From the NCBI GenBank assembly GCA_024707405.1, contig JANPZU010000008.1:620001-684000 (forward strand): 64,000 nt of DNA, given 5' to 3'. A program made the translations under genes and the position numbers. This document shows, piece after piece, positions 1 to 64,000 of this stretch; position 1 is the first letter of the stretch; every line of letters begins with the position of its first letter. The notes under the pieces were generated by a model that saw nothing but the letters and a program-made list of their open reading frames with translations, was not told the origin of the DNA and searched no databases. Origin of the DNA: Luteimonas sp. (lineage in GTDB: Bacteria; Pseudomonadota; Gammaproteobacteria; Xanthomonadales; Xanthomonadaceae).

Positions 1-23
1 GCAACGATCGTGGGTGGCGTGGA

Positions 24-944
24 CTAGCGCTTCTGCGCGAGCACGCCATCCAGCGCAAGCCGCGCGCTGAAGCCGGCCTTCTCCAGCCGCTTCGACACTT
101 CGCGCGGCACGTCGCGGCCGGACGTCAGCTTGTTGGGGCTGCCGGTGTAGTGGAACAGCGTGCCGCCGCGACGCAGCACGCGTGCGAGGTGGTCGTAGAA
201 CACCTGCGAATACAGTTCGCCGGCGATGCCGAAGCGCGGCGGGTCGTGCAGGATGGCGTCGAACGCGGCATCGGGCAGGCGTTCGATGGCTTGCGACACG
301 TCGTCGTGGGCCAGCGTGAAGCGTCCGGTGGCTTCGGGTGATGCAGGATCGGGCGACCACGGATTGAGCGTGCGCAGCCACAGCACGTCCTCGCTCTTCT
401 CGAACGAGTGCACGTGCGCCACGCCGGCATCGAGGCAGCACGCGGCGAAGTAGCCGAGTCCGCCGCAGGTGTCGAGCACGCGTTTGCCACGCGGTTCGAC
501 CAGCGCGACTTTCGTCTTCGCGTCTTCGTAGGGCGACACCTTCGCCGTCGGCAGCATCTTGATGCCGTCGATCTCGAACGTCGGCGCGCCCCAGTCGGTC
601 GGCACCAGCTTGTACAGCGCGCGACCGTAGCGCGAGGCCGGCGCGAATCCTTCGCCATCCCAGTAGTACAGGGTGCGATCCTTCAGCTTGCCCGGGTAGG
701 GATATTCCGCGCCGTTCCAGCGCCAATGATCGGCGGCCAATCCGGCCTGCGTGGTGCTGCGCCCGAGGTCGAACGATCCCGACCACGCGGACGCGCCGCC
801 ATCGCGTGCAGCCTGCAACGCATCTGCGAGGGCGCGGGTCAGCAATGGGCTGGTGGCGTGTGGCACGGGCAAGGCGGTGGCGAAGGCGCGCCATCGTAAC
901 CGCTGCGTCAGACGAAAGAACGCCGGAGGTGGGCGCGTCGGCAC
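24..944 (-). CDS. class I SAM-dependent methyltransferase
   Basis: Predicted Rossmann-fold methyltransferase of about 306 residues. The SAM-binding motif I (VLDTCGGLGYF) lies near residues 156-166 and the catalytic-loop motif HDPPRFG near 233-239. The segment after it (SQVFYDHLARVLRRGGTLFH) resembles COG2521, a predicted methyltransferase family first noticed in archaea. The substrate is unknown. The open frame continues upstream to 1127, but that part is Arg/His/Gln-rich shadow of the divergent permease gene. I therefore chose the GTG at 944, just outside the permease gene; a TTG near 872 or GTG near 866 is also possible. The gene is divergent from the AEC permease. Confidence 0.75.
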   Translation of the reverse strand: MPTRPPPAFFRLTQRLRWRAFATALPVPHATSPLLTRALADALQAARDGGASAWSGSFDLGRSTTQAGLAADHWRWNGAEYPYPGKLKDRTLYYWDGEGFAPASRYGRALYKLVPTDWGAPTFEIDGIKMLPTAKVSPYEDAKTKVALVEPRGKRVLDTCGGLGYFAACCLDAGVAHVHSFEKSEDVLWLRTLNPWSPDPASPEATGRFTLAHDDVSQAIERLPDAAFDAILHDPPRFGIAGELYSQVFYDHLARVLRRGGTLFHYTGSPNKLTSGRDVPREVSKRLEKAGFSARLALDGVLAQKR

Positions 945-980
945 GTTACGATGGCATCCCCTCCCACGTACGCGGCCACG

Positions 981-1910
981 ATGGCCTTCGATGCATTCGC
1001 ACTGATCCTGGCCATGCTCGGGCTGGGCATGTTGTTCTCGCGCTTGCGGGTGCTGCCCGTGTCCGCGTCGGACGTGCTCAACCGCGTGGTGCTTCATGTC
1101 TGCCTGCCGGCGGCGATCCTGTTGCACATGCCGCGGCTGCGTTTCGATGCGGGATTATTCGGCCTGGTGGCGACGCCATGGCTGTTGATGCTGGCCACGA
1201 TCTTGCTGGTGCCGCTGTTGGGGCGTGCGCTGCGCTGGCGCCGCGAGGAAGTGGCGGTGCTGATGCTGTGCGTGGCGCTGGGCAACACCAGTTTCGTCGG
1301 CTTTCCGATGGTCACGGCCTTGCTGGGCGAACAGGCTCTGCCGTATGCAGTGGTGTACGACCAGTTCGGCACGCTCCTGCTGCTGTCCACGTTCGGCCTG
1401 ATGGTGATTGCGCGCTACAGCGGCGAGACGCCGCCGGGCTGGCGCGAGATCGCGTTGCGGGTCGTGAAGTTTCCCCCGCTGTGGGCGACGGTGTTCGGCT
1501 TGACGTTGATGCCCGAGTCGCCGCCGGCATGGATCGCCGACGGGCTGCGGAAGCTGGCCGACGCGCTGTTGCCGCTGGTGATGCTGGCGGTGGGGCTGTC
1601 CCTGCGACTGCGATTGCCGCGCGAGGAACTGTTGCCGCTGGCGGTGGGCGTGTCGCTCGCGCTGCTGGCGATGCCGGCACTGGCCCTGTTGCTCGGGCAC
1701 CTGTTCGGCATGCAGGGCGACATGCTGCGGGTGAACGTGCTGGAGTCGGCGATGCCGAGCATGATCACCGCAGTGGCGCTCGCCATCGGGAACGGACTGG
1801 CGCCGCGGCTCGCGGCGGCGGTGCTGGGCTACAGCATCCTGCTGTCGATGCTGACGTTGCCGTTGTGGTCGTGGCTGTTGCGCGCGGGCGGACTGGCCGG
1901 CGTGGCCTGA
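981..1910 (+). CDS. AEC (auxin efflux carrier) family transporter
   Basis: Integral membrane protein of 309 residues with about ten hydrophobic helices in the two halves typical of AEC/PIN-like carriers. It opens with FALILAMLGLGMLFSRL, carries the family-like segment LNRVVLHVCLPAAILL near residues 35-50, and GNTSFVGFPMV in the middle. Bacterial members are proposed to export small organic anions; the substrate here cannot be told. An in-frame ATG at 951 would add ten residues (MASPPTYAAT), but the ATG at 981 sits next to the first helix and is preferred. Neither start has a strong ribosome-binding site. A run of CCTGA repeats follows the stop and there is no clear terminator. Confidence 0.82.
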   Translation: MAFDAFALILAMLGLGMLFSRLRVLPVSASDVLNRVVLHVCLPAAILLHMPRLRFDAGLFGLVATPWLLMLATILLVPLLGRALRWRREEVAVLMLCVALGNTSFVGFPMVTALLGEQALPYAVVYDQFGTLLLLSTFGLMVIARYSGETPPGWREIALRVVKFPPLWATVFGLTLMPESPPAWIADGLRKLADALLPLVMLAVGLSLRLRLPREELLPLAVGVSLALLAMPALALLLGHLFGMQGDMLRVNVLESAMPSMITAVALAIGNGLAPRLAAAVLGYSILLSMLTLPLWSWLLRAGGLAGVA

Positions 1911-1940
1911 CCTGACCTGACCCGCGCGCATCGCAGGCGA

Positions 1941-3908
1941 TCATTCGCTGATGGCCGCCGCCGGCGCGAAGTTGGTGCGCCGGCGTTCGACGATGCGCTC
2001 GTTGGCGATGCGGCCCTCGACCAGTTCGTAGCCCATCAATGCGAACACGCGCTCGCCGATGAAGATCGGGCGGGCGTTGCCGTACCAGTCCACGCAGCTG
2101 GTCTTGCAGCCATCGTCGACGGCACCGTCGGCGTCGGCCACGAGTTGCCCGAGCGTGGCGAGCTTGAGGTCGCGGTTGCGCAGGTAGAGCACGGCGGCGG
2201 ACTGGTCGAGGTAGCGCTGCATCGTGTTGCCACGGCGCTGGCCGATGATCGGCAGGCCGACGATGCCCTGTCGTTCTGCTTCGCCGCGATAGAAGAAACC
2301 ATGCGTCCGGCTTTCGCCCTGCGCGGCATTGGGCTGGATGTAGACGCTGCTGGCACGCGCACGTCCGTCCTGGAGGCGCACGCTGGTGAAATGCAGGTCG
2401 GGGCCGGCGCTGCCGACCAGGATGGCGTCGCCGCCCATGGCTTCGATGCGTTCGGTGCCATGGCCCAGTGCAAGCGCCTGCACGGCGTCATCGTCGGCGT
2501 AACGCAGGGCATAGGCGACCGAGCCGGATCTGCCGTTGTCGTTGCCGCGCCAGCGATACGGCGCGTTGCCGTACAGCAGCCAGTCGCCGATGTAGCGGTT
2601 CTGCATGTCGCCCTCGGAGGCGCCGGGCAGCAGGCGGTAGGCGCTGGCCGGCGCATCCGTGCTGCCGTCGCCAAAACTGGACAGTGGCACGTGCAGCAGT
2701 GCGAGCGAACCGGTGGCGGTTTCGTCGCGCCACATGCCTTCACCGAGGCCGGTCTCGGTGAGCAGCACGTTGAGGTGGTCGCCGCCATCGTGCAGGAACG
2801 AGAGCTGGTCGATCGGCACGCCGCGCGTCTTCAGCGCGGTCGGCGGCGTTGCGTCGAGCGGGATGCGGAACACGGCCGAGGGATTGGTGTCCTCGTCGGT
2901 GTCGTCATCGGTCGTCCACACGAACACCGAGTCCGCGGACACGTAGAACACGCGGCTTGCAGGGCCGAGGATCGCGGTCGAGGTGCAATCGAGTTCCGGC
3001 TTCGACAACTGGCAACGGGTAACGGTATGCAGCGCGATGTCGTGGTCGAACGGGTTGAGATCCCGGTCGCTGCGGTAGATGTGCGTGGCCGGCAGGATGC
3101 GCTTGAAGTCCTGCGGCGTTGCCTGCGGGTGCCAGCGGCGCACGCCCATCAGGAACTCGCGCCCATCCAGATCCCACGGGGTGATCTCCATCGGCGTGTA
3201 GAACACCAGGGTGTCGCCGATGAGTCGGCTGGCGTAGTTGCGCGCGGAATAATAGTCGTCGCTGCGCATGTGCCAGGTGTCGCGATGGCGCAGCGCGCCG
3301 TCGCGCGAGATGTCGAACAACACCAGTTCGGTGCCGCCGCGACTGTAGCTGTAGCCGATCACCACCACGGTATCGCCGCCGACCAGCATCTCGTCGTACC
3401 ACGCACCGCCGGGTTCGGTGCCGGGGCCGAAGGCATCGACCATCGACACCGGTTGCAATGTGTCGTCGCCGGTGCGGATGGTGAACAGGCGGCCGCGCCG
3501 CAACACGACGAGGTGGTCGCCATGGCGCTTGACGATGCCGCCCTCGTCCACGCCCGTGGTCTGCACGTTGGTGATCGATTCGTCCGGCGCGTCGATGCGC
3601 GAGCCGGTGACTTCGATCTTGTCGAGTGCGTTGCCGGCAGCGGCTTCGGCCATCTGCATCGCCGGGGGTGCGGGCGGCGCCGGCATGGGCATGGCGGCAG
3701 CCATCGTCGCCTGGCGCCGCTGCCGCTCCTTTTCTTCGCGTTCGGCCCGCGCCGTCCACTCCGCGAGCAGGCGGTCGAATGCCTGTTCGCTGGCGAACGG
3801 TGCCAGATGCTTGCCCGGCGCCGCCGGAGGCGTGTCGCTGGCCGACGGCGCACCGCAAGCGAGGGTGGCCAGGCACAATGACAACAGCAACACGGGTCTG
3901 GTGGTCAT
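1941..3908 (-). CDS. beta-propeller domain lipoprotein
   Basis: Large exported protein of 655 residues. The start at 3908 has a good ribosome-binding site (GGAGG), which rules out the ATG at 3953. Residues 1-19 form a signal peptide ending at a Cys (ATLACGAPS), a near-consensus lipobox, so a lipoprotein is likely. A short Ala/Pro/Met-rich linker follows, then TGVDEGGIVKRHGDHLVVLR, the opening of the C-terminal beta-propeller family (PF09826). Repeated blade-like strands run to the end. The biochemical role of this family is unknown. The gene converges with the AEC permease gene and stands alone. Confidence 0.78.
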   Translation of the reverse strand: MTTRPVLLLSLCLATLACGAPSASDTPPAAPGKHLAPFASEQAFDRLLAEWTARAEREEKERQRRQATMAAAMPMPAPPAPPAMQMAEAAAGNALDKIEVTGSRIDAPDESITNVQTTGVDEGGIVKRHGDHLVVLRRGRLFTIRTGDDTLQPVSMVDAFGPGTEPGGAWYDEMLVGGDTVVVIGYSYSRGGTELVLFDISRDGALRHRDTWHMRSDDYYSARNYASRLIGDTLVFYTPMEITPWDLDGREFLMGVRRWHPQATPQDFKRILPATHIYRSDRDLNPFDHDIALHTVTRCQLSKPELDCTSTAILGPASRVFYVSADSVFVWTTDDDTDEDTNPSAVFRIPLDATPPTALKTRGVPIDQLSFLHDGGDHLNVLLTETGLGEGMWRDETATGSLALLHVPLSSFGDGSTDAPASAYRLLPGASEGDMQNRYIGDWLLYGNAPYRWRGNDNGRSGSVAYALRYADDDAVQALALGHGTERIEAMGGDAILVGSAGPDLHFTSVRLQDGRARASSVYIQPNAAQGESRTHGFFYRGEAERQGIVGLPIIGQRRGNTMQRYLDQSAAVLYLRNRDLKLATLGQLVADADGAVDDGCKTSCVDWYGNARPIFIGERVFALMGYELVEGRIANERIVERRRTNFAPAAAISE

Positions 3909-3989
3909 GCGAGCCTCCTGGCGTCCGGCCTGCGGGAATGGTGCGCTATCCAACGGCTGGACGCCGGGAATGGGGTTGCCGCCGCGGCG

Positions 3990-4598
3990 CTACCCGCGCC
4001 GGAGCTTGTGCAGCACGTAGGTGCTGGCCGCCAGCCAGCCCACGATCATCGCGATGACCGCCTTCTGCGCGAGGCCGCGCGGCAACTCGCGCCACAGTGC
4101 CAGCACCCAGACCGCCGCGAAGCAGGCGATGGCCCACGGCAACAGCCAGCGCGCATGTCGCCGCCAGCGTGGATCGTGGCGGAAGCGCAGCGATTGCAGC
4201 ACCAGTCCCGTGGTGGCGAACAGGAACGCGCCTTGCGCGGTGACGCCGTGGATCAGTCCTTCCAGCGTGGCGTCCACGCCGGGCATGTCCATCCGTGCAT
4301 ACGCGGTGATGGTCAGGCAGGTGCCGGCCAGCACGCACATCAGGATCGGCGCGATGCTGCGTGCCGCAGGTGGCATCGAGTGATACAGCGCGATGGACAA
4401 CCCGATCATCGACAGGCTCAATCCCGCATACGCGCTTTGCAGCAACGGCCCCCATGCGCCGATGAGATAGAGGCTCATCTGGCTGTGCACGGCATCCAGG
4501 CCCCGCCGCAGCACATGCAGCAGCACGGCTGCGGCGACGAACCATGCGATACCGGCGGATGCGAGCCGGAGCCAGGGGAAACGGGAGTGCGCTGGCAT
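3990..4598 (-). CDS. DUF998-family membrane protein
   Basis: Protein of 202 residues with about six hydrophobic helices. The pattern, a first helix followed by a polar loop with HSQMSLYLIG and then five further helices, fits DUF998 (PF06197), a family without assigned function. The start at 4598 is chosen because the first helix follows within 15 residues. Upstream ATGs at 4643 and 4769 would add Arg-rich sequence with no export features. Fewer than 100 bases separate it from the beta-propeller gene downstream, so the two may be co-transcribed, but I see no functional link. Confidence 0.65.
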   Translation of the reverse strand: MPAHSRFPWLRLASAGIAWFVAAAVLLHVLRRGLDAVHSQMSLYLIGAWGPLLQSAYAGLSLSMIGLSIALYHSMPPAARSIAPILMCVLAGTCLTITAYARMDMPGVDATLEGLIHGVTAQGAFLFATTGLVLQSLRFRHDPRWRRHARWLLPWAIACFAAVWVLALWRELPRGLAQKAVIAMIVGWLAASTYVLHKLRRG

Positions 4599-4946
4599 CG
4601 TGGGTCGAGGCCATGGAGAGGGCGGGGACAGGCGCTTTAGCATGCAGCGCAGCGAAGGCAGGCGGGAAGTCGTGCCTGCAGGCACGAGAATTTGCAGACG
4701 GTTGCCCACGCGCCTGTTCGCCGTGCAACGTTTACTGTCGATGCGCGTGGCGGGGTACGCTTCGCGCACGGCTTCGACTCGACCAACGCGAGGAGCATGA
4801 TCCGATCGTCACGCTCTACCGTGGGTTGGAGCAGGCATTCAATGCGTCTGCGGTGGCTGGCGACTGGCAGTCGCGATCGCCACATCTGGAATCGTGTGTT
4901 GCATGTGTCTTCATGCAACGATTGCTGCATCGCAGCATAATGGTGC
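4599..4946. other. intergenic region with a 16-bp palindrome
   Basis: This 348-base gap separates the divergent DUF998 and MFS genes and should hold both promoters. It contains a perfect 16-base palindrome, CGTGCCTGCAGGCACG, at 4671-4686, which could be an operator. I found no convincing -35/-10 pair and no credible small reading frame. Confidence 0.35.
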
Positions 4947-6170
4947 ATGCACGAGACTTCGACCGCATCCCCTCACGCGGCACAAACACTTTCGGCGCGT
5001 CATCGGACGTGGATCCTGTTCGCGCTGTCGCTGGGCGGGTTCGCCATCGGCACCAGCGAGTTCGCCAGCATGGGCTTGATGCCCAACATGGCGGCCGCGC
5101 TGGGCGTCAACGAACCGCAGGTCGGGCACCTGATCAGCGCGTATGCGCTGGGGGTGGTGGTGGGTGCGCCGCTGCTCGCGATCCTGGGTGCAAGCTGGCA
5201 ACGCAAGCGCCTGTTGCTGGCGCTGATGGGCTTCTATGCGCTGGGCAACCTCGCCAGTGCGCTCGGCCCGGCCTACCAGCACATGCTGGTGTTCCGTTTC
5301 ATCGCCGGCCTGCCGCATGGCGCGTTCTTCGGCGTGGCGGCGTTGACCGCGGTGGCGATCAGCCCGCCCGACAAGCGCGGGCAGGCGGTGAGCACGATCA
5401 TGATGGGCCTCACCCTGGCCATCCTGCTGGGCACGCCGCTGGCAACGTGGATGGGGCAGGCCGCGAGTTGGCGCTGGGCCTACGCCGCGGTGGCGGTGGT
5501 CGCGTTGGCGACCCTGGCGTTGCTGGGGAAGTTCATGCCCGCGGCGATCGATGGCCCGAAGACGAAGCCGCTCGACGAACTGCGTGCCTTCAATCGCTTG
5601 CCGGTGTGGCAGGCCTTGCTGATCGGCGCGATCGGGTTCGCGGGCCTGTTCTGCGTGTTCAGTTACCTCGCGCCGACCATGCTCCATGTCACCGGCGTGT
5701 CGGAAAAATGGATTCCGCTGGGATTGGCGGGATTCGGCCTGGGCGGCGTGATCGGCAACATCGGTGGTGGCTGGTTGTTCGACCGACTGCGATTCCGCGC
5801 GGTGCCGGTGATCCTGCTGGGCGCGACGGCGATGTTGTTGCTGTTCCCGCTGGCGGCGGGGTCGTTGTGGACGATCCTGCTTGCGACGATTGCGGTCGGG
5901 ATGATGGGCGCACTTGGTCCGGTGTTGCAGTCGCACCTGATGGACGTGGCCGGCGACGCGCAAACCCTGACGGCGGCATCGCACCACGCCGCGTTCAACG
6001 CCGCCAATGCGCTCGGCCCGTGGCTGGGCGGCGTGGCGATCACCGCCGGGCTGGGCTGGACATCGACGGGCGTTGTCGGCGCAGCGACTGCGCTGGCAGG
6101 CGTGGCGATCTACCTGTGGGCGGCATCGACGCTGCGCCGTCCGGATCGCGAGGCCTGCGTGGCGACCTGA
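4947..6170 (+). CDS. MFS transporter, AraJ/YdhP-like exporter
   Basis: Major facilitator of 407 residues with about twelve membrane helices. The first helix contains GGFAIGTSEF, a signature shared by the sugar-efflux/drug-resistance MFS subgroup that includes AraJ and YdhP. The loop between helices 2 and 3 carries LGASWQRKRLLL, a divergent form of the MFS loop-2-3 motif, and FRFIAGLPHGAFFGV follows. Such carriers export sugars or drugs by proton antiport; the substrate here is unknown. The ATG at 4947 gives a cytoplasmic leader of about 25 residues before helix 1. The FMN reductase follows 52 bases downstream and may share the transcript. Confidence 0.85.
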   Translation: MHETSTASPHAAQTLSARHRTWILFALSLGGFAIGTSEFASMGLMPNMAAALGVNEPQVGHLISAYALGVVVGAPLLAILGASWQRKRLLLALMGFYALGNLASALGPAYQHMLVFRFIAGLPHGAFFGVAALTAVAISPPDKRGQAVSTIMMGLTLAILLGTPLATWMGQAASWRWAYAAVAVVALATLALLGKFMPAAIDGPKTKPLDELRAFNRLPVWQALLIGAIGFAGLFCVFSYLAPTMLHVTGVSEKWIPLGLAGFGLGGVIGNIGGGWLFDRLRFRAVPVILLGATAMLLLFPLAAGSLWTILLATIAVGMMGALGPVLQSHLMDVAGDAQTLTAASHHAAFNAANALGPWLGGVAITAGLGWTSTGVVGAATALAGVAIYLWAASTLRRPDREACVAT

Positions 6171-6222
6171 GCAGGCGTTGCCTGCCGATGGCATCATCGG
6201 TGCGACACACAAGGAGCGCGAC

Positions 6223-6774
6223 ATGGTTTCGATCCTCGGCATTTCCGGCAGCCTGCGCAGCGGTTCGCTCAACACCGCGTTGCTGCATGCGGCGGCCGGC
6301 GTCGCAGTGGAAGGCGTGTCGATCGACGTCGCGACGTTGCACGGCATCCCGCTGTACGACGGCGATGCCGAAGCATCGGCGGGTATCCCGGATGCGGTGC
6401 AGGCGTTGAAGGCCAGGCTGCTCGCGGCCGATGGCCTGTTGCTGGCCACGCCCGAATACAACAACGGCATCCCCGGCGTGTTCAAGAACGCCATCGACTG
6501 GTTGTCGCGGCCCGGCGCGCATATCCCGCGCCTGTTCGGCGACAAGCCGGTGGCGGTGATGGGCGCATCGCCCGGCGGCTTCGGCACCATCCTCGCGCAG
6601 GAAGCGTGGCTGCCGGTGCTGCGCACCTTGCGCACGCGCACGTGGTTCGGCGGTCGGTTGATGGTGTCGCGCGCGGGCGCTGCGTTCGATGCCGAAGGCA
6701 AGCTCGTCGACGAAAAGGTGCGCGAGCAGTTGCGCGCGTTCGTGGAAGGCTTCGCGGGGTTCGCGAAACGCTGA
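6223..6774 (+). CDS. NADPH-dependent FMN reductase
   Basis: Flavodoxin-like reductase of 183 residues. The N-terminal ILGISGSLRSGSLNTAL is the phosphate-binding loop of the FMN_red family (PF03358), and the TPEYNNGIPGVFKNAIDWLS segment is its central signature. Members such as ChrR/ArsH-type proteins transfer electrons from NAD(P)H through FMN to quinones, metals or azo dyes. The start at 6223 has an AAGGAG ribosome-binding site at 6211-6216; the longer frame from 6007 overlaps the MFS gene and is rejected. The acceptor substrate cannot be inferred. Confidence 0.9.
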   Translation: MVSILGISGSLRSGSLNTALLHAAAGVAVEGVSIDVATLHGIPLYDGDAEASAGIPDAVQALKARLLAADGLLLATPEYNNGIPGVFKNAIDWLSRPGAHIPRLFGDKPVAVMGASPGGFGTILAQEAWLPVLRTLRTRTWFGGRLMVSRAGAAFDAEGKLVDEKVREQLRAFVEGFAGFAKR

Positions 6775-6961
6775 TCCCCTGCGATGCAGGCCGCGGATGG
6801 CGCCGCATCGATTCACGGCATCCCGACAACGATGAACCGTTCGGTATCGCCGCATGAACGGCGATGCGCACAAGGGCATTTCTTCACCCCGGTTTGCGAT
6901 GTGCTGGTCGAGCATCGTCGGCAACGCGGCAAGGGCCGCCCGTCGAACCGAAGGGACTGCC

Positions 6962-7402
6962 ATGAAGACGCTGCATCGATTGCAGATCCATCTGCTCGCG
7001 ATTGGCCTGGCCGCCGCGACCGGCACCGTCGTTGCGCAGCAGGTCGAGGCGCTCAGTGCGCCGCAGGTGCGTGCGCAGCTTGAGGCGCAGGGCTATACCG
7101 ACATCGACGACCTGAAGTTCGACGACGGCATGTGGAAGGCCGAGGCCAAGGGTGCGAACGGCGAGAAGGTCGACGTGCGCATCGATCCGCGCACCGGCCA
7201 GGTGTATCCGGACGACCAGGTGCCTTCGCTGGGTGAAGACGACATTCGTGCACGCCTGGCGCTGGCCGATTACAGCAACGTGCACGACGTGGAATTCGAC
7301 GACGGTCTGTGGAAAGCGGAAGGCAAGGATCGCTCGGGACGCGACGTGGAGCTGCGTCTCGACCCGGAGACGGGCGAGATCGTGGGCAAGAAGAAGGACT
7401 GA
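6962..7402 (+). CDS. PepSY-domain periplasmic protein with tandem repeat
   Basis: Small exported protein of 146 residues. Residues 1-25 form a signal peptide ending VVA-QQ. The mature part holds two similar units: one around residues 50-84 (FDDGMWKAEAKGANGEKVDV) and one around 106-140 (FDDGLWKAEGKDRSGRDVEL). Each ends in a DPxTG motif (DPRTGQVYPD, DPETGEIVG), typical of PepSY-like modules. PepSY modules are thought to inhibit proteases or bind ligands at the cell envelope. A strong intrinsic terminator follows at 7467-7492, so the gene is probably monocistronic. Confidence 0.8.
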   Translation: MKTLHRLQIHLLAIGLAAATGTVVAQQVEALSAPQVRAQLEAQGYTDIDDLKFDDGMWKAEAKGANGEKVDVRIDPRTGQVYPDDQVPSLGEDDIRARLALADYSNVHDVEFDDGLWKAEGKDRSGRDVELRLDPETGEIVGKKKD

Positions 7403-7466
7403 AGCAATGGACTGGCCGCCGGTGCAGGAAGCACCGCGGCCGGGCAAGGCACGAGGGAGTGTGCAG

Positions 7467-7492
7467 GGCGCCGGGCAACCGGCGCCTTTTTT
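7467..7492 (+). terminator. intrinsic terminator after the PepSY gene
   Basis: Perfect 8-bp stem GGCGCCGG / CCGGCGCC closed by a GCAA tetraloop and followed by six T residues. It lies between two convergent genes and ends the plus-strand transcript. Confidence 0.9.
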
Positions 7493-7506
7493 GTCGGCCT
7501 GCGGAA

Positions 7507-8739
7507 TCACTCCCCGCGGGCGAGCGTTTCCTCGATGGCGGTGAACGCGGAATGCCGGCCTGGCGTCGCGTCAGGCACGCCGGTGGCGAAATAGGCGACG
7601 CCGGTGCCGGCTTCGCGGTCGATCCACAATCCCGAGCGCAATCCATAGGCATTGCCGGCATGGCCGACGCGCGCGATGCCATCGCCGAACGGGTCGTCGC
7701 CGCATTCCGGGCGTGGCGTCGCCAGCGTCTGCGTCGCCAGTCCGTAACGGCAGAAGAACGCCTTACCGGTGGCATCGTGCGGTTCGTCTTCCTCGAACGG
7801 CATGGCGTTGCCGGGTGCGTATGTCCATTCGATCGTGGTCAGTGCGCGGATGGATGTCGGCGAGAGCAGGCGCATGCCATCGACTTCGCCGTCGCCGAGC
7901 AGCATGCGCCCGATCTTCGCCAGGCCGTTGCCGGAAATCCGCAAGCCGCCCTGCGGCGAGAACGAACCGCCGTTGTCGCCGGCCTTCCAGCGCGACAGGT
8001 CGCAACTGCCGTCGCTGGCGGGGCGCACCGGGCAGGCGGGGCGGTTGCCGCGATGGTCATCCAGCGTGGGTTGGTGCTGCGCGTCGTACAGCACCACGGC
8101 GCGCGCGGCAGCATCATCGCTGCAGGCCGCCCAGTTGAAGCAGCCGTCGATGGCGAGTGGCCGCAGCACCAGGCGATTCATCAGCAGGTCGAAGCGTTCG
8201 CCCGTCGCGCGTTCCATGACCGAGGCGACCAGCGGGAACCCGAGGTTGGCGTATTGCCAGAATCCGCCCGGCGCCTGGCTGTCGTTCCATGCACGCGGAT
8301 CGTCCAGCAGTTCGCGCAGCGATCCATCCAGCGGGATCTGCCAGTAGCCGGCGCGGTCGGTCAGCCCGGCAGTGTGCGAGAGCAGCATGCGCAGGGTGAT
8401 GGGCACGTCCGGCCATCGTGGATGGCGCAGCGTCCAGCCGAGCGCGCCGGACACATCGGCATCGAGGTCGAGCGTGCCGTCCTCGACCAGCCGCAGCACG
8501 CCGATCGCGACCACCAGTTTCGATACCGACGCGATGCGCACCGGATCGTCCGCGGTGATCGTGCGTGCGGCGGCGATGTCTGCCAGACCATCGACATGCG
8601 TGGACACGATGCCGTCGCGGTCGAAGGCCACGCGCGCGGTGGCGACCGGATCGGCGGCATGCGCGGATCCCGCCGATGCGACCAGCAACGCAGCGAGCAG
8701 CCAACGCGACGGCATCGTCGCGACCGCTACGTGCGTCAT
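7507..8739 (-). CDS. serine hydrolase, class C beta-lactamase fold
   Basis: Exported enzyme of 410 residues. A signal peptide ends GSAHA-AD near residue 28. The nucleophile motif SxxK appears as SVSK (about residues 71-74) and the second motif YxN as YANLG near 175. This is the fold of class C beta-lactamases, DD-peptidases and esterases (PF00144); most such chromosomal proteins are not true beta-lactamases, and the substrate here is unknown. The ATG at 8739 overlaps the stop of the YciI gene as ATGA, implying coupling; the ATG at 8715 gives a tidier signal peptide ([10 protein letters not shown]) and may be used instead. Confidence 0.85.
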
Positions 8740-9125
8740 GCCGCAGGCCGGTTGGCGCCGACGCGTCGGCGCACGGCATCCACGTCACGCAGCGGTCGCA
8801 CTTCGATGCAACCGGTCGCCGCCCACGGGAATTCACCTGCCAGCCGGATCGCTTCTTCGAGGCTCTCGGCCTCGACCAGGTTGAAGCCGGCCAGCAATTC
8901 CTTGGTCTCGGCGAACGGGCCGTCGTGCACGGTGGTCTTGCCGTTGCGGATGCGCACCGAGCGTGCGGTGCTGGCATGTTCGAGCTGCTGGAACTGCAGC
9001 AGCGTGCCTGCGTCCTGCAGTTCGTCCGCGTGCTGCAGGCAGCCCCGCATCATGGTGTCGAACTCGCCTTCCGGCAGTGACTCGAGCATCTCGTCGTCGG
9101 TGTAGACCAGCAGCAGGTACTTCAT
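8736..9125 (-). CDS. YciI/YCII-related protein
   Basis: Protein of 129 residues that begins [12 protein letters not shown] and carries the signature [14 protein letters not shown] near residues 66-79, followed by the conserved EAxxLAGxFP helix. These are hallmarks of the YCII-related family (PF03795), ferredoxin-like proteins of uncertain role, often encoded next to ECF sigma factors. The frame extends five codons to 9140, but the Met at 9125 is the family start. It overlaps the serine hydrolase gene by four bases. Confidence 0.85.
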
Positions 9126-9336
9126 TCGGGGTGTCCGCACGGGGAAGGCCGATCATAAGGGAGGCCGGTCGCAGGCCATGCGAACCGGTCGGCACGGGCA
9201 TGTCGCGCGGGTGTTGTTGCGCCGCCACATCCGCAATCGACAGCGAGTGCGTTCGGCACCCGTCGCCCGTCGGGCAGCATCGTCGCGACCGAGTGCCGCG
9301 TGACCCGCGTCTATCCGATCGAGCGCGGCTGACGCG

Positions 9337-9798
9337 CTAGTCGTCCGCCGCTGCCTCGCTGCGCCCCAGCGGATCGGGCAATGCCTTGCCCGCAGGCACG
9401 AACGACAGCGAAACCGAGTTGAGGCAGTGCCGCTCGCCGGTCGGTGGCGGGCCGTCGGGGAACACATGGCCGAGATGGCTGCCGCAGCGTGCGCAGGTTT
9501 CTTCGACGCGGATCATGCCGTGGCTGGTGTCGCGCACGTAATGGATGTGCGCGGGATCGAACGGTGCGAAGAAGCTCGGCCAGCCGGTGCCGGAATCGAA
9601 CTTCGCACTGGAGCGGAACAGCGGCAGGCCGCAGAAGCGGCAGGCGTAGGTGCCTTCGCGCTTGTTGTCGAGGAACACGCCGCAGAACGGCGCCTCGGTG
9701 CCGTGCGACAGCAACACGTGCCGTTCTTCGGACGATAGCGATGCAGTGATCGCGGTGCGTTGCGCGTCGGTGGGCGGGGTCAGGTCGAAGCGGGACAT
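9337..9798 (-). CDS. msrB: peptide-methionine (R)-S-oxide reductase MsrB
   Basis: Reduces the R epimer of methionine sulfoxide in oxidised proteins. The protein is 153 residues, within the usual size. Two zinc CxxC pairs are present (C53/C56 in ACRFCG and C102/C105 in TCARCG). The substrate-binding segment [11 protein letters not shown] and the catalytic Cys in [10 protein letters not shown] (C125) are intact. The start at 9798 is chosen because the longer frame to 10020 runs through the upstream DUF3297 gene. It is transcribed leftward, 73 bases downstream of that gene. Confidence 0.95.
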
Positions 9799-9871
9799 GG
9801 GCGGCATCTCCGGGGGAATCGTGAAGATGGCGCCGGTGGCGGCGCGTATCAAGCGCCCGCGGTGCGGGGTA

Positions 9872-10117
9872 TCACTCGGCAGGCAGGCGGAACCAGGCCT
9901 CGACCGGGCCGCTGAGCTTGATGGTGATCGGCTGGCCGCGGCGGTCGAGCGCCTTGCCCATCGCGACGCGGATCCAGCCCTCGCTGATGCAGTACTCCTC
10001 CACGTCGTTGCGCTCGACACCCTTGAAACGGATGCCGATGCCGCGTTCGAGCAGGGAGGCGTCGTAGAACTTGCTGCGCGGGTCGTTGGACAGGCGGTCG
10101 GGCGGGGTGTCGGTCAT
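9872..10117 (-). CDS. DUF3297 family protein
   Basis: Small soluble protein of 81 residues matching DUF3297 almost end to end: [20 protein letters not shown], then [20 protein letters not shown], then the C-terminal [10 protein letters not shown]. The family is widespread in alpha- and gammaproteobacteria and has no assigned function. Its ATG overlaps the stop of the DUF3037 gene as ATGA, so translation is probably coupled. Confidence 0.88.
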
Positions 10118-10563
10118 GCGCTGCGGTCTGGGTCTGCGGTCGTGCCGGGCATTGTAGCGGAGCGGCCGGCAGGCCCCGGCACGCGCACCATGCGCAGCAT
10201 CAGGGACTGCATGGTGGCGTGCAGGTCGCCGCACTTGCCGCTGTGCACCGGCGAGGTCTGGATGATCGCGCTGCGCTGCGCGGTCAGCCAGTGGAACCGT
10301 GCGCGCGGCGGCAGTTGTCCGATGGTGCCGGCATCGTCGCCGCCACGGCAGATCGCGACGATGGCATCGAGCAGGCGTCGTACCAGCGCGAGGTCGAGCG
10401 TGGGGTCGATCGCCAGCGCGCGGGCTTCGTCGAGTTCGATGCGCACGTCGAGGTGGCCATTCGCCGCGCACGACAGCAGGATGCCGACATTGACGAATTC
10501 GCCGCGCTCGACCCGCGGCACCAGCCTCAGCACGGCGTAGTCGTAGAACTCAGCCGCGGACAT
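10114..10563 (-). CDS. DUF3037 protein, partner of a HipA-like kinase
   Basis: Protein of 149 residues beginning MSAAEFYDYAVLRLVPRVER, with GEFVNVGILL next; this is the DUF3037 signature. DUF3037 genes are commonly found directly downstream of HipA-like kinase genes, as here, where the two overlap by 14 bases. The function is unknown; a role as modulator or target of the kinase is inference. The start at 10563 is the ATG that removes out-of-frame kinase sequence. Confidence 0.85.
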   Translation of the reverse strand: MSAAEFYDYAVLRLVPRVERGEFVNVGILLSCAANGHLDVRIELDEARALAIDPTLDLALVRRLLDAIVAICRGGDDAGTIGQLPPRARFHWLTAQRSAIIQTSPVHSGKCGDLHATMQSLMLRMVRVPGPAGRSATMPGTTADPDRSA

Positions 10564-11320
10564 GGCGGATCTCCTCGACGAAGGCGTCGCGATGGCGCAG
10601 CCGCCGGCACAGGTAGTCGACATAGGCGGCGCGTTGCGCATCGGGCTCGCCGAACGCATCGGGCGTGCGCAGCCAGTCGTCCGGCACCTGCGCGACGATG
10701 CCGGCCACGTCGGCGTCCGACAGTCGCGCGGACAGTTCCGCATCCGCCGTCTCGATTTCGCTGGCCCATGGCAGCAGCACATGGTCGCGGATCAGCGGGA
10801 AGCCGGCCTCGGCACGCGTGGTGTCGCCGTCCCAGCCATGGTGGAAATACAGTGCGGCGCCATGGTCGATCAGGTGCAGGCGGCCGTGCCACAGCATCAT
10901 GTTCGGGTTGCGACTGCTGCGGTCGACGTTGCTGGTGAAGGCATCGAACCAGACGATGCGCGAGGCCAGCGCGGGATCGGGCGTCCACGCCAGCGGATCG
11001 AAGTTGGCCGCGCCGGGCAGGTAGTCCAGCGCCAGGTTGAGTCCGCCACTGGCGCGGATCAGTTCCTGGATCTCGGGATCGCCTTCGGTGCGCGCGAGGA
11101 TGGGATCGAGTTCGGCGAACACGATCTCCGGCACCTCGAAACCAAGCCGACGGGCCAGTTCACCGACGATCCATTCGGCCACCAGTGCGCGCGACCCTTG
11201 GCCGGCGCCGCGGAACTTGAGCACGTACAGGCCGTCGTCGTCGGCCTCGACCACGGCGGGCATCGAGCCGCCTTCGCGCAGTGGCGTGACGTAGCGGGTG
11301 ACGTGGACGGTGCGCGGCAT
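10550..11320 (-). CDS. HipA-like (HipA_2) kinase
   Basis: Protein of 256 residues related to HipA but much shorter than HipA proper (about 440). The N-terminal part has beta strands with VLKFRGAGQG, a likely phosphate-binding/Lys strand. The catalytic core shows NVDRSSRNPN (about residues 130-139), analogous to the HRDxxxxN loop, and LHLIDHGAAL, equivalent to the metal-binding DFG. Family members are presumed Ser/Thr kinases. The gene lacks a HipB-type HTH partner and is instead fused translationally with DUF3037. It may be a toxin-like growth regulator, but that is not shown by the sequence. Confidence 0.8.
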   Translation of the reverse strand: MPRTVHVTRYVTPLREGGSMPAVVEADDDGLYVLKFRGAGQGSRALVAEWIVGELARRLGFEVPEIVFAELDPILARTEGDPEIQELIRASGGLNLALDYLPGAANFDPLAWTPDPALASRIVWFDAFTSNVDRSSRNPNMMLWHGRLHLIDHGAALYFHHGWDGDTTRAEAGFPLIRDHVLLPWASEIETADAELSARLSDADVAGIVAQVPDDWLRTPDAFGEPDAQRAAYVDYLCRRLRHRDAFVEEIRHVRG

Positions 11321-11357
11321 GGCGGACAGGATACCGGTTGCCGTCCCGGCACAGGCG

Positions 11358-11642
11358 TCAGGGCGCTTCGCCGCGACCTTGTGCCTTCGCGCGGGCGATC
11401 ACCCGCCGTACCAGCGCGCGGTCGACATGGCGCGAGATCGGCATCGCGCCGAGTGCGATCGCGCGTTCGCGCAGTTCCGCCGTGACGTCGTAGTGCGCAC
11501 CACTGGTCTTGTCCTGGAAGGCGCGTCGCGGCATGCCGAGTAGTGCGGCGAAGGCGTGCAATTCCTCCAGCGTGTCGGCCATCAGGTGCGCCCAGCGCTG
11601 GCCGCGCCACAGGGTGACGGCATCGTCGACGTAGACGGTCAT
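11358..11642 (-). CDS. DUF4031 domain protein
   Basis: Protein of 94 residues starting MTVYVDDAVTLWRGQRWAHL, the DUF4031 signature, followed by MADTLEELHAFAALLGMPRR. The family has no assigned function; its members are small, acidic-to-basic alpha/beta proteins. The longer frame to 11993 contains intergenic sequence and is rejected. It lies 37 bases upstream of the HipA-like kinase gene and may start the same leftward transcript. Confidence 0.8.
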   Translation of the reverse strand: MTVYVDDAVTLWRGQRWAHLMADTLEELHAFAALLGMPRRAFQDKTSGAHYDVTAELRERAIALGAMPISRHVDRALVRRVIARAKAQGRGEAP

Positions 11643-11880
11643 GGCTGTCGTGCCTGCATGCAAATCATGCGTGGTGTTGCGCGGATGGGCATTGGAAGCA
11701 TGCGTGCAGAGGGATGGTCGTGCATGGATAACCACGCAGGATGGGCGCGTGCGAGGCCAGTGGTGGCGGGGGATTCCGGCGTTGCGCGTCCATCCATCCC
11801 ACCGATGGTGGTTTGTGTCCCGGGCGATGGCGCTGCTAGCGTGGTTCGATTCACGGATGTATTCAGGAGGGCAGGTGCCC

Positions 11881-12969
11881 GTGCGTTTGCTTGTGTATGT
11901 GTTGTGCGTGTTGGGGGGAGTGTCGTCGATCTGGGCGGGGAGTGCGAAGGCGAACGAGCCCGCGTTCGATCTCGGCGGGGCCGTGCGGTTCAACTACGGT
12001 TGGCTCGATTATGGGCCGAGCAGCGGCTTCGAGCCGGAGCTGGTGCGCGTGGATGCAAGCGGTTCGGCCGGCGATGCGTTCTTCTCGCTGCAATACCGCT
12101 GGTACGACGGTTTCGATGCCGTGCACCACGCCTATGGCGGCTGGAAGATCGACGAGGCTTCGGACGTGCGCGTGGGCATCCAGCAGGTGCCGTTCGGCCT
12201 GCTGCCGTATGCGGCGCAGAGTTTCTGGTTCGGCTCCGGTTACTACCTCGGCATCGAGGACGACTACGACCTGGGCGTGGTCTGGCAGCGCGGCGACGAT
12301 GCGCGGCAGTGGCATGCCGGGGTGTTCTTCGGCGACGAATACGGCACCGGTGGACGACCGGGGCGTTATTCGTTCGATGTCGCCACCACCGACGATCATC
12401 CGTACCGCGAACGCGAGCGCATCCACCTGCGCTACGAAAACACGCGCGCGGCATGGGGCGGTGAACTGGCGCTGGGCGCTTCCGCGTTCAGCGGGCGCGT
12501 CGAGGATCGCGCACGCGGAGGGCATCGCGGGCACCATGGCGCGGCAGTGCACGCGCAGTGGTCGCGGGATGCGTGGACGTGGCAGGCGCAGTGGGCGCGC
12601 TATCGCTACGACGTGCCAGGGGCGCGCGTGTCGCTGTCGGCGTTCCTGTTTCCGTTCGACATTGCCGCCGAAGCCGACGTGCCGACGCTCAACGTGGCCT
12701 ACGCCTTGCCGGAAAGCGGCTGGTTCGACGGCATCACCTGCTACAACAACCTCAGTTCGTCGCAGCCTGTCGGGCGTCGCGACGGCCTGCGCGAGTCGTG
12801 GCAGAACGTCACCGGCTGCAGCTTCGCCAAGGGCAAGTCGTTCACCTACGTGGACTGGATCGCCGGCAAGAACATGTGGTTCGCCGGCGGCCCGGGCGTG
12901 GGCATCGACGAACCGGGCGGCAACCGCTGGCGCTCGCGGCTGAACATCAACATCGGCTTCTATTTCTGA
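11881..12969 (+). CDS. outer-membrane beta-barrel (porin-like) protein
   Basis: Exported protein of 362 residues. The GTG at 11881 follows an AGGAGG ribosome-binding site at 11865-11870 and gives a clean signal peptide (MRLLVYVLCVLGG to about residue 24, AKA-NEPAF). The mature part alternates polar and aromatic residues in strands and ends GFYF, the C-terminal aromatic expected of barrel proteins. It resembles phosphate-selective or carbohydrate porins only in outline. The BCCT transporter gene starts 93 bases downstream with no strong terminator between, so the pair may move the same osmolyte across the outer and inner membranes. Confidence 0.72.
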   Translation: MRLLVYVLCVLGGVSSIWAGSAKANEPAFDLGGAVRFNYGWLDYGPSSGFEPELVRVDASGSAGDAFFSLQYRWYDGFDAVHHAYGGWKIDEASDVRVGIQQVPFGLLPYAAQSFWFGSGYYLGIEDDYDLGVVWQRGDDARQWHAGVFFGDEYGTGGRPGRYSFDVATTDDHPYRERERIHLRYENTRAAWGGELALGASAFSGRVEDRARGGHRGHHGAAVHAQWSRDAWTWQAQWARYRYDVPGARVSLSAFLFPFDIAAEADVPTLNVAYALPESGWFDGITCYNNLSSSQPVGRRDGLRESWQNVTGCSFAKGKSFTYVDWIAGKNMWFAGGPGVGIDEPGGNRWRSRLNINIGFYF

Positions 12970-13062
12970 CTGCCGGGGCCGCGCGTACCCGCGGCCTTCA
13001 TGTGACACCGGCAACCGCTGTCGCAAGCTGGCGTGGTGCCGGCACCGTTCCGGAGGACATCC

Positions 13063-15048
13063 ATGACCGAAGACACCACCCCGTTGCGCAAGCCGCGCGC
13101 CAGCATCCTGCCGCAAGTGTTCTATCCCTCGGCCGGCCTGGTGCTGCTGATGGTCGTGCTGTCGTTCGTCGCGCCGGCGCAGTCGGAAGCGATGTTCAAC
13201 GCAGCGAAAATGTGGGTCGCCAACGAAGCCGGGTGGTTCACCATCCTGGCCGTCGCCGGCTTCCTGGTGTTCGTGGTCGGCGTGGGCTTCAGCGCGTTCG
13301 GCAAGCTCAAGCTCGGCCCGGATCACAGCCAGCCCGACTACAGCTACGCCACGTGGTTCGCGATGCTGTTCGCGGCCGGCATGGGCATCGGCCTGATGTA
13401 TTTCGGCGTCGCCGAACCGGTGATGCATTTCGCCGATCCGCCGGTCGGCGATCCGCTGACGGTCGCGGCGGCGCGGCAGGCCATGCGCATCACCTTCTTC
13501 CACTGGGGCATCCACGCCTGGGCGATCTACGCGGTGGTGGCGCTGTCGCTGGCGTACTTCGCCTATCGGCACGGACTGCCGCTGCGCATCCGCTCGTCGC
13601 TGTATCCGTTGATCGGCGACCGCATCCATGGCCCGATCGGGCATGCGGTCGATACGTTCGCGGTGCTGGGCACGATCTTCGGCCTGGCGACCTCGCTCGG
13701 CTTCGGCGTGATCCAGATCAATGCCGGGCTGAACTACCTGTTCGACATCGAGATCAGCACGATGGTGCAGGTGATCCTGATCGTGGTGATCACGCTGATC
13801 GCGACCGGCTCGGTGGTCAGCGGCCTCGATCGCGGCGTGCGCCGGCTGTCCGAACTCAACATGATCATGGCGGTGGCGTTGCTGGCCTTCGTGCTGGTCA
13901 TGGGGCCGACCGTGCACCTGATGCAGGCGCTGGTGCAGAACACCGGCATGTACGTCTCGAACCTGTTTTCGATGACGTTCAACCTCTACGCCTACGAGCC
14001 CAGTGGCTGGATCGGTGGTTGGACGCTGTTCTACTGGGGCTGGTGGATCGCGTGGTCGCCGTTCGTGGGCATGTTCATCGCCCGCATCTCGCGCGGGCGC
14101 ACCATCCGAGAATTCGTGGTCGGCGTGCTGGCGGTGCCGTTGGGCTTCACCTTCCTGTGGATGACGATCTACGGCAACACCGCGCTGTACATGGAGATGG
14201 TGGGTGGCATCGACGGGCTGGTGGACACCGTGTCCCGCGACAGTTCACTGGCGCTGTTCTTCTTCCTGGAACAGTTGCCGCTGTCGTCGATCACCTCGCT
14301 GCTGGCGGTGCTGCTGGTGGCGATCTTCTTCGTCACCTCGTCGGACTCTGGCTCGCTGGTGATCGACATGCTCAGCTCGAAGGGCGAGGAAGAGTCGCCG
14401 GTGTGGCAGCGGATCTTCTGGGCGCTGCTGGAAGGCGTGGTGGCGATTGCATTGCTGGTGGCGGGCGGGCTGGCGGCCTTGCAGGCGGCGACGATCGCCG
14501 CGGCGCTGCCTTTCACCATCGTGATGGTGCTCGCATGCTGGGGACTGCTGCGCGCGATGCGCATGGATGTCGCCAAGCGCAACGCCTTGCGCAGTGCGCG
14601 TGCAGCGCCGCTTGCAGCCGGCACCGGCGGCGACTGGAGGCGGCGCCTGCAGGCGCTGGTGCACCAACCCAGGCGCCGGGAAGTGATCGCGTTCCTGCGC
14701 GAACAGGTCAAGCCTGCGCTGGAGGAAGTGGCGGGCGAACTGCAGAAGCAGGGCCTGCCCGCGCACGTGGAGGTGGGCGAAGACGGCCGCATCTGGGTCG
14801 AGGTGGGCCATGGCGAGGAGATGGACTTCTTCTACTCGGTGCGTCCGCAGCCCTACCAGCCGCCATCGTTCGTGCTGGACGATCCGCGTCGGCGCCGCAG
14901 CGAGGATGCGCAGTATTTCCGTGCCGAGGTGCACCTGCGGGAGGGCGGGCAGGACTACGACATCATGGGCTGGCGCAAGGAGGACGTGATCCACGACGTG
15001 CTCGACCAGTACCATCGCCACATGCACTTCCTCGACCGCGTGCGCTGA
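13063..15048 (+). CDS. BCCT family choline/betaine transporter
   Basis: Secondary transporter of 661 residues with twelve helices, importing a quaternary ammonium osmolyte such as choline or glycine betaine. TM3 carries GMGIGLMYFGVAEPVMHF. The last Gly of GMGIG is the position (Gly153 in BetP) that is Asp in proton-coupled members, which suggests sodium coupling. WWIAWSPFVGMFIARISRG is the second family signature. A cytoplasmic tail of about 160 residues resembles the long BetT tail, thought to sense osmotic stress. The ribosome-binding site GGAGGA is at 13052-13057. Confidence 0.92.
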   Translation: MTEDTTPLRKPRASILPQVFYPSAGLVLLMVVLSFVAPAQSEAMFNAAKMWVANEAGWFTILAVAGFLVFVVGVGFSAFGKLKLGPDHSQPDYSYATWFAMLFAAGMGIGLMYFGVAEPVMHFADPPVGDPLTVAAARQAMRITFFHWGIHAWAIYAVVALSLAYFAYRHGLPLRIRSSLYPLIGDRIHGPIGHAVDTFAVLGTIFGLATSLGFGVIQINAGLNYLFDIEISTMVQVILIVVITLIATGSVVSGLDRGVRRLSELNMIMAVALLAFVLVMGPTVHLMQALVQNTGMYVSNLFSMTFNLYAYEPSGWIGGWTLFYWGWWIAWSPFVGMFIARISRGRTIREFVVGVLAVPLGFTFLWMTIYGNTALYMEMVGGIDGLVDTVSRDSSLALFFFLEQLPLSSITSLLAVLLVAIFFVTSSDSGSLVIDMLSSKGEEESPVWQRIFWALLEGVVAIALLVAGGLAALQAATIAAALPFTIVMVLACWGLLRAMRMDVAKRNALRSARAAPLAAGTGGDWRRRLQALVHQPRRREVIAFLREQVKPALEEVAGELQKQGLPAHVEVGEDGRIWVEVGHGEEMDFFYSVRPQPYQPPSFVLDDPRRRRSEDAQYFRAEVHLREGGQDYDIMGWRKEDVIHDVLDQYHRHMHFLDRVR

Positions 15049-15100
15049 CGCAAGGCAGGCGGGAGAGGAAGAACGAGACGGGAACGAGAAGCGAAAAGAA

Positions 15101-15125
15101 AAAGCCCCGGCAATGCCGGGGCTTT
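15101..15125. terminator. bidirectional terminator
   Basis: Hairpin AAAGCCCCGGC-AAT-GCCGGGGCTTT in which A and T tracts lie at both ends. It sits between the convergent BCCT and DUF3016 genes and should end both transcripts. Confidence 0.85.
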
Positions 15126-15150
15126 CGATGTCGTGGAGCATGTTTGGTGC

Positions 15151-15714
15151 TCAGTTGTCGGCAACGACCGGCCTCCCGAACTCGCTGCGCACCCACTCAT
15201 CGATCATGTGCTTCTCGTAGCGCAGGCTGTCGCTGCTGCGTGCCATCGAAGCGTTGCTCAGGTACATCGTGTCGCGCAGGCGACGATCCCCTTCCGCGAT
15301 CAGCTGGCCATCGGCCTCGTAGCGCTTGAAGCTGAGCTCGATCATCGGTGGATAGATCTCGCGCATGATCCGCACTGAATCGAGCTGGACGCTGCGGCCG
15401 GGTTCGAACTTGCCCGCGCGGTCGATGTCGGTGATGGTCACTTCGACGCGCTCGCCTTCGGGCAGGCGCTTCTCGGTTTCCTTGCGCAGGTGTTCGGCCA
15501 GCTGGAACACCCAGTTGCCGCGCTGCGCTTCCCAGCGGTTGCCGCTGAACTTCAGTTCGGTGAATCCGGACGGATCCGTCCACTGCACGGCCACCAGGCC
15601 GGCGTCGGGCAGGCTGCGGGGAGCGTCGGGATCGGTGACGTTGCGGGTCTTGGCGGATGCCGCGGTCGCGGCCAGCGCGAGGGCCAGCAGCAGGCAGGTG
15701 GTGAAGCGTTTCAT
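15151..15714 (-). CDS. DUF3016 family exported protein
   Basis: Protein of 187 residues with a signal peptide (MKRFTTCLLLALALAATAAS-A). The mature part begins with VTDPDAPRSLP and WTDPSGFTELKF, matching DUF3016, a periplasmic family of unknown role in xanthomonads and pseudomonads. Two adjacent Met codons exist (15717 and 15714). The second is preferred because a GGGAG site lies seven bases upstream of it. It stands alone between two terminators. Confidence 0.85.
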   Translation of the reverse strand: MKRFTTCLLLALALAATAASAKTRNVTDPDAPRSLPDAGLVAVQWTDPSGFTELKFSGNRWEAQRGNWVFQLAEHLRKETEKRLPEGERVEVTITDIDRAGKFEPGRSVQLDSVRIMREIYPPMIELSFKRYEADGQLIAEGDRRLRDTMYLSNASMARSSDSLRYEKHMIDEWVRSEFGRPVVADN

Positions 15715-15823
15715 CATGGGTCTCCCGATAGGGACAATGACCGGATTCTGCGCCGGGGAGGCTGAACGATCCGGAATATCCATCCATACGGCGATGGGCG
15801 GCAAGCCGTCGCGGACGGGAGGC

Positions 15824-15851
15824 AAAAAAGGGGCGGGCCGAAGCCCGCCCC
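15824..15851 (-). terminator. intrinsic terminator of the slipin-rtcB transcript
   Basis: On the minus strand, a perfect 9-bp stem GGGGCGGGC / GCCCGCCCC with a TTCG loop is followed by six T residues. It lies five bases beyond the rtcB stop. Confidence 0.92.
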
Positions 15852-15855
15852 ATGG

Positions 15856-17079
15856 TCAGCCCTTCACGCACACCACCTGGCGCAGGGTGTGCACCACTTC
15901 CACCAGGTCGGACTGCGCGGCCATGACCGCGTCGATGTCCTTGTAGGCCGCCGGCGACTCGTCGATCACGCCGGCGTCCTTGCGGCATTCGACGTGCGCC
16001 GTGGCCTCGCGGTGCTGCGACAGCGTGATCTGCTGGCGCGCCGTGGTGCGGCTCATCACGCGGCCGGCACCGTGGCTGCAGCTGTGGAAGCTGTCCCCGT
16101 TGCCCTTGCCGCGCACGATGAAACTCTTCGCGCCCATGCTGCCGGGGATGATCCCCAGTTCGCCGGCACGTGCACTCACCGCACCCTTTCGGGTGACCAG
16201 CAGCTCCTCGCCGCCGTGCGTCTCCTTCTGCACGTAGTTGTGGTGGCAATTGACTGCCATCTTCTCCAACTGGAACTTCGGCAGGCGGTGGCGCAGTTCC
16301 GCGAGCACCCGCGACATCATTGCCTCGCGGTTCTCGCGGGCGTAGTCCTGCGCCCACGACACGGCCTCCACGTAGTCGTCGAACAACGGCTCGCCTTCCA
16401 TGAAGAACGCCAGATCCTTGTCTGGCAGATGGAAGCCGAGCACGCGGTGTTCGAGTTGCTTGCGTGCCTGTTCGATGAAGTAGGTGCCGATCAGGTTGCC
16501 GGTACCGCGCGAGCCACTGTGCAGCATCACCCACACGGCATCGCTCTCGTCGAGGCACAGCTCGATGAAGTGGTTGCCACCGCCCAGCGTGCCGATCTGG
16601 CAGCCGAGCTTGTCGGTGCGCACCTTGCGGTGCTTGGCCTTGATCACGTCCAGCCGCTCGACCAGGCCGGATTGCGCGATGCGCGTGCCGATGCTGTCGG
16701 GCAGCTTCCAGTGCTCGCCGCCGCGGCCGTTGCCGACCGGCACGCTGCGTTCGATGCCCGAGCGAATCTGCGCCAGGCTGTCGGGCAGATCCTTCGCCCG
16801 CAGCGTGGTCCGCACCGCGGCCATGCCGCAGCCGATGTCGACGCCCACCGCGGCCGGGATGATCGCGCCGCGGGTCGGGATCACCGAGCCCACGGTCGCG
16901 CCCTTGCCCAGGTGCACGTCCGGCATCACCGCCACCCACGGCCCGACGAACGGGATCGCCGCGATGTTGCGCAGTTGCTCGTGGGCCTGCGACTCCAGCG
17001 GCACGCCACGCACCCAGCCCTTGATCGGCGTGGTGCTGCCTTCGGCGTGCAACAGTTCGAATTGTGTTTGCATGTTCAT
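15856..17079 (-). CDS. rtcB: RNA-splicing ligase RtcB
   Basis: Joins RNA 3'-phosphate or 2',3'-cyclic phosphate ends to 5'-OH ends, using GTP and Mn; its known cellular targets are cleaved tRNAs and rRNA. The protein is 407 residues, the usual bacterial length. Metal and catalytic motifs are complete: PDVHLGKG, GVDIGCGM (active-site Cys), LGGGNHFIEL, LHSGSRGTGN, NCHHNY and the guanylylation-site motif CSHGAGRVMSR. No rtcA or rtcR gene is present in the window. It lies directly downstream of the slipin gene in one apparent operon. Met 1 (17079) and Met 3 (17073) are both possible starts. Confidence 0.95.
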   Translation of the reverse strand: MNMQTQFELLHAEGSTTPIKGWVRGVPLESQAHEQLRNIAAIPFVGPWVAVMPDVHLGKGATVGSVIPTRGAIIPAAVGVDIGCGMAAVRTTLRAKDLPDSLAQIRSGIERSVPVGNGRGGEHWKLPDSIGTRIAQSGLVERLDVIKAKHRKVRTDKLGCQIGTLGGGNHFIELCLDESDAVWVMLHSGSRGTGNLIGTYFIEQARKQLEHRVLGFHLPDKDLAFFMEGEPLFDDYVEAVSWAQDYARENREAMMSRVLAELRHRLPKFQLEKMAVNCHHNYVQKETHGGEELLVTRKGAVSARAGELGIIPGSMGAKSFIVRGKGNGDSFHSCSHGAGRVMSRTTARQQITLSQHREATAHVECRKDAGVIDESPAAYKDIDAVMAAQSDLVEVVHTLRQVVCVKG

Positions 17080-17130
17080 GTCGTCATTCCATTGAAACCG
17101 GGCGCGGTGATTCCGTCCACCGCGCCTGGC

Positions 17131-17158
17131 GGAGTGAGCCGAGCAAGCCCGGCTCTAC
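17131..17158 (-). repeat. single GTAG-type palindromic repeat at the slipin stop
   Basis: On the minus strand the sequence GTAGAGCCGGGCTTGCTCGGCTC is a single unit of the GTAG-headed palindromic family found elsewhere in the window (24543, 50268, 51922). Its GTAG head supplies the TAG stop codon of the slipin gene. Confidence 0.7.
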
Positions 17159-18276
17159 TTGATCGTCACCAATTGCTTCAGCACGCCATCCAGGCCGCCG
17201 AACACGGTGAGCTTGTCGATCTTCTCGGTGACCTTTTCCAGCGCCTCCAATTCCTTCAGGCGCATCAGCACCGGGGACTCGTCGATCAGCTTCGCGGTGT
17301 TGAGCAGGGAACGCGTCGCGTTCGCCTCCTCGCGCCTGCGGATCACGTTGGCTTGCGCCGTCTTCTCCGCCTGCACCACCCCGTTGAGGATCTCCTTCAT
17401 CTCGCCCGGCAGGATCACGTCCTTCACGCCGACACCCAGCACCTCGATGCCGAGGCCGGTCAACTGGCCACGCACGTACGCGAAGATGTCGGCGTCCAGC
17501 GAGGCCTTGTCGCCCAGCAGTTCGTCCAGCGTCTTGGCGGAGACCGCCTTGCGCAGGCCGTACTGCAGTTCGCGGTAGACGAAGTCGCCGATCTTCGCGA
17601 CCTTGGTCCGCGAAGCCACCACGTCGATGACGCGGGTGCTGGCGGCCAGGTTCACGCGCAGGCTGACCTTGTCACGGGTCAGCAGCTCCTGGCCGGAGAC
17701 TTCCACCGACTGCACGCGCAGGTCGACGACATCGACGGCCACGTTCTTCTGGAAGTTCCAGAAGGCGTAGGCACCCGGTGCCAGCGTGCGCACCAGCTTG
17801 CCGTCGATGTACACCAGGCCTGCGGATTCCGCCGGCACCTCGGCCACGATGGCGAGCTTGGACAACGCGCCGAGCTGGCGCAGCCTGCGCGCGACGGCGG
17901 CATCGACCTCCAGCGAGCCGTCGAGCGCCAGCGTGCGCAGCTCGATGGTCGCCAGTGCGCTCCAGAACAGCTTGCGCGAGCCGGGTGCGAGCACCTGCTC
18001 CAGCTTGCCGTTCTTCAGCACGATGCCGACTTCGTTCTCGCCGATGTCGGCCAGCACGAAGGTTTCGTCGAGTCGCGTGCCGAGGCATGCGACCAGTGCG
18101 TCGATGTCGCTGCCGACGTACTCCGCCGATGCAACGTTGTGCACGCGCACCTCGATCCGACCCAGCGGGTCGAACCAGCGATGGACGCCTGCGCCGAGCA
18201 CGCGCTCGAACCGACGGTTGCGATACACCAGGCCGCGCTCGCCGTCACCGATCACGACCCTCTTGGTCCAGAACAT
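17155..18276 (-). CDS. slipin (SPFH/band-7) family protein with triplicated N-terminal module
   Basis: Protein of 373 residues with an SPFH domain at about 175-330 (VSGQELLTRDKVSLRVN, YRELQYGLRKAVSAKTLDEL, VKDVILPGEMKEIL) and a coiled C-terminus. Unlike usual slipins it has no N-terminal membrane helix. Instead it has three related beta modules: 12-36 (GERGLVYRNRRFERVL), 80-106 (NEVGIVLKNGKLEQVLAPG) and 149-174 (ESAGLVYIDGKLVRTLAPG). SPFH proteins form ring scaffolds at membranes. Its place directly upstream of rtcB suggests a scaffold role in RNA repair, which is inference. An AAGGAG site precedes the start at 18276. Confidence 0.88.
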   Translation of the reverse strand: MFWTKRVVIGDGERGLVYRNRRFERVLGAGVHRWFDPLGRIEVRVHNVASAEYVGSDIDALVACLGTRLDETFVLADIGENEVGIVLKNGKLEQVLAPGSRKLFWSALATIELRTLALDGSLEVDAAVARRLRQLGALSKLAIVAEVPAESAGLVYIDGKLVRTLAPGAYAFWNFQKNVAVDVVDLRVQSVEVSGQELLTRDKVSLRVNLAASTRVIDVVASRTKVAKIGDFVYRELQYGLRKAVSAKTLDELLGDKASLDADIFAYVRGQLTGLGIEVLGVGVKDVILPGEMKEILNGVVQAEKTAQANVIRRREEANATRSLLNTAKLIDESPVLMRLKELEALEKVTEKIDKLTVFGGLDGVLKQLVTIK

Positions 18277-18591
18277 GGTGGTGTTCTCCTTGTTGGCTCT
18301 GGTGGTTCGATCCGTTTGGTTGGCAGCGCCACGGCGGATCGAGTTCCGTGACGATGGATGCCAGCCGCGACAGGCGGCCGGTGGAAAAGGTGGAAACGCC
18401 CGTTGACGAGAACGATGCGGACAACCGGTGCTGTCGGAGGAGGCCCTGCCGCGCGATTTCGATCCGTGGATCGATGTTCGTATGGCAAGCGTCCGCGTCG
18501 AGGACGCGATGTCGGCATCATTCCCGCTGCGATGTGCCGCCACGCATTCCCTCGCATGGAGCCAGCGCGCCGCACCGGGCGTTTCCTGTGC

Positions 18592-18626
18592 GGGACTTGC
18601 GTCCCTGATCCAGATTCACAGTCTGG
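18592..18626 (-). ncRNA. two hairpins following the tRNA-like pair
   Basis: Read on the minus strand: a 5-bp stem with seven-base loop, CCAGA-CTGTGAA-TCTGG (18626-18610), that looks like an isolated anticodon arm, then GGGAC-GCAA-GTCCC (18605-18592), a 5-bp stem with a GNRA tetraloop. They directly follow the Tyr-like element, and its encoded CCA overlaps the first stem. Nothing like this belongs to a normal tRNA transcript end, so they may be part of one structured RNA. Confidence 0.45.
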
Positions 18627-18696
18627 TGTTGGAGCGGGAATCGAACCCGCAACTTCGGATTTACAGTCCGCTGCTCTACCGTTGAGCTATCCAGTG
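18624..18696 (-). tRNA. degenerate tRNA-Tyr-like sequence (anticodon GUA)
   Basis: The minus strand folds as a class I tRNA: D arm GCTC-AACGGTA-GAGC, anticodon loop CTGTAAA (anticodon GTA, Tyr, with U33), a four-base variable region AGTT, and a perfect T arm GCGGG-TTCGATT-CCCGC, ending ACACCA. Two features argue against a working tRNA-Tyr. Bacterial tRNA-Tyr has a long variable arm, and here the acceptor stem has only four pairs (TGGA/TCCA), with the outer three positions mismatched. The first anticodon-stem pair is also a mismatch. It is a tRNA-like RNA or decaying tRNA upstream of slipin-rtcB. Confidence 0.6.
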
Positions 18697-18766
18697 GTGG
18701 ACGAACCGGATTCGAACCGGTGGCCAACGGCATGGTGCCGCTACTCTTCCTCTGAGCTATCGTCCG
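18695..18766 (-). tRNA. degenerate tRNA-Trp-like sequence (anticodon CCA)
   Basis: The minus strand gives a six-pair acceptor stem (GGACGA/TCGTCC) with discriminator A and encoded CCA, D arm GCTC-AGAGGAA-GAGT, anticodon arm AGCGG-CACCATG-CCGTT and T arm ACCGG-TTCGAAT-CCGGT. The centre of the loop reads CCA (Trp), but position 33 is A instead of the invariant U, and the acceptor stem is one pair short. It abuts the Tyr-like element with no spacer, so the two are probably in one transcript. A functional tRNA is unlikely; a tRNA mimic is more likely. Confidence 0.55.
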
Positions 18767-19081
18767 CTCGAGGAACACCGTCTCCCACGCGTCGGCATAC
18801 GCCACGGCAGGGCCGCGCGCACCGGACGGGACGCAAGCCCGTACCGCTGTCGCATGTTCGATCGATGTTCCCCATTGCCGGCTGTCTCCAACCGGCAATC
18901 CGTTTCGCATGCACGCAACCGCCCGCCGCCCGCGTCCGGCATCACGGACGCAGCGTTCCCGCCACTCCAGTGGCAACGCCTCGCAGCTGAAATCCCGATG
19001 TGCAGGCCATCCTGGCCCGGATGCGACGGGATGCGATTGCAACCATGCGTATCTCGTGTATCTCCGTTTGCGAACGCGCAA

Positions 19082-19117
19082 AAACAAAACGCCCCCGGGT
19101 TTGGATCCGAGGGCGTT
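19082..19117 (-). terminator. intrinsic terminator of the 38-codon gene
   Basis: On the minus strand an 11-bp stem, AACGCCCTCGG / CCGGGGGCGTT with one T-G wobble, is followed by TTGTTTTTG. It ends a leftward transcript that would start near 19320. Confidence 0.85.
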
Positions 19118-19123
19118 CGCGTT

Positions 19124-19154
19124 CCTCGGAGATCGGGGTGACCGATCTCCGAGG
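19124..19154. repeat. perfect 13-bp inverted repeat
   Basis: CCTCGGAGATCGG, five-base loop, CCGATCTCCGAGG. It begins six bases beyond the stop of the 38-codon gene and comes just before its terminator. It has no T tract of its own, so it may protect the 3' end of the transcript or bind a protein. Confidence 0.85.
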
Positions 19155-19160
19155 TGGAGA

Positions 19161-19277
19161 TCAGTCGGTCAGGGCCATGCCCTGCAGTCGCGCGCAACCG
19201 TTCCGCAGCGCATACGCGGCCGCATCGCGGTGTTCACGCGACGTGCTGGGCTTGGCGATGTGCAGGAAGGTTTTCAT
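19161..19277 (-). CDS. 38-residue hypothetical protein
   Basis: I do not recognise this protein. It reads MKTFLHIAKPSTSREHRDAA and continues for 18 residues to a TGA; it is basic at the start and has no membrane helix. Most third codon positions are G or C, as in neighbouring genes. It is framed like a real gene: a possible promoter at 19328-19356, a 3' hairpin at 19124-19154 and an intrinsic terminator at 19082-19117. No strong ribosome-binding site is seen. The 123-residue extension to 19532 has poor codon use and is rejected. A non-coding RNA from the same unit is the alternative. Confidence 0.5.
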   Translation of the reverse strand: MKTFLHIAKPSTSREHRDAAAYALRNGCARLQGMALTD

Positions 19278-19327
19278 CGAAAGGGATGTTGCGTCGTTGT
19301 TGTCGCACGCGGCGACGAAGGGCGCGC

Positions 19328-19356
19328 ACGTTACGCGCGTCTTTTGTGGATTGCAA
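19328..19356 (-). promoter_or_regulatory. candidate sigma-70 promoter for the 38-codon gene
   Basis: On the minus strand, -35 TTGCAA and -10 TAACGT are 17 bases apart and preceded by an A-rich stretch (AACAAGCAAAAAAGTGC) like an UP element. The expected start lies about 43 bases before the ATG. The -10 match is weak. Confidence 0.35.
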
Positions 19357-19410
19357 GCACTTTTTTGCTTGTTTTTCCTGAAGCCGACGGGCGGTCGCAT
19401 CCGCACGATT

Positions 19411-19486
19411 GGCCGGGCGGGATTCGAACCGATCGCCTTGACCGGAGTGCATGCGTGCAAAACAGGACGGCGCTTTCCGTGCACGC
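19411..19486 (-). other. possible third tRNA-like remnant
   Basis: On the minus strand GGTTCGAATCCC (19434-19423) is a consensus T loop, followed by CGCCCGGCC. Upstream of it a 7-bp stem GCGTGCA / TGCACGC spans 19486-19453 and contains a TTTTGCA loop. The T stem pairs poorly and no acceptor or D arm can be drawn. It could be a decayed tRNA or chance. Confidence 0.3.
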
Positions 19487-19549
19487 GCTTGAATCCTCCA
19501 GCCGTCGGCGCTGCAATGCCTGCCGAGACCACGCATTGCAGGTTCGTAG

Positions 19550-20209
19550 ATGCCCAGCCCCGTCAAGATCGATTTCGTTTCCGACGTTGTCTGTCCGTGG
19601 TGTGCGGTCGGGCTGTATTCGCTGCTGCATGCAATCGAGCGGATCGGGGACGATCTGCAGGTGGAAATCCATTTCCAGCCATTCGAACTGAATCCGGATC
19701 TGCCGGTCGATGGCGAAGACATCGCCGGCCATCTCCAGCGCAAGTACGGCTTGTCGGCAGAACAACTGCGCGCGAACAGTGCAGCGCTCGTCGAGCGTGC
19801 TGCGGCGGTGGGTTTCAGGATCGACACGGATCGACGCACGCACATCTACAACACCTTCGATGCGCATCGCCTGCTGTCGTGGGCCGGCACGCAGGGACTG
19901 GATGCGCAATTGCGGCTCAAGCAGGCATTGCTGCGTGTCTATCATGGCGAAGGCCGCAATGTATCGGCCGCGACGGTGTTGGCTGCGGTTGCAGTCGAAG
20001 CCGGATTGGATGGCGATCAGGCGACACGCATCCTTGCCTCGGGCAGCCATGGCGATGATGTCCGTGCACTGGAGCGGCTCTATCGCGAGCGCGGTATCAC
20101 GGCGGTGCCGTCGGTGATCTTCAACGATCACCACCTGATCCAGGGCGGCCAACCTGTCGAGGTGTTCGAACAGGCGCTGCGGCAGCTGTCGGGAATCGCT
20201 GCCACGTAG
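19550..20209 (+). CDS. DsbA-family oxidoreductase, FrnE-like
   Basis: Cytoplasmic thioredoxin-fold protein of 219 residues with the active site CPWC at residues 15-18 (VVCPWCAVG). A helical insertion follows, then the cis-Pro region GITAVPSVIFNDHHLIQGGQ near the C-terminus, all typical of the FrnE/2-hydroxychromene isomerase-like branch of DsbA. There is no signal peptide. FrnE proteins act as disulfide isomerases or reductases under oxidative stress; the partner here is unknown. Confidence 0.9.
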   Translation: MPSPVKIDFVSDVVCPWCAVGLYSLLHAIERIGDDLQVEIHFQPFELNPDLPVDGEDIAGHLQRKYGLSAEQLRANSAALVERAAAVGFRIDTDRRTHIYNTFDAHRLLSWAGTQGLDAQLRLKQALLRVYHGEGRNVSAATVLAAVAVEAGLDGDQATRILASGSHGDDVRALERLYRERGITAVPSVIFNDHHLIQGGQPVEVFEQALRQLSGIAAT

Positions 20210-20253
20210 CGTTGCTGCCGCGGCGTTGCCATGGCCGCGGCAATCGCCTGGCG

Positions 20254-20934
20254 TCAGGGCACCAGCAACGGTTCGAGCGCGGGCCACACATGGTCGAGCA
20301 GCTTCGGCTGCGCGGCGACGGTCGGATGCAGGTTGTCGTCCATGAAGGCGTTGCGGTCTAGCGCGATCGGCTCGAGCAGGAACGGCAGCAAGCCGGTGTC
20401 GAAGAGCCTGGACAAGTCGCGGTAGTTCTTCTCGAAACCGGCGGTGTAGTCGGCGCCGAGGTTGGGTGGCATGCGCATGCCGACCAGCAGCACCTTCGCA
20501 CCGACGTGCTGCGAGGCGCCGATCATGCGGGCGAGGTTGCGACGTGCTTCGTGCAACGGCAGGCCGCGCAGGCCGTCGTTGGCGCCTAGTGCGATGATGA
20601 CCACCTTCGGATGATGGCGCAGTACTTCGCCGACGATGCGCGCCGATCCGCCCGCCGTGGTTTCGCCGCTGATGCTGGCATTGACCACGCGCCAGCCCGG
20701 CTTCTCCTTGGCCAGCCGTTGCCCGAGCAGTGCGACCCAGCTTTCGGATGCGGCCATGTTGTAGCCGGCCGACAGTGAATCGCCCATCACCAGGATGGTC
20801 GGCGGCGGCGGATCGATGGCGGTGGATGTGGCGAATGCCGGCGTGCCCAGCAGCATGACGGCTGCAAAAAACCATGCCCCAAGACTTGTGGCCCATTGCA
20901 TCGGGCGGCGCGTGCCCGCATAACCGTGTTTCAT
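20254..20934 (-). CDS. tesA: arylesterase / acyl-CoA thioesterase I, TesA-like
   Basis: Exported SGNH hydrolase of 226 residues. A signal peptide spans about residues 1-35 (AVMLLGTPAFA-TS). The four conserved blocks are present: GDSLSAGY (nucleophile Ser 53), Gly in SGETTAGG, GANDGLRG, and the Asp/His pair in DDNLHPT. It hydrolyses acyl esters and thioesters in the periplasm. Divergent placement next to the ybbA-ybbP ABC genes matches the arrangement in Escherichia coli. The start at 20934 gives the most typical signal peptide; Met codons at 20955 and 20985 are less likely. Confidence 0.9.
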   Translation of the reverse strand: MKHGYAGTRRPMQWATSLGAWFFAAVMLLGTPAFATSTAIDPPPPTILVMGDSLSAGYNMAASESWVALLGQRLAKEKPGWRVVNASISGETTAGGSARIVGEVLRHHPKVVIIALGANDGLRGLPLHEARRNLARMIGASQHVGAKVLLVGMRMPPNLGADYTAGFEKNYRDLSRLFDTGLLPFLLEPIALDRNAFMDDNLHPTVAAQPKLLDHVWPALEPLLVP

Positions 20935-21002
20935 GTCCGATTCCCGCGTCTGCATGGCGCGCCGGGAGCGGCGTGCCCTCCCCACACATTAGCGAATCCG
21001 GA

Positions 21003-21740
21003 ATGAACATGGCCGATGCCCTTGCGACACCGACCACCCTACCACCGACTGCCGGCGCCCGTCCCCCAGCATTGCGCGCCACCTCGCTGGGCAAGCGCGT
21101 GCCGTTGCCCTCGGGTGAATTGACCATCCTCGACGACGTCGGTTTCGAGGTCGCCGCCGGCGACGTGGTCGCCATCGTCGGTGCCTCCGGTTCCGGCAAA
21201 AGCACGCTGCTGTCGCTGCTGGCCGGCCTCGACACGCCAAGTGACGGCAGCGTCGAAATCGATGGTCAAACCATCTCCACGCTCGACGAGGATGGCCGCG
21301 CGAAGGTGCGTGGCGACAAGGTCGGCTTCGTGTTCCAGAACTTCCAGTTGCTGCCGTCGCTCACTGCGCTGGAGAACGTGATGCTGCCGCTGGAACTGCG
21401 CGGCGATGGCGATGCGGAAACGCCGGCACGCGCGATGCTGCAGAAGGTCGGCCTCGGCGAACGATTGAACCATTATCCGAAGCAATTGTCGGGCGGCGAG
21501 CAGCAGCGCGTCGCGTTGGCGCGTGCATTCGTCACCGGGCCATCGCTGCTGTTCGCGGACGAGCCCACGGGCAACCTCGACACCCACACCGGGCAGGCCA
21601 TCATCGACCTGCTGTTTGCGATGAACGCGGATGCGGGCACCACGCTGGTGCTGGTCACGCACGACGACCACCTTGCGATGCGCTGCAACCACCTGTTGCG
21701 GTTGGACAGCGGCCACCTCGTCGCCAACGAAACGCGGTGA
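21003..21740 (+). CDS. ybbA: ABC transporter ATP-binding protein, YbbA-like
   Basis: ATPase of 245 residues of the LolD/MacB-like branch. Walker A GASGSGKST is at 60-68, the Q loop at Q112, signature LSGGEQQR at 162-169, and Walker B LLFADEP followed by TGNLD at 182-193. It pairs with the FtsX-like permease eight bases downstream. It probably powers extraction of lipophilic molecules from the inner membrane. Met codons at 21003 and 21009 are equally possible starts. Confidence 0.92.
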   Translation: MNMADALATPTTLPPTAGARPPALRATSLGKRVPLPSGELTILDDVGFEVAAGDVVAIVGASGSGKSTLLSLLAGLDTPSDGSVEIDGQTISTLDEDGRAKVRGDKVGFVFQNFQLLPSLTALENVMLPLELRGDGDAETPARAMLQKVGLGERLNHYPKQLSGGEQQRVALARAFVTGPSLLFADEPTGNLDTHTGQAIIDLLFAMNADAGTTLVLVTHDDHLAMRCNHLLRLDSGHLVANETR

Positions 21741-21747
21741 CCTGCGC

Positions 21748-24273
21748 ATGAGGACGCTTTCGCTTGCATGGCGGCAACTGCGCCGCGACCTTGCCGCCGG
21801 CGACATCCGCATCCTGCTGGCCGCCCTGGTGCTGGCGGTGGTGGCGGTGTCGTCCGTCGGTTTCGTGACCGACCGCGCCGAACGCGCGTTGGCCATCGAG
21901 GCCAACCGCCTGCTCGGTGGCGACGCGCTGGTGCGCGGCGATGCACCCATCGGCGGCGTGATCGACGAAGCCGCGAACGCCGCCGGCCTGCAACGCACGC
22001 AGACGGTCGAACTCGACAGCATGATCCGCGTCGGCGAAGGCGGGGATGCGCAGTTGCGCCTCGGCGACCTGCGCGCGCTGGGCGATGGCTTCCCGTTGCG
22101 TGGCGTGTTCCGCATCGTCGGCGACGATGGCGCCGAGCGCGATGCCGATGCGATCCCCGCGCCCGGCACGCTGTGGCTCAGTCGTGCCGGCGCCGACACG
22201 CTGGGCGCGCGCCTCGGCGACGATGTCGGCATCGGCACGCGCACGTTCCGTCTTGCCGCGCTGGTGGCGCAGGAGCCTGATGCGTCGATCGATTATTTCA
22301 ACGTCGCGCCCAAGGCCTTCCTCAACCTGTCCGACCTCGAGTCCACCGGCCTGGTGCAGCCCGGCAGTCGCATCCGCTACCGCCTGGTGGTGGCCGGCGA
22401 TGCCGCCGCGGTGGAACGCTTCAGTACCTTCGCCCGCGAGAACCTCGGCCGCGGCCAACGCATCGAGACGATCACCGATGCGCGTCCGGAAGTGCGCTCC
22501 GCCCTCGATCGCGCCGGTCGGTTCCTCGGCCTCGCCGCGCTGGTCTCCGTGATCCTCGCTGCCGTGGCGGTGGCGATGGCCGCGCGTCGACACAGCGAGC
22601 GGCACCTGTCAGGCGTCGCGGTGATGCGCAGCCTCGGCGCGCAGCAGAAGACGCTGGTCGGCATCCACGTCGGCGAGTTGCTGCTGCTGGGGCTGATCGC
22701 CTGCACGATCGGCGTGGTGATCGCGTTCGCGTTGCAATGGTCGATCGCGGGTTGGCTGGCCGGCGCATTGAAGGTCGACATCCCGCCCGCTGGCGTGTTG
22801 CCGGCATTGCGTGGCTATGCCGTCGGGCTGGTGGTGCTGCTTGCATTCGGTGCGCCGCCAGTGCTGGCGTTGCGCCGGGTGCCGGCGCTGCGCGTGCTGC
22901 GCCGCGACCTCGACGGCACCGAGCCGTCGGCATGGATCGTGACGCTCGCCGGCTTCGGCGGCCTTGCCGCGCTGTTGTGGTGGCAGGCGGGCTCGGCGAC
23001 GCTGGCACTGGCGATGCTGGTGGGCATCGTTGCGACGCTGGCGGTGCTCGCGTTGCTGGCGTGGGGGCTGATCGTCCTCGTCCGCCGGTTGCGTTCGCGG
23101 TTGCGCGGCGCGCTGCGTTACGGACTGGCGAACGTGAGTCGCCGCGCCGGCACCAGCATCGCGCAGGTGTCCGCGCTCGGCCTCGGCCTGATGGCGCTGT
23201 TGCTGCTGACCTTCGTGCGCACCGACCTGCTCGATCGCTGGCAACTGTCGCTCGCGCAGGACGCACCCAACCGCTTCATCATCAACGTGCAGGACGACCA
23301 GATCGCACCGGTGCGCGAATTCATCGCGGCGCAAGGCGTGGCCGAACCGGTGTTGTTCCCGATGATCCGCGGGCGACTGGTCGAGCGCAACGGCGCGCCG
23401 GTGACCGGCGCCGATTACGCCGACCGCACCGGCGATGCCGAACAGGATCGCGAATCGCAGCGCCGCGCCGAGCGCGAGTTCAACCTGTCGATGGCCGACG
23501 CACTGCGCGACGACAACAAGGTCACCGCGGGCGCGTTCTGGTCCGGCACGCCGGCGACGCCCGAGCTGTCGGTCGAGGAGAACTTCGCCAAGGGACTCGG
23601 CTGGTCGCTCGGCGACCGCATCACCTTCGACATCGCCGGGCAGCGTTTCGAGGCGCCGATCACCAGCCTGCGCAGCGTGGACTGGGAAAGCTTCCAGCCC
23701 AACTTCTTCGTGCTGGCATCGCCCGGCGCGTTGGCGGGCTATCCGGCCAGCCACATCACCGCCGTGCAGGTGCCGCCGGAACAGGTGCGCTTCACCGCCG
23801 AACTGGTGCAGCGCTTCCCCAACCTGTCGGTGATCGATGTCGATGCCGTGCTGGCGCAGGTACGCAGCACCGCAGACCAGGTCTCGACCGTGGTGCAGGT
23901 GGTGTTCTGGTTCTCGCTGCTGGCGGGCGTGCTGGTGCTGCTGGCGGCGGTGAGCGCCAGCCAGGACGAGCGCCTGCTCGAAGGCGGCGTGATGCGCGCG
24001 CTGGGCGGCAGCCGCCGGCAGTTGCGCATGGCGCAGGTGTCGGAATTCGTGGCGATCGGATTGTTGTCGGGCCTGGTCGCAGCCATCGCCGCATCGGTGC
24101 TCGCGGGCGTGGTGTCGGTGCAGGTGTTCGACCTGCCGTGGCGACCGAACTGGATGCTGGCGGTGGCCGGCGGCGGCATCGGCGTGGCGGTGACACTGGT
24201 CGCAGGCCTGTTCGCCACGCGCAAAGTGCTGGATGCGCCGCCGTCGGCGACGTTGCGCGAGTTGCAAGGGTGA
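21748..24273 (+). CDS. ybbP: FtsX-like ABC permease, YbbP-like
   Basis: Membrane protein of 841 residues with about ten helices and two FtsX domains. A first helix (LLAALVLAVVAVSSVGFVTD) precedes a large periplasmic domain, a helix group near 270-450, a second periplasmic domain, and the final FtsX domain near 720-835, where EGGVMRALGGSRRQLRMAQ is the cytoplasmic loop. Partner of YbbA; the tesA-ybbA-ybbP grouping suggests handling of lipids or acyl compounds. The ATG at 21748 is chosen; the frame before it overlaps ybbA. Confidence 0.92.
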   Translation: MRTLSLAWRQLRRDLAAGDIRILLAALVLAVVAVSSVGFVTDRAERALAIEANRLLGGDALVRGDAPIGGVIDEAANAAGLQRTQTVELDSMIRVGEGGDAQLRLGDLRALGDGFPLRGVFRIVGDDGAERDADAIPAPGTLWLSRAGADTLGARLGDDVGIGTRTFRLAALVAQEPDASIDYFNVAPKAFLNLSDLESTGLVQPGSRIRYRLVVAGDAAAVERFSTFARENLGRGQRIETITDARPEVRSALDRAGRFLGLAALVSVILAAVAVAMAARRHSERHLSGVAVMRSLGAQQKTLVGIHVGELLLLGLIACTIGVVIAFALQWSIAGWLAGALKVDIPPAGVLPALRGYAVGLVVLLAFGAPPVLALRRVPALRVLRRDLDGTEPSAWIVTLAGFGGLAALLWWQAGSATLALAMLVGIVATLAVLALLAWGLIVLVRRLRSRLRGALRYGLANVSRRAGTSIAQVSALGLGLMALLLLTFVRTDLLDRWQLSLAQDAPNRFIINVQDDQIAPVREFIAAQGVAEPVLFPMIRGRLVERNGAPVTGADYADRTGDAEQDRESQRRAEREFNLSMADALRDDNKVTAGAFWSGTPATPELSVEENFAKGLGWSLGDRITFDIAGQRFEAPITSLRSVDWESFQPNFFVLASPGALAGYPASHITAVQVPPEQVRFTAELVQRFPNLSVIDVDAVLAQVRSTADQVSTVVQVVFWFSLLAGVLVLLAAVSASQDERLLEGGVMRALGGSRRQLRMAQVSEFVAIGLLSGLVAAIAASVLAGVVSVQVFDLPWRPNWMLAVAGGGIGVAVTLVAGLFATRKVLDAPPSATLRELQG

Positions 24274-24277
24274 TGCG

Positions 24278-24499
24278 ATGACCGAGACCGGATTCGAACT
24301 CGAAGGCGATTACATCGAACTCAACCAGCTGCTCAAGCTGGTTGGCGTCGTCGACAGCGGCGGCGCCGGCAAGCAGCTTGTCGCCAGCGGTGCAGTGCGC
24401 GTGGACGGTGAAGTGGAGTTGCGCAAGACCTGCAAGATCCGCGCGGGGCAGGTGGTCGAGCTGGATGGCGCCACGATCCGGGTCATGGGCGCAGGTTGA
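24278..24499 (+). CDS. S4-domain RNA-binding protein, YbcJ-like
   Basis: Protein of 73 residues consisting almost entirely of an S4 fold. YIELNQLLKLVGVVDSGGAG is followed by the core GAVRVDGEVELRKTCKIRAG. It matches YbcJ-type proteins, which bind RNA and are found near ribosomes. It lies four bases after ybbP and ends that transcript; a GTAG repeat pair follows. Confidence 0.88.
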   Translation: MTETGFELEGDYIELNQLLKLVGVVDSGGAGKQLVASGAVRVDGEVELRKTCKIRAGQVVELDGATIRVMGAG

Positions 24500-24542
24500 G
24501 CGGCATCGGTAGGCGCCTGTGCAAGACGCCTTCGCAAGACCC

Positions 24543-24622
24543 GTAGAGCGGAGCTTGCTCCGCTGCAGGATTCCCGGGCCCTTTGGTTTGATCCTGCAAC
24601 AGCCGAGCGAGCTCGGCTCTAC
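24543..24622. repeat. pair of GTAG palindromic repeats, inverted
   Basis: Unit one (GTAGAGCGGAGCTTGCTCCG) and an inverted diverged unit (CGAGCGAGCTCGGCTCTAC) flank a spacer that itself has short complementary ends (GCAGGAT / ATCCTGC). The elements lie between the convergent S4-domain and fabB genes and may act as a bidirectional terminator. Confidence 0.8.
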
Positions 24623-24634
24623 AGAGGCGAGGTG

Positions 24635-25867
24635 TCAGCCTTCCCAGCGCCGCAGCACGAGGCTGGCGTTGGTGCCGCCGAAGCCGAAGCTGTTCGACAG
24701 CACGGTGCGCAGCGGCGCGTCGCGGCTTTCGCGCACCAGCGGCAGGCCTTCGGCCTCGGGGTCGACGGTATCGACGTTGATCGAGCCGGCGATGAAGCCG
24801 TGTTGCAGCATTAGCAGGCTGAAGATCGCCTCGTGCACGCTGGTCGCGCCCAGCGAGTGGCCGGTGAGCGATTTGGTGGACGAGAACGGCGGAACCTCGT
24901 CGCCGAACAGCGTGCGCATCGCGCGCAGTTCGCACATGTCGCCGACCGGTGTCGAGGTGCCGTGCGTGTTGATGTAGTCGATGCCACCGTCGAGGCCGTC
25001 GATGGCCGTGCGCATGCACGCCACCGCGCCGTCGCCCGAGGGCGCGACCATGTCGACGCCGTCGGAACTGGCGCCGAAACCGACAAGTTCGCCGAGGATC
25101 GTCGCGCCGCGTGCCTGCGCGTGCTCCAGGCTTTCCAGCACCAGCGCGCCGCCGCCACCGGCGATCACGAAGCCGTCGCGGTTGGCGTCGTACGGGCGCG
25201 AGGCGCGTTCGGGGGTGTCGTTGTACTTGCTCGACAGCGCGCCCATGCCGTCGAACAGCATGGCCATGCCCCAGTGCGCTTCCTCGCCACCACCGGCGAA
25301 CACCACGTCCTGCAGCCCGGCCTGGATCTGCTGGGCGGCGACACCGATGCAGTGCGCGGAGGTGGCGCAGGCCGACGAGATGGAATAGTTGAGGCCCTTG
25401 ATGCCGAATGCGGTCGCCAGGCATGCCGACACGGTGGAGTTCATCGTGCGCGTGACCTGGTACGGGCCGACGCGGCGCACGCCCTTCTCGCGCAGCACGT
25501 CGGCCGAGCCGATCAGGTTTTCCGGCGAGCCGCCACCCGAGCCCATGATCAGCCCGGTGCGCGGATTGGACACCTGCGTGTCGTCGAGGCCGGATTGCGC
25601 AATCGCATCTTTCAGCGCGAGGTAGGCAAACGCTGCGGCATCGCCCATGAAGCGCAGCAGCTTGCGGTCGATCAAGGCTTCGGTATCGACCTGCGGCCGT
25701 CCCGAAACCTGGCTGCGCAGGCCCTTCTCGACGTGCGTTTCGTCGTGGGTGATGCCGGAGGTGCCGCTGCGCAGGTTGGCCGTGACGGTATCGAGGTCAT
25801 TGCCGATGCACGAGACGATGCCCATGCCGGTGATCACCACGCGGCGTCCGCCGGAGTTGAGGCTCAT
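24635..25867 (-). CDS. fabB: 3-oxoacyl-ACP synthase I FabB
   Basis: Condensing enzyme of fatty-acid elongation, needed for unsaturated fatty acids. The protein has 410 residues. The catalytic triad is in place: Cys 167 in SSACATSAH, His 302 in [11 protein letters not shown] and His 337 in TGHSLGATS, with the conserved Lys 332. Translation is coupled to fabA by an ATGA overlap. The fabA-fabB pair is the classical anaerobic route to unsaturated fatty acids in gammaproteobacteria. Confidence 0.96.
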
Positions 25868-26376
25868 GCCGCGTCGCCTTCACGCTGGAACAGGCCCACG
25901 CGCAGGTCGTTGGCGGCATAGATCTCCTTGCCGTCGACGTACATGCGCGCATCGCCGATGGCGAGGATGAGCTTGCGCTTGATGACGCGCTTGATGTCGA
26001 TCTCGTAGCGCACCAGCTTGGCGTCGGGGCCGACTTCGCCGGTGAATTTCACTTCGCCCGCGCCCAGTGCGCGTCCGCGCCCCGGCAACTGCTGCCAGGT
26101 CAGGTAGAAGCCGATCAACTGCCACATCGCATCGAGGCCCAGGCAGCCCGGCATCACCGGGTCGCCGCGGAAATGGCATTCGAAGAACCAGAGGTCCGGG
26201 CGGATGTCGAGTTCGGCTTCGATGCGTCCCAGGCCGTGTGCGCCGCCGTCGTCGTCGATGTGGGTGATGCGGTCGAACATCAGCATCGGCGGCAACGGCA
26301 GGCGGCCGCTGCCGGGAGAGAAGAGGGTGCCTTCTCCGGAAGCAATCAATTGCTCGTAACTGAAAGAGTCCTTCAT
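25864..26376 (-). CDS. fabA: 3-hydroxydecanoyl-ACP dehydratase/isomerase FabA
   Basis: Hot-dog fold enzyme of 170 residues that dehydrates 3-hydroxydecanoyl-ACP and isomerises trans-2- to cis-3-decenoyl-ACP, the branch point to unsaturated fatty acids. The active site His 68 is in [20 protein letters not shown] and Asp 82 follows, as in the E. coli enzyme. The start at 26376 ([10 protein letters not shown]) is the family start; the frame to 26400 adds eight unsupported residues. First gene of the fabAB operon. Confidence 0.96.
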
Positions 26377-26524
26377 CGAATCGACGGCATCGTGCGGCAA
26401 CGGGGCCGGCGATTATCGCGGAACCTGCGCAGGAGTACCCGTACGCAGGGGTACGTTGTGCCGCGTGCCTTCCGTGGCGTCGGGCGAAATGTCCGCGCAC
26501 CGCGCCGGGGCGCGGCAGGTGGAC

Positions 26525-26851
26525 TCACTTCGCGTTGCGACCAAGGTAGTACGCGACGAGGTTGCCGATGCCGGTGGCGCCCAGCAGCACGGCGAAGACG
26601 CCCGGCGAGAGTTCGTCCCAGCCGAAGGCTTCGACCAGGCCGAAGCCGACGGCCAGCGCCACGAAGATCGTGCCCCAGCGCAACGAGGCCTGGCGGCGGC
26701 GCGTTTCCTCGCCGTCGAGGAGCGAACGCAGCATCTCTTCCGAGCCGTTGGACTGGACCATGGCGCGTCGGCTGCGGGCATCGACCACGGCCTTGATGGC
26801 GAGGTAGACGACGATGAACAGGGTGATGGGGATGAGGGCGTCGAAGTTCAT
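26525..26851 (-). CDS. DUF6249-like small membrane protein
   Basis: Protein of 108 residues with one N-terminal helix (LIPITLFIVVYLAIKAVV), a charged loop containing EEMLRSLLDGEETRRRQ, and two further helices. The layout fits DUF6249, a membrane family often encoded next to ECF sigma factors. It is divergent from the ECF sigma gene at 27003, with about 150 bases between them that should hold both promoters. The function is unknown. Confidence 0.65.
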   Translation of the reverse strand: MNFDALIPITLFIVVYLAIKAVVDARSRRAMVQSNGSEEMLRSLLDGEETRRRQASLRWGTIFVALAVGFGLVEAFGWDELSPGVFAVLLGATGIGNLVAYYLGRNAK

Positions 26852-27002
26852 GGCGATGGGTTCCGGTTGTGCCTGGGAAAAGGGTCTCGGGCAATGGGAT
26901 ACCGCCTGTTGGCATCCGGTTGCAGCCGGTGTTGCCAGGCTGGCGGTGGCCATGGCTTCCCGCCCTTGCAACCGCCGGCGCCCGGGGCGTATCCCTGTGG
27001 GC

Positions 27003-27602
27003 ATGCCGACGCCTGCCGACACCCCGGATGATGCCTTGCGCGCCGACCGCGCGCTGGCCGATGCCGTGCTGGCGGGCGCGCCGGGCGCGTTCGAACGGCT
27101 GGTGCGCGACTACCAGGGCCTGTGCTGGCACGTGATCGACCGGATGGTGCGCCATCCGGACGACACCCGCGAGCTGTGCCAGGAGACCTTCCTGCGCGTG
27201 CACCAGGCGCTGCACCAGTACCGCGGCGAGAGCGCGCTCAAGTCGTGGATCGCGCAGGTGGCCTATTCGATCGCCAAGCGGCACCTGGAGAAGAAGCGCA
27301 TCCCGATCGTCGAGGCGCAGGATGACGATGGCCTGTCGCTGGCCGAGTCGGTGGGCGACGGCTTCGACCTGGAAGCGGCGACCTCGGACGACGAGGCGGT
27401 CGCGCTGCTGCATGCCGCCATCGAGCGCCTGCCGCCGATGCAACGAACGCTGCTCACCCTGTATCACCTGGAAGAAATGCCCATCGGCGAGATTTCACGG
27501 GTCACCGGCCTCGCCGAGGGTACGATCAAGAGCCACCTGTTCCGCAGCCGCAAGCAGTTGCGCGGCCTGCTGGAACCCACGCTGGGAGTCTTCGCCGCAT
27601 GA
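27003..27602 (+). CDS. ECF-type RNA polymerase sigma factor
   Basis: Protein of 199 residues. Region 2 covers about 35-95, with DDTRELCQETFLRVHQAL and KSWIAQVAYSIAKRHLEKKR. Region 4 covers about 140-190, with LPPMQRTLLTLYHLEEMP and the helix-turn-helix GEISRVTGLAEGTIKSHLFR. It directs RNA polymerase to a small regulon. It overlaps the next gene by ATGA, the usual layout with a cognate anti-sigma factor. The start at 27003 is preferred because the frame upstream overlaps the divergent DUF6249 gene. Confidence 0.92.
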   Translation: MPTPADTPDDALRADRALADAVLAGAPGAFERLVRDYQGLCWHVIDRMVRHPDDTRELCQETFLRVHQALHQYRGESALKSWIAQVAYSIAKRHLEKKRIPIVEAQDDDGLSLAESVGDGFDLEAATSDDEAVALLHAAIERLPPMQRTLLTLYHLEEMPIGEISRVTGLAEGTIKSHLFRSRKQLRGLLEPTLGVFAA

Positions 27603-28021
27603 ACACGCCACGGGCCGATGAACGCGACTGGCAGGCCCAGGAACGATCCCTGTCCGCGCCGCAGGACGGGCGCGACGCGCTGCTGGCGCGCGCCCTGCGC
27701 AGCCAGCCCGTGCCGCAACCGCCGCCGGGCTTTGCCGCCGACGTCGCGCGACTGGCGGCGTTGCGTGCGACAAGGCGGGTGGAGGACGACGCGCGGCTGG
27801 AGCGCCTGCTGCAGCCGGCGCTGTTCGCGATCCTGGTGGTGGGTGCGCTGGTGTCGGCGCTCGTCTTTGGCGACCGGGTGTGGGCGACGACCGTCGATGC
27901 CTTCGGCGCGGGCGCCGTGCAGTGGCTGCTGGTCGGCGCGGCGTGTGTCGCGTTGTCGGCGATCCCTGCCATGGCGCAGCGCCTGTCGTCGTGGCGCGAT
28001 GCTGCGCCGGCATCGGCCTGA
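27599..28021 (+). CDS. membrane protein, probable anti-sigma partner
   Basis: Protein of 140 residues with a soluble N-terminal half (ALLARALRSQPVPQPPPGF) and two C-terminal helices near 75-95 and 105-125. I do not recognise a family. Position and coupling to the ECF sigma gene suggest an anti-sigma or sensor role, but the zinc-binding HxxxCxxC motif of ZAS anti-sigma factors is absent. Confidence 0.6.
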   Translation: MNTPRADERDWQAQERSLSAPQDGRDALLARALRSQPVPQPPPGFAADVARLAALRATRRVEDDARLERLLQPALFAILVVGALVSALVFGDRVWATTVDAFGAGAVQWLLVGAACVALSAIPAMAQRLSSWRDAAPASA

Positions 28022-28025
28022 ATGG

Positions 28026-28283
28026 TCAGGCCACGGCCTGCAACTCCGTCTCGAACCGGCGTGCATAGGCGCGCTCGCCGCTGATCCGCAGGACTTCATC
28101 GGCGTCGAGGTCGGGGGCGCCGTAGATGGCGCAGGCGATGCCGGCATTGCCGCGGCCGACTGCCTGCAGGCGGTAGCGAGACTGCCCGCTGCCGGTTTCC
28201 GGCGGATAGTTGCGCGGCGGATCGCCGCCTTCGAGGTCGAGTTCGTTGTTGTCGATGACGCCGCCGACGAACAGTGCGCGCAT
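28026..28283 (-). CDS. hypothetical protein of 85 residues
   Basis: Begins MRALFVGGVIDNNELDLEGG and is acidic and probably cytoplasmic, with no signal peptide or membrane helix. The start at 28283 follows an AGAGGAA ribosome-binding site; the frame to 28331 adds 16 residues. Codon use matches neighbouring genes. I recognise no domain. It converges with the sigma-factor operon with four bases between stops. Confidence 0.6.
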   Translation of the reverse strand: MRALFVGGVIDNNELDLEGGDPPRNYPPETGSGQSRYRLQAVGRGNAGIACAIYGAPDLDADEVLRISGERAYARRFETELQAVA

Positions 28284-28437
28284 GGTGGATTCCTCTTGCA
28301 GTGGGGTGACCGATGTATGGACAGCCTCCATCGACGGATGTTCCCGCGCCGTCGAGGAATCATGTGCCGGTCGTTGCCGGGCATCGCATGGACGGGGGCG
28401 CCGTTAGAATCGTGACCCGTTCCACGTTGGCGACACG

Positions 28438-29466
28438 ATGCCAGACCCCGCGCTCGATGCCCTGATGCTCCCGTTCACCTCCGGCCTGCTCGACTGGCCG
28501 AAGGGCGGTGCGCTGTTCCTGCGCGCGCGCGAGGGCATGGCCTTGCGTGCGCATGCGCCACGCTCCTTGGCGTGCGAACAGACCTTCCGGCCGGCGCATG
28601 ACGCGTTGGCGCAGGCGGGCTTCGACGTACGCGAGGCAGGCGACGACAGGTTCCCGATGGTGCTGGTGCTGCCGCCGCGACAGCGCGACGAGGCACGCGC
28701 GCTGTTCGCGCAGGCGCTGTCACGCGTCGAGCCCGGCGGCACGGTGGTCGTCGCGATGCCCAACGAGGCCGGTGCGAAATCTGGGCAGGCGGATTTCGAA
28801 GCCTTGTTCGGCGGTTGCACTTCGCTGAGCAAGCACAAATGCCGCGTGTTCTGGCGGCAGGCGGGCGCCGGTGCGGATGCCGCGCTGGGCGCGCAGTGGC
28901 GCGGGCTGGATGCGCCGCGCACGATCCTCGATGGCCGCTACACGAGTCGTCCGGGCGTGTTTGCATGGGATCGTGTCGATATCGCGTCCGCGCTGCTGGC
29001 GCGACACTTGCCCGCCACGTTGTCGGGGCATGGCGCCGATCTCGGCGCGGGCTGGGGCTATCTGTCGGATGAAGTGCTGTTGCGCTGCACGGGCGTGACG
29101 GCGCTGGACGTCATCGAAGCCGAATTGCGCGCGCTGGACTGTGCGAAGACGAATCTCGCGGCGCATGCCCCGCGCGTGGCGCTGGACTTCCAGTGGCGCG
29201 ACGTGACCCGGGGCTTGCCCGGCCGTTACGACTTCATCGTCACCAATCCGCCGTTCCATGCACTGCGGGGCGAATCGCGCCCGGACATCGGCCGTGCCTT
29301 CATCGTTTCGGCCGCCGATGCACTCAAGCCGGGCGGCACGTTGTGGCTGGTGGCGAACCGGCAACTGCCCTACGAGCAAGTGCTCGATGCGCGCTTCGGC
29401 GAGGTGCGCATCGTCGCGCAGGAAAGCGGCTTCAAGATCGTTGCGGCGACGAAGGCGAAGCGATGA
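28438..29466 (+). CDS. RsmC-like rRNA guanine-N2 methyltransferase
   Basis: Two-domain methyltransferase of 342 residues. A degenerate N-terminal domain (to about 165) precedes a catalytic domain with motif I HGADLGAGWGYLS near 200 and the N2-guanine catalytic motif IVTNPPFH near 265-272. This layout is that of RsmC (16S rRNA m2G1207) and RlmG. RsmC is more likely given its partner: the next gene, overlapping by ATGA, is the 16S pseudouridine synthase RsuA. Confidence 0.85.
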   Translation: MPDPALDALMLPFTSGLLDWPKGGALFLRAREGMALRAHAPRSLACEQTFRPAHDALAQAGFDVREAGDDRFPMVLVLPPRQRDEARALFAQALSRVEPGGTVVVAMPNEAGAKSGQADFEALFGGCTSLSKHKCRVFWRQAGAGADAALGAQWRGLDAPRTILDGRYTSRPGVFAWDRVDIASALLARHLPATLSGHGADLGAGWGYLSDEVLLRCTGVTALDVIEAELRALDCAKTNLAAHAPRVALDFQWRDVTRGLPGRYDFIVTNPPFHALRGESRPDIGRAFIVSAADALKPGGTLWLVANRQLPYEQVLDARFGEVRIVAQESGFKIVAATKAKR

Positions 29467-30167
29467 AGCTGGTCAGGCACATCGCCAACCTCGGCTACGG
29501 CAGTCGCAAGCAGGTGCAGTGGATGTTCCGCGAAGGCCGCATCACCGATGCCGACGGCGAGGTGCTCTATGCCGACGACAAGGTGCCGCACGAAGTCATC
29601 CGCATCGATGGCGAAGCGCTCGATCCCGAGCAGGGATTGCTGCTGATCCTGCACAAGCCGGCCGGCTACACCTGTTCCACCAAGGACACGGGACGGCTGG
29701 TATACGACCTGCTGCCGCCGCGTTTCCGCCTGCGCGATCCGGTGCTGTCCACCGTGGGTCGGCTGGATCGCGACACCAGCGGCCTGCTGCTGTTCACCGA
29801 TGACGGCCAGTTGTTGCACCGGATCATCGCGCCGAAATCGAACCTGCCCAAGACCTACGAGGCGACGCTGGCGCAGCCATTGCGTGGCGACGAAGGTGCG
29901 TTGTTCGCCAGCGGCACGCTGATGCTGGAATCGGAAACCACGCCGCTGAAGCCGGCATCGCTCGAGGCGATCGATGATACGCACGCGCGGTTGACGATCA
30001 CCGAAGGCCGCTACCACCAGGTGCGGCGCATGTTCGCGGCGGTGGGCAACCACGTCGAGGCCCTGCATCGCAGCCGCATCGGCGGGTTGTCACTCGACGG
30101 CTTGCCCGAAGGCGAGTGGCGCATCGCGGATGCCGGGGACGTGGCGCGGTTGTTCTCGGGCGACTGA
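29463..30167 (+). CDS. rsuA: 16S rRNA pseudouridine synthase RsuA
   Basis: Protein of 234 residues with an N-terminal S4 domain (LVRHIANLGYGSRKQVQWMF) and the catalytic motif GRLDRDTSGLLLFT, whose Asp is the nucleophile. ITEGRYHQVRRMFAAVGNHV is the second conserved block of the RsuA/RluB/E/F family. It converts U516 in 16S rRNA to pseudouridine; assignment to RsuA over RluB-like members rests on length and pairing with the RsmC-like gene. Confidence 0.88.
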   Translation: MKLVRHIANLGYGSRKQVQWMFREGRITDADGEVLYADDKVPHEVIRIDGEALDPEQGLLLILHKPAGYTCSTKDTGRLVYDLLPPRFRLRDPVLSTVGRLDRDTSGLLLFTDDGQLLHRIIAPKSNLPKTYEATLAQPLRGDEGALFASGTLMLESETTPLKPASLEAIDDTHARLTITEGRYHQVRRMFAAVGNHVEALHRSRIGGLSLDGLPEGEWRIADAGDVARLFSGD

Positions 30168-30173
30168 CCGGCG

Positions 30174-30743
30174 TCAGTGCGGCTTGTCGCCGTCAAGTAC
30201 GCGTCGCCATCCTTCATGGCCCAGCGTCTGCAGCGTGGTGACGTTGCGCTGGACGATGACGTCCGGATCCGGGTACGCGGCGACCGCGCGATCGATGCTG
30301 TCCTCGCGCAACAGGTGCAACGTGGGGTAGGGCGAACGGTTGGTGGCGTTGGCGATGTCGTCGGGATCGCTGTCGGCGAACTGGTATTGCGGGTGGAAGC
30401 TGGCCACCTGCAGCACGCCTTCCAGCCCCAGCGATTCGACCAGTGCGTCGGCGTTCTCGAGGAAGTCGTTGTAGTCCAGGAAGTCCTGCAGCACGTCCGG
30501 ATGCACCAGCAGGGTGGTGTCGACCACGTCGGCAGGCGTGTCGCGCAGGCGCAGCAGTTCCTCGCCCAGTTGCTCGAGCAGGGCCTCGGGCGTGCTGGCG
30601 TCGCTCAGCACCATGCGCACCTGCTGCTTGGCGACCACGGACTTGGCGAACGGGCACAGGTTCAGGCCGATCACCGCGCGCTCGATCCACCGCCGGGTGG
30701 CGGTGATGGCCTCCGGTTCGGCGCCGTCGTCGAAAGTCGCCAT
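30174..30743 (-). CDS. DUF1415 family protein
   Basis: Protein of 189 residues. The family motif AVIGLNLCPFAKSVV lies near residues 24-38, and VLQVASFHPQYQFADSDPDD and NRSPYPTLHLLRE near 110-148. DUF1415 is conserved in beta- and gammaproteobacteria without assigned function; the Cys-Pro in NLCPFA is invariant in family members I recall. It is in tandem with yajQ, eight bases downstream of it. Confidence 0.88.
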   Translation of the reverse strand: MATFDDGAEPEAITATRRWIERAVIGLNLCPFAKSVVAKQQVRMVLSDASTPEALLEQLGEELLRLRDTPADVVDTTLLVHPDVLQDFLDYNDFLENADALVESLGLEGVLQVASFHPQYQFADSDPDDIANATNRSPYPTLHLLREDSIDRAVAAYPDPDVIVQRNVTTLQTLGHEGWRRVLDGDKPH

Positions 30744-30751
30744 GCGCAGGC

Positions 30752-31234
30752 TCAGTCGCGGAAGTTGTCGAACTGCAGCGGCAACTCGAATTCCTTGCCA
30801 CGCAGCAGGGCGATGGCGTCCTGCAGGTCGTCGCGCTTCTTGCCGGTCACGCGCAGCTTGTCGCCGTTGATCTGGCTGTCGACCTTGAGCTTGGCGTCCT
30901 TGAGCGTGGACTGGATCTTCTTCGCCAGTTCGCGCTCGATGCCCTGCTTGACGGTGATCTTCTGCCGCGCCCCGGCGACGTTGGTCTCGACATCGCCGAA
31001 ATCCAGGCAGCGTGCGTCGATCTTCCGCGCGATTAGGCGGGCACGCAGGATGTCGGTCATCTGCTGCAGCTGGAATTCGCTGGGCGCGGACTGGGTGACG
31101 ACGGCATCGTCGCGTTCGAACTTCGCGTCCACGCCCTTGAAGTCGAAGCGTGTCGACAACTCGCGGTTGGCCTGGTCGATGGCGTTGGTGAGTTCGTGGG
31201 TATCCACTTCGGAGACGATGTCGAACGAGGGCAT
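30752..31234 (-). CDS. yajQ: YajQ-type nucleotide-binding protein
   Basis: Protein of 160 residues starting MPSFDIVSEVDTHELTNAID, with two ferredoxin-like halves; RFDFKGVDAKFE and the end GKEFELPLQFDNFRD are diagnostic. The Xanthomonas homologue binds cyclic di-GMP and works with a LysR-type regulator to control virulence genes; other homologues bind tRNA or other nucleotides. It is the first gene of the yajQ-DUF1415 pair. Confidence 0.93.
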   Translation of the reverse strand: MPSFDIVSEVDTHELTNAIDQANRELSTRFDFKGVDAKFERDDAVVTQSAPSEFQLQQMTDILRARLIARKIDARCLDFGDVETNVAGARQKITVKQGIERELAKKIQSTLKDAKLKVDSQINGDKLRVTGKKRDDLQDAIALLRGKEFELPLQFDNFRD

Positions 31235-31375
31235 GGCGATCCGGATTGCGCGTTTCTGTCGGGGTGGAAAGGGTAACGCAAGGCGCGCATGGTTGCGTGC
31301 GCAACGGATGCAGGGCCGTGCGTGACGTCGTACCGTGTCGCCTGCGTTCGCGCCGGACGCGTCGTGGATGGTTGC

Positions 31376-32488
31376 GTGCAGGATTCCCCCGTCATCGGCA
31401 TCGTCGGCAGTGCAGGTGCCTACGGGCGCTGGCTGCGCGCGTTCTTCACGCAGCGCATGGGGCTGCAGGTGCTGGGGCACGATCCCGCGGATCCGGACGG
31501 CGATTCTCCGGACGATCTGCTGGCACGTGCCGACGTGCTGGTGTTCTCGGCGCCGATCCGTTCGACGGCGGCGCTGATCGACCAGTACGTGCGTGAATCC
31601 GCGGGCCGCGAGGCGGGTCGGTTGTGGCTGGACGTGACCTCGATCAAGCAGGCGCCGGTCGCGGCGATGCTGCGTTCGCAGGCCGAGGTGGTGGGCCTGC
31701 ATCCGATGACCGCGCCGCCGAAGGCGCCGACGCTGAAGGGTCGCGTGGTGGTGGTCAGCGAGGCGCGCGTCGAGCGCTGGGCGCCGTGGCTGGCGACGCT
31801 GTACGCGGCGCTGGAAGGCGAATTCGTGCAGACGACGCCCGAGCGCCACGACCGCGTGATGTCGCTGGTGCAGGCGATGGTGCATGCCGCGCATCTCGCG
31901 CAGGCCGGCGTGTTGCGCGGGTACGCCGCGGAACTCGGCGGCATCGAGGGGCTGATGCCGTACCGCTCGGCGTCGTTCGAGCTTGATGCGGCCATCGCCG
32001 CGCGCATCCTGTCGCTCAATCCGGCGATCTACGAGGACATCCAGTTCGGCAATCCCCATGCCGGGGAAGTGCTCGACCGCTTGCTTGGGGAACTGTCCGA
32101 ACTGCGCGACCTGGTGGCGCGCGGCGGCAACGAGGCGCGCGCGCGTTTCCGCGAGCGCTTCCTGCGCGAACGCGAGGCGTTCGGTGCCCGGGCGCTGGCC
32201 GAGGGCAACCACGCCTACGAGCGCGTCGGCTACCTGCTCGCCGACCTGACCGGCAGGCGCCATGCCAGCGTGCATCTGCCCGAGGACAGGCCGGGTTCGT
32301 TGCGCGCGTTGCTGCACGTGTTCGAACGCCATGGCGTGAACCTGGAGTCGATCCATTCCTCGCGCACGCCTGCCGGCGAGGTGCATTTCCGGATCGGCTT
32401 CGTGCGCGATGCCGATCCGGTGGCGCTGGCGGCGGCGGTCGCCGAGATCGACGCCAGCGGCATCGGACGCGTGTTGCAGTCGGGCTGA
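31376..32488 (+). CDS. tyrA: prephenate dehydrogenase with C-terminal ACT domain
   Basis: Converts prephenate to 4-hydroxyphenylpyruvate with NAD in tyrosine synthesis. The NAD loop is [15 protein letters not shown] near the N-terminus. [17 protein letters not shown] carries the conserved His-Pro-Met. A helical middle domain follows, and an ACT-like segment ([20 protein letters not shown]) at about 295-365 probably binds tyrosine. The GTG at 31376 is chosen; the longer frame from 31289 adds 29 residues unlike the family. No chorismate mutase domain is present. Confidence 0.85.
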
Positions 32489-32538
32489 GGCGACGCCGGC
32501 GGATGCGGCATGATGTGTGCCCCGACCGGAGCGCCGCC

Positions 32539-33588
32539 ATGACCCTGACCCCTGCCTATGCCGCCGCCGACGCGGCTTCGCCGCTGGCGCCGTTCTCCGT
32601 CGAACGCCGTGCGCCCGGGCCGCGCGACGTGCAGATCGACATCCTCTATTGCGGCGTGTGCCATTCCGACATCCACCAGGCACGCGACGAATGGGGCGGC
32701 TCGATCTTCCCGATGGTGCCGGGCCACGAGATCGTCGGCCGGGTGTCGGCGGTCGGTGGTGAGGTCTCGAAGTACAAGGTCGGCGACACCGTCGGCGTGG
32801 GCTGCTTCGTCGATTCCTGCCGCACCTGCCCGCAGTGCGAGGCCGGGCTGGAGCAGTACTGCGACGAGGGCATGACCGCGACCTACAACGCGCGCGAACG
32901 CGGCACCGGCGTGCCGACGCAGGGCGGTTACTCGACGCGCATCGTGGTCGACCAGGACTACGTGCTGCGCATCCCCGACGGCCTGCCGCTCGATGCCGCC
33001 GCGCCGCTGTTGTGCGCGGGCATCACCACGTATTCGCCACTGCGCCACTTCGGCGTGAAGCCCGGCGACAAGGTCGCCGTGGTCGGCTTGGGCGGCCTCG
33101 GCCACATGGCGGTGAAGCTGGCCGTGGCGATGGGCGCGGAAGTCACCGTGCTCAGTACCACCGAATCCAAGCGTGACGATGCGAAGGCGCTGGGCGCGCA
33201 GGAGTTCGCCGCGACCGGCGATGGCCGCGCGTTCAAGCAATTGCGCCGGCGCTTCGACCTGATCCTGGACACCGTCTCCGCCGATCACGACTACAACGCC
33301 TACCTCGGCCTGCTGAAGATCGATGGCACCATGGTGCTGCTCGGCATCCCGGAACGGCCGGCACCGGTGGCCGCGGGCGTGCTCATCATGGGCCGCAGGA
33401 ACCTTGCGGGTTCCGCGATCGGCGGCATCGCCGAAACGCAGGAAATGCTGGACTTCTGCGCCACGCACGGCATCACGTCGGACATCGAGCTGATCGGCAT
33501 CGAGAAGATCAACGACGCTTACGAACGCATGCTGCGCAACGACGTGCGCTACCGCTTCGTGATCGACATCGCGAGCCTGAAAGCCTGA
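32539..33588 (+). CDS. zinc-dependent NAD(P) alcohol dehydrogenase, YahK/cinnamyl type
   Basis: Medium-chain dehydrogenase of 349 residues. The catalytic zinc site is Cys in [10 protein letters not shown] and His-Glu in VPGHEIVG; the structural zinc site is the Cys cluster [15 protein letters not shown]. The NADP-binding loop is [14 protein letters not shown]. The subfamily acts on broad aldehydes, usually in the reducing direction with NADPH. GGAG lies upstream of the ATG at 32539. The EamA transporter gene follows one base after the stop codon. Confidence 0.92.
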
Positions 33589-33589
33589 G

Positions 33590-34492
33590 ATGACGCCCAA
33601 CGCGCAGTACCACCCGCGTGCAGCCGCAGCCTGGATGCTGGGCGCGGTGGCCTTGCTGTGCCTGCTGGACGCCTGCCTCAAGCAACTTGCCGGGCACTAT
33701 CCGGCGTTGCAGGTGGCGGCATTGCGCGGTCTGGTGGGACTGCCGCTGGTGCTGGCCTGGGCGGGCGCGACCGTGGGCCTGCGTTCGTTGTTGCGCGTGC
33801 ACTGGCCGCTGCACCTCGCGCGCGGTGCATTGGGCGTGGTCTTCCTGTCGTGCTTCGTGTTGGGGCTGCGCGAACTGCCGCTGTCCACGGCCTACGCGAT
33901 CACCTTCGTCGGCCCGTTGCTGGTGACCGCGATGGCGGTGCCGCTGCTGGGCGAGAAGGTCGGGCCGCGTCGCTGGACGGCGATCGTGGTCGGGCTGGTC
34001 GGCGTGCTGGTGGTGTTGCGCCCGGGTGGCGATGGCGTGGCCACGGCCGGTGGTTTGTTCGTGTTGCTGGCGACGGTCTGTTACGCGGCATCGGTGATCA
34101 CGGTGCGGATGCTGGCGCAACGCGACAGCGCGCAGGCGCTGGTGTTCTGGTTTCTGGCGATGGTGGCCATCGGCGCTGGCCTGCTGGCCTGGCCGGAATG
34201 GGTGCCGGTGCGTGCGGAACACGCATGGCCGCTGATCGGGATTGCGGTGTTCGGGACGCTCGGGCAGGTCGCGTTGACCCATGCCTTCCGCCTGGGCGAA
34301 GCCTCGCTGGTCGCGCCGCTGGAATACACCGCGCTGGTCTGGGTGGTGGTGCTCGACCTCGCGATCTGGCATGTGCTGCCCGACGGCATGACCTGGCTGG
34401 GCGCGGCGATCATCGTCGCCAGTGGCCTGTACCTCGTCCGTCGCGAGCGGGTTGTCGCCGCCGACCGCGACGGGCCTTCGCCGGGCCATTGA
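33590..34492 (+). CDS. EamA/DMT family transporter
   Basis: Protein of 300 residues with ten helices in two EamA repeats. Repeat one ends VGLVGVLVVLRPGGDG and repeat two ends GAAIIVASGLYLVRRE, both standard for the drug/metabolite transporter superfamily. The substrate is unknown. It starts almost at the stop of the alcohol dehydrogenase gene and is probably co-transcribed with it. Confidence 0.88.
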   Translation: MTPNAQYHPRAAAAWMLGAVALLCLLDACLKQLAGHYPALQVAALRGLVGLPLVLAWAGATVGLRSLLRVHWPLHLARGALGVVFLSCFVLGLRELPLSTAYAITFVGPLLVTAMAVPLLGEKVGPRRWTAIVVGLVGVLVVLRPGGDGVATAGGLFVLLATVCYAASVITVRMLAQRDSAQALVFWFLAMVAIGAGLLAWPEWVPVRAEHAWPLIGIAVFGTLGQVALTHAFRLGEASLVAPLEYTALVWVVVLDLAIWHVLPDGMTWLGAAIIVASGLYLVRRERVVAADRDGPSPGH

Positions 34493-34534
34493 GCGAAATT
34501 GTGTAACCCGTGCCGGCAGGGCTAGGCTGGTGCG

Positions 34535-34915
34535 ATGTCCCGCCACGTCCGCCACCGCCTGCACCACGTCCTGCGCACGGCATCGCTGCTGGTGTTGGCC
34601 GCGTGCCTGCTGCTGCAGCCGGCCCTTGGCGCGGTGGGGCAGGTGCACGATGTGTTCGAGCACCTCGGCGATACGGTGCAGCACCACGAATCCCCCGCAT
34701 TCCATGCCGGCGAGGACGACGGTCAGGGTGCCGGCGACGCGATCCACGTCCTGCTGCATTACGCGCATTGCTGCGCGTCCGCCACGGCCGTGTTCCCGGT
34801 CGTGCCGCAGGTGGCCTTGCGGGTAGACGCCAGCGGGACGTTGCTGCCGATGGACGATGCCCGCCACGCACAGGCCTTGCCGGGCCATCCGTTCCGTCCT
34901 CCGATTTCGGCCTGA
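34535..34915 (+). CDS. His-rich exported protein heading the Czc operon
   Basis: Protein of 126 residues with a hydrophobic N-terminal segment (TASLLVLAACLLLQPALGA) that could be a signal peptide. The mature part has scattered His pairs (VQHHESPAFHAGEDD, LLHYAHCCASA) suggesting metal binding. I do not recognise a family. It lies 54 bases upstream of czcC and probably begins the operon. In several Czc/Cus-type operons a small periplasmic protein stands in this place, so a metal-sensing or chaperone role is plausible but unproven. Confidence 0.6.
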   Translation: MSRHVRHRLHHVLRTASLLVLAACLLLQPALGAVGQVHDVFEHLGDTVQHHESPAFHAGEDDGQGAGDAIHVLLHYAHCCASATAVFPVVPQVALRVDASGTLLPMDDARHAQALPGHPFRPPISA

Positions 34916-34969
34916 CGCTGTTGCCGGCCGCATGCCGGCGTTCCGTCACCGACTTTCCGGAGAATCCCC

Positions 34970-36259
34970 ATGTGGTTGCGATTGGCGGCATTGGCCGTCT
35001 TCGCGATGCTGTCCTGTGCGCAGGCACGGGCGACATTGCCTGTTGTACCTGATCCGTCTTCCGATCCATTGACGCTCGACGAGGCGTTCGCCCGCGTTGC
35101 ACGCGCCCATCCCGACCTGCGCCTGTTCGATGCGCAACGCCGCATGCGTGATGCCGAACGCGACGAAGCCTCGTTGCGTCCTGCACGCACGCTCGGCATC
35201 GAGGTCGAAGGACTGGTGCTGAACGATGCCAGCAACCGCATCGACACGCTGGAAACGGCGCTAAGCCTGGCTTCGGTGTTCGAGCGTGGCGGCAAGCCGG
35301 ACGCGCGTCGCGCGCTGGCGCAATCTCGCATCGATGCGCTGGCGGTCGAGCGCGAGAAGGCGCGTATCGACCTGCTGGCCGACACCGCGCGTCGCCATCT
35401 CGATGTCATCGATGCGCTGCGGCAGCAGGCCATTGCACGGCAGGACATCGCCCAGCGCCAACGCGTGGTCGAGGCTGCGCGGCGTCGCTTCCAGGCCGGC
35501 GCTTCTCCCGAGGCGGTGATCCTGTCGGCGCAGGCGGCATTGGCGCAGGCCGAGTTGCAGGCCGCAAGGGCCATGCAGCAGTTCGAGCGCGCGCGCCGCA
35601 GCCTTGCGGTGTTGTGGGGCGATGCCGCGCCGACGTTCGCGGTGGCCGAAGTCGATCCGCTGGCCTTGCCGTCCATCGACGGCTTCGACGTGCTCGCCGC
35701 GCGACTGCAACGCTCGCCGGAACTGCTGCAGTTCAACGACCAGCAGCGGATCGCCGAAGCGCGGCTACGGCTGGCGCGTACGCAGGCCGTGCCCGATGTC
35801 GAATGGCAGGCCGGTCTTCGCCACTCGCGCGAAGGCAATGATGTTTCGCTGGTGGGCGGTTTCTCGATTCCTCTGGGACAGCGCGTGCGTGCCGAACCCG
35901 GCATCCGTGCCGCGGAGGCGGAGCTCGACGTGCTGTCGCTGCAACGCGAAGCGGGCGGATTGTCGCTGCTGTCCACGCTGGCCGATGCGCATGGCCGTTA
36001 CGTGGTGGCGCGCGACGAAGTGCAGCGCCTGCGCGACGACGTGTTGCCGCGACTGGTGCGTGCCGAAGCCGAAACCGAACGCGCCTGGCGCGCCGGTGCG
36101 GTGAGCCACCTCGAATGGGCGCAACTGCAGGACGAGCGCATCGCCGCCCTGCGCCAGCAACTCGGTGCCGCCATCGAAGCACAGGCCGCGCTGATCGAAC
36201 TGCAACGGCTGACCGGGCAACCCCTGCTCGCAGGCACCCTTGAAGGAGCACTTGAATGA
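34970..36259 (+). CDS. czcC: TolC-family outer-membrane factor, CzcC-like
   Basis: Protein of 429 residues with a signal peptide (LAALAVFAMLSCAQARA). Two outer-membrane efflux repeats with long coiled helices follow (LTLDEAFARVARAHPDLRLF to about 230, and the second half to 425). It forms the exit duct of the tripartite metal pump made with the two downstream genes. Its stop overlaps the czcB start as ATGA. Confidence 0.9.
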   Translation: MWLRLAALAVFAMLSCAQARATLPVVPDPSSDPLTLDEAFARVARAHPDLRLFDAQRRMRDAERDEASLRPARTLGIEVEGLVLNDASNRIDTLETALSLASVFERGGKPDARRALAQSRIDALAVEREKARIDLLADTARRHLDVIDALRQQAIARQDIAQRQRVVEAARRRFQAGASPEAVILSAQAALAQAELQAARAMQQFERARRSLAVLWGDAAPTFAVAEVDPLALPSIDGFDVLAARLQRSPELLQFNDQQRIAEARLRLARTQAVPDVEWQAGLRHSREGNDVSLVGGFSIPLGQRVRAEPGIRAAEAELDVLSLQREAGGLSLLSTLADAHGRYVVARDEVQRLRDDVLPRLVRAEAETERAWRAGAVSHLEWAQLQDERIAALRQQLGAAIEAQAALIELQRLTGQPLLAGTLEGALE

Positions 36260-37431
36260 AAAGCCCCCGCGTATCTGCATTCCGTTGCGGACATGCTGCC
36301 CGGTCTCCCGCAAACGCCCTTCTCCCGAAAGCGGGAGAAGGTGCCCCGCAGGGGCGGATGAGGGCGCTCTTGCGCGCCTGTGGCACGCCCCCATCCGCCT
36401 TCGGCACCTTCCCCCGCGTGCGGGGGAAGGAAGATCAATCGGCTGTTGCGCGTCGCGTCACGTTGCTCGCGCTTGCCTTCACCCTCGCGCTGTCGGCCTG
36501 CGGTGGAGACCATGCCGAAGATGATGGCCATGGCCACGACGCGCCGTCGGCAAACACCACGGCGCACGACGACAGCGATGGCCACGACCACGGGCCGGAA
36601 GAAGACGATCACGCCGACAGCGTCACCATCCCGGCCGACATCGCCGAGCAGGTTGGCATCCGCGTGGCGCCGGCCGCCGCCGGCACCATCGCCGACCAGC
36701 ACGAAGTGCAGGGTCTGCTGACCACGCTCGACATCGCCAATGCGCGTGTCGCCGCGCGTTTCCCGGGGCCGGTGCGTCGGCTGCACGCCGAACTCGGCGA
36801 CCAGGTGCGCGCCGGGCAACCGCTGGCGACCATCGAAAGCAACCTCAGTCTGTCGACCTACACCGTCGCCGCACCGATCTCCGGCACCGTGCTCGCGCGC
36901 GAAGCGGCGGTGGGGCAGGTGGTGGCCGAAGGCGGCGTGCTGTACGAGATCGCCGACCTGTCGAAACTCTGGGTCGACCTGCATGTGTTCGGTCGCGATG
37001 CCGAACACCTCGCGGTTGGTTCGCCGGTGACCATCCGTCGCCTCGGCGATGGCGCCATCGCCGAGACCCGCATCGACCGCGTGCTGCCGGGCACCGCGAC
37101 CGCCAGCCAGAGCACCATCGCACGCGCCACGCTCGACAACCGCGACGGCCAGTGGCGGCCCGGTGCCGCGGTGCGCGCGCTGGTCACCGTGTCGCTGGAC
37201 GAGGTGGCACTGGCGCTGCCGCTGTCCGCGTTGCAGGACGTCGAAGGCAAGCAGGTGGTGTTCGTGCGCGAAGACGACACCTACACGGCGCGCCCGGTCG
37301 AACTCGGTCGGCGCGATGCGACCCGCGTGGAAGTGACCTCGGGCCTGGAGGCCGGTGAAGACGTCGTGGTCGAGCAGAGCTACACGATCAAGGCCGACCT
37401 CGGCAAGGCGGGGGCTGCGCATGAGCACTGA
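36256..37431 (+). CDS. czcB: RND periplasmic adaptor, CzcB-like, with a repeat inserted near its N-terminus
   Basis: Membrane-fusion protein of 391 residues linking inner pump and outer duct. The body has lipoyl-like hairpins (RLHAELGDQVRAGQPLATIE, VAAPISGTVLAREA) and beta-barrel domains. A His/Asp-rich stretch at about 85-120 (GHGHD, DGHDHGPEEDDHADS) probably binds metal. The export signal LLALAFTLALSACGG is at 70-84, unusually far from the start, because residues 21-58 are encoded by a palindromic repeat. The ATG at 36256 has an AGGAG site and overlaps czcC. Whether the long leader is processed or a later start (36358) is used cannot be told. Confidence 0.88.
   Translation: MKSPRVSAFRCGHAARSPANALLPKAGEGAPQGRMRALLRACGTPPSAFGTFPRVRGKEDQSAVARRVTLLALAFTLALSACGGDHAEDDGHGHDAPSANTTAHDDSDGHDHGPEEDDHADSVTIPADIAEQVGIRVAPAAAGTIADQHEVQGLLTTLDIANARVAARFPGPVRRLHAELGDQVRAGQPLATIESNLSLSTYTVAAPISGTVLAREAAVGQVVAEGGVLYEIADLSKLWVDLHVFGRDAEHLAVGSPVTIRRLGDGAIAETRIDRVLPGTATASQSTIARATLDNRDGQWRPGAAVRALVTVSLDEVALALPLSALQDVEGKQVVFVREDDTYTARPVELGRRDATRVEVTSGLEAGEDVVVEQSYTIKADLGKAGAAHEH
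36317..36430. repeat. palindromic repeat inserted within czcB
   Basis: A 114-bp element with hairpins at both ends: CTTCTCCCG-AAAG-CGGGAGAAG at the left and CTTCCCCCG-CGTG-CGGGGGAAG at the right. Inner segments are also complementary (GGTGCC / GGCACC and GGCGGATG / CATCCGCC). Its length is exactly 38 codons, so the czcB frame stays open. The same family occurs at 37459, 54349 and 60893. Confidence 0.85.
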
Positions 37432-37458
37432 AATACTGGCCGCGACAGGCATCAACGT

Positions 37459-37567
37459 CCTTCCCCCGCGTGCGGGGGAAGGTGCCCGAAGGGCGGATGG
37501 GGGCGGCCCCGCTCGCATGCCCTCATCCGGCGCAATGCGCCACCTTCTCCCGCAAGCGGGAGAAGGG
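37459..37567. repeat. palindromic repeat between czcB and czcA
   Basis: Same family as the element inside czcB, in the opposite order: CTTCCCCCG-CGTG-CGGGGGAAG at the left and CTTCTCCCG-CAAG-CGGGAGAAG at the right, with complementary GGTGCC-type inner parts. It fills the gap between two co-transcribed genes and ends 22 bases before the czcA start. Confidence 0.85.
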
Positions 37568-37580
37568 CGTGTGTCGATGA

Positions 37581-40757
<3,177 letters not shown>

Positions 40758-40770
40758 GGCAGGAAGCGAA

Positions 40771-40793
40771 GCGGGCCTGCAATGCAGGCCCGC
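40771..40793. terminator. terminator-like hairpin between czcA and the OmpW gene
   Basis: Perfect 10-bp stem GCGGGCCTGC / GCAGGCCCGC with an AAT loop between two convergent genes. There is no T tract, so termination is likely but not certain. Confidence 0.6.
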
Positions 40794-40826
40794 GAGGTGT
40801 TGCATGCGAAGGATCAGGCGCGTTGA

Positions 40827-41453
40827 TCAGAACCGTGCGCCGATACCCACGCCGACCGTCCACGGATCGAGCTTGAGATCGCTCTGCACGGTTTCGCCGG
40901 CCTGGCGCACATCTGCGCGGCTGCGCAGGTAGCGTGCATCGGCGCGCGCGAACCAGGTGGAGTTGATGTTCATGTCGACGCCGACCGTACCGATCGCACC
41001 CTTGGGCGTGGTCAGGCCGACGTGCTCGCCGCCGGGATTGAGGTCTTCGCCACTGATGTTGGAGTGGTGGTAGCCCAGGCCCACGAACGGACGGAAGGTG
41101 TTGTCGGCCTGCCCGAAGTGGTACTGGCCGCTCAACGCGATCGGCTGGTGCTCGATGGTGCCGATCTTGGCGCCATCCTGCTTCACTCGGTGGTCGAAGG
41201 TATCCAGCGCGCCCCACAACTCGGCGCTGATGTTGTCGGTGAAGTGGTAGGACACCGATGCGGTCGGCGCCGGGCCGCCGTCGAATTCGAGGCCGTTGTT
41301 GCGGTCGGTGTCGTCCTTCGGGTCGAGCAGGGTCACGCCACCCACGACGGAGAAGCGCTTGCCCGATGCGGTGTCGGACTGTTGTGCGAATGCGGCGGGG
41401 GACAGTGCCAGGGAAACGGCGGCGGCAAGCGTCAAATGACGGAATGACAACAT
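40827..41453 (-). CDS. OmpW-family outer-membrane protein
   Basis: Small barrel of 208 residues. The signal peptide is LTLAAAVSLALSPAAFA-QQ. The mature part has the OmpW-like pattern: VVGGVTLLDPKDDTD near the start, ASVSYHFTDNISAELWG, then FRPFVGLGYHHSNIS, and a C-terminal VGVGIGARF ending in Phe. OmpW forms a narrow eight-stranded barrel for small hydrophobic compounds. The start at 41453 has an AAGGAG site; the frame to 41522 is rejected. Confidence 0.88.
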   Translation of the reverse strand: MLSFRHLTLAAAVSLALSPAAFAQQSDTASGKRFSVVGGVTLLDPKDDTDRNNGLEFDGGPAPTASVSYHFTDNISAELWGALDTFDHRVKQDGAKIGTIEHQPIALSGQYHFGQADNTFRPFVGLGYHHSNISGEDLNPGGEHVGLTTPKGAIGTVGVDMNINSTWFARADARYLRSRADVRQAGETVQSDLKLDPWTVGVGIGARF

Positions 41454-41728
41454 GTGGATTCTCCTTGTCTCGTATGAATTGCTGTTGTTGCTGCGCCCCG
41501 CGGATGGCGGGGACGCGGGCACCCTATCGGGATGCGCATGAACCGCCCATGCAGCACCCGCCTGAACGCGGGAACTTCGTGCGGCTCGTGTTCAGTGCAG
41601 TGATCGCAGCGTCGCGACGCCGTGCACGGCGCGTCACCGTGGCGAAAGTCATGCAGGCCACCGGCACGGGAGTGCGGCAACGGAATGCGCGATGATCGGC
41701 ATCGGGAAAATGAACGGGGAGTGGTTCG

Positions 41729-42517
41729 ATGGCACGCATGACCCTGGCGGTTGGCCTGGTACTGGCCCTTGCCTGCGGCCCGCTGGCCGCGCAATCGGTG
41801 AAGATCACCGGCAGCGGCAGCAACGTCGACATCAATGCCGAGTGCAACATCTCCAGCGATTACGAGTTCCACCTGACCGAGCGCAGCGTTGTCTACACGC
41901 GCAAGTCCGGCGTGCCCAAGCGCGTGCTGATTCGAGATGGCGCCCTGTTCATCGATGATGACTGGGTGCAGGTGGGTGCGGCGGATGCCGCCCGCCTGCG
42001 TGACTACGAGCGTGGCGCGCGCGATGCCATGCCGCTGGCGCAGAAGATCGGCCGCGACGCGGCGCAGATCGCGCTGGCGGCCGTGGGCGAGGTGGCGGCC
42101 GTCTTCAGCAACGACCCCGCCGGCACGCGCGCGAAACTGGACGAGGCACGCAAGCGGATCGACGCCCGCCTGCAGCAGGCGATCACGCCGACCCGGTTCA
42201 GTGGCGATGCGCTGGGACGAGGCATCGGCGAGGCGATCGGCGACGTGCTGCCGACCTTCATCGGTGATGTCGTGGGCGGCGCGCTGCGTGCCGCCTTCAC
42301 CGGAGATGCGTCCCGCTTCGAGCGCATCGAAGGCGACCTCGACACCCGCATCGAGGCCATCGTCGCGCCGCGCAAGGCGGAACTGGAAGCGAACGCCAGG
42401 GAGTTCTGCCGCCGGATGGAGGCGCTGGGTGCCATCGACGATGCGCTGGAGTATCGACTGCCCGACGGGCGGCCCCTGTCGCTGCTGCGCGTGACCGCCA
42501 AGGCTGCTCGCGACTGA
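41729..42517 (+). CDS. YggN-like protein (DUF2884)
   Basis: Exported protein of 262 residues with a signal peptide (AVGLVLALACGPLAA-QS). The early mature part CNISSDYEFHLTERSVVYTR and the segment RVLIRDGALFIDDDWVQVGA followed by RLRDYERGARDAMPLAQK fit YggN. A Gly/Ala-rich middle (RGIGEAIGDVLPTFIGDVVGGALRAAF) might associate with membranes. The function is unknown. Confidence 0.8.
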   Translation: MARMTLAVGLVLALACGPLAAQSVKITGSGSNVDINAECNISSDYEFHLTERSVVYTRKSGVPKRVLIRDGALFIDDDWVQVGAADAARLRDYERGARDAMPLAQKIGRDAAQIALAAVGEVAAVFSNDPAGTRAKLDEARKRIDARLQQAITPTRFSGDALGRGIGEAIGDVLPTFIGDVVGGALRAAFTGDASRFERIEGDLDTRIEAIVAPRKAELEANAREFCRRMEALGAIDDALEYRLPDGRPLSLLRVTAKAARD

Positions 42518-42737
42518 CCCGTTTCATCGCCCGGGGCGGCATGGCCGCGGTGTCCCTGCGGCCTGTGGCGGCGTGCGGGCTTTCGTCGCCACGCGGTTGG
42601 TTGCCGATGAAACTCACCGTCCCGGTGGCGGGAGATCCGCGCTGCGCCGCCCATCGCGCCCGTTCCGGGTTCCGCCCGGTTGGCGCGCGGTGGACATGCG
42701 GCCACAATAGCGATCCCCCTGGCGCGTGGAGGGCCGC

Positions 42738-44126
42738 ATGGCCGAATTGAAGGAAGCGAAGGCCCCGGACATCGGCGGCTACGACGACGTCCCGGTGATC
42801 GAGGTGCTGGTCGCCGTGGGCGATACGGTCACGCAGGATCAGGGACTGGTGACGCTGGAATCGGACAAGGCGACGATGGAAGTGCCGTCGCCGTTCGCGG
42901 GCGTGATCAAGGAATTGAAGGTCAAGGTGGGCGACACCCTGTCCGAAGGCGGGCTGGTCGCGATCATCGAAACCGGCGATGCCGCTGCCGAGGTGCCGAA
43001 GCCGGAAGCGAAGGTGGAAGCCGCGCCTGCGCCCGCCAAGCCCAAGGAACCCGATCCGGTGGTCGAACCGGTCGCGGTCGCCGACAAGCCCGACAAGATC
43101 GCGCAGGCATCGATCGACGCGCAGGCCGGCAAGGTGCCCGCGCAGGGGGCGCCGCCGGTGCGTTTCGAGGCCGAGGCGCTGATCCCGGGCAAGGTGCCCT
43201 ATGCCAGCCCCGCGGTGCGCCTGTTCGCGCGCGAACTGGGCGTCGACCTGTCGCAGGTCACCGGCACCGAGAAGGGCGGCCGGATCACCAAGGAAGACGT
43301 GCAGAAGTACGTCAAGGGCGTGCTGTCGGGCGCGACCGCATCGCCGGCTGCGGCGGGTGGCGGCGGTGCTGGCCTCAACCTGCTGCCGTGGCCGAAGGTG
43401 GACTTCAGCAAGTTCGGCGAGGTGGAAGAGAAGCCGCTGTCGCGGATCAAGAAGATTTCCGGTGCAAACCTCGCGCGCAACTGGGCGATGATCCCGCACG
43501 TCACCCAGCACGACGATGCCGACATCACCGACCTCGAAGCGTTGCGCGTGCAGTTGAACAAGGAAAACGCGGCGCCTAATGGGAGCGGGGCCGGCATCAA
43601 GCTGACCATGCTCGCCTTCCTGATCAAGGCCAGCGCCAACGCGCTCGCGAAGTTCCCCGACTTCAATGCCTCGCTGGATGCGTCCGGCGAAGTGCTGACA
43701 CTGAAGAAATACTTCCACATCGGCTTTGCCGCCGATACGCCGAACGGCCTCGTGGTGCCAGTGGTGCGCGACGTCGACAAGAAGGGCGTGCTGCAGATCA
43801 GCCAGGAAATGGGCGAGCTGGCGAAGAAGGCGCGCGACGGCAAGCTCGGCCCGGCCGAGATGTCGGGTGGCTGCTTCTCGATCAGTTCGCTGGGTGGCAT
43901 CGGCGGCACCAGTTTCACGCCGATCGTCAACGCGCCGGAAGTCGCGATCCTCGGTGTGTCGAAGTCGTCGATGAAGCCGGTGTGGGACGGCAAGCAGTTC
44001 GTGCCGCGCCTGACCCTGCCGTTGTCGCTGAGCTACGACCATCGCGTGATCGACGGCGCCGCCGCCGCGCGCTTCACCGCATACCTCGCGCAACTGCTCG
44101 CGGACATGCGCCGCGTGCTGCTGTAA
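42738..44126 (+). CDS. aceF: dihydrolipoyllysine acetyltransferase, pyruvate dehydrogenase E2
   Basis: Core subunit of the pyruvate dehydrogenase complex, 462 residues. One lipoyl domain has Lys 44 in [12 protein letters not shown]. An Ala/Pro/Lys linker follows, then the E3-binding domain (ASPAVRLFARELGVDLSQVT) near 155-190, and the catalytic domain with SYDHRVIDGAAAARF near the end (His and Asp of HxxxD). Only one lipoyl domain is present, against three in E. coli. The start at 42738 has a GGAGG site. No aceE lies upstream, so E1 must be encoded elsewhere. Confidence 0.93.
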   Translation: MAELKEAKAPDIGGYDDVPVIEVLVAVGDTVTQDQGLVTLESDKATMEVPSPFAGVIKELKVKVGDTLSEGGLVAIIETGDAAAEVPKPEAKVEAAPAPAKPKEPDPVVEPVAVADKPDKIAQASIDAQAGKVPAQGAPPVRFEAEALIPGKVPYASPAVRLFARELGVDLSQVTGTEKGGRITKEDVQKYVKGVLSGATASPAAAGGGGAGLNLLPWPKVDFSKFGEVEEKPLSRIKKISGANLARNWAMIPHVTQHDDADITDLEALRVQLNKENAAPNGSGAGIKLTMLAFLIKASANALAKFPDFNASLDASGEVLTLKKYFHIGFAADTPNGLVVPVVRDVDKKGVLQISQEMGELAKKARDGKLGPAEMSGGCFSISSLGGIGGTSFTPIVNAPEVAILGVSKSSMKPVWDGKQFVPRLTLPLSLSYDHRVIDGAAAARFTAYLAQLLADMRRVLL

Positions 44127-44205
44127 GGCGGGCCCCGGCCCGCCATCGCGACGTCTCCACTTGCGCGCAAGCATCGCGCATGAGGCGGGCCAAGGCCCGC
44201 CCTAC
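44127..44205. repeat. GTAG-type palindromic repeat pair between aceF and lpdA
   Basis: A left arm (GGCGGGCCCCGGCCCGCC) directly after the aceF stop and an inverted right unit (GGCGGGCCAAGGCCCGCCCTAC) ending 18 bases before the lpdA ATG. The left unit lacks its GTAG head. Same family as 50268-50333. Confidence 0.75.
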
Positions 44206-44222
44206 GAAGGGAATGAACCTGC

Positions 44223-46037
44223 ATGGCAAACACCATTGAAGTAAAAGTCCCCGACATCGGCGGCTACGACGACGTGCCGGTGATCGAAGTGCTGGTCGCG
44301 GTCGGTGACACGGTGGCGAAAGACCAGGGCCTGGTGACGCTGGAGTCGGACAAGGCGACGATGGAAGTGCCGTCGTCGCACGCCGGTGTGGTCAAGGAAT
44401 TGAAGGTGAAGGTGGGCGACACGCTGTCGGAAGGCGGCGTGGTGCTTGTACTGGAAACCGAAGGTGCGGGTGATGCGCCGGCCAAGCCTGCCGATGCGAA
44501 GAAGGCCGACGCGCCGGTGACGCCACCGGTCACGCCGTCGCCGGCCAAGCCCGCCGAAAGTTCGGCTCCGGCCCCGAAGGCCGCGGCCGGCACCGGCAAG
44601 CCCGCCGACATCGAATGTCGCATCGTGGTGATCGGCTCCGGCCCCGGCGGTTACACCGCCGCGTTCCGTGCCGCCGACCTCGGTCTCGATACGGTGCTCG
44701 TCGAGCGTTACGAAACGCTCGGTGGCGTCTGCCTCAACGTCGGCTGCATTCCGTCCAAGGCGTTGCTGCATGCGGCGGCGCTGATCGAGGAAGCGGCGCA
44801 TTCGGACGACATCGGCATCAGCTTCGGCAAGCCGAAGATCGACATCGACAAGCTGCGCGGCTTCAAGCAGGACAAGGTGGTCGGCCAGTTCACCAAGGGC
44901 CTGGCCGGCATGGCCAGGCAGCGCAAGGTGCGCACGGTGACCGGCGTGGCGAAGTTCGTGTCGCCCAACGAACTGGAAATCGTCGGCAGTGATGGCAAGA
45001 CGCAGTTGCTGCGCTTCGAGCAGTGCATCATCGCCGCCGGTTCGCAGGCGGTGAAGTTGCCCAACTTCCCGTGGGACGACAAGCGGGTGATGGATTCCAC
45101 CGATGCGCTGCAGCTGGCCGAGGTGCCGAAGACGCTGCTCGTCGTCGGCGGTGGCATCATCGGCCTGGAGATGGCGACGGTGTACCGCGCGCTGGGCAGC
45201 GAAGTGACCGTGGTCGAGTTCATGGATCAGCTGATGCCGGGTGCCGACAAGGATCTGGTGAAACCGCTGGCCGATCGCCTCAAGAAGCAGGGCGTGGCCG
45301 TGCATCTCAAGACCAAGGCGGCGAAGGTCGAGGCCGGCAAGAAGGGCATCACCGTCGGCTTCGAGAGCGCGACCGAAGGCCAGAAGCCGGAACTTGAATC
45401 GGGCACGTTCGATCGCGTGCTGGTCGCGGTGGGTCGTTCGCCCAACGGCGGCAAGCTCGATGCGGGCAAGGCTGGCGTGACCGTCACCGATCGAGGCTTC
45501 ATTCCGGTCGATGCGCAGATGTGTACCAGCGCACCGCACATCTTCGCCATTGGCGACCTCGTCGGCCAGCCGATGCTGGCGCACAAGGCCACGCACGAAG
45601 GCAAGCTTGCGGCGGAAGTCGCGGCCGGCGAAAAGAAGGAATGGGTGGCGCGGGTGATCCCGTCGGTGGCCTACACCGATCCGGAAATCGCGTGGGTCGG
45701 CGTGACCGAAACCGAAGCCAAGGCCAAGGGACTGAAGATCGGCGTCGGCAAGTTCCCGTGGGTGGCGTCGGCACGCGCGGTCGGCATCGGTCGCGGCGAG
45801 GGCTTCACCAAGCTCATCTTCGACGAGCACACGCACCGCATCATCGGCGCGGGTATCGTCGGCGTGCATGCCGGTGACTTGATCAGCGAACTCGCGCTGG
45901 CGATCGAGATGGGTGCGGAAGCGGCCGACATCGGCGCAACCATCCATCCGCATCCGACGCTGAGCGAATCGGTGGCGATGGCGGCGGAAGTGTACGAAGG
46001 CACGATCACCGACCTGTACATCCCGAAGAAGAAATAG
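44223..46037 (+). CDS. lpdA: dihydrolipoyl dehydrogenase with N-terminal lipoyl domain
   Basis: E3 of the pyruvate dehydrogenase complex, 604 residues. Residues 1-80 are a lipoyl domain (Lys 44), nearly identical to that of aceF. A Pro/Ala/Lys linker leads to the flavoprotein from about 130. FAD-binding [20 protein letters not shown], the redox disulfide Cys 170-Cys 175 in [15 protein letters not shown], and the interface motif near 575-585 (HPHPTLSE) are intact. E3 with its own lipoyl domain is known from Neisseria and xanthomonads. The gene is in one operon with aceF. Confidence 0.95.
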
Positions 46038-46061
46038 GCCGGAGTCGACAGCCAGTGCATC

Positions 46062-46135
46062 GACGAAGCCGCGCATTGCGCGGCTTCGTCATTCGTGGCG
46101 CCGACAGAGTGAAGCCCCGGCGATGCCGGGGCTTC
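46062..46135. terminator. double hairpin after lpdA
   Basis: Two strong stems in tandem: 13 bp GACGAAGCCGCGC / GCGCGGCTTCGTC with loop ATT (46062-46090), and 11 bp GAAGCCCCGGC / GCCGGGGCTTC with loop GAT (46111-46135). They separate lpdA from the convergent barrel gene. Neither has a long T tract. Confidence 0.65.
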
Positions 46136-46304
46136 AGGGCGGGCCTGCCTTGGAGTCGACGAGGAAAGCGAACCAGGCCCGCGCCTGTTGAAGGACAGGC
46201 GCAGATCGGAAAGGTTCCCCTCCCACGGCGAATCCGTCGGCTGAATGGGCCAATGGACGCTCGTGGCTCCAACTGAATGGGTGCGTCTGGTCTCGAGGTG
46301 AACC

Positions 46305-47231
46305 TCAGAACCGGAACGTCACGCCGGCAACCGGTCCGTGCACCTTGAGCTGGCCACTCAGCACGCCGGCGATGTCGATGGTGCCGATATCGGTCTCGCC
46401 GGGTGCATCGAACGAAGCGGTGTAGTCGTTCGCCAACTTCAACCGGAACCAGTCGTAGCCCACGTGCACGGCGATGTTGTCGGTGACCAGGTATTCGGCC
46501 ATCAATGCGCCGCGTTCGTAATGGCCGCGTTCTTCGGTGAAGTCGCCCCAGCGCGTGTCCAGGTACTGCCCCTGCAGCTCCATGCGCCAGCGCGGTGCCG
46601 GCGTCCAGGTCAGGCGGGTGCCGAGGCCGGGTGCAGTGCGGGTGCGGCTCCATTCAAGCTGTTCGAAGCGCGGATCGAGTTCAGTGGTGCCCGAAGAGCT
46701 GCCGCTGGCGCGTGCCTTCAGGCTGGCCTGGGTCAGGCCGATGCCCACTGCCCATTCGATCGTTGGCGTGTCGACCACCGCGAAGTCGTAGCTCAGGGTG
46801 GTCAGGCGGAAACTCACCTTGCCGTCGAAATCGACCGAAGGCACTTCCACGGGATCGCCGGGCAGCGTGACCTCGTCGAAGATCGAACCCGGGTCGATCC
46901 AGTCGCCCTCGAAGCGCCAGCCGCGGTCGCGGCGCAGGTCGTAGTGGTTCAGGCGCAGCGTCTGCCGCGGGGTCAGGCGGAACGCCAGTTCGCCGCGCGG
47001 ACGCCAGCGCTTGCCGATGTCGAGGGTGCCGGCGCCTTCGGCGTTTTCGGTGTCCTCGCCGTTGGTGGCGGTGCCGGTACCGGCGAAGCGGATGGAGGAG
47101 TCCGACTGGAAACCAGACAGCCGGAGTTCGAAGCGGGTGTCGTCGTTGAAGTCCTGGGCGGACGCGGCGAAGGGAAGTGTCAGGGCGAAGCTCGCGCCGA
47201 GGACGGCGGCGAGTGGGCGACGTAATGTCAT
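46305..47231 (-). CDS. outer-membrane beta-barrel protein
   Basis: Exported protein of 308 residues with signal peptide (AAVLGASFALTLPFAASA-QD). The rest is a series of amphipathic strands (FELRLSGFQSD, LRLNHYDLRRDRGWRFEG, MELQGQYLDTRWGDF, IAVHVGYDWFRLKLANDY) and ends GVTFRF, the C-terminal Phe of barrel proteins. I recognise no specific family. An AAGGAG site precedes the start at 47231. It is single, convergent with lpdA. Confidence 0.75.
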   Translation of the reverse strand: MTLRRPLAAVLGASFALTLPFAASAQDFNDDTRFELRLSGFQSDSSIRFAGTGTATNGEDTENAEGAGTLDIGKRWRPRGELAFRLTPRQTLRLNHYDLRRDRGWRFEGDWIDPGSIFDEVTLPGDPVEVPSVDFDGKVSFRLTTLSYDFAVVDTPTIEWAVGIGLTQASLKARASGSSSGTTELDPRFEQLEWSRTRTAPGLGTRLTWTPAPRWRMELQGQYLDTRWGDFTEERGHYERGALMAEYLVTDNIAVHVGYDWFRLKLANDYTASFDAPGETDIGTIDIAGVLSGQLKVHGPVAGVTFRF

Positions 47232-47559
47232 GAGTTGCTCCTTGGAAGCATGCGGATCGGGACATCGGCCGCGTTGTCGGGCGCGGCGGCAGGAAGGGCT
47301 CATGTGACCGCAAACGCGGTGGCGCCAGCGTGAAGCGGATCAATCCATGCGGCCATGGGCTGGCCGTGCAATCGCGTGCATCGGCAAGCCCGAAGCCGAT
47401 TCGGGGGTGGATTGCCGCGTGAACGATCCGGGCACAGGCCTGCCGGTAGCCGGAACGCCTGGATGGACGGCGTCCTCGACGCGGATGCTGCACCGCACAA
47501 GGTTGCCGCTGAAATCGCCCGGCTGCTATACTTTTCCGGCTTTGCAGCAGCCCGAGCCA
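47232..47559. other. divergent intergenic region
   Basis: This 328-base region lies between the barrel gene and atpI. Apart from the ATP synthase promoter at 47503-47532 I see no gene or clear operator. Confidence 0.5.
47503..47532 (+). promoter_or_regulatory. sigma-70 promoter of the ATP synthase operon
   Basis: -35 TTGCCG and -10 TATACT are separated by 18 bases, followed by a T-rich start region. Transcription would begin about 20 bases before the atpI start codon. Confidence 0.65.
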
Positions 47560-48809
<1,250 letters not shown>

Positions 48810-48857
48810 TCCGTCGACCTCGTTCCCACGTTTTCCCCCTTTCACCCTTCACCCTGA

Positions 48858-49154
<297 letters not shown>

Positions 49155-49240
49155 TCGGGCTGGCTGCCGCGCGCCGCATCCGGCGTGTGGCAGGGTTCGG
49201 GCGCGATCCCGCGTCCGTGTGCCAATAGCGGAGCATCACG

Positions 49241-49726
49241 ATGCAATTCAATGCCACATTCCTGGGCCAGGGCCTCGCGTTCGCGATCCTGATCTGGTTC
49301 ACCTGGAAGTTCGTCTGGCCGCCGCTGATGAACGCCATCGAGGAACGCCAGAAGAAGATCGCCGAAGGCCTCGCCGCCGCCGACAACGCGCAGAAGAACC
49401 TGGCGCAGGCGGAGGAGAAGGTCGCCGACGAGCTCAAGGCCGCCCGCGTCAAGGCCAACGAGATCATCGCGCAGGCCAACCAGCGTGCGATCCAGATCGT
49501 CGAAGCGGCGAATGCCGAGGCGGCGCTCGCCAGCGGTCGCCACAAGGCCATCGCCGAAGCCGAGATCCTTGCGGCCTCCAACCGCGCCCGTGAAGACCTG
49601 CGCAAGCAGGTGTCCGTGTTGGCGGTGGCTGGTGCCGAGAAGCTGCTCAAGCGCGAGATCGACGCCAACGCCCACAAGGCGCTGCTGGACGAGCTGGCTG
49701 CGCAGCTGTCGGACGAGGCGGCCTGA
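49241..49726 (+). CDS. atpF: ATP synthase Fo subunit b
   Basis: Peripheral stalk protein of 161 residues. An N-terminal membrane helix ([20 protein letters not shown]) precedes a long charged coiled coil through to the delta-binding C-terminus. The size is standard. It dimerises and holds F1 against rotation. It follows atpE with 86 bases between. Confidence 0.96.
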
Positions 49727-49730
49727 TCCC

Positions 49731-50258
49731 ATGAGCCAGGCCCTCACGCTCGCCCGTCCGTACGCCCGTGCCGCCTTCGGGCTCGCGCGCGATGCCGGCG
49801 CGTTCGCGGACTGGTCCGGCGCGCTCGGTTTCTCCGCGCGCGTCGCCGCCGATCCGCAGGCCGCGGCGCTGCTGGGCCACCCGGCACTGGGTCGCGACGA
49901 TGCCGTCGCGCTGCTCGCCGCCGACGGTGCGCCGCAGGCGTTCAACGATTTCCTCGCCCTGTTGGCCGACAACCGCCGCCTGGCGCTGCTGCCGGAGATC
50001 GCCGGGCTGTACGAAGAGCTGCGTGCCGAGGCCGAACATGTCGTCAAGGCGAAGGTCACCTCCGCCTCGGCGCTGCCGGCGGCGGAACTCGACGGCATCA
50101 AGGCCGCGCTGAAGAAGCGCTTCGGCCGCGAGGTCGACGTGGAAACGGCGATCGACGAAAGCCTGATCGGCGGCGCGGTGATCGCGGCCGGCGACACGGT
50201 GATCGACGGCTCGCTGCGCGGCAAGCTTTCGCGTCTGCAGTCGGCATTGGCAAATTGA
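49731..50258 (+). CDS. atpH: ATP synthase F1 subunit delta
   Basis: Protein of 175 residues beginning MSQALTLARPYARAAFGLAR, with the helical N-terminal domain and the C-terminal segment DESLIGGAVIAAGDTVIDGS typical of delta/OSCP. It joins the b stalk to the alpha subunits. It starts four bases after the atpF stop. Confidence 0.96.
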   Translation: MSQALTLARPYARAAFGLARDAGAFADWSGALGFSARVAADPQAAALLGHPALGRDDAVALLAADGAPQAFNDFLALLADNRRLALLPEIAGLYEELRAEAEHVVKAKVTSASALPAAELDGIKAALKKRFGREVDVETAIDESLIGGAVIAAGDTVIDGSLRGKLSRLQSALAN

Positions 50259-50267
50259 TTTGAATTC

Positions 50268-50333
50268 GTAGGGCGGGTCTCGACCCGCCACCACGGAACG
50301 CAAAAAACCAAGGCGGGTCGAGACCCGCCCTAC
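50268..50333. repeat. GTAG palindromic repeat pair between atpH and atpA
   Basis: A perfect 22-bp inverted repeat, GTAGGGCGGGTCTCGACCCGCC and its complement, separated by 22 bases. Each arm is itself palindromic. It ends 13 bases before the atpA ATG, so the ribosome-binding site (AGGAAAC) lies right against it. Confidence 0.92.
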
Positions 50334-50346
50334 AGGAAACGAAGCA

Positions 50347-51912
50347 ATGGCAACCACCACGCTCAACCCGTCCGAAATCAGCGAACTGATCAAGACCCGC
50401 ATCGAGAAGGTCAAGCTGGCCGCCGAGGCGCGCAACGAAGGCACGGTCACCTCGGTGTCCGACGGCATCGTGCGCATCCACGGCCTGGCCGACGTGATGC
50501 AGGGCGAAATGATCGAGCTGCCGCCCGCTTCCGATGGGAGCGCCACCTTCGCGCTGGCGCTGAACCTCGAGCGCGATTCGGTCGGCGCCGTGGTGCTCGG
50601 TGATTACGAACACCTGCGCGAAGGCGATACCGCCAAGACCACCGGCCGCATCCTCGAAGTGCCGACCGGCCCCGAGCTGCTGGGCCGCGTGGTCAACGCG
50701 CTGGGCGAGCCGATCGACGGCAAGGGCCCGATCGATGCCAAGGTTTCCGCGCCGGTCGAGCGCGTGGCGCCGGGCGTGATCTGGCGCAAGTCGGTCGACC
50801 AGCCGGTGCAGACCGGCTACAAGTCGGTCGACGCGATGATCCCGATCGGCCGCGGCCAGCGCGAACTGGTCATCGGCGACCGCCAGACCGGCAAGACCGC
50901 GATGGCCATCGACGCGGTGATCAACCAGAAATCGACCGGCATCAAGTGCGTCTACGTCGCCATCGGTCAGAAGGCTTCGACGGTGGCCAACATCGTGCGC
51001 AAGCTCGAAGAGAACGGCGCGCTGGCGCACACCGTCGTCGTCGCCGCCACGGCGTCCGAATCGGCCGCGATGCAGTACATCTCGGCGTACTCGGGCTGCA
51101 CGATGGGCGAGTACTTCATGGATCGCGGCCAGGACGCGCTGATCGTGTACGACGACCTGTCCAAGCAGGCCGTTGCCTACCGCCAGATCTCGCTGCTGCT
51201 CAAGCGCCCGCCGGGCCGCGAAGCCTACCCGGGCGACGTGTTCTACCTGCACAGCCGCCTGCTCGAGCGCGCCGCGCGCGTGTCGGCCGAGTACGTCGAG
51301 AAGTTCACCAACGGCGAAGTGAAGGGCAAGACCGGTTCGCTGACCGCGCTGCCGATCATCGAGACGCAGGCCGGCGACGTGTCCGCATTCGTGCCGACCA
51401 ACGTGATCTCGATCACCGACGGCCAGATCTTCCTCGAGACCGACCTGTTCAACGCCGGCATCCGCCCGGCCGTGAACGCCGGCATCTCGGTGTCGCGCGT
51501 GGGTGGCGCGGCGCAGACCAAGATCATCAAGAAGCTGTCGGGCGGCATCCGCATCGCGCTCGCCCAGTACCGTGAGCTGGCGGCGTTCGCGCAGTTCGCT
51601 TCCGATCTGGACGAAGCGACCCGCAAGCAGCTCGAGCGCGGCCAGCGCGTGACCGAGTTGATGAAGCAGAAGCAGTACCAGCCGATGTCGATCGCCGACC
51701 AGGCGCTGTCGATCTACGCCGTCGACAAGGGTTACCTCGACGACGTGCCGGTGGGCAAGATCCTCGCGTTCGAAGAGGCGCTGCATGCGCACTTCGCCAA
51801 CACCGCCGGCGCCCTGCTCGACAAGGTCAATGGCAGCGGCGACTGGAACGACGAGATCGAGGCCGCGTTCAAGAGCGGCATCGAGGACTTCAAGAAGACC
51901 GGCAGCTGGTAA
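50347..51912 (+). CDS. atpA: ATP synthase F1 subunit alpha
   Basis: Protein of 521 residues. The P loop GDRQTGKT is at 177-184, and the arginine-finger region ([13 protein letters not shown]) is near 378-390. Alpha carries the non-catalytic nucleotide sites and contributes Arg to the catalytic sites of beta. The length matches proteobacterial homologues. Confidence 0.98.
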
Positions 51913-51921
51913 GCAGGTTTG

Positions 51922-52011
51922 GTAGAGCGGAGCTTGCTCCGCTGTGCGAAACCAGGCAGCGGAGCAAGCTCCGCTCTACGCGACAAGGCAGCGGAGCAAG
52001 CTCCGCTCTAC
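51922..52011. repeat. three GTAG palindromic units between atpA and atpG
   Basis: One unit forward (GTAGAGCGGAGCTTGCTCCG at 51922) and two inverted copies (CGGAGCAAGCTCCGCTCTAC ending at 51979 and 52011). The last ends 14 bases before the atpG ATG. Alternative pairings between the forward and either inverted unit are possible. Confidence 0.9.
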
Positions 52012-52025
52012 GGGATAGAGAAGAG

Positions 52026-52889
52026 ATGGCAGGCGGAAGGGAAATCAAGACCAAGATCAAGAGCGTGCAGAACACCCGCAAGGTGACGCGCGCGCTGGAG
52101 ATGGTCTCGGCCTCGAAGATCCGCAAGGCGCAGGAGCGGATGAAGGCTTCGCGCCCGTACGCGCGGGCGATGAAGCAGGTCATCGGCCACCTGGCGCAGG
52201 CGAACTCCGAGTTCCAGCACCCGTACCTGGTCGAGCGCAAGGAGATCAAGCGCGTCGGCTACGTCATCGTCTCGTCCGACCGCGGCCTGGCCGGCGGCCT
52301 CAACAACAACCTGTTCCGCAAGCTGCTGGGCGAGTTCCGCCAGTGGCAGGAAAAGGGCGTCGAGGTCGACGTGGTCACCATCGGCCAGAAGGCTTCGGTG
52401 TTCTTCCGCCGGATCAAGGTCGACATGCTGGCCACCGTGACCCACCTCGGCGACACGCCGCAGGTCGAGCAACTGGTCGGCGTGATCAAGGTGATGCTGG
52501 ACGCCTACGACAGCGGCAAGGTCGACAAGGTGTTCCTGAGCTACAACGACTTCGTCAACACCATGGTGCAGCGCGCCGCGTTCGACCAGCTGCTGCCGCT
52601 GCCGGCCTCGGACGAGGTGGTCGCCAGCCACGACTGGGACTACATCTACGAGCCCGACGCGCAGGCGGTGCTGGAGCACGTGCTGACGCGCTACATCGAG
52701 TCGCTGGTGTACCAGGCGGTGATGGAGAACGTCGCCTCCGAGCACGCCGCGCGCATGGTCGCGATGAAGTCCGCCAGCGACAATGCCACCAAGCTGATCG
52801 ACACGCTCAACCTCGTCTACAACAAGGCGCGGCAGGCGGCGATCACCCAGGAAATCTCCGAAATCGTCGGCGGCGCGGCGGCAGTCTGA
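52026..52889 (+). CDS. atpG: ATP synthase F1 subunit gamma
   Basis: Central rotor subunit of 287 residues. It opens [20 protein letters not shown] and ends [20 protein letters not shown], the two coiled-coil termini that turn inside the alpha-beta ring. The middle has [15 protein letters not shown]. Complete. Confidence 0.97.
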
Positions 52890-52914
52890 CCGCGCCACCA
52901 CAGAATTCATCTAG

Positions 52915-54336
<1,422 letters not shown>

Positions 54337-54348
54337 TCCAATCGTGTT

Positions 54349-54435
54349 CCCTCTCCCGCGTGCGGGGAGGGTTAGGGGTGGGGGTCATCACGCCCATCAC
54401 CCTCACCCCTGCCCTCTCCCGCAAGCGGGAGAGGG
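54349..54435. repeat. palindromic repeat between atpD and atpC
   Basis: Outer arms CCCTCTCCCGC / GCGGGAGAGGG with inner complementary parts (AGGGGTGGGGGT / ACCCTCACCCCT). It belongs to the CTTCTCCCGC family seen in the czc operon. It starts 12 bases after atpD and ends 22 bases before atpC. Confidence 0.85.
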
Positions 54436-54457
54436 GGAAACGGAAGAGAAGCGCGTT

Positions 54458-54880
54458 ATGAGTACCATCCGCTGCGACATCGTGAGTGCCGAAGCCGAGA
54501 TCTTCCAGGGCGAGGCGACACTGATCGTCGCCACCGGCGAACTGGGTGAGCTCGGCATCGCGCCGCGCCATGCGCCGCTGATCACGCGGCTCAAGCCCGG
54601 CAAGGTCGTGGTCACGCAGCCCGACGGCAGCGTGCTCGACTTCGCCATCGGCGGCGGCATCCTCGAGGTGCAGCCGCAGGTGGTGACGATCCTGGCCGAC
54701 ACCGCGATCCGCGCCGACGACATCGACGAGGCCAAGGTGCGTGCGGCCAAGGAAGAAGCCGAACGCCTGCTGGCCGGTCGCGGCGATGCGATGGACGTGG
54801 CCGAGGCCCAGCAGAAGCTGGCCGAGGCGACGGTGCAGTTGCAGGCACTCGAGCGCCTGCGCAAGAACCTCAAGCACTGA
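54458..54880 (+). CDS. atpC: ATP synthase F1 subunit epsilon
   Basis: Protein of 140 residues with an N-terminal beta sandwich ([33 protein letters not shown]) and a C-terminal helical hairpin ([16 protein letters not shown] to the end) that can inhibit the enzyme. The ATG at 54458 is the family start; the frame before it is translated repeat. Last gene of the operon. Confidence 0.95.
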
Positions 54881-54908
54881 CGCGCAGCACCAGGTGCGTG
54901 AACTGGAA

Positions 54909-54932
54909 ACGCCGGCCTTGAGCCGGCGTTTT
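54909..54932 (+). terminator. intrinsic terminator of the ATP synthase operon
   Basis: 8-bp stem ACGCCGGC / GCCGGCGT with a five-base loop, followed by TTT and another T-rich stretch. Confidence 0.8.
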
Positions 54933-55033
54933 CGTTTGCGTCGCTGGCTTGCCGGCAAGCAAGTGTCCGCGTGGCCCATGCAACACCGTTGTTACCATGC
55001 GCATCCAGCCATCGTTCCCGCAGGCTCGCCCGA

Positions 55034-56404
55034 ATGAATCCGTTGCACGTGGTCATCCTCGCCGCCGGCGAGGGCAAGCGCATGAAGTCTTCGCTGCCCA
55101 AGGTGCTGCAAAAGGTCGCCGGACGCCCGATGCTGGCGCACGTGATCGCCACCGCGCGTTCGCTCGGCCCGGCCGGCATCCACGTCGTGCATGGCCATGG
55201 CGGCGACCAGGTGCAGGCGGCATTCGCCGGCCAATCGGATCTGACCTGGGCGGAACAGGCGCGGCAACTCGGCACCGGCCATGCCGTGCAGCAGGCAATG
55301 CCGGGCGTGCCCGATGGCGCGCGCGTGCTGGTGATGTACGGCGATGCGCCCTTGTTCCGTACCCAAACATTGCGCGACCTGCTTGCCAGCGAGGGTCGCC
55401 TCGCGCTGCTGGTGGCTACGCTCGACAATCCCACCGGTTATGGCCGCATCCTGCGTGACGCGGAAGGTCGTGTCGCTGCAGTGGTGGAAGAAAAGGATGC
55501 CAACGACGAACAGCGCGCGGTCAGGCTGGTCAATACCGGCGTGATCGCCGCCGACGCCACTGCGCTCAAGGGCTGGCTGTCGCGATTGTCCAACGACAAC
55601 GCGCAGGGCGAGTACTACCTGACCGACGTGGCCGCGATGGCCGCCGGCGATTTCACTGCTGCGGAGATCGTCGAGGTCGCCGACGCGCAGGAAACCGAAG
55701 GTGCCAACGACCCGTGGCAACTGGCGCAACTTGAGCGCGCCTTCCAGCAACGAGCCGTGCGTGCGTTGTGCGTGGAAGGCGTGCGTTTCGCCGATCCTGC
55801 CCGCGTGGATATCCGTGGCGAGGTGATCGTCGGTCGCGATGTCGAGATCGATGTCGATGTCGTGCTCGAAGGTCGCGTCGAGCTCGGCGATGGCGTGCGC
55901 ATCGGGCCGTTCTGCCGCATCAGGGATGCAGTCCTCGCGGCGGGCAGCGAAGTGCGTGCGCATTGCGACATCGAGGGTGCGCGTACCGAAGGCGTGGTCG
56001 CCATCGGGCCTTACGCCCGGCTGCGGCCGGGCACGGTGCTGGCCGATGGCGTGCACGTGGGCAATTTCGTCGAGACCAAGAACACCGTGCTGGGCGTCGG
56101 CAGCAAGGCCAACCACCTGACCTATCTCGGCGATGCCGTCATCGGTGCCAAGGTCAACATCGGCGCCGGCACCATCACCTGCAACTACGACGGCGTGAAC
56201 AAGTCGAAGACCTTGATCGGCGATGGTGCCTTCGTCGGTTCGAACTCGGCGCTGGTCGCGCCGGTCGAGATCGGCAAGGACGCGACCATCGGCGCAGGAT
56301 CGGTGATCGGCAAGGATGCACCGGAAGGCCAACTCACCGTGGCGCGGGCGAGGCAGGTGACGATCGAGGGATGGTCGCGGCCGGTGAAGAAATCTAAAAC
56401 TTGA
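55034..56404 (+). CDS. glmU: bifunctional UDP-GlcNAc pyrophosphorylase / GlcN-1-P acetyltransferase
   Basis: Makes UDP-N-acetylglucosamine for peptidoglycan and lipopolysaccharide. It is 456 residues, the same as in E. coli. The N-terminal uridyltransferase domain has [17 protein letters not shown]. The C-terminal domain is a left-handed beta helix of hexapeptide repeats ([30 protein letters not shown]) that holds the acetyltransferase site. The start at 55034 is the family start. It often follows atpC in proteobacteria, as here, but has its own transcription because a terminator intervenes. Confidence 0.97.
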
Positions 56405-56465
56405 TGCGTGGGTGATCCGGCAGCGCCGCGCGTGGGGACGCGTTCGTCCCGCAAGCTGCCCTTGG

Positions 56466-57782
56466 CTACGATTGGCCCGGAAGCACCATCGACACGCACA
56501 GCCCGCCGCCGTCGCGATTGAGCAGGGCGATGCGTCCGCCATGGGCTTCGGCAATCTCGCGCGCAAGTGCAAGGCCCAAGCCGGTACCGCTGCGCTTGGT
56601 GGAATAGAACGGCAATAGCGCGTTCGCCAGCACTGACTCGTTCATGCCGGTGCCGCGATCAAGTACGTCGATCCGCCAGCCATCGCCGATCCGCCTGACG
56701 GCCACCGACACGGCTTCCGCTGCCGTGCCGGATTCGTGCGCGTTCTTGAGCAGGTTCAGCAGGGCCTGTTCCATCTGGGCGGGATCGAAACGCACGGTTT
56801 CGTCGGGGATCGTGCCATCGATGCCGAAGCCGACCTGGGTGCGGAGCTTTTCGATGAACTGCGGCAGGCGCATCGGTTCGGTGCGTGGTGCCGGCAGCTT
56901 CGCGAAGCGCGCGTAGTCACGCAGGAAGCCATCGAGGTGGCGCGCGCGCTCCTCGATCGTGGCCAGTGCGATCGGCAACTTCTCGTGCTGCCCGCGTCGC
57001 AGCAGCTCGATGCCCGAATGCGCGAGCGAGGCGATCGGTGCGAGCGAGTTGTTGAGTTCGTGGCTGATCACCCGGATGACCTTCTTCCAGGTCTGCACTT
57101 CCTGCCTGCGCAATTCGGTGGTCATCTGCCGCAGCAGGATCAGCTCGTGGCTGCGGCCGTTGAGCCGGAACATCCGCCGGGCGAGGTGGTAGATGTCCTC
57201 GTGGTCGTCGTCGCCGACGGTGAACATGCCGTCGCCGCCGCGCTCGAACGCCTCGCGCACGGGCGGCGGCGAGGCATCGAGCAGGGCATCCAGCGCATGA
57301 CCTTCCAGCCGTCGCCCGTCGCCCATCATCTTGCGAGCGGCGAGGTTGCCGAGCACCACATGGCGAGCGGGATCGACCAGCAGCATTGCCACGGGCGTGT
57401 TCTGCACCATCGTGTCGAGCAGCAGTTCGCGCTGCACCAGCGACAGGCGTTGGTCGCGCAGTGCGTTGCCCAGGTCGTTGTGCGCGTCGACCAGTTCGAT
57501 CAGGTCGCTGTACTTGTCCCAGGTGATCCCGAAGCTGAAATCACCGTCGCGATAGCCGGCGACGGTGCTGGCGAGGGCGCGGAACAGGGCGCGCAGGGGC
57601 ACGAAGGTGCGCCAGACCACGATGCCCATGGCCGTGCCGACGACGAGCGCGGCAGCGAGTGCGGCAAGCCATGGCTCCAGCCATTGCACGAGCAGGGCGG
57701 TGGTGGCTGCGGTGGCGATGATGCCCAACAGCACCAGCGCGATCATGCGGATCGCCAGCGGCAGGACGCGGAGGATGCGCAT
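56466..57782 (-). CDS. sensor histidine kinase, NtrY-like
   Basis: Protein of 438 residues. Two N-terminal helices (12-32 and 38-56) are joined by a very short loop, so it probably senses within the membrane. A HAMP-like linker and a PAS domain follow (about 120-220), then the H box with His 241 in ISHELNNSLAPI, the N box QALLNLLKNAHES, DRGTGMN and GTGLGLALAREIAEAHGG. It lies 12 bases after the sigma-54 regulator gene and is surely its partner. Last gene of the export operon. Confidence 0.9.
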   Translation of the reverse strand: MRILRVLPLAIRMIALVLLGIIATAATTALLVQWLEPWLAALAAALVVGTAMGIVVWRTFVPLRALFRALASTVAGYRDGDFSFGITWDKYSDLIELVDAHNDLGNALRDQRLSLVQRELLLDTMVQNTPVAMLLVDPARHVVLGNLAARKMMGDGRRLEGHALDALLDASPPPVREAFERGGDGMFTVGDDDHEDIYHLARRMFRLNGRSHELILLRQMTTELRRQEVQTWKKVIRVISHELNNSLAPIASLAHSGIELLRRGQHEKLPIALATIEERARHLDGFLRDYARFAKLPAPRTEPMRLPQFIEKLRTQVGFGIDGTIPDETVRFDPAQMEQALLNLLKNAHESGTAAEAVSVAVRRIGDGWRIDVLDRGTGMNESVLANALLPFYSTKRSGTGLGLALAREIAEAHGGRIALLNRDGGGLCVSMVLPGQS

Positions 57783-57794
57783 GCGTGGCGCGCG

Positions 57795-59129
57795 TCAGCG
57801 CGGGATGCCGAAGCGGTCGAGCCGGCGATACAGCGCCTGGCGAGACAGGCCGAGTTCGGCGGCAGCCTGTGCGAGCACGCCGCCGCTCCGCTGCAGCGCG
57901 GCTTCGATCGCGGCCCGATCCGGTTCGTCGCCATGCGCCGATGCGGCAACCGGGGACGACGGCAATCCCAGCGCATCGGCATCGATGCGGTCGCCGGACA
58001 GCAGTGCGGCGCGTTGCACCGCGTTGCGCAGTTCGCGCACGTTGCCAGGCCACGTGTGGCGCAGCAGCGCGCGTTCGGCAGCGTCGCCGAACTGTTTGCC
58101 AGGTGGCAGGAAGTGGCGTGCCAACGGCAGGATGTCGCGCGGACGCTTCGACAGCGGTGGCAGGCGCAGTTCGATGCCGTTGAGTCGGTAGTACAGGTCT
58201 TCGCGGAACTGGCCGTCGGCGATCAACGCGGGCAGGTCGGCGTTGGTGGCGCTGACCACGCGCACTTTCACGCTGCGTTCGACGTGGCTGCCCAGGCGCT
58301 GGAAGCGACCGGTCTCCAGCACGCGCAGCAGCTTCACCTGCCCGGCCGGCGGCAGCGTGCCGATTTCGTCGAGGAACAGCGTGCCGCCATCGGCAGCTTC
58401 GAACTTGCCCGCGCGCGCCTTGTTGCCCGCGCCGGTGTAGGCACCGGGTTCGGCGCCGAACAGCTCGGCTTCGATCAGGTCATGCGGCAGTGCGCCGCAA
58501 TTCACCGCGACGAACGGGCCGGACTTCACCGCCGAGTTGTAGTGGATGATCTCGGCGTACTTTTCCTTGCCCGCGCCGTTGGGCCCGGTGACCAGCACAG
58601 GCAGTTCCGAACGCGCGACCTGCAACGCCAGTGCCAGCACGGTTTCGCTGGCGACATCGTCGTAGACCAGTCCGCGCAGATCGTGCTGCTGCGCGAGCGC
58701 GGCACGGCGTCGCCGCTCCTCGCCGCTGCGCGAGGCCAGTTCGCGATGCGCTTCCGACAGCTCCAGCAGGTTGTTCACGCTGGCCAGCATCTTGTGGTCG
58801 TCCCACGGCTTGCCGACGTAATCGGCGGCGCCGGCCTTGACCAGGTCGACCGCCGACTCGAGGTGCGTCCATGCGGTGAGCAGGATCACCGGCATGTCCG
58901 GGTGCTGTGCGCGGATTTCCTTGAACAGCGCCACGCCTTCGTCGCCCGAGGTGGTGTCGGCGCGGAAGTTCATGTCCTGGATCACCAGGTCGATGCCGCC
59001 GCGGGCCAGCAACTCCAGGCCGGCTTCGGGCGTTTCCGCGCTGAGCGTGCGCAGGTCGTGCAGCGAGAACAGGATGTCCAGCGCAATGGCGACGGCCGGA
59101 TTGTCGTCGATGACGAGGATCGAGGGCAT
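57795..59129 (-). CDS. sigma-54-dependent response regulator, NtrC family
   Basis: Protein of 444 residues. The receiver domain has phospho-acceptor Asp 52 and Lys 107. The AAA+ domain has Walker A GPNGAGKE at 182-189, where many NtrC proteins have GESGTGKE, loop L1 GAYTGA at 229-234 (usual GAFTGA) and Walker B GGTLFLDEIG. A Fis-type helix-turn-helix ends the protein (AAAELGLSRQALYRRLDRFG). It activates RpoN promoters, probably that of its own operon, which lies outside the window. The start at 59129 fits the receiver fold. Confidence 0.93.
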   Translation of the reverse strand: MPSILVIDDNPAVAIALDILFSLHDLRTLSAETPEAGLELLARGGIDLVIQDMNFRADTTSGDEGVALFKEIRAQHPDMPVILLTAWTHLESAVDLVKAGAADYVGKPWDDHKMLASVNNLLELSEAHRELASRSGEERRRRAALAQQHDLRGLVYDDVASETVLALALQVARSELPVLVTGPNGAGKEKYAEIIHYNSAVKSGPFVAVNCGALPHDLIEAELFGAEPGAYTGAGNKARAGKFEAADGGTLFLDEIGTLPPAGQVKLLRVLETGRFQRLGSHVERSVKVRVVSATNADLPALIADGQFREDLYYRLNGIELRLPPLSKRPRDILPLARHFLPPGKQFGDAAERALLRHTWPGNVRELRNAVQRAALLSGDRIDADALGLPSSPVAASAHGDEPDRAAIEAALQRSGGVLAQAAAELGLSRQALYRRLDRFGIPR

Positions 59130-59149
59130 GGACGCTATCGTAAGGCCGA

Positions 59150-59632
59150 TCAGTCGGTCGCGGGACGATGGCCGTAACTGAGCACGCGGGTGATCTGCCA
59201 TTGCCCGTCCCGGAGCCGCCAGACCATCGTGAACTCGGCAATGCCGTCGCAGCTGTCGCTCGCGGCCTGGCAGAAGCGGTGCACGCCCTGCGCGATCGCG
59301 CCGAAATCCCTGACCGGATGCACCTGCAGGCTGCCGGGGACGAGCTGGCGCGTGAAGTTGCCGCAAACGTACTTGCGCGTGTTGGCGAGCATCTCCTCGC
59401 GCGTCCAGGTGACGCCGCCGGTGTCGTGGTAGAACTCGACATCGGCATCGAAGAAGCCTGCGTGCCGCTCCAGTTGCGCCGGGTCGTCGCAGTGGTTGAA
59501 GGCATCGAAGGCGGCGGCATCCTGCGCCGCGATGGTCGCGTGGAGGTCGTCGCTCGCTTCCCCCGCCATGGCGAGGGAAGCGACAACGAAGGATGCCGCG
59601 AGCAGGCAGTGTTGCAATGCGCGCACCGTCAT
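59150..59632 (-). CDS. NTF2-like exported protein
   Basis: Protein of 160 residues with a signal peptide (LLAASFVVASLAMAGEA) and an NTF2/SnoaL-like fold: LHATIAAQDAAAFDAFNHCD, the DVEFYHDTGG strand, and the C-terminal FTMVWRLRDGQWQITRVLSY. Such domains bind small ligands or act as enzymes; none can be named here. Its ATG shares one base with the stop of the upstream permease gene, so it is translated with the ABC operon. Confidence 0.75.
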   Translation of the reverse strand: MTVRALQHCLLAASFVVASLAMAGEASDDLHATIAAQDAAAFDAFNHCDDPAQLERHAGFFDADVEFYHDTGGVTWTREEMLANTRKYVCGNFTRQLVPGSLQVHPVRDFGAIAQGVHRFCQAASDSCDGIAEFTMVWRLRDGQWQITRVLSYGHRPATD

Positions 59633-60864
59633 CACACGCTCCGCGTGGCGATGGCCGGAGACACCGAGGCGGCACGCCGCGCGGGGCCGAACACCGCGAT
59701 CTGTCCCAGCAGCCACAACGCGAGCGCGCCGGCCGGCAGGTAGTACAGCGGCAGGCGGGGCAATTCGTACTGGCTCATCAGGAACTGGTTGATGCCGAAG
59801 GCCATCAGCATGCCCAGCACGATGCCGATGCTGGCCAGCAGGAAGTTCTCGGTCTGGAAGTAGCGCAGGATCTGGCCCTTGGTGGCGCCCAGTGCGCGGC
59901 GCACGCCGATCTGCTTGGTACGTTGCTGCACCCAGAAGCTGGCCAGGCCCACGATGCCCAGCGCGGTGATCAACAGCAGTCCGATGCAGACGATGCCGAG
60001 CAGCCAGGCCATCGAACGCTGCTGCTGGTAGAACTCCTGGCGCAGTTCCGAGAACGTCTTGGTGTTGTCTTCCAGGATGATGCGCTTGGGGCCGTTGCCG
60101 CGCAGTGCCTCGCTGGCGGCGGCCAGCACTTCGGCGCGGCGCTCGGGACTGGTGCGTATCACGTAGTTGCCGCCGAGGTTGTAGGTCACCGTGACCGGGA
60201 AGATCAGCGAATGCTCGCGCGCGGACGGCCCGCCCTGCATGCTCGGACGCACCAGGTGTTCGACGATGCCGACGATGCGGATCGGTTCGTTGCCCCAGAC
60301 GTAGATCGACTTGCCCAGCGCATCCTCGCCCGGGAACAGGCGCTCGGCCATGGCGCGAGTGAGGATGGCGCTGGGCACGCGTGCGCTGGTGTCGGCCGAG
60401 TTGAGCACTTCGAAGCTCTGGTATTCGTCCGGGGTGAAGTTGCGGCCGGCGACCAGCTTCAGGCCGAAGGCATCGAGGAACTGTTCCTCCGCCATGTAGG
60501 TCGTGGCGTTGAGCGTGGTGTTCTGCTGGTCGGGGCTGAGCCGGACGCCGCTGTTCCAGGAAGAATTGACGAACGGCACCTGGTTGACGGTGGTCGCCGC
60601 CTTGACACCTGGCAGCTGGCGCAGCATCGCCAGGTCGGAACGGGTCTGCGCTTCCGAATCCTTGTCGTCGCCGATCGGCACGAGCTGCACGCGCACCATC
60701 TCGTTCTCGGCCAGGCCGCTGGTTTCACTGATCTGGCTGATGCGCGCGCCGATCATGAACAGTGCGTTGCAGATGATCGCGCAGGTCAGCGCGATCTCCA
60801 GCACGATCAACGAGGCGGCGGTCTTGTGCCGCATCAGCGTGGAGAGGATGGGGCGGATTTCCAT
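59632..60864 (-). CDS. MacB-type ABC permease, second copy
   Basis: Protein of 410 residues with the four-helix MacB/FtsX layout: an N-terminal helix near 18-40, a periplasmic domain to about 285, and three C-terminal helices with RRALGATKGQILRYFQTENF as the coupling loop. It starts MEIRPILSTLMRHKTAASLI. Together with the permease upstream it probably forms a heterodimer served by the ATPase at 62240. Confidence 0.9.
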   Translation of the reverse strand: MEIRPILSTLMRHKTAASLIVLEIALTCAIICNALFMIGARISQISETSGLAENEMVRVQLVPIGDDKDSEAQTRSDLAMLRQLPGVKAATTVNQVPFVNSSWNSGVRLSPDQQNTTLNATTYMAEEQFLDAFGLKLVAGRNFTPDEYQSFEVLNSADTSARVPSAILTRAMAERLFPGEDALGKSIYVWGNEPIRIVGIVEHLVRPSMQGGPSAREHSLIFPVTVTYNLGGNYVIRTSPERRAEVLAAASEALRGNGPKRIILEDNTKTFSELRQEFYQQQRSMAWLLGIVCIGLLLITALGIVGLASFWVQQRTKQIGVRRALGATKGQILRYFQTENFLLASIGIVLGMLMAFGINQFLMSQYELPRLPLYYLPAGALALWLLGQIAVFGPARRAASVSPAIATRSV

Positions 60865-60892
60865 GATGGTGTCCTAGGGTGGTTTGCTTGCT

Positions 60893-60918
60893 CCCTTCTC
60901 CCGCTTGCGGGAGAGGGG
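60893..60918. repeat. single palindromic unit between two permease genes
   Basis: CCCTTCTCCCGC-TT-GCGGGAGAGGGG, a lone half of the CTTCTCCCGC repeat family. It lies between the two permease genes in the operon. Confidence 0.75.
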
Positions 60919-60925
60919 ACGGGAC

Positions 60926-62227
60926 TTATTGCGACTTGAGCTGGATGGCGGGCGTCACCTGCATCGCGCGCCATGCGGGCAGCAAGCCGGCGAACAGGCT
61001 GGCGACGATGGCGATGCCGAACGTGGTCAGCAACATGCTCACGTCGATGTGCGCCAGTTCCGCGAAGCTGGTCGGCTGCTGGCGCACCGCCCACAGGCCG
61101 AGCAGCGACAGGCCGAGGCCGAGGATGCCGCCGGCCAGGCCGATCACGCCCGCTTCCACCAGGCACTGCTTGAAGATCTCCGCACGCGAGGCGCCCAGCG
61201 CGCGGCGCACGCCGATCTCGCTGCTGCGACGCAGGAACTTGGCCAGCAGCAGGCCGACGGTGTTGAGCAGGCACACCAGCAGGAAACCGAAGCCCAGCCA
61301 CAACTGCATCACCACGTCGCCGGGCACGACCTTGGTGAAGTCCAGCCATTCCATCACGTTGCGCAGGCGCACGTTGGGTTCGCGCTCGAAGCGACCGGCT
61401 TCGCGTTGCTGCTGCGAATAGTTGACCAGGTAGTCGCGGTAAGCGCTGACTTTGTCCGCGCTGTCGAGCTCGACCCAGTACTGGATCCACGCGCAGGGCG
61501 CGTTGAGACTGGTGGAATCGCCGCCGCTGTCGCCCCAGCAGTTCATGCTGCCGCTACGCCCCATGGAAAGTTCCCGTGACGTCGAGAACGGCACGAAGGT
61601 TTCCTCCAGCGTGCCGTAACGGTCGCTGTAGAGGTCGTAGAAGCGGGGCGTCGGGCGCCACTCATTAAGTACCCCGACCACGGTGAAGTCGTTGCCGCCC
61701 AGGTTGACCTGGCGGCCGACGCTGTTGGCGCCGCCGAAGAGCTTGTCGTTGGTTTCCTTCGACAGCACCACGACGCGGGCGCTGGACGCATCCTCGCTTT
61801 CGCTCCAGCCCGAGCCGAATGCGAACGGCGCGGCGAACATCGGGAAGAAATCGGCGGTGGTGTAACGGGACGAGGCCATGAACGGTGGGAGATCCGCATT
61901 TTCCGGGGCCACCGACACGCCGCCGCCGGTCATCATCGCCTGGCGGTCGCCGCGCTTCTCGCGGAGCAGCGTCTCGGAATCGAAACGCGTCATCTGATCC
62001 GACGGTTCCTCGCCCGGCACGTGGCCGAACGCGCTTTCCGGATCGAGCTGCACGTAGAACAGCTGGCTGCTCTTCTGCGGAATCGGGTCGCCCGACAGCA
62101 CGCGGAACACGGTCAGCGTGGTCATGCAGGCACCGATGCCCAGTGCGATCGCCAGCACCATCAAGGCGGTGAGCACGCGGTTGCGCTTGAAGCTGCGCAG
62201 TGCGAGGTTGAGGTAGTACGCGAACAT
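60926..62227 (-). CDS. MacB-type ABC permease, first copy
   Basis: Protein of 433 residues with the same layout: N-terminal helix (VLTALMVLAIALGIGACMTT), a large periplasmic MacB-PCD domain, and C-terminal helices with VRRALGASRAEIFKQCLVEA as the coupling loop. It lies 12 bases after the ATPase gene. Sequence identity to the second permease is low outside the FtsX helices, so this is an old duplication. Confidence 0.9.
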   Translation of the reverse strand: MFAYYLNLALRSFKRNRVLTALMVLAIALGIGACMTTLTVFRVLSGDPIPQKSSQLFYVQLDPESAFGHVPGEEPSDQMTRFDSETLLREKRGDRQAMMTGGGVSVAPENADLPPFMASSRYTTADFFPMFAAPFAFGSGWSESEDASSARVVVLSKETNDKLFGGANSVGRQVNLGGNDFTVVGVLNEWRPTPRFYDLYSDRYGTLEETFVPFSTSRELSMGRSGSMNCWGDSGGDSTSLNAPCAWIQYWVELDSADKVSAYRDYLVNYSQQQREAGRFEREPNVRLRNVMEWLDFTKVVPGDVVMQLWLGFGFLLVCLLNTVGLLLAKFLRRSSEIGVRRALGASRAEIFKQCLVEAGVIGLAGGILGLGLSLLGLWAVRQQPTSFAELAHIDVSMLLTTFGIAIVASLFAGLLPAWRAMQVTPAIQLKSQ

Positions 62228-62239
62228 GGCGTGGTGTCC

Positions 62240-62965
62240 TCAGGCGACGGTGGCGGATTCGACCGGGGCGGCCGGCTTGCGGGCGAGGCCTGGATCGACC
62301 GTGAGGTCGGTCGCCATGCCGTCGACGATGTGCACGTTGCGTTGCGCGCGCTGGGCCAGCTCCGGGTCGTGGGTCACCATCACGATGGTGGTGCCGCGTG
62401 CATTGATGTCTTCCAGCAGTTCCATGACGCTGCGCGCCATCTGCGAGTCGAGGTTGCCGGTCGGTTCGTCGGCCAGCAGCAGGCGCGGCGAGCCGGCCAG
62501 CGCGCGCGCGATTGCGGCGCGCTGTTGCTGTCCGCCCGAGAGTTCGGCCGGGTAGTGCTTCATGCGCGAGCCCAGGCCGACCTGCGACAGCGCTTCCTCG
62601 ATCCGCATCTTGCGTTCGCTGGCGGGCAGGCCGCGGTAGCGCAGCGGGACGTCGCAGTTGTCGAACAGGTTGAGGTCGGGGATCAGGTTGAAGCTCTGGA
62701 AGATGAAGCCGATCTTCTCGTTGCGCAGGCGCGAGCGGGCGTTGTCGTTCAGGCCCTTCACGTCGACGCCGTCGAGCAGGTAGTCGCCACCGGTGAAGGT
62801 CTCCAGCAGGCCGGCGATGTTGAGGAAGGTGGTCTTGCCCGAGCCCGACGGGCCGGTGACGGCGACGAATTCGCCTTCGCCCACATGCAGGTCGAGCGAG
62901 CGCAGGGCATGGGTTTCGACGAGTTCGGTGCGGTAGACCTTGGTGACCTGGCGCATGTCGAGCAT
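62240..62965 (-). CDS. ABC transporter ATP-binding protein, MacB/LolD-like
   Basis: ATPase of 241 residues. Walker A GPSGSGKTT is at 38-46, the Q loop at Q90, signature LSGGQQQR at 142-149 and Walker B LLLADEP with TGNLDS following. AAGGA precedes the start at 62965; the frame to 63202 overlaps the small upstream gene. It energises the two permeases in the operon. Confidence 0.93.
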   Translation of the reverse strand: MLDMRQVTKVYRTELVETHALRSLDLHVGEGEFVAVTGPSGSGKTTFLNIAGLLETFTGGDYLLDGVDVKGLNDNARSRLRNEKIGFIFQSFNLIPDLNLFDNCDVPLRYRGLPASERKMRIEEALSQVGLGSRMKHYPAELSGGQQQRAAIARALAGSPRLLLADEPTGNLDSQMARSVMELLEDINARGTTIVMVTHDPELAQRAQRNVHIVDGMATDLTVDPGLARKPAAPVESATVA

Positions 62966-63086
62966 GGTGGATTCCTTCGGGAGCGATGTCGGCGTGGAGG
63001 GAAGAGTCATCCCGGCCCGCATGCAGTGCGTGCCGCTTGGAGAGAGAGGCGCCGGATCGGGGGATCGCGGGCCGGGATGGAAATCG

Positions 63087-63308
63087 TCAACGGAAGCGGA
63101 AGCGGTTGGGCAGCACGGGCGCGGTGGCGAGGTAACCACCGGTGGCGCGGCCGTTGCGGCGCTCGCGGTTGGCGGGCATGGCATTGGCTGCTTCGCGTAC
63201 ATCGAATGCGTCGAGCGCGAACAGTTCGTGCAGCCGCGCCGGCACTGCGTCGGCGAGTTGCTGCGCGTTCCAGTTGAGGTGGGCGGGGAAGTGGGCGAAG
63301 GCGTTCAT
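63087..63308 (-). CDS. small protein of 73 residues in the ABC operon
   Basis: Starts MNAFAHFPAHLNWNAQQLAD and is Arg-rich at the C-terminus; no signal peptide or helix. Codon use (mostly G/C in third position) is that of a real gene. Its ATG lies two bases after the natural stop of the membrane-fusion protein, suggesting coupling. I do not recognise it. Confidence 0.55.
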   Translation of the reverse strand: MNAFAHFPAHLNWNAQQLADAVPARLHELFALDAFDVREAANAMPANRERRNGRATGGYLATAPVLPNRFRFR

Positions 63309-63310
63309 GG

Positions 63311-64000
63311 TCAGTTTCCGGAGATGCGGACGCGGTCGCGTTGGCGAATTGATCGGTGCCCGAGATCACGATGCGCTGCCCGGCTTCCAGCCCGGACACG
63401 ATCTCGACGGCGTTGAGGCTGCTGGCGCCCACCTGGATCGGCTTGCGCTCGGCGGTGCTGCCGGTGACGACCCAGGCGATGCGGCCGCCGTCCTGTTCGA
63501 GGAACGGGCCGCGCTCGACCATCAGCACGTTCTCGCGCGTGTCCAGTACGATGCGGGCCGACAGGCGCTGGTTCTGGCGCAGGTTGGGCGGCTGCTGCTC
63601 GTCGTCGAAGCGCAGGCGGGCGGTGACCTCGCCGTTGACGACTTCCGGCGACACCGCCGACACCTGCGCGCCGTAACGGTTGCCACTGCTGGTGACCTGC
63701 GCCGGCACGCCGATGGACAGGTCGCGGGCGAAGCTTTCCGGCACGCGGATCTCGACCTCGAACACGCTCAGGTCGATCACGCTCAGGATCGGCGCGTTGA
63801 TGGCGACGTTGGTGCCCTGTGCGATCTGCACCTGGCCGACCTGGCCGTCGAACGGTGCGCGCAGGGTCAGCGCATCCACCTGGCGCTGCAGTTCGGCCAC
63901 CACCGAGGCCTGGCGGTCGGCCAGCAGGCGCTTGTTGCGCGCATCGATGCCGGCACCCTGGCCCTGCAGCGTGAAATCCTGTCGCGCGGCGGCGAGGCCG
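63311..64000 (-). CDS. HlyD/MacA-like membrane-fusion protein, partial, frameshifted end
   Basis: Periplasmic adaptor of the ABC exporter; its N-terminus lies beyond the right edge. Visible are a coiled-coil segment (IDARNKRLLADRQASVVAEL), lipoyl-type LRAPFDGQVGQVQIAQGTNV, and barrel strands up to VSGLEAGQRIVISGTDQFAN. Here the frame runs on to 63007 with Pro/Arg-rich sequence unlike the family. Reading one base differently near 63330-63345 gives ATRVRISGN and a stop at 63311, the expected C-terminus. So one base, probably a C, is missing, either in the genome or in the assembly. Confidence 0.75.
   Translation of the reverse strand, partial: RPRRRATGFHAAGPGCRHRCAQQAPAGRPPGLGGGRTAAPGGCADPARTVRRPGRPGADRTGHQRRHQRADPERDRPERVRGRDPRAGKLRPRPVHRRAGAGHQQWQPLRRAGVGGVAGSRQRRGHRPPALRRRAAAAQPAPEPAPVGPHRTGHARERADGRARPVPRTGRRPHRLGRHRQHRRAQADPGGRQQPQRRRDRVRAGSRAAHRDLGHRSIRQRDRVRISGN

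Follow-up and report, generated by a model that had tools for sequence, protein, structure and literature searches.

Tandem tRNA-like domains in a conserved, structured region upstream of slipin and rtcB in Luteimonas and other Proteobacteria

The window—the whole 64,000-nt stretch of Luteimonas sp. DNA analyzed here (assembly GCA_024707405.1, contig JANPZU010000008.1)—contains exactly two tRNA-like genes as called by ARAGORN, arranged head to tail on the minus strand, 349 nt upstream of slipin and rtcB. We named them tRNA1 and tRNA2 in their order of transcription, tRNA2 being the slipin-proximal unit.

18696..18766, minus strand: tRNA1, tRNA-like domain 1, Trp-like CCA, 6-bp acceptor (ARAGORN; Rfam 45.8 bits)
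18625..18696, minus strand: tRNA2, tRNA-like domain 2, GUA in the window, 4-bp acceptor (ARAGORN; Rfam 56.7 bits)
17155..18276, minus strand: slipin (SPFH/Band 7), 373 aa (PF01145, E = 1.6e-31)
15856..17079, minus strand: rtcB RNA ligase, 407 aa (PF01139, E = 2.1e-124)

The pair is not a chance resemblance, because both units score above the gathering threshold of 29 bits for RF00005 in cmscan (tRNA1, 45.8 bits, E = 1.4e-6; tRNA2, 56.7 bits, E = 1.4e-9). ARAGORN and RF00005 thus confirm the original prediction, made from the sequence alone, of two class I tRNA folds in tandem on the slipin–rtcB strand about 350 bases upstream. The details of that prediction were recovered as well: tRNA2 has a Tyr-like GUA in the loop CUGUAAA, a four-pair acceptor (UGGA/UCCA), and a 4-nt variable region, tRNA1 has a Trp-like CCA, A33, and a six-pair acceptor, and the D and T arms are canonical in both. 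In its predicted fold, the anticodon loop of tRNA1 is closed to a CCA triloop. Separate housekeeping genes for tRNA-Trp and class II tRNA-Tyr are found elsewhere in the Luteimonas genome. At Rfam gathering thresholds, the window yielded tRNAs only, with further matches (YrlA among them) below threshold. We also considered a phage origin and rejected it; the slipin had no match at E 1e-10 among 50,697 phage records.

How widespread is this arrangement among relatives? Slipin was present in 48 of 149 genomes of the family. We compared 126 related loci, comprising 46 from family genomes and 80 named loci (the best 80 of 300 relatives) from Pseudoxanthomonas, Luteimonas, Lysobacter, Xanthomonas, Dyella, Rhodanobacter, Frateuria, and some MAGs, whose species overlap with those of the unnamed loci. 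A cloverleaf parser found at least one tRNA-like unit upstream of slipin in 121 of the 126 and two units in 84; the loci lacking a parsed unit were L097, L161, and L188 (contig ends), L098, and L106. In a trial on 30 of the genome's own tRNA loci, the same parser left one (L019) without a unit scoring at least 20 and recovered true tRNAs with 6- to 7-bp acceptors. Rfam, applied to 20 of the 126 loci, listed a pair of tRNAs before slipin in 16 and a single tRNA there in the other 4. In 43/46 family-genome loci and 77/80 named loci, slipin is followed by rtcB on its own strand. In five loci (L064, L066, L076, L084, and L094) a slipin–rtcB gap of 0.9 to 1.0 kb probably holds another gene. Two records titled as MAGs, L154 (Planctomycetota) and L188 (Proteobacteria), have loci resembling those of the window's family, with slipin identities of 76% and 74%, respectively; the Planctomycetota MAG is probably misbinned.

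The 121 loci with a unit reduce to 105 unique upstream regions, here called leaders. The conserved region reaches far past the tRNA-like pair on both sides.

18874..18899, minus strand: E2 hairpin, ATTGCCGGTT..AGCCGGCAAT (RNAalifold, 24 leaders; two-sided changes in 7 of 10 pairs)
18794..18849, minus strand: E3 domain, CAGCGGtaCGGG..CCCGtCCGGTGCGCGCGGCnnTGCCGTGGCGTATGCC (conserved in a 42-row alignment; first stem covarying)
18561..18626, minus strand: 3' structured block, consisting of a CCAGA..TCTGG hairpin, GGGACGCAAGTCCC, and GGAAACGCCC (partly conserved and covarying, 23 leaders)

Counted without a shuffle control, RNAalifold consensus structures showed two-sided changes in 15 of 33 pairs of the upstream E2/E3 helices (24 sequences, the window plus 23) and in 12 of 21 pairs of the 3' block helices (23 sequences, the window plus 22). 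Both sets were drawn from 55 loci holding the E3 core, so the invariance of that core in the 24-leader set is a matter of construction; the 42-row alignment omits 4 of 46 loci. When up to three mismatches were allowed, an E3 pattern occurred in 43 of the 149 family genomes. All 43 belong to the 48 that have slipin, and no genome matched when the pattern was reversed as a control. Of the five slipin-positive genomes without a match, two are cut by contig ends, two have divergent slipins, and one has a 1-nt insertion. RtcB is found in 66 of the 149 genomes, so that the leader tracks slipin rather than RtcB within the family. In L087, the apical loop of E3 is interrupted by a MITE-like insertion, roughly 150 nt long and bounded by inverted repeats (AGAGCGTGTGATGCAC..GTGCATCACACGCTCT), and the E3 core is intact.

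Are the two units functional tRNAs? Each retains a cloverleaf with a D/T elbow; neither has the 7-bp acceptor of a functional tRNA (4 and 6 bp in the window), and anticodon identity is not kept in orthologues. The tRNA2 acceptor has four contiguous base pairs in 80 of the 105 unique leaders and seven in 6, and the anticodon-type loop measures 7 nt in 95. By comparison, the genome's own housekeeping tRNAs recovered by the parser have 6- to 7-bp acceptors. Judged by sequence, intact functional tRNAs are not what the homologues have at this place, given these short acceptors and the drift of the triplets described below. The original prediction had called the sequences degenerate, a description that is wrong in the evolutionary sense, because the short tRNA2 acceptor is stably kept. 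Its statement that both units encode CCA is literally true in the window and does not extend to the homologues, where CCA is not conserved; in the alignments we read, the end of tRNA1 varies and runs into the start of tRNA2, and the bases after the tRNA2 acceptor vary.

We aligned 48 distinct tRNA2 sequences, all from named loci and all with a 9-nt D loop. For a cloverleaf with four acceptor pairs, 99.9% of cells are paired in this alignment; for acceptor positions 1 to 3, the figure is 11.8%. Double-change cells number 45, compared with 9.0 in shuffles, and none of 500 shuffles reached 45. Nearly all fall in the anticodon stem, with one T-stem pair in addition; the T arm is near-invariant, and the D stem and the four inner acceptor pairs never vary. 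The expectation that compensatory changes would keep the T and D arms while the acceptors decay was thus borne out for the anticodon stem and one T-stem pair and not for the D stem or inner acceptor, which offer no compensation because they are invariant, the outer acceptor positions being unpaired. A derivation from decaying tRNA copies or from chance would fit the nonstandard anticodons and short acceptors, but conserved position and covariation across many genera, the co-occurrence of leader and slipin, and the Rfam E-values refute it, and we give this explanation almost no credence.

Among the 73 leaders in which tRNA1 was parsed, 70 retain five to seven acceptor pairs, and 33 have an anticodon arm capped by a 4-nt loop. 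Enzymes that process tRNAs naturally act on cloverleaves embedded in an mRNA, and the mimics might accordingly act as processing punctuation, with RNase P- or RNase Z-type cuts trimming the mRNA or stabilizing its 5' end. The acceptor pairs kept by tRNA1 suit this idea. However, tRNA2 is probably a poor RNase P substrate, because its acceptor is so often limited to 4 bp with the outer part unpaired, and punctuation would not require the kept 7-nt loop or the covarying anticodon stem; we regard it as improbable.

The anticodon itself behaves unlike that of a tRNA. For the entropy table, loop tests, and tree we used the 86 of 105 leaders whose tRNA2 has a 7-nt loop, five anticodon-stem pairs, and a 5-nt variable region, a set that excludes the window's own tRNA2 with its 4-nt variable region. 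These 86 leaders contain 28 different triplets, including UUA and UCA, and 12 have A34; T-loop positions 54 to 56 and 58 are invariant, and A37 is present in 75. Mapped on a slipin tree, the triplets require a minimum of 56 changes, as against 69.7 for shuffled labels, with 38, 30, and 27 changes at positions 34, 35, and 36 and 34 at T-loop position 59; the mean for 34 fourfold sites is 12.6 changes, with a maximum of 25. Among 17 independent close pairs, the triplet changed in 11, and its divergence was 0.353 per site vs. 0.126 for the spacer and 0.098 for slipin fourfold sites. Positions 34, 35, and 36 changed in 7, 5, and 6 of these pairs and positions 44, 45, and 59 in 7, 8, and 4; D-loop positions 16–17 changed in 6 and 20 in 11, both of these being short stretches rather than single sites. 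Diversifying selection on the triplet is not supported, since other free tRNA2 positions change as often, and neither is an arms race over a bait. Because those positions drift equally, we claim only relaxed constraint for the triplet: no part of a real tRNA is as constrained as its anticodon, which by sequence comparison is unconstrained in tRNA2.

Two further ideas about the loop were considered. Mimicry of the cell's own tRNA loops was not supported, as 5 of 58 distinct loops equal one of 31 housekeeping loops when 4.4 would be expected (column shuffles, 46% of which reach this number). Over all 86 leaders there were 13 matches vs. 8.0 expected (3% of shuffles reach this), an excess driven by repeats of CTGTTAA. 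Nor did the loop show complementarity within the leader that would signal a switch: the mean longest run was 5.78 upstream, the same as with swapped loops (5.78), and 5.27 downstream vs. 5.30 with swapped loops.

As far as their sequences reveal, the tRNA-like units are mimics and not decoding tRNAs. They retain the D and T arms with their elbow and an anticodon-type loop of 7 nt, but the acceptor of tRNA2 has fewer pairs than a normal tRNA needs, and its anticodon drifts freely. Could they nevertheless be backup tRNA genes for translational stress, like those of the Anabaena trn operon? In favor of this, a tRNA operon of Anabaena is regulated together with rtcB and slipin by the repressor TrcR, which is relieved by translational stress (PMC10272220). 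One distant locus in our own comparison (L213; G390:C148, 940–4317) has 13 ARAGORN tRNA genes on one strand beside slipin and rtcB, four between a truncated rtcB and slipin and nine behind slipin. Since 9 of its 10 parser-scored units have 6- to 7-bp acceptors, this locus has the appearance of a genuine tRNA array comparable in concept with the trn operon of Anabaena. The leaders studied here contradict a backup role through their short acceptors, the 28 triplets among 86 leaders (UUA, UCA, and A34 included), the 4-nt capped anticodon arms in 33 of 73 tRNA1 units, and the contrast with the genome's own housekeeping tRNAs and their 6- to 7-bp acceptors; we think such a role very unlikely. There are differences of arrangement, too. 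Surplus tRNA genes, rtcB, and slipin are under one repressor in Anabaena, where 26 tRNA genes are located on a megaplasmid, apart from rtcB and slipin (PMC10272220); here, two non-decoding mimics adjoin both genes.

Does the association hold beyond the family? Slipin (E ≤ 1e-60) was found in 21 of 369 genomes sampled from the class and 23 of 398 sampled from the phylum, samples that overlap and include family members. We compared 34 of 35 loci outside the family at length, leaving out L240 (contig end); some are cut by contig ends in places, so that gene absences there are lower bounds. A parsed unit lies within 1.5 kb upstream of slipin in 30 of the 34, the misses being L218, L222, L224, and L249, and in L218 and L222 a cloverleaf-like sequence is visible by eye. 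Together with the 121 of 126 related loci, this upholds the earlier proposal that the tRNA-like sequences belong with slipin–rtcB. Within the stretches compared, RtcB occurs in 18 of the 34 loci, RtcR in 10, RtcA in 7, and RlaP in 1 (Pfam confirms examples); 16 slipin loci are without RtcB. These comparisons show a conserved structured region with tRNA-mimic domains before slipin, in many genomes forming part of Rtc loci.

Of the components of an RtcB RNA-repair operon, the Luteimonas genome (92.9% complete) has the RtcB ligase, encoded behind slipin on the same strand, while neither RtcR nor RtcA had a match in it. We scanned 13 loci for sigma54-like sites (the 10 RtcR loci and one each of E. 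coli, Citrobacter, and Burkholderia). Without a shuffle control, the best site agreed at 9 to 11 of 12 positions in 13/13 loci and the second best at 6 to 9. The site lies upstream of the leader–slipin unit in 9 of the 13 and upstream of rtcB, with the slipin unit behind it, in L218, L222, L224, and L250. In E. coli, at least 80% of a leader–slipin query is present in 1621 of 5426 complete genomes, and the arrangement is leader–slipin–RlaP, with RtcR not found in the stretch compared. The E. coli leader had no match in ARAGORN or Rfam, and the Citrobacter leader had none in ARAGORN; by eye, the former is reduced to an E3-like hairpin and one T-arm-like hairpin. Full cloverleaves are therefore not needed in E. 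coli and Citrobacter. In L207, L208, L209, L215, L222, and L235, tRNA2 is followed by another stem that resembles a T arm by eye (e.g., TGCGGTTCGAATCCGC), which suggests that the leader descends from a longer series of tRNA-like units.

What lies in front of the leader? On the promoter side of E2, the window contains a possible promoter block, a possible open reading frame (ORF), and a set of competing RNA segments, whose pairings are written below by segment number.

19316..19366, minus strand: possible promoter block (TTGCa .. TA..gT), partly conserved (blastn match in 9 other upstream regions compared)
19161..19277, minus strand: possible leader ORF, MKTFLHIAKPSTSREHRDAAAYALRNGCARLQGMALTD* (permissive ORF criteria)
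19128..19150, minus strand: hairpin 2:3 (GGAGATCGG/CCGATCTCC), overlapping the antiterminator arm (270/270 cells paired, 30 leaders)
19107..19129, minus strand: antiterminator pairing 3:4, CCGAGG with CCTCGG (188/199 cells paired)
19080..19118, minus strand: intrinsic terminator 4:5 with U tract, which cannot form together with 3:4 (terminator scan, 12 pairs)

Within the promoter block, the TTGC and TA..gTgCGC columns are conserved in the 42-row alignment; a consensus scan of 17000–19560 found no sigma70 promoter. Farther upstream (window 19416–19437, minus strand), a sequence resembling the remnant of a T arm (GGCGATCGGTTCGAATCCCGCC) was noticed by eye and may be a piece of a tRNA. The switch was aligned in 30 leaders, the window plus 29, taken from 52 loci matching an expression for the terminator arms; that expression matches 87 of the 105 leaders and does not match the other 18. 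The basal pairs of 4:5 are formed in 210/210 cells of the 30 leaders, a count that follows by construction, because the loci were found by an expression for those very letters. In L177, one pair of hairpin 2:3 has changed from A-T to G-C, a compensatory change. Segments 3 and 4 gain an extra C and an extra G, respectively, always in the same rows (30/30; 19 with, 11 without), as expected if pairing 3:4 is real, although the rows are related and the independent events thus fewer than 30. By eye, pairing 1:2 is only partly kept. The scan found no further terminators on the minus strand in 17000–19560 and none between tRNA2 and slipin.

Attenuators of the trp/his type combine a leader-peptide ORF, competing hairpins, and a terminator. 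The window resembles them in having a possible leader ORF, competing hairpins, and a terminator, and the mutually exclusive terminator and antiterminator are present as predicted structures. Under permissive criteria, 84 of 87 leaders have an ORF of 28 to 60 aa that stops close to segment 1. The difference lies in the ORF and the first pairing: the ORF is without a clear coding signal, because its codon positions diverge equally (153, 156, and 148 changes at positions 3, 2, and 1), with 89 synonymous changes among single-change codons vs. 67.8 expected; no clear Shine-Dalgarno sequence precedes it and no codon run for one amino acid was seen in it by eye; and pairing 1:2 is not fully kept. From these predicted structures, ribosome-controlled attenuation in front of the leader appears plausible.

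Is the pair part of the message, or a separate RNA? The main rival to a cis-acting leader is a small RNA acting in trans, resembling Y RNA, that would serve as a decoy for anticodon nucleases or as a scaffold bringing tRNA-handling enzymes to slipin and RtcB. YrlA, an RNA that mimics tRNA, is encoded within an RNA-repair operon that includes RtcB (PMC7790460), and the likeness is that of a tRNA mimic with an RtcB locus and of T- and D-arm sequence. Weak matches to YrlA (RF02553) cover the pair in 9 of 12 homologous loci (26.0 to 33.5 bits, 7 of them full length; none listed in the other 3), and parsed units lie between rtcB and slipin in L208, L213, and L250, both of which favor a trans-acting RNA. 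The resemblance is largely generic, however, because an ordinary tRNA tandem gives 22.1 bits, and the scan of the window found no terminator between tRNA2 and slipin. Membership of the leader in the YrlA family was rejected, as the window scores 30.1 bits, far below the gathering threshold of 69. Two unpermuted cloverleaves also differ from YrlA in residing in a long region upstream of slipin, and slipin is the partner here. We consider the trans-acting RNA possible but somewhat unlikely.

Other Rtc systems offer partial parallels. RtcR responds to damaged tRNA (PMC7790460). With the RtcR/sigma54-controlled rtcBA operon of E. coli and P. aeruginosa, our locus shares RtcB, and some relatives also have RtcR, RtcA, and sigma54-like sites; it differs in that the window's genome is without RtcR and RtcA. 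A slipin-type SPFH protein, PaFlo8, has been placed in the rtc locus of P. aeruginosa PA14 (PMC13086221); the leader is not described there, since the word tRNA is absent from the main text. Among the matches listed in CC-licensed literature, none described a slipin-linked tRNA-mimic leader.

What might the leader do? We infer that the region is transcribed as the leader of slipin–rtcB, and the explanation we favor, tentatively and with a little less than even confidence, is that the pair forms structural domains of a long, conserved 5' leader of the slipin–rtcB operon, in which the mimics act in cis as bait or sensor for tRNA damage. Cleavage by many anticodon nucleases yields 2',3'-cyclic-phosphate and 5'-OH ends, which are of the kind that RtcB joins. 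Under the favored cis-acting explanation, tRNA-acting enzymes (anticodon nucleases or repair enzymes) would engage the tRNA-like domains, and cutting, binding, or resealing of the mimics by RtcB would alter the fate of the downstream slipin–rtcB message, such that expression of the repair proteins might follow damage. In the Luteimonas genome, which lacks an RtcR match, the upstream terminator/antiterminator probably sets transcription, perhaps upon failure of translation; in other Proteobacteria, RtcR and sigma54 could fill that role, often before a related leader. Our results support the original prediction in its pairing of the tRNA-like sequences with slipin–rtcB; the decoys, damage sensors, or substrates feeding an RtcB–slipin repair system that it suggested are candidate roles. 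It missed the larger structured leader and the terminator/antiterminator.

A more specific version, which we offer as speculation and think unlikely to be right in full, is a molecular fuse. The leader would carry a universal tRNA dummy. Nucleases that attack tRNAs would cut its anticodon-type loop, and the RtcB encoded in the operon could seal it again, making the message itself a report on whether damage outruns repair. Where RtcR is absent, an RNA sensor with the terminator/antiterminator might replace the protein sensor; where it is present, cut leaders could feed RtcR with ends resembling tRNA halves.

The leader gives RtcB biology a concrete candidate RNA partner and slipin a testable role, and it bears on the targets of RtcB repair in bacteria and on the means by which tRNA damage is perceived in cells. 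Odd tRNA calls next to slipin–rtc loci, such as additional Tyr, Trp, Asn, or stop-reading tRNAs, might have their explanation in this leader as well.
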